Below are positions 1 through 64,000 of a stretch of 64,000 bases of DNA, one piece after another. Numbering within the stretch: the first letter of the stretch is position 1; every line of letters begins with the position of its first letter. A model generated the notes under the pieces. It did no database searches. It saw only the letters and a list, made by a program, of their open reading frames with translations, and was not told the DNA's origin. The position numbers and the translations under genes were made by a program. The DNA comes from Candidatus Brocadia sinica JPN1 (lineage in GTDB: Bacteria > Planctomycetota > Brocadiia > Brocadiales > Brocadiaceae). The stretch covers positions 434,001-498,000 of the forward strand of contig NZ_BAFN01000001.1 in NCBI RefSeq assembly GCF_000949635.1, written 5' to 3'.

Positions 1-243
1 TGGTGGGAATCCGTATTTCCCCAGGAATATATTAAATTCCTCTGCTGTAGGATAGCACTTGCCATGACCAGCAAATACAGGTTTGCCGTTTTCTGTAATC
101 CACGAATAACCTTTATGATCAACAACTCCACGATTACTTTTATGTTCTGCAATAGCCCTATTTATAGCATCCCTGGTGTACCCTAGCCCCTTATAATATT
201 CTGTCAAAGATTTGATTGTTTCTGCCGATAAGTCGTTTAATGG
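1..243 (-). pseudogene. C-terminal part of an unrecognised protein, cut at the IS junction
   Basis: On the minus strand the frame is open from a codon at 243 down to the window edge. It encodes about 81 residues, including Lys/Glu-rich helical sequence and a Gly/Tyr/Trp-containing stretch around YSWITENGKP. The family is not recognised. The frame has no start codon: it is preceded by an in-frame TAA at the boundary with the IS3 element, so this is probably the 3' part of a gene disrupted by that insertion. A similar Pro/Lys-rich open stretch lies just beyond the other IS end (1678-1841) and may be its upstream part. The two halves cannot be joined cleanly in frame, so the relationship is inferred. 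Confidence 0.4.
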
Positions 244-249
244 TTAAGG

Positions 250-274
250 TGTACCCCATTGTCTAGACAATTAT
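250..274. repeat. IS3 terminal inverted repeat (left)
   Basis: It starts TGTACCCCATTG and matches the inverted right end at 1653-1677 over the outer nine bases and again at internal CT and GACA positions. Confidence 0.75.
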
Positions 275-332
275 TTAATAAAAATAAGATAGAATTTTAG
301 TATTGTTTATGCGAAGTATCTTTTAATTATTT

Positions 333-385
333 GATGAGCAGGAAAACGGAATGGAGCGGAGCGGAATGGAGTTTTTCTGCTCATC
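333..385. repeat. Hairpin in the IS tail
   Basis: Arms GATGAGCAGGAAAAC (333-347) and GTTTTTCTGCTCATC (371-385) pair at 14 of 15 positions. The purine-rich loop contains internal copies of GGAATGGA. It lies between the orfB stop and the left IS end. No U-run suitable for a terminator follows on either strand, so its role is unknown. Confidence 0.55.
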
Positions 386-422
386 CGCCGTGCATTTCTC
401 CGTTCTTGCTTTCTTGCCATTT

Positions 423-1307
423 TTACCCGGTCAGTTCAAGAGTATTTACCATCTCTCCTTTCCGTGCCTTTTTGTTACTACAATACAGCGTTGCTGGCGC
501 TCTGTATTTAAGCGACTGATGTAATCTCTCGTTGTTATAAAAATCAAAATACCTCCTTAAACCATCCACTGCCTCTCTTACCGTCTTATAGTCTTTTAAA
601 TACACCTCCTCGTATTTTATCGACCTCCACAAACGCTCTATAAAAATGTTATCAAACACTCGTCCCCTTCCATCCATGCTGATCTTTACCCCGGCTCCCT
701 CTAATTTCCCAGTAAACGCATTGCTCGTAAACTGCGATCCCTGGTCCGTGTTAAATATCTCAGGGCATCCCTTCCTTATTGCCCTGTCTAATGCTTCCAG
801 ACAAAATCCCACATCCAGGGTTATTGATGTCTCCCACGACAGCACATACCGACTATACCAGTCCATTATTGCCATGAGATATACATACCCCTGATTGAGC
901 CGTATGTACGTTATATCCGCACACCACACGTGATCTGGATACTCTATACTCAATCCTCTGAGTAAATATGGGTATTTCTTGTGTCCTTCACCTCCTTTAC
1001 TTAGCCAAGGCTTCGGATAGATCGCATATAATCCCATCTTCCTCATTAACCGTTTTACCCTCTTAGGGTTTACCTCATGCCCTTCCTTTCTTAACCATGC
1101 CGTCAACCGCCTTACCCCATAAAACGGATACCCCGTATAATACTCATCTATCAGGTTCATCAATTGAAGATTATATGCACTCTCACCAATCGCCTTATAA
1201 TAAAAGACTGAACGGGATATCCCCAGTAACTCACACTGCCGACTTACACTTATCTCCTCATTTTCTGGCTCTATTAACCTCTTCCTTTCCTCAACCGTTG
1301 ATCCCAA
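423..1307 (-). CDS. IS3-family transposase OrfB (DDE integrase core)
   Basis: This 294-residue protein carries an HTH_21-like N-terminal region and an rve integrase core. The catalytic triad is visible: Asp131 in WCADITY, Asp188 in FNTDQGSQF and Glu224 in FIERLWRS. It catalyses strand transfer of the IS. It overlaps orfA by 17 bp in the -1 frame. A run of nine A residues (minus strand, about 1309-1317) just before the orfA stop is a classic slippery site. OrfB is therefore probably made mainly as an OrfAB fusion by programmed -1 frameshifting, and the ATG here may be little used. Its length is normal for the family. Confidence 0.93.
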   Translation of the reverse strand: MGSTVEERKRLIEPENEEISVSRQCELLGISRSVFYYKAIGESAYNLQLMNLIDEYYTGYPFYGVRRLTAWLRKEGHEVNPKRVKRLMRKMGLYAIYPKPWLSKGGEGHKKYPYLLRGLSIEYPDHVWCADITYIRLNQGYVYLMAIMDWYSRYVLSWETSITLDVGFCLEALDRAIRKGCPEIFNTDQGSQFTSNAFTGKLEGAGVKISMDGRGRVFDNIFIERLWRSIKYEEVYLKDYKTVREAVDGLRRYFDFYNNERLHQSLKYRAPATLYCSNKKARKGEMVNTLELTG

Positions 1308-1575
1308 CTTTTTTTTTCAGCCAATCCAGTTCAACCTTCAATTGCCCTATCTGCTGGTACAACGACGCACGCAATTCATCCTCCTTTCTGGCATCTTGCA
1401 CCTTCTTCAGCGAAAATATCCTCGGTATCTCTTCTATTACCTGCTTCTTCCACTGTGCTATCTGCGTTGGGTGTACCCCATATTGCCCTGCTAGCTCGTT
1501 TGCAGTCTTCTCCCCCTTTATCGCTTCTATCGCTACTCTCGCCTTAAATTCCCCATTATATTGCTTCCTCTCCAC
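1291..1575 (-). CDS. IS3-family transposase OrfA (helix-turn-helix)
   Basis: This 94-residue DNA-binding subunit matches the HTH_8 transposase family. The N-terminal two-thirds (residues 5-55) holds the helix-turn-helix with the typical ANELAGQYGVHPTQIAQWKK pattern, and a leucine-rich coiled coil follows (residues 60-90). It recognises the IS ends and couples to OrfB through the A9 frameshift signal near its 3' end. The start is the ATG about 80 bp inside the right inverted repeat. Confidence 0.92.
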   Translation of the reverse strand: MERKQYNGEFKARVAIEAIKGEKTANELAGQYGVHPTQIAQWKKQVIEEIPRIFSLKKVQDARKEDELRASLYQQIGQLKVELDWLKKKVGING

Positions 1576-1652
1576 CTCTTATTTTATACCCCCTTTCCAA
1601 ACCTTTTTCTCTTCCATGCCTGCCTTTAGCCAGGCATGATTTTCTATCTTAA

Positions 1653-1677
1653 CATACTGTCCAGTTTTTGGGGTACA
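1653..1677. repeat. IS3 terminal inverted repeat (right)
   Basis: Read on the minus strand it begins TGTACCCCAAAAACTGGACA, a typical terminal sequence for this IS3 subgroup. It lies about 75 bp upstream of the orfA start. Confidence 0.78.
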
Positions 1678-1841
1678 TTATAGGTTCAGGTTCTTTGGTA
1701 GGTGTTCTCTTAAGAGGATTTACTATTGGTCTGAAAGCACTTAGAACGCCCTTTTTAAAAGGAAGGTTTGCAAATTCTAAAATCCCCTTGAATAGGTTCA
1801 AAAGCTTTCTTTGCTTCCGGTGTGCCTTTTGGTGTGCTCAT
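1678..1841 (-). pseudogene. Degraded N-terminal fragment beside the IS
   Basis: An ATG at 1841, preceded by a GGGGG purine run, opens a 28-residue frame beginning MSTPKGTPEAKKAF and ending in TAA. From about 1795 a different frame stays open to the IS end, encoding Phe/Lys/Pro-rich sequence (PFKKGVLSAF, then KRTPTKEPEPI). A one-base shift at a GGGG run would join the two, which suggests a frameshifted gene start. The ATG frame is also open upstream to about 1988, so the true 5' end is uncertain. The family is not recognised. Confidence 0.3.
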
Positions 1842-2328
1842 GTTACCCCCTAAAGTAAGAAGCCCTAGAAAATGATTAAGGGAAATCCATCTAGGGAAAT
1901 GGACTTGTCGGTCGGCCAACCTATCCCTTAATTGTTCAAAGTCCTGAAATGCGAAAATTTTTCGCTCAAAACCCTTTTTGCTGTATTCCTATCACAGGGG
2001 GATATAATAGAAATATCCATGCGTGTGATGTCCAGCCCCCCCTTGTTCATGTCGTACTTATGTCGTACCTAATCATAAAAACATATCAAAAATGGCGAAA
2101 AGAGACAAGAGTTAAAAATCCTTGAATGACTTAAGAACACTGATAGAATCAAGCAAAATCGAAAAGCATAAGAATACATGGAAAACTGTATAAATTGCCA
2201 GGAAATAACTATTTGACATTAAGATACTACTTTGATAAATTGAATTTTTAAATACTCAAGATATAAGGTTTTTCGCGACGGGATATAACATAGTAATAAT
2301 CCGTCCATTATTTGACTCCTAAAATATC
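1842..2328. other. Gene-free stretch before the TPR gene
   Basis: No convincing gene is present. The minus strand has an open frame of 49 codons (1842-1988) contiguous with the fragment at 1678-1841. A short direct repeat ATGTCGTAC occurs twice near 2047-2065. A promoter-like element lies at 2213-2241. Confidence 0.4.
2213..2241 (+). promoter_or_regulatory. Candidate sigma-70 promoter of the TPR gene
   Basis: A perfect -35 hexamer TTGACA (2213-2218), a 17-bp spacer and a weaker -10 TAAATT (2236-2241) sit about 90 bp upstream of the GTG start of the TPR gene. This is based on sequence match only. Confidence 0.4.
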
Positions 2329-4032
2329 GTGAACAGAAAAAAACGATTCTGGATATATCTCTTACTGGCGACTCTCCCAATAGCATGCAGAACCCCTTAT
2401 TATGCTAGGGCAGAAAAGAAGCCCAAAAGGGCGTATCTCAATTCTATTACTGACAAGCTCACTGGAGCGACTACACCTGAACAGCACAAAACCGCGGGGA
2501 TTTCCTCCTTCGATAAAGGAATGATTGAAGATGCCCTGGCGGAATTGAAGCTGGCTGCTGAAGGAATAAAAGAAGATGGTGAATTGCGGCATTATTTGGG
2601 AAAGGCTTATTATGAAAGTGACAAACTGGATGAAGCCATTGCTGAGTTGCTTGCAGCCATATCTTACTATAAACCAAATCAAACAACGGAAAGAGCAGAT
2701 GCTTACAACGACCTTGGTCTTGCCTACAAAAAGAAGAAAGCGTTTACTGATTCTGTTTCAGCATTTAAAGAGAGCATTGAACTGAATCCTTCCGTAGCGG
2801 ATACAAATTATAATTTGGCGCTTCTCTATTATGAAGAAGATATGATGAATGAATGCATTGCCTGTCTCAAAAGGGTAATCAAACTTGATCCGAAAGAAGC
2901 GGATGCCCATTTCATCATGGGGTTGGCATATTATAAAAAGAAAGCCATTGACAAGGCCATGAATGCGTTTCAGCAGGCAATTGTTTTAAATCCCAAGGAT
3001 GCCGGTGCACATAACTATCTCGGCATACTGTATTATGAACGGGGCGATCTTGAAAAGGCAATCATCGAACATAAATCTGCCATTCAGTTGAATAGAAATT
3101 ATACTGAGGCTTTTAATAACCTGGGGGTTGCGCTCTATGCCAAGGGTGATCTCCGTGAGGCAGCGGATGCTTTTAGAAAGGTGTTGGAATTAGAACCAAA
3201 ATTTGCAGAAGCACACTATAGCCTTGGACTCATCTATAGCGAAGAAGGCAGGCCTGACGATGCAGTAGCCTCCCTGGAAAAAGCGCTCAAGCTTAATCCA
3301 AAAATTGCCGAGGCGCACGTTAAGCTCGGTGAGGTTTACACGGAAAAGGATATGTTAGAAGAGGCATTGTCAGAATACAACAAGGCCATCGATGTCAAGC
3401 CCAACTATGCAGAGGCATATTACAATTCCGGCGAACTCTATGCTACTGTGGGGAAACATGAAAAATCAATTGCAGCCTGGAGGAAGACCATTGAGTTTAA
3501 TCCTAAAAATACGGACGCATACTTCAACATGGGGGTGGCATATTATAACCAGAATAAGCTCGATAAGGCCGTTTCTATGTGGAACAAAGTTCTTGAAATA
3601 AATCAAACCGATTACGATGCCCTGACCAGTCTCGCTGACGTTTATGATATACAGGGTTTAACAGACAGGGCCATACAAACCTGGGAAAAGGTCACTGAAA
3701 TGTATCCCGAACATGCAGATATATATTATAAGTTGGGGAATGCCTATGCGAAGAAAGATATGCATACTACTGCCATTCCTTGCTGGGAAAAGGCGGTTGA
3801 AATTGATCCAAATCTTGCGAATGCCTTTTTCAATCTTGGGCTTGTTTATCAAAAGATCGGCAAACAGGATGAGGCCATTGATGCCTATAAAAAGGTTTTG
3901 GATATCAATGCGGATGATATAGATGCCCATAAAAATTTAGGTTTGCTTTACCAGGAAAAGGGTATGCATGTGGAGGCCGAATCGGAATTTGCCATTTGCG
4001 ATAAATTGAAATCTCATCAAGAGATTCGGTGA
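2329..4032 (+). CDS. Exported TPR-repeat protein
   Basis: This 567-residue protein has a hydrophobic N-terminal export signal. A Cys at residue 20 (LPIAC) resembles a lipobox but has Pro at -3, so it may instead be cleaved after ARA near residue 29. From about residue 55 to the C-terminus it is almost entirely tandem 34-residue tetratricopeptide repeats, roughly fifteen, with recurring A.. LG.. Y and A.. P signatures. Such proteins act as scaffolds in envelope complexes; the partner is unknown. The start is GTG. It converges on the RNA helicase with only 32 bp between stops. A second, shorter TPR protein lies at 12982-13773. Confidence 0.85.
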   Translation: MNRKKRFWIYLLLATLPIACRTPYYARAEKKPKRAYLNSITDKLTGATTPEQHKTAGISSFDKGMIEDALAELKLAAEGIKEDGELRHYLGKAYYESDKLDEAIAELLAAISYYKPNQTTERADAYNDLGLAYKKKKAFTDSVSAFKESIELNPSVADTNYNLALLYYEEDMMNECIACLKRVIKLDPKEADAHFIMGLAYYKKKAIDKAMNAFQQAIVLNPKDAGAHNYLGILYYERGDLEKAIIEHKSAIQLNRNYTEAFNNLGVALYAKGDLREAADAFRKVLELEPKFAEAHYSLGLIYSEEGRPDDAVASLEKALKLNPKIAEAHVKLGEVYTEKDMLEEALSEYNKAIDVKPNYAEAYYNSGELYATVGKHEKSIAAWRKTIEFNPKNTDAYFNMGVAYYNQNKLDKAVSMWNKVLEINQTDYDALTSLADVYDIQGLTDRAIQTWEKVTEMYPEHADIYYKLGNAYAKKDMHTTAIPCWEKAVEIDPNLANAFFNLGLVYQKIGKQDEAIDAYKKVLDINADDIDAHKNLGLLYQEKGMHVEAESEFAICDKLKSHQEIR

Positions 4033-4064
4033 CTCTTTTATTGCTGAGCAGTATATAAACTTTT

Positions 4065-5639
4065 TTATCTTTTTGCTCTTTCAATAATTGGCCTTTTCCC
4101 ACCTTTTTTCTTTTTAAAAATATTCAGTATTATTTCTGCTTCTTCAAAAGGGACTGTGATAAAGGAAAATTTATCAAATATTTGAATGTCTTTTATTTTT
4201 TCTCTATAAACTTTGGCTTGCTGTTTTATGAAATCTGCTAATTTTTTGGGAGTCATACCGTCGATTTTTCCTAGTCCTACAAAGAGCCTTGATGTTCCTT
4301 TTCTGTCAATAGAAACATCCCTTATTTCATTATAATTACTTTCATCAAGTTCGTCTTGAAAGGAATGTTTTAAAAGGGCAGCCAGAACCTTTCCTGCCTC
4401 ATTTTCCTTCAGCATTTCTTGTGCAAGTTCAAGATATCCATTCATATCTTCCGACTTAATGATATTTGCAAGCTGCATCTTTATCCTGGATTTTTTTTGA
4501 TTTATCACATCTGCTATTTTTGGCAGTTTTTCTTTTCGAATATCAGTTTTTGCAATCTTTTTAATAAAAATAAGCCTTCGATATTCATCAGGTGTAACAA
4601 AAGTTATAGCAGTCCCCTCCTTTCCAGCCCTACCCGTTCTTCCTATTCTATGGACATAAGATTCAGGGTCCTGAGGTAGGGAGTAGTTTATTACGTGCGT
4701 TAAGTTATGAATATCTATACCCCTGGCGGCAACATCTGTAGCCACCAGGATATTAATTCTTTGCTTTCTGAATTTCTGTAATATTATTTCCCTCTGATTT
4801 TGAGAGATATCTCCATGTAACGCTTCTGCGTCATAGCCTCTTTCTATAAGCTTATTTGCTACAGTATCAACGTCAACCTTCGTTCTGCAAAATACCAAGC
4901 CGTAGAATTCGTGTTCAAAATCTACGATCCTGCATAATGCATCAAATTTATCCGAAGGTGCTACTTCAAAATATATCTGATCTGTTAAATTTGTTGTAAG
5001 CTGCTCTTTTTTTACTCCAATCATCTCATATTCTTTCATATACTTTTCTGCTATACTTACTATTTTTTCTGGCATCGTAGCGGAAAAGAGCAGCATTCTT
5101 TTCATAGAACCGGTATTTTTAATAATTTCTTCCACATCGTCAATAAATCCCATATTTAACATCTCATCTGCTTCGTCTAGGACTAGATATGATATATTTT
5201 TCAGCATGAGACTTTTTCTTTTTATATGATCCAATATCCTTCCGGGAGTCCCTACCACGACATCAATCCCTTTTTTCAACCTTCTAAACTGTTCTTCTAT
5301 TGACTGGCCACCATAAATAGGCGCTATCTGCAGCAGTTTTTCTCCTTTATAAGAATTTAGCTCTTCTGAGACCTGGATAGCCAACTCTCTTGTTGGAACA
5401 AGAATAAGCGCCTGAATAGCTTTTGCCCTTTCTTTTATCCCTTCAAGTATGGGGAGTCCGAATGCAGCAGTCTTTCCCGTTCCTGTTTGTGCCTGTCCGA
5501 TAATATCGACTTCTCCTTTCAAGAGGACCGGGATAGTCTTTTGCTGAATTGGGGTAGGCTCTTCAAAGCCTTTTTTCCTTAATGCATCTAATGTGCTTTC
5601 TGATAAACCCAATAGTCTAAATTTTTCTAATTTCTCCAT
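4065..5639 (-). CDS. deaD: DEAD-box ATP-dependent RNA helicase with DbpA-type RNA-binding domain
   Basis: This 524-residue SF2 helicase unwinds RNA in ribosome assembly, mRNA turnover or cold adaptation. The Q motif is at residues 12-38, motif I AQTGTGKT at 50-57, PTRELA near 82, DEAD at 155-158, SAT at 186-188 and HRIGRTGR at 330-337. The C-terminal 75 residues form a DbpA/CsdA-like RRM fold (TSRLFVGLG.. through FITVPFEEAE) with a basic tail. The length matches CsdA/DeaD-like proteins rather than minimal RhlE. The ATG start at 5639 gives a complete Q motif. It is monocistronic and diverges from the ABC transporter operon. Confidence 0.95.
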   Translation of the reverse strand: MEKLEKFRLLGLSESTLDALRKKGFEEPTPIQQKTIPVLLKGEVDIIGQAQTGTGKTAAFGLPILEGIKERAKAIQALILVPTRELAIQVSEELNSYKGEKLLQIAPIYGGQSIEEQFRRLKKGIDVVVGTPGRILDHIKRKSLMLKNISYLVLDEADEMLNMGFIDDVEEIIKNTGSMKRMLLFSATMPEKIVSIAEKYMKEYEMIGVKKEQLTTNLTDQIYFEVAPSDKFDALCRIVDFEHEFYGLVFCRTKVDVDTVANKLIERGYDAEALHGDISQNQREIILQKFRKQRINILVATDVAARGIDIHNLTHVINYSLPQDPESYVHRIGRTGRAGKEGTAITFVTPDEYRRLIFIKKIAKTDIRKEKLPKIADVINQKKSRIKMQLANIIKSEDMNGYLELAQEMLKENEAGKVLAALLKHSFQDELDESNYNEIRDVSIDRKGTSRLFVGLGKIDGMTPKKLADFIKQQAKVYREKIKDIQIFDKFSFITVPFEEAEIILNIFKKKKGGKRPIIERAKR

Positions 5640-6091
5640 AGTATTCTTCCAAATTTAATATTTTCTAAGTGCTTGCAATTGCTTTAGGAAAATGCACTGA
5701 TATAATGACCGCCTTGTATTTAAAACAGATTTTAGATCGATTTGGCTCCCTCTGGCTATATACCTTATAGTTTATTGTGGGAAAGTAGAATGAATGCTTA
5801 CCGGATAGATATAAGGAGGCTTTTTTTCCTTGAGAATTCCTTCTCATTTCTGTCAACGTTCCATGAGAATCTGAAAAACTCAAGGGTTTTTCTTTGAGAT
5901 GCGATTCAAAACCAAGAACCGTTTTGTCCTTTTGCAGCCTACTAAGGCTTCCGTTAGGAAGGTAACTATTATTCCGCAAGAACTTTTCGTAAAAATCACT
6001 TCCTCTATAATAAAGTTCGTCTTTTAAATAAAGATAAGCTGAAAAACTACCAAATTATAGCCTAAATTCCTTTTTATTTCAAGGATTTATC
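5640..6091. other. Divergent intergenic region
   Basis: This 452-bp region separates the divergent helicase and ABC transporter genes. A 104-codon minus-strand open frame (5665-5979) is present but has low-complexity, unfamily-like sequence and no clear ribosome-binding site; I do not call it a gene. The region probably holds both promoters and 5' leaders. AT-rich tracts occur near 6000-6060 but no single promoter stands out. Confidence 0.4.
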
Positions 6092-7654
6092 TTGAGAAGA
6101 TTTCGTGAATGGCTTATATTTATTGCTATGAACTATAGACTTTTTATAATCCGGCACCTTGTATTATTACAGATTTGCTTTTTGGTTCTTTATTTGTCCA
6201 CAACCAACGCATTTGCGTATCAAAATGCCCTTGAAAAGATAAAGACTTCCGGAGTGATGACGTGGGGATTTGATGCAGAAGGGGGAGCCCCGTATGTATT
6301 TCACGATCCCGCTCACCCGTCAAAAATTATCGGTTTTGAGGTAGAACTTGTTGAGGCCATTGCCAGGGAATTGGGAGTAAGGGTACAGCACTTTCAGAAC
6401 TCATGGGACAGCATCCTGCTTTCTCTCCAACGAGGGGATTTTGATATAGCGCTTAATGGCATTGAAGTTACTCCGGATAGGGCACAGTCTGTATTGTTTA
6501 CCCGCCCGTACTATAGGTACGCTTTGCAGATTGTTGTCCGCGCATCAGATAATCGCATCAATCGTTTGGAAGACCTTCGGGGCAAAAAGGTCGGAACCTT
6601 GTATAACACGGAGGCCAAGCATCTTCTCGAAGAAATGGGAGATGTTGCCGTTAACACTTACAGTGGGCAGGTGGAACCTTTCAAAGATCTTTCTTTAAAC
6701 CGTATTGACGCCGTCTTTGTGGATTTACCCATTGCATCGTATTATGCCTTGCCCAACCCACAGTTGCGCATGGTGGGCGCTCCGGTGGGTGAAGGGCACT
6801 ATGCCATCGCCCTCCGGAAAGAGGATACAGCATTAGCCGAAGAATTAAACAAAATCATCGAAAAACTGTCGAGATCGGGGGAATTAAAAAAAATCTATAG
6901 CCATTGGGGGTTATGGAATGCCTCACAAGAAAAGCTCTTTTCACATAAAGAGCTTTTACAAAAATACACTGAAGATCCTCCGTCTGTTTTGGAAAAGACA
7001 CCAGTGACGGCAACCAGGTTTTTTCCTGTCTTGTTAAAAGGAGCGCTGGTTACCGTAGGTATCTCCATTTTGTCTATGATGCTGGCCATTTTTCTGGGAC
7101 TTGTTCTCGTGGTTATGAGATTATATGGGAATACGTGGTTACAGATGATTTCTACGGCCTATATTGAGATCTACCGTGGAACTCCGCTCCTTATTCAGTT
7201 GTATATTTTGTATTATGGTTTGCCAAACATCGGTATTGCCATGAGTGCATTTGCCGTTGCGATCCTTGGGTTAGGTATGAACTATGCTGCTTATGAAGCC
7301 GAAATTTATCGTGCGGGTATTCAGGCCATCCATAGGGGCCAAACCGAGGCAGCCCTTTCGCTGGGCATGTCGAAAGGCCTGACTTTAAAACGAATCATTC
7401 TGCCACAGGCATTCCGTATCACCATACCACCCATGACCAATGATTTTATCGCCTTGTTTAAAGATTCTTCCCTGGTCTCCGTCATCGCTATAACGGAACT
7501 CACAAAGAGTTATAGCATATTGGCAGCAGCCTCAATGGATTTTTTTATATTGGGAATTATTACAGCGCTCCTCTATTTTGGCATGAGCTATCCCCTCTCA
7601 CTGTATGCCAGAAAATTAGAAAAAAAATTAAAATCTCATGATAGAAATATGTAA
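6092..7654 (+). CDS. Polar amino-acid ABC transporter, fused substrate-binding protein and permease
   Basis: This 520-residue protein has an N-terminal signal/anchor, a periplasmic SBP_bac_3 domain (about residues 45-270, with the GFEVELVEAIARELG and GDFDIALNG signatures) and a C-terminal HisM/GlnP-type permease (about 310-510). The permease carries the EAA loop EAALSLGMSKGLTLKRIILP, which docks to the ATPase. It imports a polar amino acid, perhaps glutamine, glutamate or a basic residue; the specificity cannot be read. A TTG start at 6092 has AAGGA upstream; an ATG at 6128 gives a tidier signal peptide and may be the real start. The gene overlaps the ATPase gene by 17 bp, so translation is probably coupled. 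Confidence 0.9.
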   Translation: MRRFREWLIFIAMNYRLFIIRHLVLLQICFLVLYLSTTNAFAYQNALEKIKTSGVMTWGFDAEGGAPYVFHDPAHPSKIIGFEVELVEAIARELGVRVQHFQNSWDSILLSLQRGDFDIALNGIEVTPDRAQSVLFTRPYYRYALQIVVRASDNRINRLEDLRGKKVGTLYNTEAKHLLEEMGDVAVNTYSGQVEPFKDLSLNRIDAVFVDLPIASYYALPNPQLRMVGAPVGEGHYAIALRKEDTALAEELNKIIEKLSRSGELKKIYSHWGLWNASQEKLFSHKELLQKYTEDPPSVLEKTPVTATRFFPVLLKGALVTVGISILSMMLAIFLGLVLVVMRLYGNTWLQMISTAYIEIYRGTPLLIQLYILYYGLPNIGIAMSAFAVAILGLGMNYAAYEAEIYRAGIQAIHRGQTEAALSLGMSKGLTLKRIILPQAFRITIPPMTNDFIALFKDSSLVSVIAITELTKSYSILAAASMDFFILGIITALLYFGMSYPLSLYARKLEKKLKSHDRNM

Positions 7655-8393
7655 TCTATTCAAAAAATATGATCATCAACCCTTATTTCAAGGACTGAAT
7701 TTAGTAATAGAAAGGGGGAGTGTTGTTACCATTATTGGACCGTCTGGCAGCGGCAAGAGCACACTCCTGAGATGTATGAATGGATTAGAGATGTTTCAAA
7801 AAGGCTCCATAACTGTCAATGGTCAAAAACTCTATGGTTTTCATGAACAGGGCTACCATAAGGAACAAGAAACCGTCATGGTAAAAAACATCCGACGGAA
7901 ACTGGGAATGGTCTTTCAGCAGTTTAATCTTTTTCCACATATGACAGTGCTTCAGAACATAACTGTTGCTCCAATTTCCGTATTAGGCATTCAACAAACT
8001 GAGGCCGAGTCAAATGCCTTCTCTTTACTGAAGAAGATACATCTGGAAGAAAAAGCCCAAAAATATCCCGGACAGCTATCTGGCGGTGAACAGCAGCGGG
8101 TGGCTATCGCCCGGGCACTGGCAATGAGGCCTGACGCGATGCTCTTTGATGAGCCAACATCTTCCCTTGATCCCGAGATGATTGAAGAGGTGCTCCTGGT
8201 TATCAAATCTCTGGTATCGGAGGGGATGACGACGATAATTGCAACGCACGAAATGGGTTTCGCAAGGGACGTTTCAACACAGGTAATCTTTTTAGAGAAG
8301 GGAGAAATTGTGGAACGAGGGGATCCAAAGGAGTTATTTTTCAATCCCAGAAGCGACAGGACGAAGGTGTTTCTCAGTCGTTTCATGAAGTGA
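7638..8393 (+). CDS. Polar amino-acid ABC transporter ATP-binding protein
   Basis: This 251-residue GlnQ/HisP-type ATPase powers the transporter encoded just upstream. Walker A GPSGSGKST lies at about 34-42, the Q-loop FQQFNLFPH near 95, the signature LSGGEQQRVAIARAL near 149, Walker B MLFDEPTSSLDP near 172 and the H-loop ATHEMGFA near 207. The length is typical. Its start overlaps the permease end by 17 bp. No strong terminator follows. Confidence 0.94.
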   Translation: MIEICNLFKKYDHQPLFQGLNLVIERGSVVTIIGPSGSGKSTLLRCMNGLEMFQKGSITVNGQKLYGFHEQGYHKEQETVMVKNIRRKLGMVFQQFNLFPHMTVLQNITVAPISVLGIQQTEAESNAFSLLKKIHLEEKAQKYPGQLSGGEQQRVAIARALAMRPDAMLFDEPTSSLDPEMIEEVLLVIKSLVSEGMTTIIATHEMGFARDVSTQVIFLEKGEIVERGDPKELFFNPRSDRTKVFLSRFMK

Positions 8394-8532
8394 TACTTTA
8401 CCACTCCTGCATTTGAAAAATTGATGATGCTTGACATGAATTCATAAATTTGCTACTTTGCTTCAATGAAACCGAAAAGGCAATTTTGCAGAATGTAACA
8501 GAGTCAAGATACCAACCTCCATTCTCACAGCT

Positions 8533-9066
8533 ATGCGGAACGCGATCATTTACATTCCAGCCTATATGCTATTCATGATAATTCACTGGTTTGGGTATAT
8601 TTGTAAAGCTGAACCAAATATGTCACAAATCTGTGACTTTTATCAGAAAATAGCAAATAATGCCGGCATATATTCAACGATCAATACTGACTGGTCAAAC
8701 ACGACAGTTCCTCCGGTATTTCCTGCCAGGGTGATTGATAGCGCCAGCGAAAATCAGAATAGTAAATTGGTAGTAGCGGTAATTGAGAATCGATTTATCG
8801 TTAAAGGAGTAATTACCGATATTCAGCATGCTTCAAAAGACATCCAAAAATTTTCCCTGCAAATTAAAAAGATAGAGCCATGTAAAGATTATCCGAACTT
8901 TGGCAATAATTACGCAGGCAAGATAGTTGAAATATTTTCCGAAATTGGTATTCCATCCTCCTTTCAGATAGGAATGGAAGTCCGTGTGATACTTCGTGTT
9001 TCGGGAGATGAGTGTGGACAGACCTTATTCTTCGTGGAGGTAATTGAAAGTGGAGCAAAAAATTAA
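8533..9066 (+). CDS. Small exported protein of unknown function
   Basis: This 177-residue protein begins with a hydrophobic segment (residues 5-24) that reads as a signal peptide or anchor. A mainly beta-strand-like region follows, with four Cys that could form disulphides in the periplasm (CDFYQK, PCKDYPN, DECGQT and one in the leader). No family is recognised. It overlaps the start of the M6 protease gene by about 17 bp, so the two are probably co-translated. A role as a protease partner, propeptide-like inhibitor or substrate is possible but only inferred. Confidence 0.7.
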   Translation: MRNAIIYIPAYMLFMIIHWFGYICKAEPNMSQICDFYQKIANNAGIYSTINTDWSNTTVPPVFPARVIDSASENQNSKLVVAVIENRFIVKGVITDIQHASKDIQKFSLQIKKIEPCKDYPNFGNNYAGKIVEIFSEIGIPSSFQIGMEVRVILRVSGDECGQTLFFVEVIESGAKN

Positions 9067-11041
9067 ATATACATCACTTTGGTGTTTCATGACATTGCTT
9101 CTATTGCTCATGACTATTTTTTCATTAAAATCATATGCCGTCCCTGCATATGATGGCCTTTTTGAGCTGATCCAGCCTTCGGGTTTCTCCTTTGAAGCAA
9201 GGCAACGTGGGGATGAATGGCACAACTGGGTAGAAACAAGAGACGGATATGGAATTTACCAGAATATGTTGACAGGCAATTGGGAGTATTACCTGCCTTC
9301 CATCGATACGGGTTTTACAAAAAAAGGAACAAACGGCCATTCAGGCCGAATACAAGATTCGCCCTTACGAATACTTGTAGGAGAGGTAGATCCCGCTTCA
9401 TTAACTATTCCAAAGAGATTGCGTCCTCCAAGGACTCCGATAATCAAACCAGATTCACCCGACTTATACCAGGATATTTCCTTCCCGAATCGTTCTCAAT
9501 CAGGGTCAGATAGATTAAAAAATATATCAGTAAGCGGAACAATACCTCTCCTGGTTATTGGTGTTGACTACGTTACTACGACTGCTAAGTATGGAACTGG
9601 ACAGGTCCAGCCACTATTATTTGGGACCAGTGATAGCGTTTCAGACTATTACAGCAAAACATCTTATTCATTGGTAACAATTGCTCCCGCAACAGAAACA
9701 TCCGGAACGGCAAATGACGGATTTGTTGGATGGCTACGGTTAAAGGGCAACCACCCAAACACTGGTTCATCTATTGATGCGAGAAATCAGCAGATTGCAA
9801 AAGATGCCATTCGTGCTGCCGACCCCTATATCAACTACTCCTTATACGACGATAACGGTGACGGCATTATTGAACCAACAGAACTTTCAATCCTTATCAT
9901 TGTCGCTGGATACGAGGCGGCTTATAGTAGCGCTTCACCTTCTGTGTGGGCACATCAGTGGTATATGTATAGTGTCGGTTATCCCATCGTGGATGGCAAA
10001 ACGATACAGCAGTATGCACAATTTGGTGAAAAGCACGGAGACCATCTGGCTACTTTTGGTGTCATGGCTCATGAACTGGGACACCTGATGTTTGCCTTAC
10101 CTGACCTGTACGACACGGATACGGGCAATGGAGACTCTTTTGGCATCGGGTACTTTGATTTGATGGGCGCCGGTAGCTGGGGTGCGGCATTGGGGGCAAA
10201 TCCCGGATCTTCCCCGACTCAATTATCTGCATGGAGCAAAGAGTATCTTTCCTGGGTAGAAGTAAACACGGTCACTTCCACCCAGACAGTGTCTTTCCCT
10301 AACACAGATGGTAATAATGTCTCCATTTTCCGGATTAATACATCGGATTCAAATCAGTATTTCCTTTTAGAAAATAGACAGTTTACCGGTTACGATACCG
10401 GATTTCAACGGCAAACCGGGGTATCGGGGCACGGTGGACTGGTTATCTATCACGTAGATAAATTAAAAACAGGTCTGTGGCCCAATTTTAATACCATTAA
10501 CGCAGATGAAAATGATAAAGGTGTAGATGTTGAAGAGGCCAACGAAGGAAGTCTAGGATACAGTTTGCTGGATACTTATACCTATGGGGTCGCTACGAAT
10601 ATGTTCTTTTTTTCAGGAAACAGTACAAGCTTCACTGGTTCTACCATACCTGATTCTAAACTAAAAAATGGCAGCTACACAAACATTTCAGTTACTGATG
10701 TTTCTTCCTATGGTGATACAATGACAGCCAAGATCACTGTACCGCTATGCATAGCCGATTCGATAGCAGCGTCCACTTCCAGGCTGAAACTCCATAAGAA
10801 GGAAAGCGGTGAAGTAACGGTAACGGTAATTTGTGCGGATGGTTCTCCGGTTGAAGGTGAGCTGGTTACGGCCAAGGTTAAGCTTGGCAAGACACGTATA
10901 TTGATCTCTCCACAAAATACAGTAACAGATGCTAACGGTCATGCCAAATTTATGATTACAGCTCGGCGGGTAGGCAGGTCAATAGCCCAATTCAAAGCAA
11001 GCAGATTGAAAACTTACACAACGATAAAGGTGATAAACTAA
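9050..11041 (+). CDS. Secreted M6-family (immune inhibitor A-like) metalloprotease
   Basis: This protein of about 663 residues has a signal peptide ending near SYA-VPAYDG. A catalytic M6 domain carries the zinc motif HELGH at about 341-345, followed by a downstream Asp in ALPDLYDTD. A C-terminal Ig-like/Big_1-type domain spans about 565-663. It should be exported and cleave extracellular proteins. The GTG at 9050 is preferred because GGAGG sits nine bases upstream; a TTG at 9044 is in frame but too close. It overlaps the upstream small exported gene. It converges with the minus-strand lipoprotein gene 42 bp downstream. Confidence 0.9.
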   Translation: MEQKIKYTSLWCFMTLLLLLMTIFSLKSYAVPAYDGLFELIQPSGFSFEARQRGDEWHNWVETRDGYGIYQNMLTGNWEYYLPSIDTGFTKKGTNGHSGRIQDSPLRILVGEVDPASLTIPKRLRPPRTPIIKPDSPDLYQDISFPNRSQSGSDRLKNISVSGTIPLLVIGVDYVTTTAKYGTGQVQPLLFGTSDSVSDYYSKTSYSLVTIAPATETSGTANDGFVGWLRLKGNHPNTGSSIDARNQQIAKDAIRAADPYINYSLYDDNGDGIIEPTELSILIIVAGYEAAYSSASPSVWAHQWYMYSVGYPIVDGKTIQQYAQFGEKHGDHLATFGVMAHELGHLMFALPDLYDTDTGNGDSFGIGYFDLMGAGSWGAALGANPGSSPTQLSAWSKEYLSWVEVNTVTSTQTVSFPNTDGNNVSIFRINTSDSNQYFLLENRQFTGYDTGFQRQTGVSGHGGLVIYHVDKLKTGLWPNFNTINADENDKGVDVEEANEGSLGYSLLDTYTYGVATNMFFFSGNSTSFTGSTIPDSKLKNGSYTNISVTDVSSYGDTMTAKITVPLCIADSIAASTSRLKLHKKESGEVTVTVICADGSPVEGELVTAKVKLGKTRILISPQNTVTDANGHAKFMITARRVGRSIAQFKASRLKTYTTIKVIN

Positions 11042-11083
11042 TAGCCGTCCGCAAATATCTTCGTTTAGGGACAAGACAATATT

Positions 11084-11830
11084 CTATTTCTCTGAAAGAG
11101 ACTTAATCTTTTCTTTTGCTATTTCAATATTGAATTTTGCCTCAAGATTCTCAGGGTCAATTACAAGCACTTTCTCCCATTTGTCAATTGCTTCTTTATA
11201 ATTCCCTTCTCTGTAAAGAGTTAGGGCATCATCCAACAGCTTCTGCGTTGCCTCTTTTTCATGATTTGCAGCTATCGCTTCAATTTTTTTATCTTCTTCT
11301 GATTTTCTTTCAGCCGTTGCCTCTTTAATCATCTCTCTCCCCTGCACAACCATCTCTTTTGCCTCTTCTTTCATGGCCTCAGCTTGTTGATCAATCTTCG
11401 AACCAATATGACGGGATCTTTGGGTCTGAAGGCTCATGAGCTGGTTTTGTAAATCGATTTTTGCTTTTTCAATTTCAGTTAGTTTCTTTTCAAGACCGCT
11501 TATATTTTTTTGTGTCTCAGTAAGAATGGTTTCATACGAGCTATCCTTCAACTCAACCCTGGAACTTAAGCCATCCAGAGCGCTCTGGAGCTTCGAGTAA
11601 TTTGCGTCTGCATCTACAGCCCTTTGTGAAAGATCTTCAACACGTTTTCCCAGATTTTGAGCAAAGTTGTTTAGATTCGATAACCCTTGCTCAATCTCCT
11701 GCATTCTTTGGTCGATCAATGCCACACGCTCTTCATGGATACTGGACGATTTTGTAGAAAGCCCCGCACATCCCACTAGCAATGAGACAATACCCAAATT
11801 TATAAAAGTTAATAGAATACCTTTCTGCAT
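11084..11830 (-). CDS. Lipoprotein with coiled coil and C-terminal TPR
   Basis: This 248-residue protein has a canonical lipobox LLVGC (Cys21). A long Glu/Lys/Gln-rich coiled coil covers residues 30-190 and a TPR-like C-terminus covers about 195-245 (ALTLYREGNYKEAIDKWEK). It is probably anchored to a membrane facing the periplasm and acts as a structural or tethering protein. The exact family is not recognised. It is the last gene of a minus-strand run of small envelope proteins, 45 bp after the neighbouring exported protein. Confidence 0.8.
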   Translation of the reverse strand: MQKGILLTFINLGIVSLLVGCAGLSTKSSSIHEERVALIDQRMQEIEQGLSNLNNFAQNLGKRVEDLSQRAVDADANYSKLQSALDGLSSRVELKDSSYETILTETQKNISGLEKKLTEIEKAKIDLQNQLMSLQTQRSRHIGSKIDQQAEAMKEEAKEMVVQGREMIKEATAERKSEEDKKIEAIAANHEKEATQKLLDDALTLYREGNYKEAIDKWEKVLVIDPENLEAKFNIEIAKEKIKSLSEK

Positions 11831-11875
11831 AAATTATCCTTTTGTTCTATTTTCGAAAGAGGGAGTAAAAGATGC

Positions 11876-12475
11876 CTATTTCATCTTTGAAAGGTCAAAA
11901 TCATACAAGGTCTCTTCTCCGCCAGGAGCGACAACTACCAAGGTAATAACCGAATTTAAATCAACACCTTTTGTTGGAAATTTAAAGACCAGGCGGGCTG
12001 AATGGCATGGGGGATTGGGCCAAAATTCGCTAGCTTCAGCTAATTCTGGTATGAACTCAAACTCGGGTTGTATTACATCCTCATGATAATAAAGCTTGGC
12101 AGAATAATACTTTGAAAAATTATAATCATCACCATAGACCGTCACTGAAAAGGTAAACGCATCCCCAATTTCTACTGCCTGCTGAATATCCTTCATGGTA
12201 AATTCTCTATGTTCCACAGCGGCTTTTCTGGCCTTATAAGCAACATTGTGAAAAGGTGTAAACAACGTTGCAGACCCATAGCCTTTATCCAGAGAAATAG
12301 TCCATGGTTTTGAAAAGGTTGCAATGCTTACATTTTTATTTTTCTGACAATATTCAATGGCTTCCTGTATTTGCTCCATGGTCAGCTGCAAAAAAATGGC
12401 ATGAGCTGGTTTTAAAATATAGAAAAACAGTACCAGACAGGAAACACACGTTAACGTGAATAGCTTTTTCATCAC
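11876..12475 (-). CDS. Exported protein of unknown function
   Basis: This 199-residue protein has a clear signal peptide (residues 1-26, cleavage after AHA). The mature part starts with an amphipathic helix (QLTMEQIQEAIEYCQK) and continues into beta-rich sequence. A short Asp/Leu C-terminal segment follows. Proteins of this general build occur in planctomycete and deltaproteobacterial genomes, but I cannot name a family. It is oriented with the coiled-coil lipoprotein downstream, and the two may share a transcript. Confidence 0.75.
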   Translation of the reverse strand: MMKKLFTLTCVSCLVLFFYILKPAHAIFLQLTMEQIQEAIEYCQKNKNVSIATFSKPWTISLDKGYGSATLFTPFHNVAYKARKAAVEHREFTMKDIQQAVEIGDAFTFSVTVYGDDYNFSKYYSAKLYYHEDVIQPEFEFIPELAEASEFWPNPPCHSARLVFKFPTKGVDLNSVITLVVVAPGGEETLYDFDLSKMK

Positions 12476-12618
12476 AAATTTTCATCCTTAAACAGAATCA
12501 GTAGCTCTATGAGAAATTCTTAATACTACTAAAAAATCACAATTTCTATTTGGAATGACATAAGTTTACTGAAATGCCACAGATACTTATCTTAGGATTT
12601 CTCCAGATATTTCTTTAA

Positions 12619-12900
12619 CTATTCAGCACTCTGCTCAGTTGTCGCTGCTTCTTCCGTTGCGGCCGGTTCAGATGTTGCTTCAGCCTCATGTTTTTCTTCT
12701 GCAGATGGTTTTACCACATAATTCCTGCCGGTCTTCATAAGACTGGCGCCACATACAATAAACATAATGCCAAATACAACAGCGCCAGCAAAGCAGAGCA
12801 CTCCCCCTATATTATTCACAAATCCCTCGACTTTTTGATTGGTCATAATCTTTTCAGATTTTTCCGTAATCATTTGATTCAGCTTATCTATCATTTGCAT
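12619..12900 (-). CDS. Small single-span membrane protein
   Basis: This 93-residue protein has an amphipathic N-terminal helix, one transmembrane segment (about residues 32-55) and an Ala/Glu/Thr-rich hydrophilic C-terminal tail (about 65-93). GAGG lies a few bases upstream of the ATG. The family is not recognised. The build suggests a membrane-anchored accessory protein. Confidence 0.65.
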   Translation of the reverse strand: MQMIDKLNQMITEKSEKIMTNQKVEGFVNNIGGVLCFAGAVVFGIMFIVCGASLMKTGRNYVVKPSAEEKHEAEATSEPAATEEAATTEQSAE

Positions 12901-12981
12901 TTCCTCCCCATTTCTAATTTATAGCATTATGAAACTTATCTCAAAACAGACAACATTCCACACTTCCATGAGTTCATATTT

Positions 12982-13773
12982 TCAATGTTTCACCAAATCA
13001 TTATATTTGGACAATTCCTTATCAGCATCTTCTTTCATCCCTTTTTCACGATAAATCGACTCAAGATTTTTATATGCCTTTGCATACTTTGGATTAATGG
13101 CTATGGCCTTTTTGTACTCGCGGACTTGTTCCTCATACATCCTTTTTTCACCGTACGCAATCCCCAAATTAAAGTGTGCCTCGGCACTATTGGGATTCAA
13201 GTCCAGTACTTTCTTGTACTGCAGAATTTCATCATCTAACAAACCTTTTTTACCGTATGAAACACCTAAATTGAAATATGCGTCAATATAATTTGGATCG
13301 ATTTCGATTACTCTTTTATATGCTGCAATAGACTCATCGTGCATTTCTTTTTCACGATATGCATGTCCCAGGTTATAGAGTGCCTCGAAATTCTCAGAAT
13401 CGAGTTCAATGACTTTTTGATATGTCCTGATCTCGTCATCCACCATTCCTTTTGCACCATAGGCAATTCCCAAATTAAAATATGCATCTCTATAATTTCG
13501 GTCTAACTCAATCGCCTTTTTATAGGCAAAAATCTCTTCGTCAAATAACTTCTTCTTGCTGTAAGCAACGCCCAAATTATTATAAGCCTTAGCAGAACCA
13601 GCATTTATTTCAATGGCCTTTTTATATTCAACAATTGCATCTTCAATCATGCCGCTCTTATTATACTCATTTCCCAGCTGATAATGCACATCAAAGCCAC
13701 CAAAGTTATCTGCGCTGTAACCATTAACAACGTTCAGAAAATTGAAAAGAATAAGAAAGAGTATCTTTTTCAC
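12982..13773 (-). CDS. Exported TPR-repeat protein
   Basis: This protein of about 263 residues begins from a GTG at 13773 (VKKILFLILFNFL..), which gives a proper signal peptide. An upstream ATG at 13893 would run into the neighbouring gene's 3' end. The mature part is seven consecutive TPRs (about residues 30-250) of the YNLGxAYxEKxMxDE type. It is probably a periplasmic scaffold. It starts 20 bp after the stop of the 129-residue protein, so the two are probably cotranscribed. Confidence 0.82.
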   Translation of the reverse strand: MKKILFLILFNFLNVVNGYSADNFGGFDVHYQLGNEYNKSGMIEDAIVEYKKAIEINAGSAKAYNNLGVAYSKKKLFDEEIFAYKKAIELDRNYRDAYFNLGIAYGAKGMVDDEIRTYQKVIELDSENFEALYNLGHAYREKEMHDESIAAYKRVIEIDPNYIDAYFNLGVSYGKKGLLDDEILQYKKVLDLNPNSAEAHFNLGIAYGEKRMYEEQVREYKKAIAINPKYAKAYKNLESIYREKGMKEDADKELSKYNDLVKH

Positions 13774-13792
13774 AAAATAATCTCTTTTTGAA

Positions 13793-14182
13793 TCAAATGT
13801 GATAAAACCAATATACCTTTTTGTTCTCTGTGCAAATCTCGTTTGCGATGTTATAAAATTCTGCTTCGGAAAGATTATCCAATTTTTTGCCATATTTCTT
13901 TATGACCTGATTAAATTCCAATATCTTTTCAACGAGATTTTCATGAGTTTCTGCAGAACCTCCCAAGATGTAAAAATTCTCCCCAGATGTGATTCTTTTA
14001 TGATTGTCCTTATTATCAAAGGCAAAACCACACAGGATGGAATTTTCTCTGGACACATTTTCCTGACTATTCAAACCGTAGCTCCTTTCGATTGAATATC
14101 GTGCAACCCCATCTATTGAAAAAATCGCCACAAGAATACCATTCCACCCAAAAAATGTCAAGCTAATATACCCGGTCTCCAT
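13793..14182 (-). CDS. Protein of unknown function, 129 residues
   Basis: The first 25 residues form a moderately hydrophobic strand-rich segment, and the C-terminal half is helical and charged. There is no export signal, metal motif or recognisable family. The N-terminal region could be a short beta sheet with a conserved-looking Gly/Trp. It precedes the TPR protein on the same strand by 20 bp, which argues that it is a real cotranscribed gene. Confidence 0.55.
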   Translation of the reverse strand: METGYISLTFFGWNGILVAIFSIDGVARYSIERSYGLNSQENVSRENSILCGFAFDNKDNHKRITSGENFYILGGSAETHENLVEKILEFNQVIKKYGKKLDNLSEAEFYNIANEICTENKKVYWFYHI

Positions 14183-14234
14183 GTATCAGAAAGTCAGAAT
14201 TTGACCACCACAATACCTGCATGGATACTTATCT

Positions 14235-15599
14235 CTACGGAATAGATGCGGAGAGTATCCTGCTGGCAATCTCAAAGTAAATAACAAGTCCCGTAGCGTC
14301 TAACAGCGTGGCAATAAGTGGCGCAGACACAAAGGCCGGATCAAGTTTTAAAAATCTGAAGAATAAAGGAATGGCAACACCAACGATGTTTCCCACACTT
14401 ACCACAATACACAGAGAAACACCCACTGTTAAAGCGAGTGTTATTTGTCCTAAAGATATTGCAGCAATGGTAAAGGCGATCAGACCCATGATGAGTCCCA
14501 GTGAAACGCCAACCTTAAATTCCCGTAAGATAATTCGCCACCATTCCCTGAATTTTACTTCACCAGTAGCTAGCGCCCGGATAATTAAAGTAGAGGACTG
14601 TGACCCCGTATTACCACCAGACCCAGTAAGCATGGGGATAAAATAAGTAAGGGCAATCACCGAACTTAAGACTCCGGAATAATTTTTCAATATGGTTTGT
14701 GATATGGTCGCAGCAATTACGAGAATAACCAACCAGGAAACACGGTTAATGACTCGCTTTGAAAACCCTACACGAAAATATTCTTCCTCAGTAGTTTGTA
14801 TACCCGCCATCCTCTGAAAATCTTCTGTCACTTCTTCTTGCACAACGTCTAATACGTCATCCACAGTAACGATCCCCACCAGTCTGTCCTCATTGTCCAC
14901 CACTGGAACGGCAAGGATATCGTATTTTTGAACTACCTGTACCGCTTTTTCCTGATCATCCGTGGTATGAACATAAAAAACATTCTCATTCATAATATCC
15001 TTAATGAATTGATCGGGATTGGCAAGAATGATATTCTTCAAAGAAGCAACGCCTCGGAGTTTTTTTGTCTCATCCACAATATAGCAGATATAAATTGTCT
15101 CACGATTCGGTCCGGTTTTACGGATGTGTTCCAGCGCCTTCGCCACGGTCATATCCATCTGAAGATCGACATATTCCGTGGTCATTATACGACCTGCAGA
15201 GTTATGCGGATAGTTCAAAAGTTCATTAGCTTCCCTGCGGTCTGTTGGTGGGAGAAGTTTTAAAAGTTTTTCAACGAGATGGGCCGGTAATTCATCAAAG
15301 AGTTGCGTACGGTCATCCGGCTGCATTTGCACTAAAATTTCTTTTACATGCTGCTCGGTAAACTGCTTGAGAAGTTCTTCCTGTTCAATAGGTTCAAAGA
15401 GGGCAAAGACCTCGGAAATCTTATTCTTGTCAAGTAATCTGAAGCCCATCACGCGCTCTGCGGGATCGAGTTCTCTGAGGATATCTACAATGTCCGCAGG
15501 ATGGCGCTCCCGAAGGAAGTCTCGTAGTCCCTTGAAATCCTTGGTTTCAATGAGTTCCTTAATTTCAGGAAGAAATATCTTTGTCCACTGCAGTTCCAT
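14235..15599 (-). CDS. mgtE: Magnesium transporter MgtE
   Basis: This 454-residue Mg2+ channel/transporter has an N-terminal superhelical MgtE_N domain (about 15-125), a pair of CBS domains (about 135-255) that sense cytoplasmic Mg2+, and five C-terminal transmembrane helices. The family signature GSGGNTGSQSSTLIIRAL forms the start of the second helix. The length is normal. It stops just before the 129-residue gene, and its start lies 31 bp downstream of the DUF362-ferredoxin stop, so it may share that transcript. Confidence 0.96.
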   Translation of the reverse strand: MELQWTKIFLPEIKELIETKDFKGLRDFLRERHPADIVDILRELDPAERVMGFRLLDKNKISEVFALFEPIEQEELLKQFTEQHVKEILVQMQPDDRTQLFDELPAHLVEKLLKLLPPTDRREANELLNYPHNSAGRIMTTEYVDLQMDMTVAKALEHIRKTGPNRETIYICYIVDETKKLRGVASLKNIILANPDQFIKDIMNENVFYVHTTDDQEKAVQVVQKYDILAVPVVDNEDRLVGIVTVDDVLDVVQEEVTEDFQRMAGIQTTEEEYFRVGFSKRVINRVSWLVILVIAATISQTILKNYSGVLSSVIALTYFIPMLTGSGGNTGSQSSTLIIRALATGEVKFREWWRIILREFKVGVSLGLIMGLIAFTIAAISLGQITLALTVGVSLCIVVSVGNIVGVAIPLFFRFLKLDPAFVSAPLIATLLDATGLVIYFEIASRILSASIP

Positions 15600-15629
15600 T
15601 TTTTTATTTACTATAGGAATAATTGCAAT

Positions 15630-16820
15630 TTATTCAACTTTTTCTACTCCCAGGGCCTTTGCCATGCCCAGGAGTGTCCTTCCCAGCAGCGAACGCTTCA
15701 TTTCAATTGCATTAAAATCGCACACCTCATCACAGCAAAAACATCCGATACACTTCTTTTTATCCACAATCACCTTGCCATTTTCTTTCGACATAGCGCC
15801 TGCAGGGCAATTCCTTACACACTCGTAACACCGTGTACAGTTCGAATGATTTACCGTAGAAAATGTGGAACACGTGCTATCAAACATCAAGGCCAGCAAA
15901 AAATCTGGCAGATATTTTCCCGCAAAATCCTGGGCACCGCTGGAAGGTTTTTGAAAATCAGGAACAGATACATTGTTGATAGTTTCACCGACTACATTGA
16001 TGGTATCCATTTCACCTATACCTAAACCACGATGATGCGCAAACCGGATAGTCGGTACAGCCATAGGTTCAAACCCAATAATACTGCTGGCTACGGCATC
16101 CATAGCCACACTGTCCTTACTGGCAAGGATTAATCCGACCTTTCTTGGCTGGCCAGCATTAGGACCGTTTCCCTCCATCCCTACAATAGCATCCATAATA
16201 ATAAGATGTGGCGGCACCATCTGATAAATGTCTACCAACGCTTTTGCAAACACCGTAGGTTTTGGCGCAATTAAATGGACATTTTTTTTCCCATTGCCGG
16301 GGATAGCGCCCAACATATTTTTTATCGCACCTGTGTATTGCGTTAAACCATGTGTCTTGAGTTTGGGCACCGAGACCACAAAGTCTACCGTCCGCAGCGT
16401 CCTGGCAATACGAAATTTATCTAAAATTTCATAATCCCTGTTATGAATATCAATATACTCATCCTTATCAAAATTAACGATTCTTGCCCCTGTGTCCTCT
16501 GCAATTTCGTTGATGCGGGTGATGCGAAAGGCATTAAAGGTAGAAGCATTCTTTACACTGCCTGACGAATCGCCAATAGAAACATCACATCCAAAGTCTT
16601 TTTGAAATATTTGAACAAGCGCCCTGACCATAACAGGGTGAGTATTAACTGCCCTTTCTGGAGGTTGTGAAGATGAAAGGAGATTAAGCTTTAAAAGCAC
16701 CTTTTTGCCGGGACTGATCTGTTTGTCAATACCGTTTATCAAGCTCAAAGCCTTATGAATGGCATGGTAGACCTTTTCTGATTCATAATCATCACATTTA
16801 ACAACCGATACGGTAGGCAT
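15630..16820 (-). CDS. DUF362 protein with C-terminal 2[4Fe-4S] ferredoxin domain
   Basis: This 396-residue cytoplasmic iron-sulfur protein has a DUF362 domain (about 35-300, with KLKTHGLTQYTGAIKNMLG). Two ferredoxin motifs follow: CTRCYECVRNC near 326-336 and CIGCFCCDEVC near 355-365. Members are thought to be redox proteins, but the substrate is unknown. It sits between mgtE and two radical SAM genes; supply of electrons to radical SAM chemistry is a possible but unproven role. A second DUF362 protein lacking the ferredoxin part lies at 54860-55918. Confidence 0.9.
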   Translation of the reverse strand: MPTVSVVKCDDYESEKVYHAIHKALSLINGIDKQISPGKKVLLKLNLLSSSQPPERAVNTHPVMVRALVQIFQKDFGCDVSIGDSSGSVKNASTFNAFRITRINEIAEDTGARIVNFDKDEYIDIHNRDYEILDKFRIARTLRTVDFVVSVPKLKTHGLTQYTGAIKNMLGAIPGNGKKNVHLIAPKPTVFAKALVDIYQMVPPHLIIMDAIVGMEGNGPNAGQPRKVGLILASKDSVAMDAVASSIIGFEPMAVPTIRFAHHRGLGIGEMDTINVVGETINNVSVPDFQKPSSGAQDFAGKYLPDFLLALMFDSTCSTFSTVNHSNCTRCYECVRNCPAGAMSKENGKVIVDKKKCIGCFCCDEVCDFNAIEMKRSLLGRTLLGMAKALGVEKVE

Positions 16821-17005
16821 AGAAAAACCTCATTAACGGAAATTGTATAAACTAACTTACAAAATTGCTCACCTTATTTGTTTTTATAGTATACGTTGTA
16901 AAGACTTCTTCCTTCGGTAAGTTTTTTCATTGTAACGCTGCTGCGCTAGGGTACTATGCTCAGTTCATAACTATAGCAAAGTAATGTAACATTACAACAA
17001 AATAC

Positions 17006-18469
17006 TTAAAAGAATTTGTTCATAGCTTCGGCCCTTGCCATATCCCTTTTGTACAATTCCATTTCACTCAAGTTATTTCCAAACAGCTTGTCTTTTACCT
17101 TCAGGAAAGGCCGCCTGAAATAATGTCTGTAATAATAGGCAAGAGGGTAATTTTTAATAAAGGCTGGTGTAGTGCAAATATAATTGGAGTATTTTTTGTT
17201 ATATTTCCATCTGAGAAACTGGAGGTCTTCCGGCCCTAAATGATTTGTTTTAACATTCGCCCAAAAGCAGTTGTAGCGACTGTAGTCATATTCATTTGTT
17301 ACCAGTCTTGCATTCAATAATTCTTCACGCATACCTGTTTTTGGATAGGGCGTTAGTATCTGATCTGCGAAAAAGTCTATGTGTAAATCTACGAAGAATT
17401 CATAATTCCTTGCAATGTCTTCTTCCTTGTCATTTGGGTTCCCGATGATCATACCACCCACAATCATAATATTATGTTCATGTAACCGCTTGACGGCGAG
17501 TTTGGTTTTTTCAATAATGTTTCCCTTCTTCATAAGCCTCAGATTTTCTTCTGAGACATTTTCGATACCGAGGAAAACAATCCTGAAACCCGCCCTTGCC
17601 ATCTTTTCCACAAGGATATTCGAGGAAGCAATTCCGGAACTGCTCGCCTGGATGATGTAACGGATATCATTATGCCCCGCATCCACGATAGCATCACAAA
17701 GGGTCTCAAATCCTTTGATGTCTAACGTAAAATTGTCATCCGAAAAGATAATGAAGTTTGCGCCATGTTGCTTTGCATTGGCGATATCCGCAAGTATCCT
17801 TTCAATGCTAAATCTCCGGAATGTCTTCCCGTACATTTTGTCCATACTGCAAAAATTGCAGGGCATAACGCATCCACGGGAGGATTCTACGATATCGAGC
17901 GTAAAACCATAATATCGATACCCCTTCCATATTCGTTTGGAACGATCTGGAATTTTTATCTTCACCAGGTCTTCCAAAGGACGCGGAGCATTATGGACGA
18001 AACAACCGTCATTCCGAAACGAAACACCGAGGACACCTTCTCTGGACCTCTTACCATTTATAGCCTCTACTAATTCATGAAAACACAAATCTCCTTCGCC
18101 ACGGATGAGGAAGTCAAAAGGGTCGGACTCTTCACTCTTGCATATTTCATCGTACATGAGCGTGGCATGGTAACCGCCCAAAACAATCTGAATATTTTTA
18201 TTGAGACTCTTTATAAGGCTGGCTATTCTCCGAGCTGTGGCAAATTGGAAGCTCATTGCTGTTAGCCCAACAACATCTGGTCGATACGTTGCAATCAGTT
18301 CCCTGACGGTTTCAGCAACCAGGTCCCTTCGCAAGATAAGATCAGCTATAGAAACGTTATGACCCTCAATATTGCCTGCGATCGACGAGATGGCAAGATT
18401 CGGTGGCTTCCATCGCTTTGCATTAAAGTGGGGAGCACAATCTGGCATGGACATTAACAATATATTCAT
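17006..18469 (-). CDS. B12-binding-domain radical SAM protein (paralogue A)
   Basis: This 487-residue protein has an N-terminal Rossmann-like B12-binding domain (about 1-140, including VGLTAMSFQF and LGGYHATLM), although no classic DxHxxG motif is evident. A radical SAM barrel follows with the cluster motif CVMPCNFC (Cys200, Cys204, Cys207) and the iteration IVGGMIIGNPNDKEEDI. The family includes BchE- and HpnJ-like enzymes acting on lipids and tetrapyrroles. It is clearly paralogous to the protein at 19371-20861 over the whole length. In anammox bacteria such enzymes are candidates for membrane-lipid chemistry, but the substrate cannot be read from sequence. Confidence 0.9.
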   Translation of the reverse strand: MNILLMSMPDCAPHFNAKRWKPPNLAISSIAGNIEGHNVSIADLILRRDLVAETVRELIATYRPDVVGLTAMSFQFATARRIASLIKSLNKNIQIVLGGYHATLMYDEICKSEESDPFDFLIRGEGDLCFHELVEAINGKRSREGVLGVSFRNDGCFVHNAPRPLEDLVKIKIPDRSKRIWKGYRYYGFTLDIVESSRGCVMPCNFCSMDKMYGKTFRRFSIERILADIANAKQHGANFIIFSDDNFTLDIKGFETLCDAIVDAGHNDIRYIIQASSSGIASSNILVEKMARAGFRIVFLGIENVSEENLRLMKKGNIIEKTKLAVKRLHEHNIMIVGGMIIGNPNDKEEDIARNYEFFVDLHIDFFADQILTPYPKTGMREELLNARLVTNEYDYSRYNCFWANVKTNHLGPEDLQFLRWKYNKKYSNYICTTPAFIKNYPLAYYYRHYFRRPFLKVKDKLFGNNLSEMELYKRDMARAEAMNKFF

Positions 18470-18549
18470 GATTACCTTGTTAAAAACATAGGAAAATATA
18501 AGATAACTATCGATACGTCAGATGTTTATATTTCACGAACAATTTAAAA

Positions 18550-18948
18550 CTATATCTTTTTTCTACAATTATTGCAATGAAATCCCATAATATCAATTAA
18601 CTTTAACGATTTGTAAATAAACTTGTAATCTCTAACCCAGCATGCGCCCCATTCCCGCGGACGGCGCAATTCTATTTTGTCCAACCGCACCCGGATGGCC
18701 TCGCAAGCCAATACCGGCAATTCTTCCCGGTCATCAGGAAACAATGCCAGTTGTTTTGCCTTGGTCTTCTCACCCCAAAGCGCCTCTATCGTCCGAACCC
18801 ATCCCGTCCGTTGAGTATCATTGAGTTCTCTCAAATAGAGAACCTGCTGCTGCACCACTCTTCTTCCGCTGACCCGTCGGTTCTCTACAACACTCCCATA
18901 CCGGTGTGTTTTTCCATCCTTCGTCCGTGATTTTTCTCGCAGAAACAT
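18550..18948 (-). pseudogene. N-terminal remnant of an IS1634-type transposase
   Basis: The first 105 or so codons (MFLREKSRTKDGKTHRYGSV.. to RRPREWGACW) match the N-terminal region typical of large IS1634/IS4-group transposases, including the RVVQQQVLYLRELND stretch. After that the frame reads about 30 unrelated residues to a stop, so the catalytic part is missing. The fragment is visibly GC-richer than the neighbouring radical SAM genes. It is a decayed insertion between the two radical SAM paralogues. Confidence 0.75.
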
Positions 18949-19222
18949 GCAAGCATTTTCGCAGTTTCCCGTGAATGCGTCAATAGTGTGGGTCGGCGCT
19001 ACAAACCGTTTTGAAAATTCACCCCTTTCATATCAAGGGTCTCCCGGCGATACATGCCCAAAAATAACCTTTTGGGGGGCGAATTGCGAAAGATGGGTTA
19101 TGAGAGGCTGGGGCTGGCGTGTACGGCGCTATCGATGGTCACTACTGCTGCACAGACCATTTGGCAGAAAATGAGTATGAAACAAGCAGGAAGGAAAAGG
19201 AAAAAGAAGTACGGTATTTATT
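18949..19222. other. GC-rich non-coding tract upstream of the IS remnant
   Basis: No gene is supported here. Short open frames lack family sequence and start signals. The higher GC content resembles the adjacent transposase remnant, so the tract is probably old mobile-element DNA. Confidence 0.4.
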
Positions 19223-19329
19223 AAAATGGTTATTGAGTTCCCTCAGCAAATCACTATGAGCAGGGGTATTTTAGGGGTGCGCCAGTGTAATATTATTGAT
19301 ATTTGCTGAGCAAACTCAATAACCATTTT
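19223..19329. repeat. Long inverted repeat (MITE-like or IS end)
   Basis: Arms 19223-19251 and 19301-19329 are complementary at 27 of 29 positions (AAAATGGTTATTGAG.. / ..CTCAATAACCATTTT) around a 49-bp centre. They could be the two ends of a very small non-autonomous element or the joined ends of a lost IS. They could also form a large hairpin downstream of the second radical SAM gene's end. No coding capacity is present inside. Confidence 0.7.
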
Positions 19330-19370
19330 TATTAATTGACATCTCTTAGCATCTTTTCTTGACATCTCTT

Positions 19371-20861
19371 TTATTTTTTCTCCTTAAAATCACGACCTAA
19401 AAAATTATTCATCTCAACAAATCGTTTCATATCCCTCTCAAAAATATTGCGTTCCGTTTTCCCAATTGAGGTGATAAAATTTTTCGTCCGATAATATGGT
19501 CTCAAAATGAACACCCGCAAAAGGTTAACCATGACGAAATTAGCCTTAAAGACTGGCGTTGTTTTAAAAAATGTGGAATACTTTCGTTTATATTTCCATC
19601 GCAAAAATTGCAAATCCTCTGAAGAAAGGTACTTTGTCTTAACATTTGCCCAAAAGCCGTTGTACTTGCTGTAATCATCTGTATTTGTAACGAGCCCCTC
19701 TTTGATTAAAATATCCCGCATGCCGGTTTTCGGGTAAGGAGTGATAATCTGTTCGCCATAAAAATCAATATTGGCCTTGTCAAAGAATTCAAAATTCTGG
19801 GCAATATCTTCTTCTTTATCTTCCGCATGTCCAAGAATCATGCCACCCACAATGAGGATATTATTATTGTGCAGATATTCGATCGCCCTTTTGGTCTTTT
19901 CCAGCATGTTTCCCTTATTCATCAACTTCAAGTTCCGCTCGGATACATTTTCAATCCCCAGAAATACAATTTGAATACCCGCGCGGGCCATTTTTTGGGC
20001 TAATGTTGGGGAAGATGCTATACCTGTCGTACTTGCCTGCACGATGTAACGCAGATCATTGTGACCCGCTTCTACAATTGCGTCGCATAAGGATTCAAAC
20101 CTCTTTACGTTTAGGGTGATATTATCATCTGCAAAGGCTATATATCGTGCACCATTCTTTTTCGCGTTTGTAAGGTCAAGCATGATCCTTTCAAAACGGT
20201 AGGTTCTGAATGTACGCCCGTACATGCGGTTCATACTGCAGAAATTGCACGTCATCGTACAACCGCGGGACGTCTCGACCATATCCAGCCCTTTCCCGGA
20301 AAAAAGGTACCCATCCCAGATGCGTGCATCCCGACGCGGGAGTTGCAAGGTATCCAGATTCTCCAGTGGTCTCGGGGAATTATGGAAAAAATCGCCATTA
20401 CATCGATAGGACAGGCCGGGGATGTCTTTCCATTCTCGCTTTCCTTCAATGGCATCCAGCATATCACCAAAGGTTTTTTCACCCTCACCGCGGACGACGT
20501 AATCAAAAGGTTTACCCTCATTGGAAGAGGCAACTTCTTCATACATGAGGGTGGCATGGTAACCACCAATGGCTATCTTGATCTCCTTATGCATGCTTTT
20601 TATGAATGCCGCAATCCGCCGAGCTGTGTCAAATTGAAAAGTCATAGCGCTCAGCCCTACCACATCAGGCTGATAGTCCTCAATAGCCTTTTTTATCGAA
20701 GAGGGCAAGGTCTTCCTTTTGAGGACAAGATCCGCCAGGACAACTTCATGGTGTAATGGAATATTTCCTGCTATGGAAGAGATAGCCAGGTTTGGCGCCC
20801 TCCACGTCTTTGCGGAGAACTGGGGAACGGTGTCGGGCATGGAAAACAACAAAATCTTCAT
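19371..20861 (-). CDS. B12-binding-domain radical SAM protein (paralogue B)
   Basis: This 496-residue protein has the same architecture as the gene at 17006-18469: an N-terminal B12-type Rossmann domain (LSAMTFQF, IGGYHATLMYEE) and a radical SAM core with CTMTCNFC (Cys201, Cys205, Cys208). Further shared segments are VGGMILGHAEDKEEDI and the C-terminal WANVKTKYLSSEDLQFLRWKYKRKYS. The two proteins align end to end, so this is a tandem duplication later split by mobile DNA. The substrate is unknown. A clear ATG start shares the MKILLFSMPD opening with the paralogue. Confidence 0.9.
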   Translation of the reverse strand: MKILLFSMPDTVPQFSAKTWRAPNLAISSIAGNIPLHHEVVLADLVLKRKTLPSSIKKAIEDYQPDVVGLSAMTFQFDTARRIAAFIKSMHKEIKIAIGGYHATLMYEEVASSNEGKPFDYVVRGEGEKTFGDMLDAIEGKREWKDIPGLSYRCNGDFFHNSPRPLENLDTLQLPRRDARIWDGYLFSGKGLDMVETSRGCTMTCNFCSMNRMYGRTFRTYRFERIMLDLTNAKKNGARYIAFADDNITLNVKRFESLCDAIVEAGHNDLRYIVQASTTGIASSPTLAQKMARAGIQIVFLGIENVSERNLKLMNKGNMLEKTKRAIEYLHNNNILIVGGMILGHAEDKEEDIAQNFEFFDKANIDFYGEQIITPYPKTGMRDILIKEGLVTNTDDYSKYNGFWANVKTKYLSSEDLQFLRWKYKRKYSTFFKTTPVFKANFVMVNLLRVFILRPYYRTKNFITSIGKTERNIFERDMKRFVEMNNFLGRDFKEKK

Positions 20862-20933
20862 GTGTTATGTCTTCTCTCAATTTCGAATATCGTCTTGTTA
20901 AATTAAGCCTTCAACAATCTTTTTCGGGAAGCC

Positions 20934-20966
20934 AGTGCAGAGCGAAGTGGCGCTTCGCTTTGCACT
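20934..20966. repeat. Hairpin repeat, copy 1
   Basis: Arms AGTGCAGAGCGAAG (20934-20947) and CTTCGCTTTGCACT (20953-20966) pair at 13 of 14 positions with a five-base loop. The core CAGAGCGAAG recurs at 22999. It lies in the 237-bp divergent region between radical SAM paralogue B and the exported protein. No U-run follows, so it is not a standard terminator. Confidence 0.7.
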
Positions 20967-21098
20967 AAATTAATTCTTAAAAAACCCATTTTACATCGTT
21001 ATAATACATTGTCAAGCTTACAAGCAAAAAAGCGGTTATCGATTATTTTCCTGATTTTTGATATAGATACCATCCCGAAAATTTAAGAAAGGCAGGCA

Positions 21099-21737
21099 GT
21101 GAAAAAAAACACCGGTATTTGTCTGATTCTTTATTTTCATTTGTTAATCCTATGCCAAAACACTGCGTTCGGTTACGGATATGCAAAAGAAGAAGATCCC
21201 CTGATCAAGGTATTTAAAGCAATTATCCTGTATGGAAGACAGGCCGATTGGTCAAAAGTTGCAACCGAAGTCAATAGCATTCGTGATCGCACCACGGATA
21301 TTTATCGGATATTTAAAATAGACCTGAAACCCCGGATCGATCGTGCCATTCAACAACAGGATTTTCAGACCCTGGCCAATCAAATGGCCAACCTTATCTT
21401 TCTGGCCATTCGTGAAAAGTTTTATTACAACCGTAAAGAAAAATTAGAAATCTTGGTTCGTTCCAAAGTAAGACTGAGAATTGCTGAGGAGTATTATACC
21501 ATCTTGCTCGCAGGAAACGTGAGGGATTACGATGTTCGGCATAATACCAGTTTACACGAAAGTATCCACAACAAGTTTGTAAAGACGCGGGACACTTTAG
21601 GAAGCATGGGCTTTTTAGGCACAGGGTCGGTAAAACCCGATGCAGAAGAATTTGATACGTTGACAAAGGAAATAGAAACCTTACTCTTAAAGGCGTTCCC
21701 CTATTTTGAAACAGGAGAGGCAGACCCGGCACAATGA
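21099..21737 (+). CDS. Exported helical protein of unknown function
   Basis: This 212-residue protein starts at a GTG (21099) and has a signal peptide cleaved near AFG-YGYAKEED. The mature part is predominantly helical with many charged residues, and no motif identifies it. It precedes the porin gene by only 6 bp, so they are almost certainly cotranscribed. It may be a periplasmic partner of that outer-membrane channel, by inference from context. Confidence 0.75.
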   Translation: MKKNTGICLILYFHLLILCQNTAFGYGYAKEEDPLIKVFKAIILYGRQADWSKVATEVNSIRDRTTDIYRIFKIDLKPRIDRAIQQQDFQTLANQMANLIFLAIREKFYYNRKEKLEILVRSKVRLRIAEEYYTILLAGNVRDYDVRHNTSLHESIHNKFVKTRDTLGSMGFLGTGSVKPDAEEFDTLTKEIETLLLKAFPYFETGEADPAQ

Positions 21738-21743
21738 TATGAC

Positions 21744-22931
21744 ATGGGCTTTCACCTCTATAAATTTCTGATGAAATGTAATTTGCTTGTCTTATATATA
21801 ATCCTTTTCCTGCCACTCATGTGCTACGCAAAGGATCAGGACAATAAGGTCGCAACGAATATCACCGACTCAAGCAATGTGTCGGAAGCAGAAACACCTG
21901 CTTTACTTGAAGATTACTATTTCAATATTGAGTCTGTTTCGATGGAAACAGAAATACCAAAAGACTGGAAAAGATTTGACTTCCACGGGTTTTTTGGTGT
22001 TACTTCTCCAGTTAAAGGCCGGGACGACGACTCACAACAGCCGTCATCAAGATTTCTCGATGAGAACGAAGCCACCCTCTGGATAGGGAAACGGATATCC
22101 AAAAAGTTATCGTTTGATTCCGAGATCGAGATCAAAAAAGGATTTACACAATACGACCTGGAAATATTTAAGTTCGATTACGAGATCATAGATAAACTCC
22201 TGGTATTTCACATAGGAAAATTCAAATTCCCGCTGGGGATAGAAAGGTTTGTAGAAGCCGGGACTTTCAATAAATTAATAGACCGTCCCCTTCCCTCGAT
22301 CAGGATTATACCGGGAACATATTCCGATATCGGCGGCATGTTTCATGGTATTGTGCCGTTACCTTACGACACAAAGCTGAAATACGAAATAGCCGTAACA
22401 AATGGTCTTGAAGGACCGGAGCCAAAAGACGTGCAACAACTCTGGGATAATAACCGTAACAAGGCCATTGGTGGCAGGCTCGGTTATGAGTGTCTGCCAG
22501 GGCTGGAAATAGGCGGTTCATATTCACGGGGAAAATATGATGAGGACAATGAACTGGATATCGATTTTCTGGGGGCCGATATCCAGTATAAAAGAGGGAA
22601 CCTGGAAGTACGCGGAGAGTATATCACCAGCCATGTGGAACAGGAAACAATATATGGCGGCGATTACTCCAGGAATGGTTATTACCTCCAGACATCCTAC
22701 AAATATCCATTTAATCTGGATTATTTAAAGTATCTTGAGGGGGTCGTGAGATTCGATTCCGTGGATCCTAACCGTAATGTTACCGATGGGGAGGAGGCAG
22801 ATCGGATTGCCCTGGGTATAAATTACTATCTCAATGAGCATCTGGAATTTAAATTCGAATATGAGATCGAGAATGAGCCAGGGGAAGAAATACATAGTAA
22901 ATCTTTTGTCCAGGCCATATTCAGGTGGTAA
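21744..22931 (+). CDS. Outer-membrane beta-barrel porin (phosphate-selective porin O/P-like)
   Basis: This 395-residue protein has a signal peptide (ending near CYA-KDQD) and alternating amphipathic strands across the whole mature part. It shows typical porin pieces such as HIGKFKFPLGIERF and a terminal FRW, an aromatic C-terminus used by the BAM machinery. Similarity in style to OprO/OprP-type porins suggests anion passage, but the selectivity is not readable. An alternative ATG at 21771 would shorten the n-region. It indicates an outer membrane in the host and pairs with the gene 6 bp upstream. Confidence 0.82.
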   Translation: MGFHLYKFLMKCNLLVLYIILFLPLMCYAKDQDNKVATNITDSSNVSEAETPALLEDYYFNIESVSMETEIPKDWKRFDFHGFFGVTSPVKGRDDDSQQPSSRFLDENEATLWIGKRISKKLSFDSEIEIKKGFTQYDLEIFKFDYEIIDKLLVFHIGKFKFPLGIERFVEAGTFNKLIDRPLPSIRIIPGTYSDIGGMFHGIVPLPYDTKLKYEIAVTNGLEGPEPKDVQQLWDNNRNKAIGGRLGYECLPGLEIGGSYSRGKYDEDNELDIDFLGADIQYKRGNLEVRGEYITSHVEQETIYGGDYSRNGYYLQTSYKYPFNLDYLKYLEGVVRFDSVDPNRNVTDGEEADRIALGINYYLNEHLEFKFEYEIENEPGEEIHSKSFVQAIFRW

Positions 22932-23267
22932 AACACTCTTACTCAAATGAGCCTGAGGTGTAAAATAAAACTGACAAGGAATTTCAAAGCAGTGGTTGCA
23001 GAGCGAAGAGACCCTTCGCTCTGGTGCGCCTTAAAAAAGCTGCCGAAGGCTTATTTATTTCTCTGCATTCCTGGATTCTCTGCGCCCTCGGTGGTGAATT
23101 GTTACGGCTGACCCTCGCAAACGGGCTTACCATTCCCTAGATTTCGGGAAAATTTATCTAAAGTATCGGTTTATAATACCGATATAATTAAGATAAATAC
23201 AAACATTTTTTGTGTAGAATCTCTTTCTCACGCCGTTCAATATCATAGCAATTTTCTGCAACAAGTT
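22932..23267. other. Intergenic region with hairpin repeat, copy 2
   Basis: No gene is present. The core hairpin CAGAGCGAA / TTCGCTCTG (22999-23007 and 23015-23023) shares its stem sequence with the hairpin at 20934-20966, so both ends of the 21-23 kb gene pair carry related elements. A promoter for the diguanylate cyclase gene should lie in the AT-rich final 110 bp, but none is clear enough to call. Confidence 0.6.
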
Positions 23268-26200
23268 ATGAAATTTCTCATTATAGACGACAATCCTGCG
23301 GATAGGGAACTCATCATGCGTTTATTGCAGAGGGAATTCCGTGGTTCCAAATTTGTAAATGTTATCCAGCACAGCGATTTTGATGAAGCAATTACCCGGC
23401 GTGATTTCGATGTGGTGATCACCGAATATTGTCTTAACTGGGCTGATGGACTGTGGATTCTCAAGAGGATCAGGGAACGGCTTCCTTATATACCAGTAAT
23501 AATGGTTACTCATACAAAACGGGAAGAGACTGTCGTGGCAGATATAAAATCTGGACTGAACGGCTTTATTCTTAAGAAACATCTGCACTCCCTTCCTGCG
23601 ACAGTAAGGGAGAGTGTAGAGAAGGTTAAATGGCTTAAACGATTTGAACGCTGTTGTGGAGTGCATGCCACAATGCGTATATTGGCTGAATCCGCTACGC
23701 TTCATGAAGCTATTCCAAAAATCCTCCAAACGATATGCGAAAGTCTGGATTGGACCGTTGGTGAGTTTTGGGTTATGGACAGCAAAACGAATGAACTGCG
23801 TTTCGTTGAAGCCTGGCATAAGCCGTCAGTAAAGGTTTCAGCGTTTGAGGCACAGAGCCGGCAGATCGTCTTTCCGCCTGGTAGTGGATTACCCGGAAGT
23901 GTTTACGCCAGCCGGAAACCTGTCTGGATCACGGATGTTGTCAACGACATAAATTTCCATCGTGCAGCAATCGCTGCCAAAGAGGAATTGCATGGGGCTC
24001 TGGGTTTTCCAATTATGTCCGAAAACGATGTACTTGGCATCTTCGTGTTCCTGAGCCACGAGATACAGCCGACGGACGAAGACCTGCTTATGATCCTGAC
24101 CTCCATTGGTAGCCAGATCGGTCAGTTCATCAAGCGAAAACAGGCGGAAGATTCTCTGCATCAGGCGCACGCAGAGTTAGAGCAACGGATCAGGGAACGC
24201 ACCACTGCTATGGCGCAAGCAAATGAAGCCTTGAGAAAGGAAATCATCGAGCATAAGATGGCGGATGAAGCATTGCTGAAGAGCGAAGAGCGCTTCAGAA
24301 AACTGGCGGAAAAGGTACAATTAATCCTCTGGGAAGCAGACGCCAGGACACGGAAATTCACCTATATAGGCCCCAAGGCTGCAGAGATACTTGGCTATCC
24401 ATCGGAAACCTGGTATACAGCCAATTTCTGGATCGAGCATATCCACCCGAAAGACCGCGAATGGGCAGTCAATTATTGTGCAGAGATGAGCATGCTGCAT
24501 GAAAACTATGAATTTGAATACAGGATGCTCGCAGCAGATGGACAAATCGTGTGGTTGCGTGACATCGTCAATGTCGTCCGTGATGAGGTTGGACCAAAGA
24601 TTTTACGCGGATTTATGATCGACATCACGAAACGCAAACGAATAGAGGAAGAACTGAAGGCGCTTAACGAATCTTTAGAAAAGCGCATCGAGGAACGAAC
24701 AAAGGAGTTGGTAAAGGTAAATGAAGAACTACAAGTAAAAATCGCCGATCGCAAAATGATAGAAGATGCACTGTATGCAAGTGAGGCCCGATACCGCAAC
24801 CTCTTTGAAAATTCTCCGGTTTCTCTTTGGGAAGAAGATTTGTCAGAGGTTAAAACCTGCATTGATAGTCTACGAGAATCGGGAATCACAGATTTCAGGA
24901 CATATTTTGATAATCATTCAGAAGTAATTCATAAATGCGCTGCAAAGGTAAAGATTATCGATGTAAATAAGGCTACGTTGAAGATGTACAAAGCGAAAAG
25001 TAAAAAACAGATTCTTCGTGGTTTATCTCAGTCTTTCGACAAAGAATTATTCGATGTGTGCAAGCAGGCACTTATTGCCCTTGCGGAAGGTAAAACCGCG
25101 TTTGAAGCGGAAGCTATCACCCGCACGCTTAATGGCTCAAAGAACTGCGTGTTTTTGAGAATGTCCATGGCACCGGGGTTTGAACAAACATGGGCAAGGG
25201 TATTTGTTTCTCTTACAGACATCACTGAGCGAAAATGGATTGAGGATGCTCTCAAGCGTAGAATAGATCTTGAAAAGACGATTGCCGGTATCTCCACAAG
25301 GTTTGTTATTCTTTCAGATTTTAATAATACTATTTACAAATCTCTGGCCGATGCAGGCCGTTTAAGCAAAGCGGGGAGAGCCTATCTCTTTCAATTCCGC
25401 GATAATGGGAAAATCATGGATAACACCCATGAGTGGTGCGATGAGGGAGTCACACCCGAAATCCAGAGTCTCCAAGATCTCCCCACTGCAATGTTTCCCT
25501 GGTTCATGGAAAACCTGCGTGCAGGTACTGTCATTCACATCCCCGATGTCTCAAAAATGCCGCCTGAGCGCGATTTTGACAAGGCATTCCCGAAAAAGCA
25601 AGGTATCAAATCGCTGTTGGTCTTGCCCGTATATGCCGAGACAGATCTGGTTGGATTTCTTGGTTTTGACAACGTCGTAACAGCCGGTCCATGGCATGAA
25701 GAAGATATAACCCTGCTCCGTATCATGTCAGAAATCATAGGAAGCGCAATCGCACGCAAGCGGTCGGAGGCTCTTATTACCTACATGGCCTATCATGATA
25801 CTCTCACCAGCCTACCCAATCGCAATCTATTGAAAGACCGCCTTCAAGTGGCAGTGGTCCATGCAAAGCGAAATAAAAGTATGGCGGCAGTTATGGTTCT
25901 TGACCTGGACAACTTCAAAACCATCAATGATACGCTGGGACACCACGTAGGTGACTTACTGCTCAAGGCTGTTGCCGAACGATTGAAACGATGTGTTCGT
26001 GAGAGTGATACGGTTGCCCGTACGGGCGGCGACGAATTTACGGTCATCCTTTATGATCTTGCTCATGTAGAGGACGCTGCTACTGTCGCACAGAAATTTC
26101 TTGATGCATTGTACCAATCCTTTCAATTTGAAGGCCGCGAAGTCAACATCACCACCAGCATAGGCATTAGCCTTTATCCCCTGGACGCAGAGGAGACGGA

Positions 26201-26300
26201 GAATCTGGTCAAAAATGCTGACATAGCCATGTACCTATCCAAGGAACATGGTAAAAATACCTATCGCTTCTACAAGTCAGACATGAATACCCACGGTTAA
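23268..26300 (+). CDS. Diguanylate cyclase with receiver, GAF and PAS domains
   Basis: This 1,010-residue signalling protein has, in order, a receiver domain (1-120), a GAF domain (about 130-285), a coiled coil, a PAS/PAC domain (about 345-460), a second coiled coil and PAS (about 490-660), a GAF domain (about 665-825) and GGDEF (about 835-1005). The active site RTGGDEF near 918-924 is intact, and RESD five residues earlier is an inhibitory I-site, so it should make cyclic di-GMP. In the receiver the expected phosphoacceptor Asp is Glu53 (VVITEYCL), while Asp7/Asp8, Thr81 and Lys103 are kept. It may feed the cyclic-di-GMP riboswitch at 51 kb. Confidence 0.92.
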   Translation: MKFLIIDDNPADRELIMRLLQREFRGSKFVNVIQHSDFDEAITRRDFDVVITEYCLNWADGLWILKRIRERLPYIPVIMVTHTKREETVVADIKSGLNGFILKKHLHSLPATVRESVEKVKWLKRFERCCGVHATMRILAESATLHEAIPKILQTICESLDWTVGEFWVMDSKTNELRFVEAWHKPSVKVSAFEAQSRQIVFPPGSGLPGSVYASRKPVWITDVVNDINFHRAAIAAKEELHGALGFPIMSENDVLGIFVFLSHEIQPTDEDLLMILTSIGSQIGQFIKRKQAEDSLHQAHAELEQRIRERTTAMAQANEALRKEIIEHKMADEALLKSEERFRKLAEKVQLILWEADARTRKFTYIGPKAAEILGYPSETWYTANFWIEHIHPKDREWAVNYCAEMSMLHENYEFEYRMLAADGQIVWLRDIVNVVRDEVGPKILRGFMIDITKRKRIEEELKALNESLEKRIEERTKELVKVNEELQVKIADRKMIEDALYASEARYRNLFENSPVSLWEEDLSEVKTCIDSLRESGITDFRTYFDNHSEVIHKCAAKVKIIDVNKATLKMYKAKSKKQILRGLSQSFDKELFDVCKQALIALAEGKTAFEAEAITRTLNGSKNCVFLRMSMAPGFEQTWARVFVSLTDITERKWIEDALKRRIDLEKTIAGISTRFVILSDFNNTIYKSLADAGRLSKAGRAYLFQFRDNGKIMDNTHEWCDEGVTPEIQSLQDLPTAMFPWFMENLRAGTVIHIPDVSKMPPERDFDKAFPKKQGIKSLLVLPVYAETDLVGFLGFDNVVTAGPWHEEDITLLRIMSEIIGSAIARKRSEALITYMAYHDTLTSLPNRNLLKDRLQVAVVHAKRNKSMAAVMVLDLDNFKTINDTLGHHVGDLLLKAVAERLKRCVRESDTVARTGGDEFTVILYDLAHVEDAATVAQKFLDALYQSFQFEGREVNITTSIGISLYPLDAEETENLVKNADIAMYLSKEHGKNTYRFYKSDMNTHG

Positions 26301-26454
26301 ACAATATTTGACAACAAGGCTGCATTTACCTATGATTATATGTCATGTCTTGTATCTGACATATAATTTCTCCAGCTCCTGAACCGAACAAGCCGGAAGT
26401 GTAAAATGAAAATTGCAAGATTAATTTTTCATTTTTCACTGATTTTTGCTAAAA

Positions 26455-28152
26455 ATGCCAAAATTCCAAAAAATTCTCCACCCTGAAAAATTCAATTTAA
26501 TATTGTACTACACCATCACCAGCTTTGCGGTTACAGCAATTCTGAGTCTGGTAGTGGGGTGGATATTTCCACGCATGGAGAGCCAGGAGTTAATCAAACG
26601 AAGTGAAGAATACGCACAATACTTCAGTGCTCATTTGAATTATGAGATTTATAAAGATTTTCTTCTTCCTACACTCCGGAAAGACAAACAAATCGATCTC
26701 GAAAACAATCGCAAACAATTTAGGAGACTGGATAAGACCGTCCGGGAGAATTTGTACGGATTAAAAGTAAAGAAACTGTATTTATACGATCTGGAAGGTC
26801 GTATCATTTACAGCACAGTGCCAGAACATATCGGATTTACCCTCGACCGTGGTATAAACAAAAAACTGGATTCTGCCATTCATGGCAAACCCGCCTCTGC
26901 ATTAAGGCTGGCAGGTACAACTGATTCGAAGGGTTCCTCTGTGGTTGAAACCTTACTTGAAAGTTATTATCCCTTTTATGAAATAGAAAATGACGGAACC
27001 AAAAAAAAACAGGTAGGGGTATTGGAGATATACCAGGACATGTCAGGATTAAAGAGGCAGATAGCAAGGGCGCGGGAAAAGGCCATTATTATGACGGGGT
27101 CGGCAATGGGGGTTTTATTTTTTGCCCTCTTCCTCATAGTCACGAAGGCAGCAAAGATTATCAATGTAAGGACAAAACAGTTGATTGATGCCCGCAATAC
27201 CTTAGAACACAAAGTAGAGGAAAGGACTCGGGAAATTCGGGAAGCATATAAAAAGTTACAACATACCCAGCGTAAGCTAATACAATCCGAAAAACTGGCA
27301 AGTATTGGAACTTTAGTTACCGGACTGGCTCACGAGATTAATAACCCACTAGCTTCTGTAGCCAGTTGTGCCGAAGGCCTGACTGAACGGCTGACCACCC
27401 TATTGGAGCACACAGAACAATACCGTCATAGCTTGGCTCAGCAGAACACCAACCAGGAGCAAAATGGGGATCAGATGTCAGAAACCAGGAGTCAGAGTCC
27501 AGAGGCACGTCCCCTGACCTCTGCCCCCCCATCCCTGACATCCATGAAACAACGTGCGGCTCAAAACCGGTTTTTACCGTATAATACAACAGAGTTAGAC
27601 ATATTTGCTGAATATCTGAAAATTATCTGCGATGAAACCTATCGGTGTAAAACCATTATCTCGAACCTCCTTAACTTTTCGAGACAGTCAGAACCACAAT
27701 TTGAACGAGTCGATGTAAACCGTATTATTCATGACACGCTTTCCGTTGTTCAGTATCAGTCTCAGTCAAGGAGTCAAAATATCAAGCTCAACCTCTCCAA
27801 AGAGCCGTGCTCTGTGATTGGAGATCCCCAACAATTAAAACAGGTCTTCCTCAATTTAATCATTAATTCACTGCATGCAACCGAAGGCGGTGGTGATATC
27901 TCTATATCAACCTGCAAAAAACAGACGGTTGTCCAAATGCTTTTTCGGGATACCGGTAGTGGAATCGAGACAGAACACCTTGATAAAATATTCGACCCGT
28001 TCTTTACCACGAAACCAACGGGAAAAGGCACTGGTCTGGGGCTGGCTATATGTTATGGCATCATAGATGTCCATAGTGGAAGGATTGAGGCCTTTAGTGA
28101 GGGTACCGGCAAAGGGGCGTGCTTTACGATAACATTGCCTTTAGCAATATAG
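26455..28152 (+). CDS. Membrane sensor histidine kinase (NtrB-like output)
   Basis: This protein of about 565 residues has a transmembrane helix near residues 18-37, a periplasmic sensor region (about 38-210), a second helix (about 215-235), a coiled coil, a HisKA domain with His293 in [11 protein letters not shown], and a HATPase domain with DTGSGI and [11 protein letters not shown]. Between the H-box and the rest of the dimerisation domain lies a Gln/Ser/Pro-rich insert of roughly 60 residues (about 315-375). It probably phosphorylates the NtrC-type regulator encoded 250 bp downstream. The ATG at 26455 is chosen over a TTG at 26446. Confidence 0.9.
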
Positions 28153-28187
28153 TTAAATCAGGCTTTTGGCAGCAACTTTTGACTGCT

Positions 28188-28328
28188 CGTTCCCAAACTC
28201 CGTTTGGGAACGCAATGGATCAGAAACTCTGTTTCGAGAAATCAATCGATAAAGTTTCTAACAGTTAAGCAGGCATCCATGAAACAGAGTTTCATGGTAA
28301 CCTGGTATTCCCAAACAGAGTTTGGGAA
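28188..28328. repeat. Cluster of four short palindromes with 3-base loops
   Basis: Four hairpins lie in 141 bp: CGTTCCCAAAC-tcc-GTTTGGGAACG (28188-28212), GAAAC-tct-GTTTC (28223-28235), CCATGAAAC-aga-GTTTCATGG (28277-28297) and TTCCCAAAC-aga-GTTTGGGAA (28308-28328). All share the core AAAC-NNN-GTTT. They separate the kinase and regulator genes. They could be interspersed palindromic repeats or RNA stability/regulatory elements; their function is not known. Confidence 0.8.
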
Positions 28329-28405
28329 CAAGCGGGGTAAACTTTGAAATTCCTTGATACTAATTGTAATATTAAGTTTTATTCAATTTCGAATACAAGA
28401 ACATC

Positions 28406-29755
28406 ATGAGTAAAAAACCTATCATCCTGCTTACAGACGACGAAAATACGTTCCGGAATATCATGGCAAAGGAACTCACCCGTATGGGATACAATGTGAC
28501 CTGCTGTACTAATGGGCCGGAAACTTTAAAGAACATGCAGGAGCGCGATTTTGACGTGGTCATACTGGACATGAATATGCCCATGATGAATGGAATTGAG
28601 ACCTTGAAAAAGGTGAAGGAAACGGAGCCTACAACAGAGGTGATTGTTTTGACAGGGCAAGGTTCTATTGAAAATGCCGTTCAAGCTATAAAATTAGGCG
28701 CGTACGATTATCTCACTAAACCGTGCCGTTTGAGCGAACTTGACGTACTATTGCAAAAAGCATTAGAAAAAAGGCAGTTAAGCAGAGAAAATGCACATCT
28801 CAGGAGATTGGTAAAAGGTGTCCGGGAAATCCCTGCGATGATCGGAAACAGCATCGCAATGAATACTGTTTATAAAATGATCGACAAGGTGGCTCCATCA
28901 GATTCCATTGTGCTGATCCAGGGTGAAAGTGGCACAGGAAAGGAGCTCATTGCTCAGACACTTCATCTGCGTAGTACACGGGCAAACAAACCATTCGTGG
29001 TGATTAACTGTGCTACTTTGCAGGAAACTTTATTAGAAAGTGAACTTTTTGGACATACGAAAGGGGCATTTACCGGCGCCACAGAATCACGGATAGGTTT
29101 ATTTGAAGCGGCAGACGGAGGCACACTGTTTCTGGACGAGATCGGAGAACTCACCGTTAACACACAGGCAAAGCTCCTTCGCGTCGTGCAATCAGGCGAG
29201 GTGCGGCGTGTCGGTGACAATAAAGCAATTACCGTAGATACCCGTATAATTGCTGCTACCCATAAAAATCTGGCTACAGAAGCAAAAAATGGAAGATTCA
29301 GGGAAGACCTGTATTTTCGGTTAAATGTGATTACTTTATCTCTTCCGCCCCTGCGAGAAAGGAAAGAGGACATCCCGCTTTTAATCGACCATTTTCTCCA
29401 GAATTTTTGCCAGAATGTCCCGAAAAAGAAAATACTTCCAGAAGCATTAACGGCAATGGCCCAATATAGCTGGCCAGGTAACGTGCGTGAACTGGAAAAC
29501 ACCATGGAACGTCTGGTAGTACTGGCGGAAGGCGAGAACATCTCCATTGAGGATTTACCAGAAGACATTCGCGGAGTATCCCCTTCCCGGAACGCAACCG
29601 AGCGCACAGAAGGAACCCTTTCGGAGGTGGAGAAGAAGCATATACTTAAGGTATTACATGAAAAACAGTGGAATAAAACCCTTGCCGCAGAAGCCCTTGG
29701 TATATCTCTGAAAACGCTATATAATAAATTGAAAGCTTATCATATTGATTTGTAA
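28406..29755 (+). CDS. NtrC-family sigma-54-dependent response regulator
   Basis: This 449-residue activator has a receiver domain (1-120, phosphoacceptor Asp55 in VVILDMNMP) and a sigma-54 AAA+ domain (about 145-385). Walker A GESGTGKE lies near 173 and the sigma-54 contact loop GAFTGA near 221. A C-terminal Fis-type helix-turn-helix follows (about 415-445, LAAEALGISLKTLYNKLK). It should activate RpoN promoters when phosphorylated, most likely by the neighbouring kinase. Its targets are unknown; the envelope genes immediately downstream are possible candidates. Confidence 0.95.
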   Translation: MSKKPIILLTDDENTFRNIMAKELTRMGYNVTCCTNGPETLKNMQERDFDVVILDMNMPMMNGIETLKKVKETEPTTEVIVLTGQGSIENAVQAIKLGAYDYLTKPCRLSELDVLLQKALEKRQLSRENAHLRRLVKGVREIPAMIGNSIAMNTVYKMIDKVAPSDSIVLIQGESGTGKELIAQTLHLRSTRANKPFVVINCATLQETLLESELFGHTKGAFTGATESRIGLFEAADGGTLFLDEIGELTVNTQAKLLRVVQSGEVRRVGDNKAITVDTRIIAATHKNLATEAKNGRFREDLYFRLNVITLSLPPLRERKEDIPLLIDHFLQNFCQNVPKKKILPEALTAMAQYSWPGNVRELENTMERLVVLAEGENISIEDLPEDIRGVSPSRNATERTEGTLSEVEKKHILKVLHEKQWNKTLAAEALGISLKTLYNKLKAYHIDL

Positions 29756-29853
29756 TGAATTTTTTTGATAATTGAATAAACTTTCATATATAATTACATT
29801 GCAATTGCTACAAAAAAGATGTTTTTTTACAATAATACTAAAAAAGGCAATCG

Positions 29854-30558
29854 GTGAATCCGGATATTTCTATTGTTATTCCCGTATATAACGAGGTCGA
29901 TAATATCGAACCTCTTGGTCATTCTATCATCAATATTATGCAAGGACAGAACTACGAAGTAATCCTTGTTGATGATGGGAGTACAGATGGAAGTGCCAAA
30001 AAATTGAAGGAATGGTGTGCCAAATATACAAATTTTCGCGTCATTCACTTTAAGAGAAATGCTGGCCAAACGGCAGCCATGGACGCCGGCTTTAAACATG
30101 CATCAGGGAAATATGTGGTTTCCATGGACGCTGATATGCAGAACGACCCTGCTGATATTCCAAAATTGCTTGAAAAACTCAATACTTATGATATGGTATG
30201 CGGGTGGAGGCAGAAGAGGAACGACCCGTGGATCAAACGTATCTCGTCCAAAGTAGCAAACTTTATCAGAAACAAACTGTCACAGGAAGATATCAAAGAT
30301 ACGGGATGTTCCCTGAAGGCTTACCGGAGAGAATGTTTTTATCGAATCAAATTATATAATGGCATGCACCGGTTTTTGCCAACCCTGTTTAAAATGGAAG
30401 GCTTTACTGTTACCGAAATTGTGGTAAACCACTATCCAAGGAAATTCGGAAAATCGAAGTACGGTATATCCAACAGGGCACTCAGGGCTTTCAGAGATCT
30501 GTTGGTTGTACGATGGATGAAAAAACGTAAACTGAATTATGAGATAGATAATGACTAA
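29854..30558 (+). CDS. Family 2 glycosyltransferase (polyprenyl-phosphate sugar synthase type)
   Basis: This 234-residue cytoplasmic GT-A enzyme has the DPM1-like opening DISIVIPVYNEVDNI, DDGSTDGS near 38-45 and a DAD metal motif near 91-93 (VSMDADMQNDP). It has no C-terminal membrane helices, unlike GtrB. It probably transfers a sugar from a nucleotide donor to a polyprenyl phosphate. The start is GTG. It overlaps the LABN gene by 8 bp, and GT39-like genes follow. This is the usual layout for attaching a lipid-linked sugar to an envelope acceptor. Confidence 0.9.
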   Translation: MNPDISIVIPVYNEVDNIEPLGHSIINIMQGQNYEVILVDDGSTDGSAKKLKEWCAKYTNFRVIHFKRNAGQTAAMDAGFKHASGKYVVSMDADMQNDPADIPKLLEKLNTYDMVCGWRQKRNDPWIKRISSKVANFIRNKLSQEDIKDTGCSLKAYRRECFYRIKLYNGMHRFLPTLFKMEGFTVTEIVVNHYPRKFGKSKYGISNRALRAFRDLLVVRWMKKRKLNYEIDND

Positions 30559-30880
30559 TTTTGTAACACATATCAACGCCTGGGTAATCTTAGGTTTTCT
30601 TGGGCAACTTCTGTTTGGGTCCAGATTTTTTGTGCAATGGTTTGTTTCGGAAAGGCGTGGTGAAAGTATCATCCCGGAGGTATTCTGGTACTTGAGTATG
30701 GGAGGCAGCGCCGTATTGTTAACATATGCAATCTACAGGCGTGATCCTGTATTTATTATGGGACAATGTTCAGGGCTTTTTATCTATGTACGCAATGTTA
30801 TGCTGATCTATAAGAAGAAAAGAATACTGTCCGCGTCTGCTGGGGAGGGATTCGGATTGCAAAAGACTTTTACAGAATAA
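30551..30880 (+). CDS. LABN-domain membrane protein (lipid A biosynthesis N-terminal domain)
   Basis: This 109-residue protein has three to four transmembrane helices and the typical LABN pattern GQLLFGSRFFVQWFVSE and FWYLSMGG. The domain is found at the N-terminus of some LpxB proteins and as a stand-alone partner of GT2 enzymes. It is thought to be a small lipid-sugar carrier or flippase-like component. It overlaps the GT2 gene by 8 bp, so the two are translationally coupled. Confidence 0.88.
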   Translation: MTNFVTHINAWVILGFLGQLLFGSRFFVQWFVSERRGESIIPEVFWYLSMGGSAVLLTYAIYRRDPVFIMGQCSGLFIYVRNVMLIYKKKRILSASAGEGFGLQKTFTE

Positions 30881-30958
30881 CTTTGCTACCGAACGTATAT
30901 AATTTTGCCTGTAAAATTGACAATTTCTTAAAATTTTCGAATGCAATTGACCAATTAA

Positions 30959-32032
30959 GTGAAAAAAAATTTTTTCGCTTTTATCGTACTTTTTACCATA
31001 TCGTCCTGTAATTATTTACAGGAACAATCCACTCCACACATTAGTACCCGCCTGACGTCAGATAGAAATAAAATCACCACTGTAGCAATTCTGCCATTTA
31101 AGAACAAATGCGAGAAAAAAGGGGCAGAAGAAGTACTGCGTAAGTGTTTTTTTACCAACATCAGTATAAAAGGTTACAATCTCCTCAAACTTGAGGAGAT
31201 CGACGAACGGCTCAATCTCGCTTCAATTGATACCTCCAACCTCGACAAAGAAGACGTCTACAAAGTGGGACGGATCGTGAAGGCAGATGCCCTCATTTAC
31301 GGTACGGTTACCAAGTGTTGTAAGAAATTTTTCGGCGTATATTCCCAGGTGGTACTCGGGGCAGAGCTAAAGATGGTAGATGCCAGGTCTTCTAAAGTGA
31401 TATGGCAGGCAGATCATACTGAAAAGACTCATAGTGATGCCATACCCGTTTCGCCCTTCAGCATACCAGAAGCGGTGATAGAAAGTTCAATCAATGTACG
31501 AGAAAAGGTAATTGCAGACACTGCCGACCGGCTCGTAAAAAAATTTCTTGCCAGTATCCCGAATAAAGATTTTGACTCCCCCATTAGTGCCAATGTGATT
31601 TCCGTCAAATCCGATGGACCTTCAATGGGGGTTTACTATAGGGTACAAGACGGAGACACTTTATCGAGTATTTCTGAAAAATTTTATGATGACACCTCCA
31701 GAGCAGAGGAAATCAGCGAAACCAATAAAGATGTATCAGATGTTACTCTAAAAGTTGGACAAGAACTGATCATCCCTGATATGCCAATCCTCAAAGATAT
31801 TGAAGAATCGCAACAGATAGACAGAAACAAACATAAGAAGACGGTCTATCGCGTAAAGTGGGGTGACAGTTTTTACGAACTTGCCTCCAAGGTCTTTGAT
31901 GACGGGAAAAGATGGACAATAGTCTACGATGCCAATAAGCATGAAATAAAAGACATCAGGGATCTTCCCGTTGGGCAGGTAATTATCATACCATTAACCA
32001 TTTCAAAAGCAGATTCATTTAAAAGAGATTAA
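30959..32032 (+). CDS. Lipoprotein with GNA1162-like domain and two LysM domains
   Basis: This 357-residue protein starts at a GTG with a lipobox near TISSC (Cys17). A GNA1162/DUF799-like domain follows (about 38-195, VAILPFKNKCEKKGAEEVLR through VDARSSKVIWQADH). Two LysM peptidoglycan-binding modules are at about 222-272 (YRVQDGDTLSSISEKFY) and 295-345 (YRVKWGDSFYELASKVF). It is probably a membrane-anchored protein held to peptidoglycan in the periplasm. The combination of GNA1162 with LysM is unusual. It lies between LABN and a GT39-like gene and may take part in envelope glycan export. Confidence 0.82.
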   Translation: MKKNFFAFIVLFTISSCNYLQEQSTPHISTRLTSDRNKITTVAILPFKNKCEKKGAEEVLRKCFFTNISIKGYNLLKLEEIDERLNLASIDTSNLDKEDVYKVGRIVKADALIYGTVTKCCKKFFGVYSQVVLGAELKMVDARSSKVIWQADHTEKTHSDAIPVSPFSIPEAVIESSINVREKVIADTADRLVKKFLASIPNKDFDSPISANVISVKSDGPSMGVYYRVQDGDTLSSISEKFYDDTSRAEEISETNKDVSDVTLKVGQELIIPDMPILKDIEESQQIDRNKHKKTVYRVKWGDSFYELASKVFDDGKRWTIVYDANKHEIKDIRDLPVGQVIIIPLTISKADSFKRD

Positions 32033-32071
32033 TCGTATTTTCATGTCAAAACAAATAAAATTAGTACAAAC

Positions 32072-33556
32072 GTGCAGTATATAAATTTTCGATGCAGGGT
32101 AAGCCTTCTGTTTTTTGTTTGTTTTTTATTACGACTGTGTTTTAGAGGCAAATATCTTGACTGTTGTGACAGCGTAGACTTTGCCCTGGGGATCAGAGAT
32201 TACGATCTGTCCCTCCTTCAGCCACACTTTCCCGGTTATCCTGTTTATATATTTATCTCACGACTATTTTTCAGATTCTTCGCTGATGAGGCTTGGGCGT
32301 TGGTATTACCCGGTGTTTTTTTTAGTAGTCTTACGATCTACCCGCTTTTTTCCCTTGCCAAACAGTTATTTTCTGAAAAGGTTGCCACACTGACGGCAAT
32401 TCTTTATCTCATCAATCCATTGTGTTGGTTACAAGCCGAAAGGCCCACCTCCGATGCTATGGGCTTATTTTTTGTAACGCTATCCGCCGATTTCTTGTAT
32501 CGGGCATTTAACCCGATGCTTACGAATTCCAATAGCAAATACTGCCTTTTTTGGGGCGGTCTGGCCTTAGGTCTTGGACTCGGTGTGCGGCTTTCTAATT
32601 TTCCATTCATTGTATTATTGATAGGCATCTTATTCTATTTAGCTGTTCAAAGAATGAACCTTAAGACACAGGTCATTTTGTATGGATTCATGGGATTAGT
32701 TGCTGGTATTTTTTTCTGGCTTTTCCCACAAATCGGATACATAGGCTGTCGTTCTTTTTTTCAAAATGGCCTTTTATTTTCCTATGGACATTTTACCGAT
32801 TGGGGTGGCTCGATATTCACCTTTTGTGGATTAAAGCGGATCGTCTGTCTTATGAAGTCAATATGGGTGTGTGGGCTGGGTGGCTGGTGGTATGATACCT
32901 CGTTTTTGAGATCGATCCCCTCCATGATTATCATAATCTCCCTTTTTTATTTCCTCAAGTATTATCACTTTGACCGTCGAGGATGGTTCTTAGGACTATA
33001 TGTTTTCCCTTATTTGCTTTGGGTGATTCTTGGACAAAACGTGGCAAATCCGAGGCATATAATGCCAATCATACCTATGATACTGATACTGATTGCATAC
33101 GGATTATGCAAAGCCCAGGAAAAAGATTACAAGGGTGTTTTTCTGCTTTTTACCTTGACACTGATTGTTAGTATGTCAGTACTATCGTTCAAATTAGTTG
33201 TCAAATATCATAATAATGTCCCGGCGCCAATACAATTAATCCAATTTATTGAAAGGCAATTTAATAATATTTCTACAAGAATCTACTGTAACAACGAGAA
33301 AAGATTCTTTGATTATTATGCTCCTCAATGGGACGTGAGAACGGTACGAGATAGAACAGAGTTAAATAGTGACTTATTGTCCTCATTAGGTAAACCCCGA
33401 GATATTCTCGTGGTTCATACATCGGGAGAAATGAAACAATTCGGCATAACAAACCCACCTATGATAAAGTTCAAGGGAAACCCATACACCGATAGCACAA
33501 GGGAAGGGTTGCAGCTTTATGTGTTGACCGATCCACAAGTCGGGCATCATTTCTAG
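32072..33556 (+). CDS. Multi-span membrane glycosyltransferase (GT39/ArnT-like)
   Basis: This 494-residue integral membrane protein has about ten helices. The Asp in DSVDFALGIRDYD, within the first extracytoplasmic loop, is typical of GT-C enzymes using polyprenyl-phosphate sugars. QAERPTSDAMGLFF and PRHIMPIIPMI further support the GT39/DUF2029 group. It probably receives the lipid-linked sugar made by the GT2 upstream and moves it to an envelope acceptor. The start is GTG (32072), and the gene ends in a soluble C-terminal domain of about 110 residues. Confidence 0.8.
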   Translation: MQYINFRCRVSLLFFVCFLLRLCFRGKYLDCCDSVDFALGIRDYDLSLLQPHFPGYPVYIFISRLFFRFFADEAWALVLPGVFFSSLTIYPLFSLAKQLFSEKVATLTAILYLINPLCWLQAERPTSDAMGLFFVTLSADFLYRAFNPMLTNSNSKYCLFWGGLALGLGLGVRLSNFPFIVLLIGILFYLAVQRMNLKTQVILYGFMGLVAGIFFWLFPQIGYIGCRSFFQNGLLFSYGHFTDWGGSIFTFCGLKRIVCLMKSIWVCGLGGWWYDTSFLRSIPSMIIIISLFYFLKYYHFDRRGWFLGLYVFPYLLWVILGQNVANPRHIMPIIPMILILIAYGLCKAQEKDYKGVFLLFTLTLIVSMSVLSFKLVVKYHNNVPAPIQLIQFIERQFNNISTRIYCNNEKRFFDYYAPQWDVRTVRDRTELNSDLLSSLGKPRDILVVHTSGEMKQFGITNPPMIKFKGNPYTDSTREGLQLYVLTDPQVGHHF

Positions 33557-33822
33557 ATTGATACTTTTGTAAGAATTACAATTATTACATGTAAATATTA
33601 CATAAGTTTATAGACATAGCTGGCCTTACATCAAAAGAGGCAAAAACTTGTTTGACCATAACCTTATTACATTTCAAATATTTACAGCATACTCCCACCT
33701 TTATTTCGCTTTTCCACAATACTTGGTACATCCGTTGCGAAGTGTCTAACGTTTGATTTAACATCTCGCCGTGAAAGACATGGAAGCATTCATCAAACAC
33801 AGAACAGTTTGGATAATAGATA
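33557..33822. other. AT-rich intergenic region
   Basis: This 266-bp leader has no supported gene on the plus strand. An 86-codon minus-strand open frame (33585-33845) runs antisense into the start of the next gene and has no family resemblance, so it is not called. The promoter of the SDR-SCP2 genes probably lies here. Confidence 0.4.
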
Positions 33823-35040
33823 ATGAAACAAAAAACGATACTCATAACAGGCGCAACAGGATTTTTAGGAAATTACCTAACCAGAGAACTTTTTGAGGCA
33901 GGTTTTTACCTCAAACTTCTTGTCAGAAATTCAGCAAGTGGACAGGCGAAAGAAAGGATTTCTGAAGTGTTCCCATTGGTTGGGGCCACGGAATCCGTGT
34001 TTGACACACTCTCTGACCGTATTGAAATAATTGATGGGGATGTTTCTCAAAAGCGCCTTGGACTCAATGCACAGGATTATTCAAGATTATCGGATACCGT
34101 TGATGAGGTATTTCACTGTGCCGCTGCAACAAAGTTCTGCAATGGGTCAGACAACACGCTGGTGCCTACCAATGTTTACGGTACTGAACACATATTATGG
34201 TTTTGTCTCTCAAACAAACCAAAAAGGCTTCATTATATTAGCACGGCTTATGTCGCGGGGACAAGGCGTGATACAGTCTTTGAGCATGAACTGGAGAAAA
34301 GACAGACATTTAATAATAATTACGAAAAAACAAAATTTGATGCAGAGAAATTATTGCAGCAATTTACGAACAAATATACTATACCCACGACGATCTATCG
34401 TCCGAGTATTATTGTAGGTGATTCCAAAACCGGTTTTACCCGTAATTACGATAGCATTTATGTATTTGGCAAGGGATTGAACCGTCTTAAAAATTATGAA
34501 ATGCGAAATAATTACAAAGATCCACAGTGTAGCAGCAGAAACGATATCGGCCATCCTCCATCTTTGAGAATTCCCGGCGATAAACATGCCACGATAAACC
34601 TGGTACCCGTGGATTACGTCACACATGCGATCGTTGCCATCTCCGGACAGGCGAATAGTATAAACAAGATATTTCACATCGTAAATCCATCCCCACCCAC
34701 ACTCGGTGAACTTGCCGAGTGGATGACGGTTGCAACAGGTATCCATCGCATAAAGATCGCGCCCATATATGAATTCCAGGCCCGGCCACAAAACTTGCTG
34801 GAAAAACTATTTTTGCAGGGAACTGAGGCCTTCCAACCATATCTGTTTGGAGAACCTTGTTTTGATTCCACGAACACAAAAAAACTATTGAGCGGTACAG
34901 CGATCGAGTGCCCTTTGATTACCCAGGAACTCATCAACCTGTTTATTCAGTATGCTATTGATACAAATTGGGGTAAGAAAAAACAAATTGAGAAAAATGA
35001 ATTGTCATGCAAACTGGTTGACAGTATCAAAGTTGTGTGA
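33823..35040 (+). CDS. Extended SDR / fatty-acyl reductase-like protein
   Basis: This 405-residue NAD(P)-dependent enzyme has the nucleotide-binding motif GATGFLGN (10-17) and an active-site YEKTK (Tyr167, Lys171). It has the layout of the NAD-binding_4 'male sterility' group, which reduces acyl thioesters or fatty acyl chains. It lacks an N-terminal acyl-activating domain; a stand-alone ANL enzyme is encoded 7.5 kb downstream. An SCP2 lipid-binding protein follows 22 bp later, which supports a lipid substrate. The exact reaction is inferred from family only. Confidence 0.85.
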   Translation: MKQKTILITGATGFLGNYLTRELFEAGFYLKLLVRNSASGQAKERISEVFPLVGATESVFDTLSDRIEIIDGDVSQKRLGLNAQDYSRLSDTVDEVFHCAAATKFCNGSDNTLVPTNVYGTEHILWFCLSNKPKRLHYISTAYVAGTRRDTVFEHELEKRQTFNNNYEKTKFDAEKLLQQFTNKYTIPTTIYRPSIIVGDSKTGFTRNYDSIYVFGKGLNRLKNYEMRNNYKDPQCSSRNDIGHPPSLRIPGDKHATINLVPVDYVTHAIVAISGQANSINKIFHIVNPSPPTLGELAEWMTVATGIHRIKIAPIYEFQARPQNLLEKLFLQGTEAFQPYLFGEPCFDSTNTKKLLSGTAIECPLITQELINLFIQYAIDTNWGKKKQIEKNELSCKLVDSIKVV

Positions 35041-35062
35041 CAATTCTCAAAGCGCATAATAT

Positions 35063-35434
35063 ATGCAAATGAAAGAAAGACCGGAAATCCCAGAAAATAT
35101 AACTCATATCGAATACTTTAACCGATTGTTAAAAGACAGGGTAAATAATTGCACAATTCCCAAAATATCCAGTCTTAATGCTATCATCCAATTCGAGATA
35201 ACGGATAATGGAAACGGGATTTGGAACATTGTGATAGAAAACGGTTTCGTAAAGGAAGTAACAAAAAAGGCGCTGGAGAAACCCACGTGTACCTTTACCT
35301 TGAACAGCAATACATTTCTCTCCATTCTCAGGCGTGAAATAACGCCCCAAAAGGCATTTTTCACAGGAAAGGTTGATATAAAAGGAAACATGCTGTTAGC
35401 GCTAAAGATGAATATCCTGGTTAATTACCTCTGA
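35063..35434 (+). CDS. SCP2 sterol/lipid-carrier domain protein
   Basis: This 123-residue protein is almost entirely one SCP2-like fold (about 15-122): alternating strands (NAIIQFEITDNGNGIWNIVIENG), the TCTFTLNSNTFLSILR region and the terminal GKVDIKGNMLLALKM hydrophobic helix. It has no signal peptide, so it acts in the cytoplasm and probably binds an acyl chain or isoprenoid. Its position 22 bp after the acyl reductase-like gene suggests presentation of a lipid to that enzyme. The start is the first ATG (35063); a second, at 35069, is also possible. Confidence 0.82.
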   Translation: MQMKERPEIPENITHIEYFNRLLKDRVNNCTIPKISSLNAIIQFEITDNGNGIWNIVIENGFVKEVTKKALEKPTCTFTLNSNTFLSILRREITPQKAFFTGKVDIKGNMLLALKMNILVNYL

Positions 35435-35459
35435 TATGTATTATGTAAAGGAGCGTCGT

Positions 35460-35888
35460 ATGAGACAAAAATTACTATTATCTGGCAAGACCTCGTTATT
35501 TATGCAAAGAATATCAATAATTATATCGTTGGTATTAGTGGTACTGACGATTGGTAACTTTTTTCTAAAAACATTCACGATCATTGATGATTCCAGTGCA
35601 GGCCAGAAAAATGCCGAAAATAAAGCGGTTGCAATTACTCCCTGCACTATAAAAGTCACAGGAAATGGTAGTAGCGGCAGTAATGATAAAAGTGTTTTTC
35701 GTTGTTTAAATAGCCCTTTTCAAAACAGTGCGATTCAGGGTAGGGAATATTCCTATAGTTATTTTGTGAGTGATCACCACTGGGACAATGATGATGGTAG
35801 CCATTATGACGAAGAAGACATCGATGTTTATAACGAAGAGGACAGAGAAAACGAATGTGATCGGGAAACTGCCAAAAAGGCATCTTAG
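35460..35888 (+). CDS. Membrane-anchored protein with acidic C-terminus
   Basis: This protein of about 142 residues is read from an ATG at 35460, six bases after AAGGAG. An in-frame ATG at 35436 lacks such a signal. A transmembrane helix spans residues 17-38, followed by a Ser/Asn/Gly linker and a C-terminal third rich in Asp, Glu, His and Tyr (HHWDNDDGSHYDEEDID). No family is recognised. The acidic, His-containing tail resembles cation-binding segments and is followed immediately by another exported protein with a similar acidic stretch. Confidence 0.6.
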   Translation: MRQKLLLSGKTSLFMQRISIIISLVLVVLTIGNFFLKTFTIIDDSSAGQKNAENKAVAITPCTIKVTGNGSSGSNDKSVFRCLNSPFQNSAIQGREYSYSYFVSDHHWDNDDGSHYDEEDIDVYNEEDRENECDRETAKKAS

Positions 35889-35983
35889 GGCTAATACCTT
35901 TTCTGATGTCACAATTGGACTCATATTTAGTACATCTTATTCTTTTTACAAGCAACGAAAGTCCTTTACCGAGGAATTGCATT

Positions 35984-37093
35984 ATGCGATATTTAATCAC
36001 CGAGGGGTTCTTAAAATACATTATTTGTCTCTTAGGTATAACCATTTTTCTACTGAACGGAAATGGGATATCTTTTGCCGATAAAGTAAAAATTGATTAC
36101 GATAATGGTTTTTTTCACCAGGACGATGAAGAAGATTATGACGAGAGTGAAGGAGATGACGACGATGGAGAGGATGACGATGAAAGCCACAATGCAGGGA
36201 GGAATTGTCTGACCAGCGATTGTCATTCCAATGGCAATGAGCATCATTTTTCTGTTGGTGGAACGATTTACACCGATGCCGATGGTACGGCCAGGAGAAC
36301 GGGAGCGGAAATAAAGGTAATAGATGCGACCGGCACCACAACCATTTTAAGGTCTGATGGGTTAGGGAATTTTTATTCTGAGAAGACCCTGAATGCCCCC
36401 TTTATCATATCAGCATTGTATGGAGGTCGCGAGGTAAAAATGCCTATCCCAGCCCCTGATGGCGGTTGTAATGCCGAGAGTTGCCATGTGATTGGCGTTG
36501 CCGGAAGGGTCTTTATCAGCACGAATGATCTTGACTTGACCGGCACGGTAACTGAGGCCGCATCAGGGAGAGTATCTTCGGAAATAAGTTATAACGGCGA
36601 CATAAAATCAATTCTTGATGCAAAATGCATTATCTGCCATAGCTCAGGAGGAATAAAAAGTGACGTTCCATTAACAACGTATACTGAGGTAACAGATCCA
36701 AGACTGGTAATACCAGGAAGTGCCGATTCTCTCTTATTAAAGAGGGTTGATAAAAATTCGAGTATAGGTACTATGTGGAAATATCTTAATAGTCGCAGTG
36801 ATTACAAAAAAATGAAAAAATGGATCGTCAAATATAATGCTCAAGAGTTTTCTTCCGGCCAGGTATCTTCTGTTGGGGAAGCGATATCAGCAGCCAGGGT
36901 CAGTCTCCGCCAGAATGGAAGTGTCAGATACAAGGCAGTCACTGATGCTGAGGGTACATTCGTAATGAAATCGGTAAAGGCTGGAGAGTACATCTTGAAA
37001 ATTTCTAAGAAGGGTTACAAAACTTACAAACAAAGCTATCAAATGAATCAAAGCAACGTTATACCTCTGGAAATTACGATCAAGAAGAAATAG
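35984..37093 (+). CDS. Exported putative haem protein with CX4CH and CXXCH motifs
   Basis: This protein of about 369 residues starts at the ATG preceded by GAGG (35984). It has a signal peptide (ending near ISFA), a very acidic segment (residues 47-67), a CX4CH motif (75-81), a carboxypeptidase-regulatory-like beta domain (about 90-155) and a second CX4CH (162-168). A cytochrome-like region with CIICH (215-219) follows, then a C-terminal carboxypeptidase-regulatory domain (about 290-368). It probably sits outside the cytoplasm and binds one to three haems. CX4CH is a rare haem-attachment form; its use here is inferred. Confidence 0.78.
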   Translation: MRYLITEGFLKYIICLLGITIFLLNGNGISFADKVKIDYDNGFFHQDDEEDYDESEGDDDDGEDDDESHNAGRNCLTSDCHSNGNEHHFSVGGTIYTDADGTARRTGAEIKVIDATGTTTILRSDGLGNFYSEKTLNAPFIISALYGGREVKMPIPAPDGGCNAESCHVIGVAGRVFISTNDLDLTGTVTEAASGRVSSEISYNGDIKSILDAKCIICHSSGGIKSDVPLTTYTEVTDPRLVIPGSADSLLLKRVDKNSSIGTMWKYLNSRSDYKKMKKWIVKYNAQEFSSGQVSSVGEAISAARVSLRQNGSVRYKAVTDAEGTFVMKSVKAGEYILKISKKGYKTYKQSYQMNQSNVIPLEITIKKK

Positions 37094-37179
37094 TAATTGT
37101 GACTGCTGCATAATGAAGATGTCAGTAATTGTAATGATGATAAATTGCATGGATATTGGTTCTTTTTAAGGGAGGATGT

Positions 37180-37749
37180 ATGTTTACGCAGATGAAAAAA
37201 TGTTTTGTATCTGGGGCTTTTATTGCTGGTATATTTACAACGGGGGCTATCCTCCCGGCAGCGGCATCCGCAAAAGACAAAATCGTGGGGACAGTAAGCA
37301 GCCTGGATGAAAGTACGGGAGCGATCACGATAATAGATAATCTTGTACAAGTGGATGCCAGTACTGCAACGATAAAGGTAAAGGGGGTTGATAATGCAAT
37401 ACTTTCGGATATTCAGGAAGGTGACATTATTAAGATTACGGGCAGCGCCGATGATTCAGGCGTCATCGAAGCAATACGTATTAAAGACCCTGTAAAACTA
37501 AATAAAAAATATGACGGCAAAATCACGGGAAAAACAGAAAAGGTAAACACTTCGAAAGATACCTTTCTCATTATGGGTCAACCGGTAGATGCTGGCAATC
37601 TACCGGGTGTTATCATGGGTGGAAGAACGATTTCGTTTGATACTATGCGTTCGGGCGTCAGTGTTGATGTATATGTTACAGCCAAGGATAGCCAGTTGGT
37701 CGCAAAAAAAATGATCATACGTTCTGAGAGTTGTAACTTTTGTCACTAA
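37180..37749 (+). CDS. Exported DUF5666-like protein ending in CXXCH
   Basis: This 189-residue protein has a signal peptide (cleavage near ASA-KDKIVG) and two successive OB-like repeats (about 32-110 and 112-180). These have the pattern GTVSSLDESTGAITI.. and GKITGKTEKVNTSKDTFLI, as seen in DUF5666 proteins. The last five residues are CNFCH, a perfect haem-attachment motif at the extreme C-terminus. The ATG at 37180 follows GGGAGG closely; 37192 is an alternative. It lies between two exported CX4CH proteins and is probably cotranscribed with them. Confidence 0.75.
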   Translation: MFTQMKKCFVSGAFIAGIFTTGAILPAAASAKDKIVGTVSSLDESTGAITIIDNLVQVDASTATIKVKGVDNAILSDIQEGDIIKITGSADDSGVIEAIRIKDPVKLNKKYDGKITGKTEKVNTSKDTFLIMGQPVDAGNLPGVIMGGRTISFDTMRSGVSVDVYVTAKDSQLVAKKMIIRSESCNFCH

Positions 37750-37794
37750 TAGGCAAGTAACTTATTTTTACAATTTTTAAAAAGGAATAGTCCA

Positions 37795-38376
37795 ATGAAA
37801 TATTTACAAAAAACTGTACTCTGTATTGGATTGAGTGTTGCCCTATACGGTACTCTTTCGAATACTTTATTCGCATCGGCGGTGGGTCCTATCGCTTACT
37901 GCACCGGCGCCCCAAATGACCACGGTACTTGTAGTGCAGACGGTTGTCACAATTCCTTTAGCCTTGATTCGGGAAACGCAATATTTTCAATAACTGTCCC
38001 CACCGTTTATACTCCTGGCAAGATGGTAAAATTGAAGGTTTCCTTTAGTAATTCCAACGGGAAAATGCATGGATTCGAGATGACGGCGCTGGATGCCAAC
38101 GGCAACAGGGTTGGAACGTTCAAAAAAATAGGAAATACTACCCAGGTTATTCCACCGAACGACTCCCGGGGGTTGGAGCAGGCGGACAAGGGTAAATATA
38201 TCGAGCATACCTTCAAAGGCATTAAAAAGAAAACCTGGAAACTGAAGTGGAAGGCCCCCAGCGATGCCACTGATCCAATCACATTTTATGCGGCTGGATG
38301 CGAAGCAAACGGGGACGGAGCCGCTACCGATGATTATATTTATACCGTTACCGCAGAAACATCTCCTGCGCCTTAA
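37795..38376 (+). CDS. Exported Reeler/choice-of-anchor V-like protein with CX4CH
   Basis: This 193-residue protein has a signal peptide (cleavage near LFA-SAVGP). A motif typical of the choice-of-anchor V / Reeler-like domain follows: YCTGAPNDHGTCSADGCHNS, where relatives usually have CXXCH. The beta-sandwich continues with HGFEMTALDANGNRVGTF and ITFYAAGCEANGDG. Here the potential haem site is CX4CH (Cys46-His52). An AAGGA ribosome-binding site precedes the ATG. It is the third gene in a run of exported haem-motif proteins. Confidence 0.82.
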   Translation: MKYLQKTVLCIGLSVALYGTLSNTLFASAVGPIAYCTGAPNDHGTCSADGCHNSFSLDSGNAIFSITVPTVYTPGKMVKLKVSFSNSNGKMHGFEMTALDANGNRVGTFKKIGNTTQVIPPNDSRGLEQADKGKYIEHTFKGIKKKTWKLKWKAPSDATDPITFYAAGCEANGDGAATDDYIYTVTAETSPAP

Positions 38377-38467
38377 AAGAAGCTGAGTGTTGATGAAATT
38401 TGCACATTTGTGCCTGTTATTCGGAGTTTCGGTAAGAAATAATAAATTAAGGGATGAAATTTTACCG

Positions 38468-40147
38468 ATGGAAACAAATCGATTGCATGCATTCTTAAAA
38501 CAACATCATTTGTTTTGTATCCTTGTGAGTGCAAGTATCTTTCTTTTCTTTTTTGAATTAGGCAGCAGGAGTTTTGAGATTAAGGACGCTCGTCGGTTTG
38601 CAGAGATTACCCAAGAGATGATACAAGGAGGAAGCTGGCTAGTGCTCCATAAACATGGCGAAATCTACATGAATAAACCACCCATGCTGATGTGGTTGAT
38701 TGCCCTTTTTTCTTCCATCGGACATCAAGTAACCCCCCTTACCGCCCGATTACCTAGCGCCATTGCAGGCTTTTCAAGTATCCTTGTGATTTATTACTTT
38801 ACCCAGAAATTCTATAATCAACGCGCTGCCTTCATCGCAGCTATTATCCTTGCTACTTCTCATAGATATTTCTGGTATGGCCGGTCTGCCTTCCCCGATA
38901 TGCTCTTTACCCTCTTTATAACACTGGCCCTCTTTTCCTTTTACCTCGGATACAAACAAAACAAGGAATTTTATATCGGTATGCATCTCTCCATGTTCTT
39001 TGCCACCTTAACGAAGGGGCCGCTGGGAATTATCTTTATCCTCAGTATTATTGTCGCTTTTTTGGCTTTCCAAAGGAATTTGAAGACCTTCAAAGAACTG
39101 AAATGGCAATGGGGTAGTATCCTCATCATAATAATGGTCGGCATTTGTATCGCATATTGCTTAAAGGTAGGGTTTGAACCTTTTATAACTGCCATAAAGA
39201 GAGAATTTTTGACTCGGGTTAATAAACCTGTAAATAACGGCGAACCTTTTTATTATTATTTTGTGAATATTTGGGCAGATTTCCTCCCGTGGTCATTATT
39301 CATCCCATTAGCCGCCATCTATGCCTATAAAAAATGGCGCCTGGGAGATGAATACATTACATTCATTTTCTGCTGGGCCATACTCGTTTTTACAATTCTC
39401 TGTGTAGCCAAGGCAAAACACCCGCGGTATATGCTCCCCCTTTATCCCGCATTATCGATCTTAATGGCAGCTCTCATTGAAGATACATTAAAAGAGTCGG
39501 TCATACTTCCTTCGTGGTTACGCTCATCTGTACGTTGGATTATTTTCACCATGATCGGACTGACGGCAATCCTGCTTGTTATTGTGCCTGCCTACTTTTT
39601 CAACTATTCCTGGGTTGGAATATTCGTCTCCTTGATAATACTTCTCATTGCAATGAAGGTGTTTTTCTTTCTCCGTCAGAAGAATGGACTAGTCAATATG
39701 TATTTTGCTATGTGTATGCTCATAACCGTCATAGGATGGGGAATATATGTGCATTGTCTTACTATTCATTCACGGAATGAAACCTTTGGAACAAAGCTGA
39801 CTTATGCGATAGAAAAAGACTTGGGTGACCTGAATACATACCATATATGCGGTTATGAACTGGGGGGATCTTTATGGAATATTGTAAATATGAGTCTGAA
39901 CATGTATGTCCCGATGATCAACAGTATACAGGAATTAAAGGCCTTTATGAATGCCCCTGACCACAAACCACTCTGTATCGTTGAGAAGAAAATTTTTGAA
40001 AAAATAAAGGATTATGTGCTTGATGATTCACTGAACACATTATCTGTTTGCACAACAAAACGTCAAGTAACGCTCATTTTTAAAAGAAACAATCACACAG
40101 ATTCTATGCGCCCCGTATATTTTGAAATTCCCGATATAAAAAATTGA
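38468..40147 (+). CDS. ArnT-like membrane glycosyltransferase (GT39 group)
   Basis: This protein of about 560 residues has ten or more helices. The GT-C signature is seen near its N-terminus (SFEIKDARRFAEITQEM, then NKPPMLMWLIALFSSI), as in ArnT, which adds aminoarabinose to lipid A. PRYMLPLYPALSILMA lies in a later loop, and the C-terminal 120 residues are soluble. The ATG at 38468 is preferred; an ATG at 38387 adds 27 residues not seen in relatives. Its stop overlaps the RND exporter start. It should act at the periplasmic face on an unknown glycolipid. Confidence 0.85.
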   Translation: METNRLHAFLKQHHLFCILVSASIFLFFFELGSRSFEIKDARRFAEITQEMIQGGSWLVLHKHGEIYMNKPPMLMWLIALFSSIGHQVTPLTARLPSAIAGFSSILVIYYFTQKFYNQRAAFIAAIILATSHRYFWYGRSAFPDMLFTLFITLALFSFYLGYKQNKEFYIGMHLSMFFATLTKGPLGIIFILSIIVAFLAFQRNLKTFKELKWQWGSILIIIMVGICIAYCLKVGFEPFITAIKREFLTRVNKPVNNGEPFYYYFVNIWADFLPWSLFIPLAAIYAYKKWRLGDEYITFIFCWAILVFTILCVAKAKHPRYMLPLYPALSILMAALIEDTLKESVILPSWLRSSVRWIIFTMIGLTAILLVIVPAYFFNYSWVGIFVSLIILLIAMKVFFFLRQKNGLVNMYFAMCMLITVIGWGIYVHCLTIHSRNETFGTKLTYAIEKDLGDLNTYHICGYELGGSLWNIVNMSLNMYVPMINSIQELKAFMNAPDHKPLCIVEKKIFEKIKDYVLDDSLNTLSVCTTKRQVTLIFKRNNHTDSMRPVYFEIPDIKN

Positions 40148-42459
40148 AGAGATACGTCCGAATCCTTCTCAAATATAGAATAATAATTCTGACCTGTGTA
40201 ATCATCATAACCACATTTTTTGGTTATTACGCCATGAGAATGAGTACCGATAATTCCATCGAGATCTGGCTTTCAGAGAATGATAAGGATATGGATTATT
40301 ATAAGGTATTTTTAGAGAAATTCGGAGATGAGGAGTTTTTAGTTGTAGCCTTCAGTGCAGTTAATATACTCACCAAAGACCGTATCCAATACATTAACAC
40401 AATTGCAGAAAAACTAAAAAAATTGGATGGTATTGGGAGGGTAATCTCGATAGCCGACGTATTTAAAGATAAGATTACATCTCCTGTTTTTCAGAAAAAA
40501 ATCGCGTCTCAACAGGGTCGTACTTTCATGAACATTTTTAAACAGCAACTACTCACAGATTCACTCTATCAGAATACTGTTATTTCTCAAAACGGTAAGA
40601 CCACAGCCATAATTGCTACCGTGAAATGTGCAGGACCGAATTCGAGAAAACAATTAGTGTCCAAGGTCAAAAAAGTACTTAAAGAAACAACTGTCAGACC
40701 GGCGGACACGGAGAAGAGAAAACAGAAGTATTATTTAGCAGGCCCTTCCGTTGTAAACGCGGAACTTGATCGAATGTCAAAGCAAGACATGACTAAATTT
40801 ACGCCGCTTATGTTTGCGATGTCGATTATTGTATTAGGATGCTTGTTTAAAAAAATTTCAGGGATATTAATTCCCATGTTGACCGTTGGGGTATGTATCA
40901 TATGGATTACCGGATGTTTTGTGCTTTTTGGCCAGACGATGAATATGATTTCAAATATGCTCCTCCCCCTGACCTTTATTATTGCTCTTTCTGCCTCGAT
41001 CCATCTGATCAGTTATTATTACCGGGAAAGTAAATTTTCCGCACATACAGAGGATGCTATCTATAATACCTTACGACACGTCGGCATTCCAATTCTTATG
41101 ACCAGCATCACAACGGCTATTGGGTTCGTTTCACTGACAACCAGCAGCATTCCCCCCGTTTTCATCACAGGTTTGTTTATGGGAGGTTGTGCAGCGCTTA
41201 CCTTTATTATCGGCATGACGCTTATACCCATACTCCTTTCCTTTGTCCCATCGCATAGGTCTATTGATGCCGAAAATATATTATTATCTGAAAATTCTTT
41301 GGCAGAGAGGCATGATAGAAAACGAGGCTTTGATCTGCTTCTATCAGGATTAGGTCGTTTTATCATAAACTACAAGGGATATGTCCTTCTCAGTGGCCTT
41401 GTTGTGGGTTTATTCTTTGTGTGGGGCATCTCAAAACTTCAGGTAGAATCCGACCTTATGGCTTCCTTCCCCAAAAATAGTCAGATTGCAAGAGATAATG
41501 CCCATATCGAAAGTCATCTCATGGGCTTGCTGCCTGTAGAAATCGTTGCTGAAGCAACGAATGGTATCAGCATACTTCAGCCGGGCGTACTGAACAATCT
41601 GGTAGATCTCCAAAAATATCTTCACGGAATACCTGAAGTGACTGGTTCGCTTTCTGTGGCAAATTATATTCAGAAAACGCATCAACTTATGAATGATGAT
41701 AAGCCACAATATTACGCTATCCCGGATACTGAAAAAGAGTCTATGGATTATGTAAAACTGGCTTCTGTATATGGTGATAAATATGTCAATTGCCTGTATA
41801 CAAAAGGACATACAGATGCAAGAATATCAGTCCGGATGAAACAGGTTGGCTCGAACCGATATCAGGCCGTTATAAAATCGATAAAAGAATACATTCACAA
41901 ACATCTCGATACAACTGCGCTGACATGGCATATCACAGGGATAGTTCCCCTTTTGATCAGTGTTCAGGATAACATCCTCCGGAGTGAGATACAGTCCTTT
42001 TCCCTGGCATTTTTGCTGACCTTTATTTCAACAGCAGTCGTTCTTAAATCCATAAAAATCGGGCTTATCAGTGTTATTCCAAATTTGTTGCCCAGTACAA
42101 TAACACTGGGTTTGATGGGACTCACGGGCATGAAACTTGATGCGGCAACGGTCATGATTGCCAGCATTGCGCTGGGGATTTCTGTCGATAACACGATCCA
42201 CATCTTTTATCGTTTTAAAAAAGAATTATCTGTTTCCGGAGATGCTTCAAAGGCAATTTGTCATACCTTAGAAGGGGTTGGGAAAACGGCATTGTTTACT
42301 TCCTTATCAGCAGCTATTGGGTTTATGGTATTCTCTTTTTCAAGTTTTAAACCTGTGCAATATTTTGGGATACTCACAAGCGTAACGATGTTAAATGCAA
42401 TCATATCCGACTTATTTATATCTCCCAGTTGCCTGATGCTGTTTAAACCGAAATTTTAA
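40144..42459 (+). CDS. RND-superfamily lipid exporter (MMPL/HpnN-like)
   Basis: This 771-residue protein has the duplicated RND plan: helix 1, a large extracytoplasmic loop, five helices (about 215-385), helix 7, a second loop and five more helices (about 620-765). LPLTFIIALSASIHLISYY and IASIALGISVDNTIHIFYRF are the repeated helix 4-type segments. The family includes HpnN and MmpL proteins that move hopanoids and other lipids. A TTG start overlaps the ArnT-like gene's stop by 4 bp, so the two are translationally coupled. Cargo is likely a lipid or glycolipid, by inference. Confidence 0.87.
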   Translation: MKRYVRILLKYRIIILTCVIIITTFFGYYAMRMSTDNSIEIWLSENDKDMDYYKVFLEKFGDEEFLVVAFSAVNILTKDRIQYINTIAEKLKKLDGIGRVISIADVFKDKITSPVFQKKIASQQGRTFMNIFKQQLLTDSLYQNTVISQNGKTTAIIATVKCAGPNSRKQLVSKVKKVLKETTVRPADTEKRKQKYYLAGPSVVNAELDRMSKQDMTKFTPLMFAMSIIVLGCLFKKISGILIPMLTVGVCIIWITGCFVLFGQTMNMISNMLLPLTFIIALSASIHLISYYYRESKFSAHTEDAIYNTLRHVGIPILMTSITTAIGFVSLTTSSIPPVFITGLFMGGCAALTFIIGMTLIPILLSFVPSHRSIDAENILLSENSLAERHDRKRGFDLLLSGLGRFIINYKGYVLLSGLVVGLFFVWGISKLQVESDLMASFPKNSQIARDNAHIESHLMGLLPVEIVAEATNGISILQPGVLNNLVDLQKYLHGIPEVTGSLSVANYIQKTHQLMNDDKPQYYAIPDTEKESMDYVKLASVYGDKYVNCLYTKGHTDARISVRMKQVGSNRYQAVIKSIKEYIHKHLDTTALTWHITGIVPLLISVQDNILRSEIQSFSLAFLLTFISTAVVLKSIKIGLISVIPNLLPSTITLGLMGLTGMKLDAATVMIASIALGISVDNTIHIFYRFKKELSVSGDASKAICHTLEGVGKTALFTSLSAAIGFMVFSFSSFKPVQYFGILTSVTMLNAIISDLFISPSCLMLFKPKF

Positions 42460-42520
42460 CCGTAACGTAGGGGAGATTTCAAACCTTCCCCTACAAATTT
42501 TAGAAAAAGGTAATTTTCCC

Positions 42521-43735
42521 ATGATACAAACCGGAGTAGGAACCAATAAAAATAATACTTCAATAAATTCTGGACTTTTCACCAAGTGTGAATTCAGCAG
42601 ATTAGACCGACGGCCTGATAAAGCTATTCTTCAGGATGCAGAGTGGTTTGGTATGTCGGCAGATGAGTGGGTGAAACGGGTAATATCAATTCATTTTGAC
42701 CCTGACATGGGCTCACCCTATTGGCTCCAGAAGGAAAAGGAGTTAGGTATCAATGCGAGAAATGATATCTCTTCTCTGGAAGATCTGCACATCCTGGGAC
42801 CGATGGAGGAAGAAGACCTTCGGCGTTACCCGATAGAATATTTCATTCCAAAAATTCACCTTAAAAATAAGGAACAATTCATATTGGGGGAAACGGCAGG
42901 AACAACCGGTCTCCCGAAAGTAACGGCTTATTTGAAGAAAGAATTCTATGTCACATTCGTGGAATGGTTCCGGTACATCGCAGAATACAGGGGATTTCCT
43001 CGGGGCGCTCATTGGCTATGGGTAGGTCCCAGTGGCCCTCACATTATAGGCAAAGCCGTTGGTCCTGTGGCACAGAGTATGGGGAGTATGGACCCATTTT
43101 CCATTGATATGGATCCACGATGGGTAAAGAAACTAAAGCAGGATTCCCTGGGATATAAGAGGTATCTTAACCATATTCTTGAGCAGGCGCTGAATATAGT
43201 GAAACGACAACGTATCGAAGTAATTTATTCAACCCCTCCCTTGCTGCTCAGATTGGCTGAGGAAATGAATTTTGCGCAAAGAATGCAGATTCGCGGTATT
43301 CACTATGGCGGGGTTGCCATTGAACAGGAGCAACTCAAAAGATTCCGAAGTGAGCTTTTTCCATACGCTGTCCACATTGCTGGGTATGGAAATACCCTGT
43401 TTGGTCTGTGTATGGAAATTGAAGCATCTTTGAATGGCGATCTGGACTATTATCCTCCCGGACCTCGCATGGCGTTACAGGTCGTTTCAACAAGAAACGG
43501 TATTTATCCTGACAGGAATCGTCTTGCCCATACAGTTGGCTATGGTGAAAAGGGCCAGGTAGTGTGTCACCGACTTGACATGTCCTTTTTCATTCCCAAC
43601 ATGTTTGAGAGAGATGAAGCCATACGGATTGCGCCCACCAAAAATGCACAGTCCCTCGGTATTTATCAGGACGGTGTCAGAAATCCATCGCTGTTAACCG
43701 GATTAGAAGTAAACGCAAAGGTAGGAGTATATTAG
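42521..43735 (+). CDS. ANL-superfamily acyl-activating enzyme (PaaK/LuxE-like)
   Basis: This 404-residue protein has the phosphate-binding loop ETAGTTGLPK (about 124-133) and an aromatic-rich core resembling phenylacetate-CoA ligase and LuxE acyl-protein synthetase. GIHYGGVAIEQEQLKRFR and YGNTLFGLCME match the adenosine-binding A4/A5 regions. It is shorter than full ANL ligases and lacks a clear C-terminal 110-residue swivelling domain, like LuxE. It may activate a fatty acid for the acyl reductase-like SDR upstream (33823). The substrate is unknown. Confidence 0.72.
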   Translation: MIQTGVGTNKNNTSINSGLFTKCEFSRLDRRPDKAILQDAEWFGMSADEWVKRVISIHFDPDMGSPYWLQKEKELGINARNDISSLEDLHILGPMEEEDLRRYPIEYFIPKIHLKNKEQFILGETAGTTGLPKVTAYLKKEFYVTFVEWFRYIAEYRGFPRGAHWLWVGPSGPHIIGKAVGPVAQSMGSMDPFSIDMDPRWVKKLKQDSLGYKRYLNHILEQALNIVKRQRIEVIYSTPPLLLRLAEEMNFAQRMQIRGIHYGGVAIEQEQLKRFRSELFPYAVHIAGYGNTLFGLCMEIEASLNGDLDYYPPGPRMALQVVSTRNGIYPDRNRLAHTVGYGEKGQVVCHRLDMSFFIPNMFERDEAIRIAPTKNAQSLGIYQDGVRNPSLLTGLEVNAKVGVY

Positions 43736-43818
43736 GAAGAAAGCATTCAGCGGTCAGTATATTTAGTATCTTTCAAAAATAATTTTGACATTTTTAGCGA
43801 AAATTGGTGACAGACGAA

Positions 43819-43862
43819 AGACGACAGACGTCCCACGTCATTTCGTCCATCGTCTGCCGTCT
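43819..43862. repeat. Inverted repeat upstream of the U32 gene (outer hairpin)
   Basis: Arms AGACGACAGACG (43819-43830) and CGTCTGCCGTCT (43851-43862) match at 11 of 12 positions around a 20-bp centre. It may serve as a terminator-like hairpin for the ANL gene or as a leader structure; it is followed by AAAAAAG rather than a T-run on the plus strand. Confidence 0.6.
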
Positions 43863-43895
43863 AAAAAAGTTGTCTTTTCCGACTCGTTCGGATTA

Positions 43896-43947
43896 GGTTC
43901 AATCGAGGACGATTGAACCAGCAAATACCAGCAAATACCAGCAAATG
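43896..43947. repeat. Perfect hairpin and 10-bp tandem repeat in the U32 leader
   Basis: GGTTCAATCG (43896-43905) and CGATTGAACC (43910-43919) pair perfectly around AGGA. Immediately after, CCAGCAAATA is repeated nearly three times (43918-43947). Both lie within 80 bp of the U32 start, so a regulatory leader is possible. Confidence 0.65.
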
Positions 43948-43973
43948 AATACATTTTTTAGAAAAAGGATGTT

Positions 43974-46022
43974 ATGAAATTATCAGAAACCAAAATTGAA
44001 CTTCTTGCACCCGCAGGCCGCTGGGAGGCATTGACTGCTGTAATAGATGCCGGCGCCGATGCAGTATATATCGGCGGCAAGCGCTTTAACATGCGGCTTC
44101 ACAGGTCAGATTTCAATTTTACAGACGAACAAATTGTAGAAGCCGTACGATATGTCCACTCAAAGAACGCGAAACTGTACATTACCGTAAACAATCTTCT
44201 CTGTAATGATGAGATAAACGCTGCAGGGCACTTCCTTAACTTTTTGAGTGAAATTCAGGTAGATGCTATTATTGTCCAGGATCTGGGTGTTTTAAATCTG
44301 ATCAGGAAGATGGGCATTCCCACACCTGTCCATATCAGTACAATGATGAATATCCATAATATTGAATCCGCATTAACACTGAAAGACTTGGGGATAAGCC
44401 GTATTGTTACATCCCGGGACATTTCCCTTGACCAGGTGAAGGAAATACAGGAAAAGGCCGGAATTGAAGTTGAGTATTTTGTGCATGGCGACTTGTGTGT
44501 TTGCCAGAGCGGGCAATGCTATGCCAGCGGCGTGCTTTTCAGTAAGAGCGCAAATCGCGGTGAGTGTATGAAACCGTGTCGCTGGCATTATACCCTCGTA
44601 GAAAGTGTTTCAGGACAACCCATAGGAGACCTGCCTTCGGGTCACTTACTGGCTATGAAGGATATGTGCCTCTTGAGACATATTCCTGACCTTATTCATG
44701 CGGGAGTATGCTCCTTTAAAATAGAGGGTCGCATGAGACATGCCGATTTCCTGAAAGAAGTCGTCGGCATCTATCGTAAGGCAATAGATACCTATCTTGA
44801 TAATCCCGCAGCTTATTATCTAAATTCAACAGAGTATGAACAACTCTATAATCACCGGGTACGCGAATTTACAACGTCAATGGCATTCACACCTGCGTCC
44901 GCTTCTCTTGTCGATATCTCGGGGAGTCGTGAACCCCTCTTCTTAAGCCGTGCAGCAAAAGAGACATCACTTTCAAAAGAGGATATTTATACTGATCCCT
45001 TTGAATTTCAAATTAAAGAGGACACTGAGAAAGAAGAAATAATCAACTTTCAAACGGCACACTCAGATATAAGACATCCACTATTATCAGTAAAAATAAG
45101 CTCTATGAACGCCCTGAAGTCGGCGTTGGATGAGGGTGCAGACCGTATCTATATTAGCGGAGAAGTCTCACCATTGAAAAAAGAGTTTTGGACAAAGGCA
45201 TCATACCGGGAGGCATGCAAGAGGGTCCATGATGCCGGGAAAACCATTGGAATAGGCACACCCCGCATAACTACTTCCCGCGAGATGGCTGATATGGCAT
45301 GGTTATTTGAGCAGGCGGCATCATCAGGTATCGATTATGTGCTTGTTCATAATCTGGGTGCAATACGTCTGGCAAAGAAATTCGGATTAAATATTTTGGG
45401 AGACTATTCATTAAACGTCCTGAACGTACAAGCTTTCAACCTTCTTGAAGAATTGGAAGTCTCCGGAGTCACAGCCGCCCTGGAATGTTCCTATAAACAT
45501 TTGAAACAATTATCTTACAAAGCGCCGTTACCCGTAGAATGTGTCGTTCATGGACCAGTTCCCGGTATGATACTCGAACACTGTATCCCGGCCATGGTGA
45601 CCTCTAAATCACATAAAAAAGATCACTGCCGACAGGTGTGCCAATATATGGGATACGCACTCAGAGATGAACGGGAAGAAGTACGACCCATCGAAAATGA
45701 TCAGTACTGCCGTACCCATCTCCTGTTAGCAAGAGATATCTGTGTATTGCCATACCTTCATTCCTTTGTGCAGACTGGCACAAAAGTATTACGGATTGAG
45801 GCACAATATTATAATGACTCCTTGGTAAAAACCCTGGTGAGCATGTATCATAAATATTTAAGCATATATGCAGAACACCCTGGTATTTCATTGCCGATAC
45901 AGGAAAGTGAATGGGACATATTAACTGAAAATAGTCCAAGGGGATTTAACCTGGGCGGCTATGCGCAGGATATAACTCACTCAAAAAGTACAGCAGAGGT
46001 AATGAAGAGTATCAGACAGTGA
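43974..46022 (+). CDS. Peptidase U32-family protein (two-domain form)
   Basis: This 682-residue protein has an N-terminal U32 TIM-barrel domain (about 5-300) with ELLAPAGRWEAL, the HGDLCVCQSGQCYAS segment and the NRGECMKPCRW cysteine pair. A second U32-like half (about 360-670) repeats the plan, with its own cysteine set (DHCRQVCQY). Family members include RlhA/TrhP/UbiU-type RNA-modification or hydroxylation proteins that bind an Fe-S cluster through conserved Cys. The original peptidase label is probably misleading. A two-domain length near 680 is usual for the longer bacterial type. Confidence 0.9.
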   Translation: MKLSETKIELLAPAGRWEALTAVIDAGADAVYIGGKRFNMRLHRSDFNFTDEQIVEAVRYVHSKNAKLYITVNNLLCNDEINAAGHFLNFLSEIQVDAIIVQDLGVLNLIRKMGIPTPVHISTMMNIHNIESALTLKDLGISRIVTSRDISLDQVKEIQEKAGIEVEYFVHGDLCVCQSGQCYASGVLFSKSANRGECMKPCRWHYTLVESVSGQPIGDLPSGHLLAMKDMCLLRHIPDLIHAGVCSFKIEGRMRHADFLKEVVGIYRKAIDTYLDNPAAYYLNSTEYEQLYNHRVREFTTSMAFTPASASLVDISGSREPLFLSRAAKETSLSKEDIYTDPFEFQIKEDTEKEEIINFQTAHSDIRHPLLSVKISSMNALKSALDEGADRIYISGEVSPLKKEFWTKASYREACKRVHDAGKTIGIGTPRITTSREMADMAWLFEQAASSGIDYVLVHNLGAIRLAKKFGLNILGDYSLNVLNVQAFNLLEELEVSGVTAALECSYKHLKQLSYKAPLPVECVVHGPVPGMILEHCIPAMVTSKSHKKDHCRQVCQYMGYALRDEREEVRPIENDQYCRTHLLLARDICVLPYLHSFVQTGTKVLRIEAQYYNDSLVKTLVSMYHKYLSIYAEHPGISLPIQESEWDILTENSPRGFNLGGYAQDITHSKSTAEVMKSIRQ

Positions 46023-46159
46023 CGAATGAAAATATCCGGAGGAAAAAAATCTTTTTCAACAGCATTGCTCAAACCCAGCTACCAAAATTTTAAGGGCATT
46101 TTTGTATAAATTTCATTATTTTATTGCAGCTCCGCTGCGCCAGGAATATTGTATCAACT

Positions 46160-47437
46160 ATGACAACAAACCATATAGGACCTGATGCCATTCTCCGGAA
46201 AAAGCTGGAATATCTTATTCCATGCGTTTACCATTTTTATAAAAAACCGATGCAGATCATCAAGGGTCAAATGCAGTACCTTTACGATCATACGGGTAAG
46301 CAGTATCTTGATTTTTATGGCGGGGTGTCTGTAATGAACGCAGGGCACTGTAACCCGGAGGTTGTGGAGAAGATCTGTGAGCAGATGAGAACGCTTCAGC
46401 ATACCACCGCCATCTATCTCACCCAGCCCATGATAGACCTTGCTGAAAAACTGGCGCTGATTACCCCCCCGTCACTCAAACGGTCTTTCTTCTGTGCCAG
46501 CGGGTCCGAGGCCAATGAAGGTGCCGCGCTTCTTGCCCAATTGTATACTAAAAAACACAAATTTGTCGCCGTCCAGCAGGGGCTCCACGGCCGTACGAAG
46601 CTTACTATGAATCTTACAGGGCTTCCGATGTGGAGAACCGATCCCAATCCTTCTGGAGATATTGTCCACATTCCGGGGGCATACTGCTACCGATGTGCTT
46701 ATGGACTTACATATCCCCTCTGCGATTTACGATGCGCAAGGTATCTTGAGGATGTTGTTAAAAACGGCGAGTTTGCAGCCTTTATTGTTGAACCAATTCA
46801 GGGTAACGGCGGTATTATCACACCGCCTTCCGGCTATTTTCAATTGATTCGGAAAATCCTTGACACCTATAATATGCTCTTTATAACGGATGAGGTGCAG
46901 ACAGGGTTCGGTCGGACGGGAGAGATGTTTGCCATTGAGCATTGGAATGTTATACCCGATATTATGACTATGGCAAAGGCCCTGGCCAATGGCACTCCCA
47001 TCGGAGCCTTTATCACAAATGATAAAATCGCCTTATCCTATACACGTCCTGGCGCTTCCACGACCGGCGGCAATCCCGTATCAGCTACGGCAGCACTGGC
47101 GACAATGGACGTTATTGAAAGGTATCAGCTCGTGCAAAGGGCAAAAGACCTTGGAAACTATTTTAAAGACAAACTGATTGAACTGCAACAAAGGCATAAG
47201 CTTATGGGAGAGGTGCGCGGAAAGGGACTAATGCTGGGTGTTGAACTGGTCAAGGAGAATAAGATTCCTGCAGCCGAAGAAACAGACAACATCCTCGAAG
47301 ATTTCAAAGATCGTGGTATCTTAGCGGGAAAAACGGGTGTATCACGGAATGTGCTTACTTTCCAGCCGCCTTTGGTAATTACACGTGAAGATATAGATCG
47401 TGTGATAGAGGCTTTGGACGAGATACTTTTTGACTGA
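46160..47437 (+). CDS. Class III PLP-dependent aminotransferase (AGXT2/GabT-like)
   Basis: This protein of about 425 residues shows the fold-type I layout: DFYGGVSVMNAGHCNPEV at the N-terminus, CASGSEANEGAALLA for phosphate binding, FIVEPIQGNGG, LFITDEVQTGFGRTG for the PLP-ring Asp, and the Schiff-base Lys in TMAKALANGTPIG near residue 273. It transfers an amino group between an omega-amino acid or alanine and a keto acid such as glyoxylate. The ATG at 46160 is chosen; a TTG at 46124 would add 12 non-family residues. A small Cys-rich insert (CYRCAYGLTYPLCDLRC) could hold a metal. Confidence 0.9.
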   Translation: MTTNHIGPDAILRKKLEYLIPCVYHFYKKPMQIIKGQMQYLYDHTGKQYLDFYGGVSVMNAGHCNPEVVEKICEQMRTLQHTTAIYLTQPMIDLAEKLALITPPSLKRSFFCASGSEANEGAALLAQLYTKKHKFVAVQQGLHGRTKLTMNLTGLPMWRTDPNPSGDIVHIPGAYCYRCAYGLTYPLCDLRCARYLEDVVKNGEFAAFIVEPIQGNGGIITPPSGYFQLIRKILDTYNMLFITDEVQTGFGRTGEMFAIEHWNVIPDIMTMAKALANGTPIGAFITNDKIALSYTRPGASTTGGNPVSATAALATMDVIERYQLVQRAKDLGNYFKDKLIELQQRHKLMGEVRGKGLMLGVELVKENKIPAAEETDNILEDFKDRGILAGKTGVSRNVLTFQPPLVITREDIDRVIEALDEILFD

Positions 47438-47510
47438 AATATTCTAAAGTGACGACTAACGAGACTGAGAATAAGAGTTTCTGAAGGAAACTCAGAGGAA
47501 GGATTTTCAC

Positions 47511-47954
47511 ATGAAAGATTATACAAAGGGCAAAAGCCCGGAGATGCTCGAACCGTTTTTCCCAAATGAACTATTCAGGCACATTATAGTTTTGTGTTTT
47601 CTTGTTATTATCGAATTGGTTGCTGTCATCTTTTTTCCATTGCCCAAATTAGTAAAGAAACCCGACCACATACCCTGGCCGTTACTGCCGGTTTATAATC
47701 TAAAACAACTCATCCAAAACGAGACTCTTTTTATTTCTATCCTTGTTTTATGTGCTTTACTATTTGTTTTCTGGCCATTCCTTATACGTGAAAGAAGATA
47801 TACCGTATCATCTTTCAATAACACGGAAGGTACAAATAGCGGTTATGCCCGGTATGTCAAAGAGCGTTGCAATCTATGGCAAAGGCCCATCCCATTTATG
47901 ATCGTCATTACTGCGATTATTTTCGTGGTTACGTTATGTTTTATAAACCCATAA
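47511..47954 (+). CDS. Cytochrome b C-terminal-like (subunit IV-like) membrane protein
   Basis: This 147-residue protein has three transmembrane helices (about 24-43, 73-92 and 124-144). Its opening EPFFPNELFRHI and the later LPVYNLKQLI loop match the C-terminal half of cytochrome b / subunit IV, which lines the quinol-oxidation site. No haem-b half is encoded next to it, so it either partners a distant cytochrome b or has a new redox complex. It overlaps the five-haem cytochrome gene by 19 bp, which implies a functional pair. Confidence 0.72.
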   Translation: MKDYTKGKSPEMLEPFFPNELFRHIIVLCFLVIIELVAVIFFPLPKLVKKPDHIPWPLLPVYNLKQLIQNETLFISILVLCALLFVFWPFLIRERRYTVSSFNNTEGTNSGYARYVKERCNLWQRPIPFMIVITAIIFVVTLCFINP

Positions 47955-48919
47955 AACTGCTCCGGATATTTCTCCCCATTTTCACTTTAATTTTTTGTTT
48001 TCTTCCGGTTAGTTGTGTCATCTATCCTGAGTTGGTGGAAAAAGGGACAAAATCTCCTAGAGCCGAACGGTGCGGAGATTGCCATAGAGATATTTATGCC
48101 GAGTGGAAGGACTCACCCCATGCCAGCAGTTTCATCAATAGTGCATTTAGGGAAGAGACCAATGAATATCAGTTTACCTTTTGCATAGGATGCCATGCCC
48201 CCGAAACCATTTTTACGAATGAAAAGATTGCACCACGTAGTGTGAACCGGGAGGAGGGTGTAAATTGCAACACCTGTCACCTGAATGACTGCAAATTAAG
48301 TGGTCCTACACCTGCACACGGACCGCACCCCATTGCAGAAAAGAATCCATTTTTCAGGACAAGTGAGCTCTGTGGTAAATGTCATATAAGTACGTTTCTG
48401 GCATGGCAGAAATCAGATACAGCAGAGGGGAGGAAAACCTGCCAGGACTGCCATATGCCTGCAATAAAGCGAAAGCTTATTCAGGATGACCCCTGGCAGA
48501 AAATCTATCCTAAAAGAGATGGGAAACAGCACCTTTTCTCATCTCTGGCCATGTTTCATGGAAATGAGAATCTGTTAAAATTATCCTTTATACAAGTAAC
48601 CCGTTCGGAAGGAAAGATTAAAGGTGTATTGGAATTAGAAAATACAGACATTCCTCACAGCGTACCCACCGGGGATTATGGATACAGGGAAGTTATTGTA
48701 ACGACCGAACTGTTGGATAAAACGGGCCAGATTATAGATTTAAAAAAAGAAAGCCTGTTTATCGAATTGAAAACGGCTTTACCGTACAAGGGGAAAAAAT
48801 GCATTCCCTTTTGCTTTGGCTGGAATGAGAATTCATCTGTAATTAAAGCTACCGTGATCCGAACATCCTTTCATAAAGACAGAAATATTTTATTGTCAGA
48901 AACGATCCATAAACTTTAA
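47936..48919 (+). CDS. Five-haem c-type cytochrome (c554/NrfH-like repeats)
   Basis: This protein of about 327 residues has an N-terminal anchor ending in LPVSC (Cys27; an atypical lipobox with Pro at -3). Five CXXCH motifs lie at residues 46, 83, 111, 146 and 169, and a beta-rich domain without haem occupies about 195-327. The spacing resembles cytochrome_C554 proteins. It probably faces the periplasm (or anammoxosome lumen) and accepts quinol-derived electrons through the subunit IV-like protein, whose gene it overlaps. The ATG at 47936 gives a clean leader. Confidence 0.87.
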   Translation: MFYKPIKLLRIFLPIFTLIFCFLPVSCVIYPELVEKGTKSPRAERCGDCHRDIYAEWKDSPHASSFINSAFREETNEYQFTFCIGCHAPETIFTNEKIAPRSVNREEGVNCNTCHLNDCKLSGPTPAHGPHPIAEKNPFFRTSELCGKCHISTFLAWQKSDTAEGRKTCQDCHMPAIKRKLIQDDPWQKIYPKRDGKQHLFSSLAMFHGNENLLKLSFIQVTRSEGKIKGVLELENTDIPHSVPTGDYGYREVIVTTELLDKTGQIIDLKKESLFIELKTALPYKGKKCIPFCFGWNENSSVIKATVIRTSFHKDRNILLSETIHKL

Positions 48920-48923
48920 ATAG

Positions 48924-49034
48924 TTTGCTGAAGCCGAAAAAGTTAAACAAAAGGATTGCCATCAGGATGCAAACATTGAATCCGGGGTCTGTAAAAATTG
49001 CCACGAAAAGGGATTTGAGAGGAATTGGTTATAG
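48924..49034 (+). pseudogene. Multihaem cytochrome remnant
   Basis: Between two cytochrome genes a 36-codon frame flanked by stops (TAG at 48921 and 49032) reads ..QKDCHQDANIESGVCKNCHEKG. It contains one intact CXXCH and one decayed motif in which the first Cys is Gln. No start codon precedes it. It is probably the tail end of a deleted haem protein. Confidence 0.65.
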
Positions 49035-49070
49035 TATCCTGAATTTAAAGAATATCGCGAAGTAACTACT

Positions 49071-49862
49071 ATGATTAAAACATATTTACGATTGATTTTT
49101 TATACTGGTATTATTTTATTACAACCATTAGTATGGGGAGATGATATTTATGCAATAAAACCAAATACCCCCCCCTTTCTTACCGGTTCCTGCACTGACA
49201 GATGTCATGTGAATTACATGGCCTATCACACGGCGTATCAGGGGAAGGTATTCCAACATAAGACGCACTCCCCCAATCAGGGATTGGAGTGCAGTCAGTG
49301 CCACAATAATGATGCCGTTCATACAAAAACACACGGTGGTCTTATTATACAGAACAGTGACTGTTGGGTCTGTCATCACAAAAGAGACACCAAAGCAATC
49401 TCGAATCCTTTATACGCGCAGGATAAGGAACATGTATCAGATTTCTCGATTAACCGACCCCTTATAAAAAAAAATTCAGAGGAATACAGGGAAGATAAAG
49501 GATTTTCAGGTAAAATTGATTGTTTACGTTGCCATGCCGATGTGAATGATTACATAAATGGAGATATTCAAATCATCGGCATAAAGATACCGGATTGGAT
49601 GTCTCAGGCAGTGTCATGTACAGATTGCCATAAGCCGGAATCAGGCGGATATTCATTCAAATCTGTCCGGGAATATTGTATCGAATGCCATAATCAGGAT
49701 TATGGGTTATTGTATGATGCATGGAAAGAAGCGCTCGATAGCAAAATCAAGCAATTTTGTAGAAATAATTTAACTATGCAAGACTCTGTAAGACTGATTC
49801 AATCGTATGGCATACACAATTTCCGATTATCACAAACACTCTTAAGATCAATAGAACGATAG
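49071..49862 (+). CDS. Six-haem c-type cytochrome with one CX3CH site
   Basis: This 263-residue protein has a signal peptide (cleavage near VWG-DDIYA), an unusual CX3CH motif (Cys41-His46, CTDRCH) and five CXXCH motifs at 74, 98, 151, 183 and 203. His-rich spacers such as FQHKTHSP offer distal ligands, as in cytochrome c3/c7-type proteins. The C-terminal 55 residues are helical and haem-free. It should be a periplasmic electron carrier and forms a cluster with the five-haem protein and subunit IV-like gene upstream. Confidence 0.87.
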   Translation: MIKTYLRLIFYTGIILLQPLVWGDDIYAIKPNTPPFLTGSCTDRCHVNYMAYHTAYQGKVFQHKTHSPNQGLECSQCHNNDAVHTKTHGGLIIQNSDCWVCHHKRDTKAISNPLYAQDKEHVSDFSINRPLIKKNSEEYREDKGFSGKIDCLRCHADVNDYINGDIQIIGIKIPDWMSQAVSCTDCHKPESGGYSFKSVREYCIECHNQDYGLLYDAWKEALDSKIKQFCRNNLTMQDSVRLIQSYGIHNFRLSQTLLRSIER

Positions 49863-49996
49863 GGAGAGAGAAATTGGGGTGTGGAGAATGTGGAAGAAAA
49901 AATACAAGAATAATTTTTTCATACCCATCATCTTCTTCTCTTCCCTTTTTCTTTATTTTAGGCTCTTTCTGTAAACTGAGTGGTTGCATTTGAATC

Positions 49997-50683
49997 ATGA
50001 TTGAGGAATGCGTACATTTTCATTCAGATAAACTGAGGTTAGAAGGTATCCTGACATATAACGAAGATATGCAGTCATCCCCGGCAATCCTGTTATGTGC
50101 ACCGCACCCCAATTTGGGTGGTGACATGGATAACAATGTTATTACGAGCATTGCCCGGGTATCAGTCAGCATGGGATTTGTATCCCTTCGGTTTAACTAC
50201 CGGGGCGTGGGAAATAGTGAATGTCATATAAAGGGCGTTGCCCAGAGATTCCAATACTGGGATACATCCCTCAATGGCGGTGACTATACTGATGCCGTTG
50301 CGGATACCCATGCGGCTCTTCATTTTTTGGTTTCACAAATTGGCGTAACCCAGGAAATTTTTCTGGCAGGATATTCATTCGGCGCCGTCGCAGGCATGAG
50401 GGTGGGCGCAGAAAGCAAACACGTGAAGGCATTCGCTTCTCTATCAACGCCTTTTGGTCGGTACACCCTGGATTTTTTACAGGAATGCAAAAAGAGTAAA
50501 TTATTTATTTACAGCCGGAATGATTTTGCAGCAACAGCGGAGGATACTCTAAGAGGTTTTGAAGGTCTATCATCCCCAAAAATTTTGGAATTAATAGAAG
50601 ATAGTGATCATTTCTACAGAGGGCAAGAGGACGGCCTTTCACAAAAGGTCTGCGCCTTTTTTAAACTCCAAATCAACAGATGA
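49997..50683 (+). CDS. Alpha/beta hydrolase
   Basis: This 228-residue protein has the serine-hydrolase nucleophile elbow GYSFGA (Ser127), the oxyanion-side HPN.. GGDMDNNV segment, RFNYRGVGNS, an acidic residue in SRNDFAA and His in EDSDHF as the likely triad. It lacks a signal peptide. The family resembles short dienelactone-hydrolase-like or KANL3/Tex30-type proteins. The substrate is unknown, and an ester in the lipid pathway encoded upstream is only a guess. It ends the long plus-strand run. Confidence 0.85.
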   Translation: MIEECVHFHSDKLRLEGILTYNEDMQSSPAILLCAPHPNLGGDMDNNVITSIARVSVSMGFVSLRFNYRGVGNSECHIKGVAQRFQYWDTSLNGGDYTDAVADTHAALHFLVSQIGVTQEIFLAGYSFGAVAGMRVGAESKHVKAFASLSTPFGRYTLDFLQECKKSKLFIYSRNDFAATAEDTLRGFEGLSSPKILELIEDSDHFYRGQEDGLSQKVCAFFKLQINR

Positions 50684-50756
50684 ATTGGCGAATTACCCGC
50701 TCAATTCAATTCAATCATTCATGTGTACACATAGTTGAACTATTGGGAGGTTTAAC

Positions 50757-50858
50757 ATGAAAGAGCTAATCTATTGCCCATATCGTTCTGATAATTTCCA
50801 TACAGTTTCTTTCCCAGAAGGGAATCCATGTTGGCACACGGACATAACACAGTCCTAA
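50757..50858 (+). CDS. Possible 33-residue small protein
   Basis: A near-ideal ribosome-binding site (GGGAGG, then seven bases) precedes an ATG at 50757 that opens a 33-codon frame ending in TAA. The peptide begins MKELIYCPYRSD, ends in CWHTDITQS and has two Cys and two His. No family is recognised. It lies just upstream of the riboswitch promoter. The start signal is good, but coding evidence is limited by length. Confidence 0.35.
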   Translation: MKELIYCPYRSDNFHTVSFPEGNPCWHTDITQS

Positions 50859-50991
50859 AATATCCTGAATAAAGTAAAAATAATAATGAAGACACTTCCC
50901 GCTCTGATTGTATTTGAGAAACGCCTTGTGGGTATTATTGTGTTTTTCACAAAACTTATGATTGAAATCTTAGAAATATTTTATTTTTTAC

Positions 50992-51020
50992 TTGACGAAG
51001 AATGATAGTTATTGTATATA
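50992..51020 (+). promoter_or_regulatory. Sigma-70-like promoter of the riboswitch/PEP-CTERM operon
   Basis: -35 TTGACG (50992-50997), a 17-bp spacer and -10 TATATA (51015-51020) predict a start near 51027. Transcription would run directly into the riboswitch aptamer, leaving a leader of about 330 nt before the first gene. Confidence 0.65.
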
Positions 51021-51060
51021 TTTAGGCGACTACATTGATGATATACCGCACAGTTGTAAA

Positions 51061-51172
51061 GTAGTAAACTTAAAATACAGAGCGATAAAGGTAAACCCTG
51101 AGTGATCAGGGGGCGCAAAGTAACAGGGTCTTTAAGTTTACAAGGATGTAATGATAAGATAGCCTTACTGCC
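51061..51172 (+). ncRNA. Cyclic-di-GMP-I (GEMM) riboswitch aptamer
   Basis: The conserved features of the GEMM-I aptamer are present in order: GGTAAACC (51090-51097), a hairpin CCCTGA-GTGA-TCAGGG with a GNRA-type loop (51096-51111) and GGGCGCAAAG (51111-51120). A second arm follows (GGGTCTTTAAG, TTTACA-AGGA-TGTAA) and then GATAGCC (51158-51164). GTAGTAA (51061-51067) can pair with TTACTGC (51165-51171) to close the element. The base before the TAAACC run is G, as in cyclic-di-GMP rather than cGAMP binders. It should sense cyclic di-GMP and control the exported-protein/exosortase operon. Confidence 0.85.
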
Positions 51173-51212
51173 GAAGGTGTTTTAAAAATATCTTCACAGT
51201 AAGGCTTTTTTG
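51161..51212 (+). terminator. Riboswitch expression-platform terminator
   Basis: AGCCTTACTG (51161-51170) pairs with CAGTAAGGCT (51197-51206), extended by GAAG/CTTC inside, and a run of T follows. The 5' arm includes the conserved 3' strand of the aptamer (AGCC and TTACTGC), so folding of the aptamer and of the terminator exclude one another. Ligand binding should therefore favour read-through (an ON switch), by inference. Confidence 0.8.
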
Positions 51213-51356
51213 TTTATAGAGTTTAACCGTAGTAACGATGATTTAAAAGGGCGGCGTTTATTTGGGAAAGGAGGGAAGAAACCGAAATTAATTTCAAAAG
51301 TGGAATGCCATCGTATAAGAAAAAATTTAAAGATATTTTTTGAGGAGAAGGAGATT

Positions 51357-51926
51357 ATGAAAATTGGCAGAATGAAAAAAGGATTATTTGGGTTAACGCT
51401 ATTATTAATGATTTTTATGGTGGGGCAGATATGCCTTGCTGGTCAGAATGACGGGAAGATAGGAATCGGTCGCATTAAAATCTCAAATGATGATGAGGTG
51501 GTGAAAAAAACTTTCCAGGGAGGCAGCAGCAGTGGGAAGAAGGTTATTTTGTACGCTTCCTTCACCAGCGATGCGGAATCATCCATTGATGGCGCAGATT
51601 TACCCATTTGTTTGCCTGTTTTAGAAAAGGATTCCGCTTACATGTATGTTGCTTTTCGGGTAACGAAGGCAACAACAGCGGATATAAAATGGATTATCGA
51701 CGGTCCAGGTTCAATTCATATTACTCACAATGAAGACGGGTTTGTGGATCCTATAGATGGTGGAACCTTAAAACCTGGTTACTGGTACTTTGCGTGGTTT
51801 AAGCTGGATCCCTCTGGGTTATCGGTTAATACCGTAAGTAGTTCATACACATTTACTGGAAAGGTAAGCATAGCAGGCAAGGACGATTGGGAAGATGATT
51901 CTTGTAAATTTCAGATTGTAAAATAA
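51357..51926 (+). CDS. Exported protein of unknown function under the riboswitch
   Basis: This protein of about 189 residues is read from an ATG at 51357, preceded by GGAGAAGGAG. In-frame codons from 51210 belong to the leader. It has a signal peptide (cleavage near LAG-QNDGK), a Gly/Ser-rich stretch (about 55-62) and a beta-rich domain (about 63-189) with Trp/Tyr-rich strands (GYWYFAWFKLD). No family or PEP-CTERM tag is present. It is the first gene after the cyclic-di-GMP switch and is followed 42 bp later by the short PEP-CTERM gene. It may be a biofilm or surface component. Confidence 0.75.
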   Translation: MKIGRMKKGLFGLTLLLMIFMVGQICLAGQNDGKIGIGRIKISNDDEVVKKTFQGGSSSGKKVILYASFTSDAESSIDGADLPICLPVLEKDSAYMYVAFRVTKATTADIKWIIDGPGSIHITHNEDGFVDPIDGGTLKPGYWYFAWFKLDPSGLSVNTVSSSYTFTGKVSIAGKDDWEDDSCKFQIVK

Positions 51927-51968
51927 AGCTTCTACAAAATTACTTTTTAAGTGAGGAGGAATAGAAAA

Positions 51969-52199
51969 ATGGAAAAGTGGACTCTTGGAATATTAACATT
52001 ATTGATATCGCTTACGATATCGTTAAACAGTGTATTTGCAAAGAGTGGCGGCGGAGGAAGACCTGTGCCTGTGCCAGAACCTGTAAGCTGCCTGCTCTTT
52101 CTAGCGGGCGGCGCTACCTTGGTAACTTTACGGCGCTTAAGAAGTAAAAAGAATTCCAAAGTTTTCAATGAACATTCGCAGGACGCCAACGTACAATAG
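51969..52199 (+). CDS. Very short PEP-CTERM protein
   Basis: This 76-residue protein has a signal peptide (1-24), then only about ten residues (KSGGGGRPVP) before the sorting signal VPEP (35-38), a hydrophobic span (40-54) and a basic cluster RRLRSKK (55-61). A 15-residue tail follows. The exported part left after processing at both ends would be only about a dozen residues. The start is the ATG after GAGGAGG; the GTG at 51951 overlaps that ribosome-binding site. The exosortase gene begins 165 bp downstream, so this is probably its substrate. Confidence 0.8.
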   Translation: MEKWTLGILTLLISLTISLNSVFAKSGGGGRPVPVPEPVSCLLFLAGGATLVTLRRLRSKKNSKVFNEHSQDANVQ

Positions 52200-52233
52200 C
52201 GACTTTACGATAACACTTGGTGTAACATACAGA

Positions 52234-52279
52234 CCTGACAACACACTCACTCTCATGGAAGAGAGTAAGTGTTGTTAGG
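52234..52279 (+). terminator. Stem-loop between PEP-CTERM and exosortase genes
   Basis: A long, slightly imperfect hairpin (ACAACAC.. CACTCTC / GAGAGT.. GTGTTGT) lies 35 bp after the PEP-CTERM stop. No strong T-run follows, so it may attenuate or stabilise mRNA rather than end it. Confidence 0.45.
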
Positions 52280-52363
52280 AATTGTATAACTCTTTCTTAC
52301 GATTTTGAATGCTTCGTTAAACCGTCAAATATGCATCCCGTGGCTTTGGATATTTAGATTACG

Positions 52364-53185
52364 ATGATCCACTATTTCATTTGGATACTAACGGCATCAC
52401 TTTATACCCCTCTTTTTTTTGTGCTTTATCGTCATGGCTGGAAGTCTTCTGATTATACGCACGCCTATTTTATCATACCTGTATTCTTTTGGCTTGTGTG
52501 GCGTAAACGCGCACTCCTGAGAGAGTCCATTCAAAAGAGTACACCGGGCAACAACTTCTTTGGCCTTTCTATCCTGCTATTGGGAATTTTTCTGTTTACT
52601 TTTGGTTGGCGGCAGGACTATCGGTTTCTTACTGCGCTTTCTTTACTTCCGGTTCTGTATGGATTGGTAAGTTATCTTTACGGATTAAAAGTAACAAAGA
52701 TCTTATCTTTTCCTATTCTTTATCTGATATTGCTTGCGCCGATTCCCACCGGAATTATTGATAGCGTTACCCTGCCTATGCGTTATGGCCTTTCCGTTGC
52801 CACGGAGACGATCTTAAAACTTTTTCATTATCCAATCACAAGGGAAGGGCTTTTATTAACGATTGGCAAGACTGATTTGTTTATGGGACAACCTTGTAGT
52901 GGATTTCGTTCTATCGTTACGATGTTTTCTTTGGCTTTAATTTATGCATATATAAATAAGGGCAGCATATCCAAAAAAGGTGTCCTTGTCTCTTCCATTA
53001 TTCCTCTTGCGCTCGTGGGCAATCTTATCCGGATTATAACCTTATGCCTTATCACCTATTATTTTGGCGAGGAAGCTGGCCAGGGATTTTTTCATAGCAT
53101 GAGCGGCGTTGTAATATTCGTGTTTATCATTCTGGGATTAATTGGATTGGAATATTTGCTTGAAAGATGCAGGATAACAAGATGA
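52364..53185 (+). CDS. Exosortase (PEP-CTERM transpeptidase)
   Basis: This 273-residue multi-span membrane protein has the exosortase catalytic residues: Cys178 in GQPCSGFRS, Arg223 in GNLIRI and His244 in FFHSMSG. It cuts PEP-CTERM proteins near the PEP motif and passes them to the envelope or outside. YTHAYFIIPVFFWLVW in the first part is also typical. The stop overlaps the EpsI-like gene start (ATGA). The PEP-CTERM gene lies just upstream, and the whole unit is downstream of the cyclic-di-GMP riboswitch. The exact exosortase subtype is not assigned. Confidence 0.92.
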   Translation: MIHYFIWILTASLYTPLFFVLYRHGWKSSDYTHAYFIIPVFFWLVWRKRALLRESIQKSTPGNNFFGLSILLLGIFLFTFGWRQDYRFLTALSLLPVLYGLVSYLYGLKVTKILSFPILYLILLAPIPTGIIDSVTLPMRYGLSVATETILKLFHYPITREGLLLTIGKTDLFMGQPCSGFRSIVTMFSLALIYAYINKGSISKKGVLVSSIIPLALVGNLIRIITLCLITYYFGEEAGQGFFHSMSGVVIFVFIILGLIGLEYLLERCRITR

Positions 53186-53850
53186 ATAAGAAGAAAAAAG
53201 GATTGATACCTATCGCATTGTTGTTATGCGCTATTATTTATTGCTTCGGTTTTCCAAAAGCAAAATATGAAAGCCTGAATATCCTTTCCCAATTGAAAAT
53301 ACCGCTTGAGATTAACGGATGGCAGGGAAGGGATGTGGAGCAAGAATGGAATATGGAGGGCGAAGAATATAATTTTGTTAGCCAGGCATTGGATCGTGAA
53401 TATGTCAATGCAGATGGTAAAAATCTTTTTTTACTCGTACTGGATGCAGGCAATTTTCACAATCCAAAGGTATGTTCTAATAGTTCCGGCTTTAAAGTCA
53501 TTGAATTAAATAACCTTGAGTTTCATGTAGTAAATCGTACATTTCAAGCTCATAGTCTTTATACCGAAAAGGATGCCGATGGTTTTCTGATAATTTATTG
53601 GATTTGTATCGATAAAAACGTCGTTGATTGGACAGAACAGAAAATAAAACAGTTATGGTTCTCATTGATTAATAAAAAAAGGGCTGGTCTCATGATCCGA
53701 GTTGATGTGCCCACGAAAGAAGATACTATCGGGGACGCCTTGAAATTGGCGGAAGATTTTATTGCAGATTTAGGATGGGCAATGTCTTCAGATCAGGCAA
53801 GCTATATTTTCGGAAATCCAGGAACAGTTGCTGATCTATCTCTAAAGTAA
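53182..53850 (+). CDS. EpsI-like exosortase-associated protein
   Basis: This protein of about 222 residues starts at the ATG in the ATGA overlap with the exosortase stop; an ATG 15 bp earlier is also in frame. It has an N-terminal membrane helix (about 8-25) and an extracytoplasmic EpsI domain: INGWQGRDVE, NPKVCSNSSGFKV with a conserved Cys, and a later IYWICIDKN segment. EpsI proteins occur fused to or beside exosortases in exopolysaccharide loci, and their biochemical role is not settled. The coupling implies equal synthesis with the exosortase. Confidence 0.85.
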   Translation: MNKKKKGLIPIALLLCAIIYCFGFPKAKYESLNILSQLKIPLEINGWQGRDVEQEWNMEGEEYNFVSQALDREYVNADGKNLFLLVLDAGNFHNPKVCSNSSGFKVIELNNLEFHVVNRTFQAHSLYTEKDADGFLIIYWICIDKNVVDWTEQKIKQLWFSLINKKRAGLMIRVDVPTKEDTIGDALKLAEDFIADLGWAMSSDQASYIFGNPGTVADLSLK

Positions 53851-53865
53851 GACAATTCTACCCCG

Positions 53866-54624
53866 TTAATGCATTTTAACCATATTTATCACCTCATCAA
53901 TAGACGAGTATTTTTGAGGAAAGTCTATTCCCGGTCTCCCGATGACTATCGTGTCTATCCCTTCTTTGAGCGCCGCATGAATCTTTTCGAGCACGCCTCC
54001 CACCTCGCCACTGTCTTTTGTCACCATCGTACTAATATGATACTGCCTGAACATAGCCCGGTTCAAATCCTCTGAGAACGGACCGTGCATGGCGATAATA
54101 CGTGTGGGTGGAATCCCCATATCCAGACACAAAGCAATATGCTCAGGTACAGGGAGGATGCGCACATACAATTCTTTTTCATCCTTCAGGATGATAAATT
54201 TAGCAACGCTTGATATGCCCGTTGTCAGAAATATTCTTTTCCCAAATGTCCTGGACCTGTCTATGGCCTCAGCCATAGTCTTAACCTTGTGGATCAAGGG
54301 ATGCATTGGAATCTCCATCTCCTGCCTTTCAAAGCGGAGGTACCGCGTATTGGTTTTTTTACAGGCATCCATTGCATTCTGAGACGCCTCTATCGCATAA
54401 GGGTGAGTTGCATCTATTACTGTATCTATTCCCTTTTCTTTGATTAACCATGAAAATCCATGAGCGTCCAAACGACCCTGCAAACAAACGGTCTCTAAAC
54501 CCATCTGTTCAAACATCTTTTTACCATATTCCGTTGCAACGGTCGTCAGGGAATCCAATCCCTCTTCGTGGAGTCTTCTGACGATCTCTTTGCCTTCTTC
54601 AGTGCCTGACAGGACAAGAATCAT
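53866..54624 (-). CDS. cobK: Precorrin-6A reductase (cobalamin biosynthesis)
   Basis: This 252-residue cytoplasmic CobK/CbiJ enzyme reduces precorrin-6A in corrin-ring synthesis. LSGTEEGKEIVRRL at the N-terminus, VIDATHPYAIEAS near 70, FLTTGISSVAKF near 130, MHGPFSEDLNRAM near 178 and MVTKDSGEVGG near 200 are family hallmarks. It appears without other cob genes in the window, so the pathway is scattered. It may support the B12-type radical SAM proteins at 17-21 kb. It overlaps a short upstream gene by 4 bp and converges on the EpsI-like gene. Confidence 0.9.
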   Translation of the reverse strand: MILVLSGTEEGKEIVRRLHEEGLDSLTTVATEYGKKMFEQMGLETVCLQGRLDAHGFSWLIKEKGIDTVIDATHPYAIEASQNAMDACKKTNTRYLRFERQEMEIPMHPLIHKVKTMAEAIDRSRTFGKRIFLTTGISSVAKFIILKDEKELYVRILPVPEHIALCLDMGIPPTRIIAMHGPFSEDLNRAMFRQYHISTMVTKDSGEVGGVLEKIHAALKEGIDTIVIGRPGIDFPQKYSSIDEVINMVKMH

Positions 54625-54857
54625 GTTTTTTCAATACCGTTCAAAAACTTTTCTATATCTCTTGCATTCGAAAGAATATCGTGAAGATATTGGCGAATAA
54701 GAGAAGTTATATGATTTTTTTCAATTTGAGAGAGTGCTTGCATATTGTCTTCTTCTGTTATCATTTCTGAATCTATGACCTTGAAGCTTTCTTCAAACTT
54801 TGTTATAGTACAGCAAATACGATACTGGGTCAATCTGAAAAATCTCCCATAAAACAC
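54621..54857 (-). CDS. Small protein of unknown function upstream of cobK
   Basis: This frame has up to 78 residues. Its first ATG (54857) lies only two bases from the divergent DUF362 start, so an internal start at 54764 or 54743 is more likely, giving a 40-47 residue helical protein (SQIEKNHITSLIRQYLHDIL). The end overlaps the cobK start in ATGA form, which favours a real, coupled gene. The family is not recognised. Confidence 0.5.
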   Translation of the reverse strand: MFYGRFFRLTQYRICCTITKFEESFKVIDSEMITEEDNMQALSQIEKNHITSLIRQYLHDILSNARDIEKFLNGIEKT

Positions 54858-54859
54858 AC

Positions 54860-55918
54860 ATGCGAATCACAAGATACCCACTTTTTTACGTTATTGGAAT
54901 ATCCATCTATCTCATCTTAAACCTTCGCTGGCGATACGTATTCAAACACCTCTTCTTAAGACCAAAAACAAAAAAGGTACATCTGCAGCAGATTCCCAAT
55001 GTCTACAAAGACAATGATAAAATCCTCGTGTCTCTGGTACAAGGCGAAGACATTTATGCCATGCTCAAGGAAGGCATAGAACTTTTGGGTGGGCTGGAAA
55101 AGTTAGATATTCAGGGTAAATCTGTACTCATAAAACCTAACATCGTTAATCGTTATCCGAACCCTGCCAATACAAATCCCCTCGTGATAAAGCATCTCAT
55201 AAAACTCCTGCATAAGTCGGGGGTTTCTAAGATACTTGTCGGCGATATGTCAGCCATTTTTACGCTTCCTACGAAGAAAAACGCCATGAAATCAGGCATA
55301 TGGGAGGCCATTCAAACAGATGGCGCGACGTTTGTCCCCTTTGAGGATCATGGCTGGGTGGAAGTTGACATACCCCACGGAAGATTTATGAAAAAGGCCA
55401 TGGTCTCGGAGATTATCTATTCTGTAGACAGGATTATCAACGTCCCTGTTATTAAAACCCATAATTATGCCAACTACAGTATTTCACTAAAGAACTTTAT
55501 TGGCGCGATCCATCCGCAGCAACGTCCCTACTTCATTGCGCCGGATTTCTGGGATGAGGTTGTTGCCGAGATGAACATTGCCTATACGCCCCATCTCAAC
55601 ATCCTGGATGGGACAAAGATTTTTGTAAAGGGCGGACCTACAAAAGGCACCGTGGCCACACCCAACCTCATTATTGCCACCGGCGACAGAATTGCTGCCG
55701 ACGTTGTAGGATTAAGCATTATCCGGGCATTTGGCGGGCGGGAAAGAACCAGCAGCAATAAGGATGTCTGGGAACAACGGCAGGTCAAAAGGGCAATCGA
55801 TCTGCACCTTGGCGTCAGTGATCCTTCCGAACTGAAAATCATATCCAAAAGCCTCAGTACAAACAAACCCAATTTTGATAAACTCATAGAGGAGGTTCAA
55901 CACTATTTGAATAAATAA
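54860..55918 (+). CDS. Membrane-anchored DUF362 protein
   Basis: This 352-residue protein has a hydrophobic N-terminal segment (about 7-24) and a DUF362 domain (about 60-320) with SVLIKPNIVNRYPNPANTN, PVIKTHNYANYSISLKNFIG and the DRIAADVVGLSIIR helix. It lacks the C-terminal ferredoxin motifs present in the other DUF362 protein at 15630-16820. Its function is unknown. It is followed 2 bp later by lhgO, so the two are probably cotranscribed. Confidence 0.85.
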   Translation: MRITRYPLFYVIGISIYLILNLRWRYVFKHLFLRPKTKKVHLQQIPNVYKDNDKILVSLVQGEDIYAMLKEGIELLGGLEKLDIQGKSVLIKPNIVNRYPNPANTNPLVIKHLIKLLHKSGVSKILVGDMSAIFTLPTKKNAMKSGIWEAIQTDGATFVPFEDHGWVEVDIPHGRFMKKAMVSEIIYSVDRIINVPVIKTHNYANYSISLKNFIGAIHPQQRPYFIAPDFWDEVVAEMNIAYTPHLNILDGTKIFVKGGPTKGTVATPNLIIATGDRIAADVVGLSIIRAFGGRERTSSNKDVWEQRQVKRAIDLHLGVSDPSELKIISKSLSTNKPNFDKLIEEVQHYLNK

Positions 55919-55920
55919 CC

Positions 55921-57132
55921 ATGATAACAACAGATATATTGATCGTCGGGGGTGGAATAGTTGGTGTTTCCCTTGCAAAAGAGATTACGAGCAGGTATCC
56001 GGATATAAACATTACCTTGATAGAAAAAGAGGCCTCTCTAGCACGTCATGCAAGTGGCAGAAATAGCGGGGTACTTCACGCCGGTTTTTATTATACGCCA
56101 GACAGTCTCAAGGCAAGGTTTACTGTAGAAGGGAACAGACTTCTGACAGATTACTGTATGAAAAATCATCTTACCATAAACAGATGCGGAAAAATTGTCG
56201 TAGCAAAGGACGAAGCGGAACTTGAAGGTATATTTGAGTTAAAAAGGCGGGGAGATAAAAATGGTGTAGAGCTAGAGATTGTCGATGAGGAAAGATTGCC
56301 AGAACTCGAGCCTAATGCCAGGACTTTTGATAAAGCCTTGTACTCGCCGACTACTTCAGTAGTAAATCCTACGGAAGTTGTCGAACATATCGCTCAGAAT
56401 TTAAAAGGAAACGTAAAAATCTTACTTAATGAAAAGTTTATGAAAAGAGATGATGTCTCTACAGTATGTACAAATACACAAAAAATAAAGTTTGGACATT
56501 TCATCAATTCGGCAGGCTTATATGCAGATAAAATAGCCCATCAATTTGGCATTGGGCAAAAATACATCTTAATTCCCTTTAAAGGTTTGTATCTGGAATA
56601 TAAGGATACTAGTTTAATTCGTAAACATATATATCCTGTGCCTAATTTAAAAAATCCATTTTTGGGAGTCCATTTTACCATAACTGCCGCTGGAAAAATT
56701 AAGATAGGCCCAACGGCAATTCCAGCCTTCTGGAGAGAAAACTATCAGGGCATTTCAAATTTTAGCCTGAATGAATTCTTTGAAGTGTTATTTCATGAGA
56801 CAAAGCTTTTTGTCACCAATGCATTTCATTTTAGGAGCTTAGCCTTTGAGGAAATGAAAAAATATTGCCGGAATCATTTTATACAACAATCCGTGCATTT
56901 GGTAAAAAAGATAGACACAAACAAGTTTGGCAACTACCTGAACCCTGGCATCAGGGCACAATTACTCGATACAGAAACCCTGAAATTAGTGATGGACTTT
57001 GTTGTCGAGCATGGAGAAAATTCCACGCACATATTAAATGCAGTATCACCTGCGTTCACCTCCGCCTTTTCGTTTAGTAAATTTATTGTTGATGAAGTGG
57101 AAAAGAGAATGGGACTCAGCACGAAACTCTAG
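55921..57132 (+). CDS. lhgO: L-2-hydroxyglutarate oxidase-like FAD enzyme
   Basis: This 403-residue FAD-dependent DAO-family oxidoreductase has the dinucleotide motif ILIVGGGIVGVSLA near residue 6, LIEKEASLARHASGRNSGV near 35 and a C-terminal LNAVSPAFTSAFSFSKFIVDEV segment. It probably oxidises L-2-hydroxyglutarate to 2-oxoglutarate and feeds electrons to quinone. It is 2 bp from the DUF362 gene. A decayed copy of its last 30 codons lies about 1.4 kb downstream at 58521-58612. Confidence 0.88.
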   Translation: MITTDILIVGGGIVGVSLAKEITSRYPDINITLIEKEASLARHASGRNSGVLHAGFYYTPDSLKARFTVEGNRLLTDYCMKNHLTINRCGKIVVAKDEAELEGIFELKRRGDKNGVELEIVDEERLPELEPNARTFDKALYSPTTSVVNPTEVVEHIAQNLKGNVKILLNEKFMKRDDVSTVCTNTQKIKFGHFINSAGLYADKIAHQFGIGQKYILIPFKGLYLEYKDTSLIRKHIYPVPNLKNPFLGVHFTITAAGKIKIGPTAIPAFWRENYQGISNFSLNEFFEVLFHETKLFVTNAFHFRSLAFEEMKKYCRNHFIQQSVHLVKKIDTNKFGNYLNPGIRAQLLDTETLKLVMDFVVEHGENSTHILNAVSPAFTSAFSFSKFIVDEVEKRMGLSTKL

Positions 57133-57347
57133 ATTTTTAAGAAGGACAGTAATTTATTTATCCAAATGGCTCCAGTCCCCAATGCGAACGAGTCGGAAGA
57201 ATTTTTGTATTTTATACAATTACCAATAGTAGTATACTACCCTTACGCTAATATTGGATTTCCTACTCATTTTGATAGAAACAATAACATGCCAACAATT
57301 ATAGAATAAAGATAAATGTTAGGCAAAAAGAAATGGAGGAATAAGAC

Positions 57348-58013
57348 ATGCCACTCAACGATGGTTATGGAGTCGTCATCGGAACCTTGCACAATTACTA
57401 CCGTGATCCGGTAAACGACTACGGGCAGTACTATCACGGCAACGTCGAGGTACAGACCCCTGCTGGCATCTATAAGTGCGCCATCGACGTCGATAGCAAG
57501 AAGCTGCCCAACGGTGTTGAATGGCGCGTAGTCGAACTGGGAAAGACGAGCTTGAAGGGTGTGACCACACTAGCCAATGGTTGGCATTACCTGGCTTCAA
57601 ACGCTACATCGGGGGCACTGGATTATGTTCGCAGCCCTGAATTTCAACCAAAAGTGGGATGTGTTTTCGTGGTGTTTAATCCCATCCTCGAGGCGCTACG
57701 CAGGCTTCTCCAGACCGTAATCAATCCTCCGTGGAAAAAAGGAACGAGCATCGATGCGCTAGCCGACCTCGAACCCTTGCTGCAAGAGCCAAAAAGATTG
57801 TACATCTTCGGCGAACCTTTCACCAATGACCTCGGCGTGCACAACATCCATCAAAATCAAGGCGACCCAGCTGGTAGCCAATGGTGGGCGGAAAACGGCA
57901 TTTGGCAAGACGGTGCCACCCTCATCCAACGTCAGGACGACACCATAGCCGCCTTTCTCAACAAGTTCAAAACCCAGTCCTACCAAACCGATAACAACGG
58001 CCACCCAGTGTAG
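57348..58013 (+). CDS. DUF2278 (YukJ) family protein
   Basis: This 221-residue protein matches the YukJ family: LNDGYGVVIGTL at the start, YYHGNVEVQTPAGIYKCAIDVDS and the C-terminal GVHNIHQNQGDP, often described near lamin-tail or phage/toxin genes. It has no export signal. A GGAGG ribosome-binding site precedes the ATG. Its base composition is noticeably more GC-rich than lhgO, and it lies in a patch bounded by a duplicated lhgO tail, which suggests later acquisition. Confidence 0.85.
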   Translation: MPLNDGYGVVIGTLHNYYRDPVNDYGQYYHGNVEVQTPAGIYKCAIDVDSKKLPNGVEWRVVELGKTSLKGVTTLANGWHYLASNATSGALDYVRSPEFQPKVGCVFVVFNPILEALRRLLQTVINPPWKKGTSIDALADLEPLLQEPKRLYIFGEPFTNDLGVHNIHQNQGDPAGSQWWAENGIWQDGATLIQRQDDTIAAFLNKFKTQSYQTDNNGHPV

Positions 58014-58054
58014 CCCCATAAACGCTAACTTGTTTTTGCTATTTATCAGGTTGG

Positions 58055-58090
58055 AATAGTAGGGACACGGTGCACCGTGTCCCTACTATT
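58055..58090. repeat. 36-bp perfect palindrome
   Basis: AATAGTAGGGACACGGTG and its exact complement follow each other without a loop. Related palindromes with a GGGACACGG core occur as dispersed repeats in diverse bacteria. It lies between the DUF2278 and four-helix-bundle genes and could end transcription in either direction or be a REP-like mobile repeat. Confidence 0.8.
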
Positions 58091-58100
58091 TATGATGATT

Positions 58101-58423
58101 CGAATATCGAACAAGGAATAATGAATGTCGAAGGATAAGAGAATATTTGACCTTGAAGAACGCTTCATAGATTTTGCCGTCAGAATTATTCGTGCAGCGG
58201 AATCCTTGCCAAAAACCAGGGCGGGAAATCACATTGCCGGGCAACTCATTCGCTGCAGTACATCACCCGCTCCCAATTATGGTAAGGCTCAAAGCGCAGA
58301 ATCTCGTTCTGACTTTATACACAAGATGAAAGTCTCCCTTAAGGAGTTACGTGAAACAAGGATATGGTTATTGATGATTGTAAAAGCCAATCTCATAATT
58401 CGAAATTCCTTGTTCGATATTCG
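58101..58423. repeat. Inverted repeat bracketing the four-helix-bundle gene
   Basis: CGAATATCGAACAAGGAAT at 58101-58119 has an exact 19-bp inverted copy at 58405-58423, inside the gene's 3' end. Similar repeats beside IVP-like genes suggest a mobile or intervening-sequence-like unit. Confidence 0.75.
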
Positions 58424-58442
58424 TTATTCAATACACGGTTAA
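58125..58442 (+). CDS. Four-helix-bundle protein (23S rRNA IVP family)
   Basis: This 105-residue protein matches the S23/IVP family (IFDLEERFIDFAVRIIRAAE, GNHIAGQLIRC, the SESRSDFIHKMKVSLKELRE core). About 20 C-terminal residues are not family-like. They are encoded by the right arm of the surrounding inverted repeat, so the original fourth helix seems replaced. Proteins of this family are found in rRNA intervening sequences and as free cassettes, and their role is not established. Confidence 0.8.
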   Translation: MSKDKRIFDLEERFIDFAVRIIRAAESLPKTRAGNHIAGQLIRCSTSPAPNYGKAQSAESRSDFIHKMKVSLKELRETRIWLLMIVKANLIIRNSLFDIRYSIHG

Positions 58443-58820
58443 ATTGATCCGTCATTTTAAGTTAGCGCCTATGCAGCGTAGCCTCCCACAGCGGGTCACG
58501 TTTGTAACTTGAATCCAACATCTTATATCACCAACTCAACTTTGATTTTTCTTCTTCATTTAGTAAATTTATCGTTGACAAAGTAGAAAATGTAATGGGT
58601 TATATAAAATAATTCTCTCTGTCTCCGTTATCTGGTCTATTCAAATTTAATTTCGATAATGTACCGATCATTTCAAAAAAACTGTTGGTGTGCGCACATA
58701 ATGCGATAGTCCGAGTCTGTAACTCTTATTGCAGTAATGAATTCGATTGTTTTCTTACACTTTTTTTAAAAGGTTGTCTGCGAATCAATGGCGAAGGCTT
58801 AAACTATAAGGAGAATAAAA
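58443..58820. other. Intergenic stretch with decayed DNA
   Basis: Apart from the lhgO tail fragment at 58521-58612, nothing is recognised. The last 30 bp hold an AAGGAG ribosome-binding site for the frameshifted gene at 58821. Confidence 0.5.
58521..58612 (+). pseudogene. Decayed duplicate of the lhgO 3' end
   Basis: The frame ending at TAA 58610-58612 reads FSSSFSKFIVDKVENVMGY and resembles the lhgO C-terminus FSFSKFIVDEVEKRMG closely. Upstream a second frame contains the equivalent of the LNAVSP region with a shift. It shows partial duplication or replacement of the lhgO tail during insertion of the DUF2278/IVP patch. Confidence 0.65.
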
Positions 58821-59195
58821 CATGGCAGTGAGCAAATATGATATTAATGGCCTTAAGACGAAGCTTGCGGATGCAAGGACGGCGCTAGTTACAATGCTTG
58901 GGGAAAGCGACAAGGCAAAGCAAGAGGGATGAAGGACAACGGTAAAGAAACTTACCGATGAACACTGGCGCTTATCCCTAAATTAATAGAAAAGGCTAAA
59001 GGTACGAATGTGGAGGCCAAGCTGAAGGAACTGAAGACAGCATGGGATGTCTTCAGGGACACAAGAGATAACGAGGTTATTCCAAATTTTTTTGCAGGAA
59101 AAGTAGCTAAAGCAAAGGCTGTAGGTGGCGGTATACAGAAGGAAAGGTTCGCAAAGATATCTTCAATGGTTGATGAACTCTTAACAATGACGTAA
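58821..59195 (+). pseudogene. Frameshifted small helical protein gene
   Basis: An ATG at 58821 with AAGGAG upstream encodes 36 residues (MAVSKYDINGLKTKLADART..) and stops at TGA. Near 58965 another frame begins LALIPKLIEKAKG and continues through KELKTAWDVFRDTRDNEVI to TAA at 59195. At least one stop and one frameshift separate the halves. The reconstructed protein would be about 120 residues, helical and without an export signal. The family is not recognised. Confidence 0.6.
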
Positions 59196-59282
59196 AGGAA
59201 AAAGAAGATCAAGAGGTGAAGGCATTATAAGTTTCTTATACACTTCACCCCTTGCTTCATTAAAAAAAGCTATATTCAAAGA

Positions 59283-61058
59283 TTAGAAATATTGTTTGAT
59301 ACCCCAAAAGGCAGAACTCTTACGGAATGCCTCATCAAGGTCGATCTCGATAATCACACCCCATTCGTATTCCGGAATCCAGCACCAGGTACCTAATACT
59401 GGTACCCCTCTATAGTCTGGATAACCTGTAACATCGTATCCCTCGGTCCCACTCAGGCATTCGGCAATCCCCTTTGTTAACCTTCCCGTCTTAGGATTAA
59501 TTCCTTTAAGTTCCAAAGCCGTCCTGTCTTTTATCATGCCGCTGCGTTTAAGCTCAATAACAAATCGTGACTCTGTAATAAGAACCCCCTCTGAATCGAT
59601 AAGATAAGCCTCCCCGCTTTCACCAATTTCAATGCCCTGCATGAGTTTGTTCAGCTCCATGGTATCGACTCGAAGAACCAGTACACCGGTAAAAGCCCCG
59701 GTAATTTCCTGGATTACAGAAGATACAAACAAAGTTGGTATATTACGTTCAACTTTACCAAACTCACTGAGGATTGGGGTTGTTGCAGGTTTTACATCAC
59801 TCACAAAGACCCCACGTTTTTTTGCTTCGATAAAATAGTCTTCTCCGGAAACATCCATACCCACCAAATTTTTCTCTGTGGCTAACTTTATAATCCCAGA
59901 AGAATCACAAATAAATATACCTTTATATCCATACTCATCCCTGATGAACTCCAAATAGTTTAGAGCACTTACAAACTCGTCTACAGATCCAACGCCCATA
60001 GTGTAGTGAATAGTCTGTGGTTTACGGGCAACTGCTTTAGCATTATTCTTGTGTCCTTCCATGCACATTTTCACTAAGTCGACTTGACGATGCATAAGCC
60101 CGCGCAGATTTTTAATGGTGGTATCTTGAAAAAACTTACGAACTTCATTACATGCCTCATCCACATTAATTTCGGCAATAAGACCCCAATTCAGATACGG
60201 CAGCCATATCCAGTAACCAATAACACTAACACCTCGATAGTCAAGGTAACCTGTTTCGTCGTATCCTTCCTGACCTTTAAGACACTGCTGAACAGCAAGT
60301 GTCAGATTCCCCGTTTTAGGATTTGCCACCTTCAACTCCAGGGGTGTCCTCTTTTTTATTATGCCACTTTCCTTAAGATTTTCTGTAAATCTGGACTTGG
60401 TTAACATGAAGCCATCTTTGTTAATTAAATAAATCTCTCCTGTTTCTGTAGCTTTCATTGGCATAATCAGTTTTATGAGCTCATTCACGTCGAGCCTATA
60501 GACCAGGACCCCTAAGACCCCCGTTTTTTCACTAGTAACCTGGGTTGATACAAACATCGTGGGTAATCCCAACTCCAGCTCACCAAATTCATTCTCGATG
60601 GGCACTGGAGAAGGCATAATGTCTGAAAAAAACGTTTTACCCTTCATTGCCTCTTGAAAATATTGTGCAGAGGATACGTCCTTCCCAATATTGTTTTCAT
60701 CTGTTGAAAGAATAATCGCGCCCCTAGGATTTGCAATAAAAACTTCTTTGTAGTGATAGATATTTTTTATAAAAGTAAGATATTCAAGGGGTTTAGAAAA
60801 ATCTGGCTCCTTATCCTCCCGAATTACCGAACTACGGTAAGCAGGCAAGTCATGGGCAGTGACCCTTATATCTTTCTTTCGTGCGTCCATCCAGTTAGTA
60901 ATAATCTCGGCTTGCTTTCGGGTGATGCCCTGCAAGTCCCTTACAATACCTTCCCTAATGATACTCAGGGTATCGGAAAAGGTCATTTTAACTACAAACA
61001 TAGACAATAAGGAAAATGAGATGAATGCAACTATGGTAGATTTGGTTGTTTTAAACAT
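59283..61058 (-). CDS. Membrane protein with two tandem dCache sensor domains
   Basis: This 591-residue protein has a single N-terminal transmembrane helix (about 7-28) and two similar extracytoplasmic dCache_1 modules (about 35-310 and 320-585). Each has an ITRKQAEIITNWMD-like entrance helix, an FIANPRGAIILST-like strand and a WIWLPYLNWGLIAEI-like exit. There is no histidine kinase, methyl-accepting, GGDEF or other output domain, and no second membrane helix. It may sense a small ligand and signal through a partner, or may be a truncated chemoreceptor. It is monocistronic, with a GGAGG ribosome-binding site. Confidence 0.82.
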   Translation of the reverse strand: MFKTTKSTIVAFISFSLLSMFVVKMTFSDTLSIIREGIVRDLQGITRKQAEIITNWMDARKKDIRVTAHDLPAYRSSVIREDKEPDFSKPLEYLTFIKNIYHYKEVFIANPRGAIILSTDENNIGKDVSSAQYFQEAMKGKTFFSDIMPSPVPIENEFGELELGLPTMFVSTQVTSEKTGVLGVLVYRLDVNELIKLIMPMKATETGEIYLINKDGFMLTKSRFTENLKESGIIKKRTPLELKVANPKTGNLTLAVQQCLKGQEGYDETGYLDYRGVSVIGYWIWLPYLNWGLIAEINVDEACNEVRKFFQDTTIKNLRGLMHRQVDLVKMCMEGHKNNAKAVARKPQTIHYTMGVGSVDEFVSALNYLEFIRDEYGYKGIFICDSSGIIKLATEKNLVGMDVSGEDYFIEAKKRGVFVSDVKPATTPILSEFGKVERNIPTLFVSSVIQEITGAFTGVLVLRVDTMELNKLMQGIEIGESGEAYLIDSEGVLITESRFVIELKRSGMIKDRTALELKGINPKTGRLTKGIAECLSGTEGYDVTGYPDYRGVPVLGTWCWIPEYEWGVIIEIDLDEAFRKSSAFWGIKQYF

Positions 61059-61184
61059 TGTTTTTCCTCCTTATGAAAAAAGAGTATTTACGGCATTGTT
61101 TAGTAAGAGAAATATAACAACCAACTTTAAACTACGAGGGTGAAGAACTACAGTGTTTGCAATAGTTTACCCCCCCACCCTTGC
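61059..61184. other. Upstream region of the Cache gene
   Basis: The GGAGG ribosome-binding site of the Cache gene is followed by AT-rich sequence. No gene is seen. Confidence 0.4.
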
Positions 61185-61457
61185 CCTCCCCCTATCAAGC
61201 TTACAGTTGGACAAATTTTGGCTGGGGAAATCAACCATCATCAGATGAATAATCCTTTGAATTACTTGATATTGTTGGATGTTTCGGTGAGTCCTCTCAC
61301 CAAAACAAGAATTAATCCTCAGCGCCGAAAGAATCGGGGGTCATCGACAGTGGGTTTCGGCGTGAGGACACGCCGAAACATCAGAATAATAGCGCCACTC
61401 ACCCTTTACTTTGTCCAGCAAAAAATTGTCCAACAGTAAGCCCCATCAAGGGGGAGG
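61185..61457. mobile_element. MITE-like element with long inverted ends
   Basis: The outer arms (about 61185-61223 and 61408-61457) are inverted copies sharing CTCCCCCT, CTTAC-GTTGGACAA and GCTGG. Inside are nested hairpins, notably GTTTCGGCGTG-AGGA-CACGCCGAAAC (61353-61378) and a TTTCGGTGAG stem near 61280. No protein is encoded. The layout suggests a non-autonomous transposon or a structured RNA; a target duplication is not clear. Confidence 0.6.
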
Positions 61458-62041
61458 TAACTCTTAAGCTAAGCCCCCAGCTATACTGGGGAGAATGGCA
61501 AAAGCTATGCTGAAGTATTTAACAATTTAATAGATAAATCGTCGAAGAAGCCATATATTCAAAATAGGCTATTAAAGGTGTAAGATCGAAAAAAACATAT
61601 CTATGTTCATGAAAAGTCATTAAGTAACCCCTTAAGGGGAGCCAGCAACAATGCCCTTTTAGGACTAATCAAGCCACCCGCTATGCGGGTGATTATGACT
61701 GGAATTTCTGGCTACACGAACCTATCAATAAGCGTTCCCCTCCCCTCGTGGGAGGAGCCAAGGGGTGAACTGTTACCATTATTCAAGTTCCCTTCATCCG
61801 AATTGGGAAGGAGACTACTTGGTCTTCAATCTTTCGGGGAGTAATGTATTGGAATTATACACTACTTTTTCAAAAATTCAAATTAGCTGAAGAATTTAAT
61901 GAGAAGACATTTACTTTCCGTAATTCTATTTCTTATTACCTGTTTGTGTATTATGGAAACCTGATCTTGTGTTACTAATGCTGTTGGTTCTTACTACTCG
62001 AAGATTATCTAAATGAAGGGTGCCTGATTTTTATTTTTTTT
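61458..62041. other. Gene-free tract rich in short hairpins
   Basis: No gene is seen. Short palindromes include CCCCCAG-ctata-CTGGGG near 61473-61490, CCCCTTAAGGGG (61628-61639) and CACCCGC-tat-GCGGGTG (61675-61691). The block appears to be old repeat or mobile-element debris before the glycosidase pseudogene. Confidence 0.5.
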
Positions 62042-63884
62042 CTACCAGGGAACAAACTCAACTTGCTTTATTTTGCTTAGATTAAGCTGTATTTTTGAAC
62101 CATTCTGGCCTTCAGGATAACGCCAGTCATAAAAAATACCATCGAGTGGAACTGTTACAGTTTGCCATTTCCCGTCAGTAATTTTCAATAAATCGTCATA
62201 TGATTTTATCCCGATTGCAGGCTTACCCTTGTTGCCCAATTCGTCAGTTATTACAATGAGAAGTTTCGTAAATGATTGACCATCCGTCTCCGTTTTAATG
62301 TCAAATTGAAACACCTCATAATGGTTGAAATTCGTATGAAAACACGCCATTATTTACCGTGACTCCTGCCGTCTCCATCTTTACCACGCGTGGGTCGTTC
62401 ATACCGAAACGCAGGATTTTCTTGACTTGCAGGCCTGCTGTTGTACTTTGACTGTATCCAGTCACCTGAATCTGAGCAATCTTAGGGTGTTGATCTGCAA
62501 CGAAGTCACCTGTATCCGAATCATAGTCGCCTTTGTTCATCGCAAAGATGATAATATCCTTTTTATGCTGGCAGGCGTGAACAGAAAATACGCCCCAGTC
62601 GCTGGAATCAGTATAAACGACATCGCCTCTGAAATAATGGCTCATAAGCCAAAACGCTCAATATTTCGGATTCGGCTCGCCTTTCTCATTAAACATGGCT
62701 TGCCCTGCGCTATCGCCCACCTTTTCACCGCTGATACCTGATTGATTCGGCTCTCCCACATACCAATTACACGCCAACTTTACACCCATCCTTGCAAAAA
62801 AACCCAGAAAATCCATCTGGCCTACAGCGGCAATCTGTGGCAATTTCGGATGCCCGCTCCAGCAGAAATAGTCATACTCAGAAAATAATATTTGAATACC
62901 TGGATAATAGCTATCGATCATATTCTTAAATCGCTTTAGGATCATTGTCTTGATCCCATAAGAACCCGCCGTTATTTCAGGATCATTACCACGATCTGGA
63001 AAGATATCCCGATTCCACTGATTCTCAACATGAGACATCGTCTGCCATCCCGGATCATCCACCCTGGCATCCTCATTCGCCTCAGTAACTGGGCAGAGAG
63101 GGGAATAATCATTTGACCAATAGTACCACCAGTTTGCCGATGTAGGCCCAAACACTGTAGCTTTTGGGTTTGCCTGCTTTATTATGCTCGTCAGTGATAG
63201 AAAACGACTAAAATAGTTGTCATAGGAGGTATCCTTGTTAAGAACCTGATCTCCATGAGCAGCATCTTCATAAGGTTCTGGATAATCATACCGTTTCCAT
63301 GCTATCCATGGTTCGTTGCCTACCCCCCAGAACTTCACCCGTTCTCCTGCCTTTGCAATCCATCGTTCAACTTCATCGATAGACTGAATATGGTCATAAT
63401 CAGGAACGTCTATAGTATCACCACTCCCGGCCACGTGCCCATATACCGATACTTGTAAGAAGGGCTCTGCCTTTACATCCTTTCTACACCATGTAATAAA
63501 ACTTTCCCAAGTCATCGGTACATATTGATTTTTACGGGTTATCACATTGAATATACGGTTATTCATGTAATTATAGCGCTCCATATTCGTGGCACCCAAA
63601 CGCACAACTGATACCCTGGCATTTCTCAACTTTGGTGCACATAGGTCCAAGTAATAGCCGGTACACTAGTTCGCTATATTTACCCCGTATAAATATTTGC
63701 TGATCGGCTTCCTATCCCGTGAAACGTCAACTGTTAGATGTGCCGTTATTGTACCATTCACAAGCCTTTGGGTACTCCGATCCCGCTGTGGAAATTTTAA
63801 GTCTTCGCCGAACACTGATTGTGAAACGGACAGAACCAGAAAGAGTGAGTGAGTGAAATATTTTAGCGAAATTACGGTGTTCAT
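62042..63884 (-). pseudogene. GH44-like glycoside hydrolase, broken by two stops and a frameshift
   Basis: Reading from 63884, a signal peptide and YLYGVNIAN lead to an in-frame TAG (63666-63668). The same frame then continues through VSVVRLGATNMERYNY, FWGVGNEPW and FSEYDYF. This TIM-barrel resembles family 44 endoglucanases, and Glu in GNEPW and SEYD are candidate catalytic residues. A TGA at 62658-62660 interrupts it again in frame, after which AFWLMSHYFRGDVVY continues. Near 62330 a one-base shift leads to a carbohydrate-binding-like end. Both stops are consistent with a lost Trp (TGG). The full product would have been about 610 residues and exported. Confidence 0.8.
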
Positions 63885-63893
63885 TGAAATTTA

Positions 63894-64000
63894 TTACTCC
63901 AAAGGATTGCGCATTTTCTTGTAAAATTCGAGCCGCTCTTTGATCACCTTATCAAATCCATTATCCGTCGGCTTATAGTATTCCCTGCCTTGCAGTTCAT
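63894..64000 (-). CDS. rarA: C-terminal end of RarA/MgsA-family AAA ATPase (partial)
   Basis: The minus-strand frame entering from the window edge encodes about 34 residues, including LQGREYYKPTDNGFDKVIKE and a helical RLEFYKKMRNP end, then TAA (63894-63896). The G-REYY-PT pattern is typical of the C-terminus of RarA, the replication-associated recombination ATPase. The ATPase core lies outside the window. The stop is only 9 bp from the start of the glycosidase pseudogene. Confidence 0.72.
   Translation of the reverse strand, partial: ELQGREYYKPTDNGFDKVIKERLEFYKKMRNPLE

Follow-up and report, generated by a model that had tools for sequence, protein, structure and literature searches.

The window considered here is a stretch of 64,000 nucleotides of the 4.08 Mb genome of Candidatus Brocadia sinica JPN1 (contig NZ_BAFN01000001.1, positions 434,001 to 498,000). 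It holds three consecutive genes on the forward strand, which code for exported proteins that we call P1, P2 and P3. A preliminary description of this DNA had noticed that all three carry candidate haem sites: two CX4CH and one CXXCH in P1, one CXXCH as the final five residues of P2, and one CX4CH in the Reeler-like P3. These observations are confirmed, and the features are the following.

35984..37093, + strand: P1, exported protein of 369 amino acids (ATG at 35984), first of the three genes; acidic linker, two CX4CH motifs flanking a predicted beta domain, CXXCH segment, C-terminal CarboxypepD_reg domain
36206..36226, + strand: P1, CX4CH site 1, CLTSDCH (C75, C80, H81)
36467..36487, + strand: P1, CX4CH site 2, CNAESCH (C162, C167, H168)
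36626..36640, + strand: P1, CXXCH, CIICH (C215, C218, H219), in a cytochrome-c-like segment (residues ~201-283)
37180..37749, + strand: P2, exported DUF5666 protein of 189 amino acids (PF18914, 27.5 bits for a cut-off of 27)
37732..37746, + strand: P2, CXXCH, CNFCH, the last five residues (...SESCNFCH-stop)
37795..38376, + strand: P3, exported Reeler / choice-of-anchor V protein of 193 amino acids, a predicted beta-sandwich with an N-terminal arm
37930..37950, + strand: P3, CX4CH, CSADGCH (C46, C51, H52), residues 19-25 of the mature protein if the signal peptide is, as we suppose, cut after A27
47870..49862, + strand: two multihaem c-type cytochrome genes (Cytochrome_C554-like and Cytochrome_C7-like), about 9 kb downstream of the trio

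The signal peptides of P1 to P3 were judged by eye from the sequence and the gene calls are simple reckonings; a second in-frame ATG lies at 35906, upstream of the start given for P1. Besides those of the motifs, the only cysteine of P1 is C15, within the signal peptide, and mature P1 and mature P2 have no cysteine outside the motifs. P3 holds two further cysteines, C36 and C169, which are absent from many of its relatives. Strongly acidic runs of Asp and Glu occur near haem motifs or genes, in a small exported gene that precedes P1 (35436-35888) and in the linker of P1 (residues ~45-70); an acidic tail also follows the CTFCH of a P2 orthologue (L045, in genome G018).

All readable homologues of P1 have CX4CH at site 1 (12/12) and at site 2 (14/14), and C162, N163, C167 and H168 are invariant in an 11-row alignment. 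Short homologues (L011, L012, L028 and L029) keep both CX4CH motifs and have no CXXCH segment. Judging from its sequence, this segment resembles a small cytochrome c domain, and M264 (in GTMW), which is nearly invariant, is a candidate for its distal ligand; the matches of residues 201-283 to known cytochrome families in Pfam, Haem_bd (E 0.06) and PccH (E 0.097), are both below cut-off. The C-terminal CarboxypepD_reg domain scores 44 bits (cut-off 32.3). The structure model of P1 is unusable (pLDDT 54), and searches of the sequences of the PDB with P1, P2 and P3 returned no relatives. In one Brocadia-type genome (G004:C1 ~1.0208-1.0216 Mb, L146), P1 is split in two reading frames, and P2 and P3 are intact alongside.

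The terminal CXXCH of P2 is retained in 15/15 orthologues, at the exact C-terminus in 13 of the 15, and more distant DUF5666 proteins lack it. Among 343 Planctomycetota genomes, the P1 homologues that have the CX4CH half and the P2 orthologues that have the terminal CXXCH are all found in the anammox family (Brocadiaceae). P3 belongs to a wider family. It matches the choice-of-anchor V profile NF041895 with 109 bits (cut-off 42) and Reeler PF02014 with 34.4 (cut-off 21); choice-of-anchor V proteins are found in 44 of the 343 Planctomycetota genomes at E <= 0.001, above cut-off in 37 of these, and they are present too in Acidobacteriota and Bacteroidota. In 88 non-redundant relatives of P3, C46 is conserved at 100%, C51 and H52 both at 99%, and these columns are among the best conserved of the family, while the residues between the two cysteines vary.

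The frequency of the motifs says little about their significance. In 800 kb of stretches from the window genome, the 157 exported soluble-like proteins contain 50 CXXCH and 2 CX4CH, for a mean of 0.7 CX4CH after shuffling; the excess is not significant, and raw motif counting was dropped as a proof. This count would agree with motifs that arose by chance in exported proteins of unrelated kinds, but the Cys and His residues are conserved near-completely across dozens of homologues (whose numbers are not counts of independent events) and the intervening residues are not. It is because of this conservation, and not because of the raw count, that the motifs are more than chance, as the preliminary description had argued; the alignments already refute the opposite reading, whose probability we consider negligible.

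The conservation of the spacing itself is another matter: CX4CH is constant in the readable homologues of P1, and the spacing varies from 2 to 5 in the family of P3. The 88 non-redundant P3 relatives comprise 11 CX2CH, 13 CX3CH, 58 CX4CH and 3 CX5CH (3 have no readable motif). Outside the anammox family the motif is mostly CXXCH, as the preliminary description had stated of the relatives of P3: the choice-of-anchor V proteins of non-anammox Planctomycetota are CX2CH in 12 cases out of 12. CXXCH also occurs within the anammox family (CDVCH in the P3 homologue of genome G012), and two near-identical proteins, L182 (CNDGCH) and L183 (CNDTGCH), differ in having CX3CH and CX4CH, respectively. In a tree built from the domain behind the motif, the motif being left out, the spacing changes at least 11 times, which is a rough minimum since the tree is a quick one based on few columns. 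As read from the alignment, selection in the P3 family acts on the two cysteines and the histidine, not on the distance between them.

CX4CH is also present in undoubted multihaem cytochromes of anammox bacteria. The hydrazine dehydrogenase of the window genome, which matches PDB 6hif over its full length (1257 bits), has seven CXXCH and one CGTSECH; 6hif has CGTAECH at the matching place, where the related 4n4j shows CXXCH. The 6hif complex reportedly contains 192 haems in 24 chains, and this number requires that a haem is bound at the CX4CH. Besides its 13 CXXCH, one multihaem cytochrome contains CTQLGCH in the window genome, CTQAGCH in genome G002 and CTQSGCH in G026, whereas the G012 protein has CTTCH at that place; a second one, with 10 CXXCH, retains a CX4CH in three genomes, each from a different genus (the "13+1" and "10+1" haem figures are motif counts). 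In the preliminary description, the repeated use of CX4CH was taken to suggest a dedicated set of proteins; this idea is not supported, as hydrazine dehydrogenase, the multihaem cytochromes and P3 paralogues at other places in the genome also have the motif, and the spacing in the P3 family drifts.

Regarding the cytochrome c maturation synthases, which the preliminary description had proposed to look for, the window genome has System II: it contains ResB and three CcsA matches, with both the canonical motif WAKKAWGDYWSWDPKE and a modified motif WGYVAWGAYFLWDAK, while CcmE is absent from this genome. This set fits the two System II complexes described in anammox bacteria, the second of which is a CcsA-CcsB pair with a modified CcsA that is found in all four anammox genera examined; the attachment motif is written CX2-4CH in the same study (Ferousi 2013, PMC4222556). 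In a third CcsA-like gene (PF01578; L126 ~1500-2263, G000:C1 ~3.9015 Mb) we did not see the tryptophan motif in its canonical form. The presence of a second, modified CcsA makes a specialised synthase possible, in that the second CcsA-CcsB pair, with its modified tryptophan motif, would be devoted to the maturation of CX4CH, and there is a precedent in Wolinella, where separate synthases serve CXXCK and CX15CH (PMC10663686). However, nothing ties the modified pair to CX4CH, and the drift of the spacing from 2 to 5 within one family, and even within single genomes, would not easily be allowed by a spacing-specific enzyme. We regard this mechanism as unlikely, and favor a maturation machinery that tolerates the longer loop.

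It is very probable that haem c is attached at the C(x)nCH sites of the trio, since the Cys and His residues are conserved, CX4CH and CXXCH interchange at aligned positions in three families, an anammox enzyme of solved structure has a CX4CH, and the organism has System II. One may ask instead whether each site is a structural disulfide with a neighbouring histidine, or binds Cu, Zn or Fe on the arm of a beta-sandwich. The AF2 model of P3 (pLDDT 84, the arm that bears the motif being only moderately confident) has the Reeler fold (animal Reeler 3coo, Z 11.9, rmsd 3.1, 128 aligned, VIA), and animal Reeler domains are not known to bind haem; the copper-binding protein YcnI is among the fold matches (Z 7.8), and the free variation of the spacing would also suit a non-haem site. 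The histidine next to the second cysteine is nevertheless as invariant as the cysteines, CXXCH alternates with the longer spacings both within the P3 family and in the undoubted multihaem cytochromes, and mature P1 and P2 have no cysteine to spare. These observations make the disulfide or metal site improbable, and argue for haem.

The same model matches cytochrome f (1cfm) with Z 10.3 and rmsd 3.3 over 144 aligned positions (model residues 27-193 on chain residues 1-248), although the fold class is a common one; cohesins rank below (Z 9.4). The ranking of Foldseek alone was discarded for P3, because it is headed by antibodies, which reflects a signal common to beta-sandwiches in general. Cytochrome f is a beta-sandwich protein with a CXXCH at mature positions 21-25, and the distal ligand of its haem is the amine of the aromatic residue 1. 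An aromatic residue (Trp, Phe or Tyr) follows the likely cleavage site in 45 of 79 P3 relatives; a rough control with exported proteins of the window genome gives 9 of 90. Comparison of P3 with cytochrome f by hhalign gives a probability of 0.6% with the motif unaligned, and no relation emerged whether or not the motif was masked. The 88 relatives have no invariant distal His or Met: H92 (76%) and H138 (86%) both vary, and a fixed distal ligand at either position was rejected since some members have neither. In a P3 clade with CGNLGCH (L076-L080, L204-L214 and L131 9012-9671), which is present in nearly all the anammox-family genomes searched, the mature N-terminal residue of many members is likely His; the member in the window genome (G000:C1 ~539 kb) lies a few kb from genes for 8-haem and 6-haem cytochromes and for membrane proteins of cytochrome-b-like type.

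Haem ligation in P3 may resemble that of cytochrome f, which we consider possible but rather unlikely. A broader proposal can be made with the same caution: the bacterial Reeler/choice-of-anchor V proteins could form a hitherto unrecognised class, spanning phyla, of monohaem proteins that resemble cytochrome f, with a haem held by the C-x(2-5)-CH of the arm and by the amine of an aromatic N-terminal residue, a class that would have expanded in anammox bacteria for electron transfer at the outer membrane. We offer this reading tentatively, and consider it rather doubtful. Among the papers searched, none makes a relevant link between anammox and CX4CH, between Reeler and anammox, or between Reeler and cytochrome f.

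Regarding the function of the trio, the gene neighborhoods are informative. In Brocadia, the three genes lie between thioester reductase/SCP2 genes and glycosyltransferase/RND transporter genes, an arrangement that is common to several genomes, and no porin gene is beside the trio in the window genome. Homologues of the two downstream cytochromes (47870..49862) adjoin relatives of P1, P2 or P3 in other genomes. In Jettenia ecosi (L137) the order is 10+1-haem cytochrome, 5-haem cytochrome, P3, porin-like protein, 13+1-haem cytochrome, P1; in genome G012 (L135) it is P1, P3, porin-like protein, 16-haem cytochrome; in G018 (L143) P2 is found together with four multihaem cytochromes; and in G020 the relatives of the trio are associated with porin and multihaem cytochrome genes. 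A porin and a multihaem cytochrome are clustered with the relatives in G026 and G012 and with a P3 paralogue of the window genome, but not with the trio of the window. This paralogue belongs to a conserved operon (L094 2237-5438, in the window genome, and L134 275-5221) that encodes the P3 paralogue, a porin-like protein and a 14-site (13+1) multihaem cytochrome; it is a candidate for an outer-membrane electron conduit. The term porin-like was assigned from a signal peptide, a strand-rich sequence and a terminal Phe, and these proteins have no Pfam or NCBIfam match. Two other genes of the window (52364-53850), read from their sequence, resemble an exosortase and its EpsI-type partner.

Anammox bacteria are able to use an electrode as the electron acceptor for ammonium oxidation, for which the involvement of a porin-cytochrome complex was proposed (PMC7188810). 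It is this electrode-dependent metabolism, together with the porin and multihaem cytochrome neighborhoods, that leads us to place the trio in electron transfer in the envelope. Alternatively, the proteins may bind haem but act in sensing, in the storage of haem or as part of the surface structure: Reeler and DUF5666 proteins that have a single haem and no conserved distal ligand could bind ligands, and the Brocadia trio sits in a gene cluster of envelope or lipid type. This is possible but doubtful, considering the association with porins and multihaem cytochromes in Jettenia, G012, G018 and G020, and the P3 paralogue in the porin/cytochrome operon of the window genome itself. We consider it likely that the three proteins are c-type haem proteins which are exported and pass electrons in the cell envelope, and the widespread P3 family looks like an unrecognised class of haem carriers, which would probably have this function.

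The scheme that we infer for haem attachment, distal ligands, localisation and electron transfer is the following. The apoproteins would be exported, and System II (CcsA-CcsB) would then join haem to both cysteines of each CX2-5CH, the histidine adjacent to the second cysteine becoming the proximal ligand. This would give three haems for P1, a single one for P2 at the extreme C-terminus, and a single one for P3 on the arm that precedes the beta-sandwich. Members of the anammox family would have acquired a longer loop between the cysteines, mostly of four residues, and the maturation machinery would tolerate this longer loop, as it does in hydrazine dehydrogenase. The trio would pass electrons in the envelope; its probable partners, as donors or acceptors, are clusters of porins and multihaem cytochromes that cross the outer membrane.

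It is important to note that haem proteins are usually counted by searching for CXXCH. In anammox bacteria such a count overlooks the P3 family and some of the multihaem sites, and with them potential partners in the as yet undefined route by which electrons leave the cell. If the choice-of-anchor V proteins do carry haem, the family needs re-annotation in Planctomycetota, Acidobacteriota and Bacteroidota. The P3 family is also a ready series, with spacings of 2, 3, 4 and 5 at one site, for learning how System II synthases gauge the cysteine spacing.

Like the trio, hydrazine dehydrogenase (6hif), when compared with hydroxylamine oxidoreductase (4n4j), has CX4CH where a relative has CXXCH, in the same group of organisms and with the same System II, but it is an octahaem protein of another fold, unrelated to P1, P2 and P3. 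Desulfovibrio cytochromes c3 use CX4CH as well, and share it with the trio as a haem c motif, in a different, small tetrahaem fold. Regarding porin-cytochrome conduits of the MtrAB type, the relatives of the trio likewise adjoin a beta-barrel-like protein and large multihaem cytochromes; unlike in these conduits, the trio of the window stands outside such an operon, and the neighbouring porins of the relatives match no Pfam or NCBIfam family. The proteins described by NF041895 and Reeler share with P3 a family-wide N-terminal C-x(2-5)-C-H, whereas the family names do not mention haem, and the anammox members mostly have CX3-5CH rather than CXXCH. Last, P3 is shorter than cytochrome f (1cfm, 1ctm, 6rqf), its sequence has no C-terminal membrane anchor and there is no similarity between the profiles; and yet P3, as modelled, is like cytochrome f a beta-sandwich with a haem motif about 25 residues past the mature N-terminus, the fold match takes in the N-terminal arm, and many P3 relatives have, like cytochrome f, an aromatic first residue.
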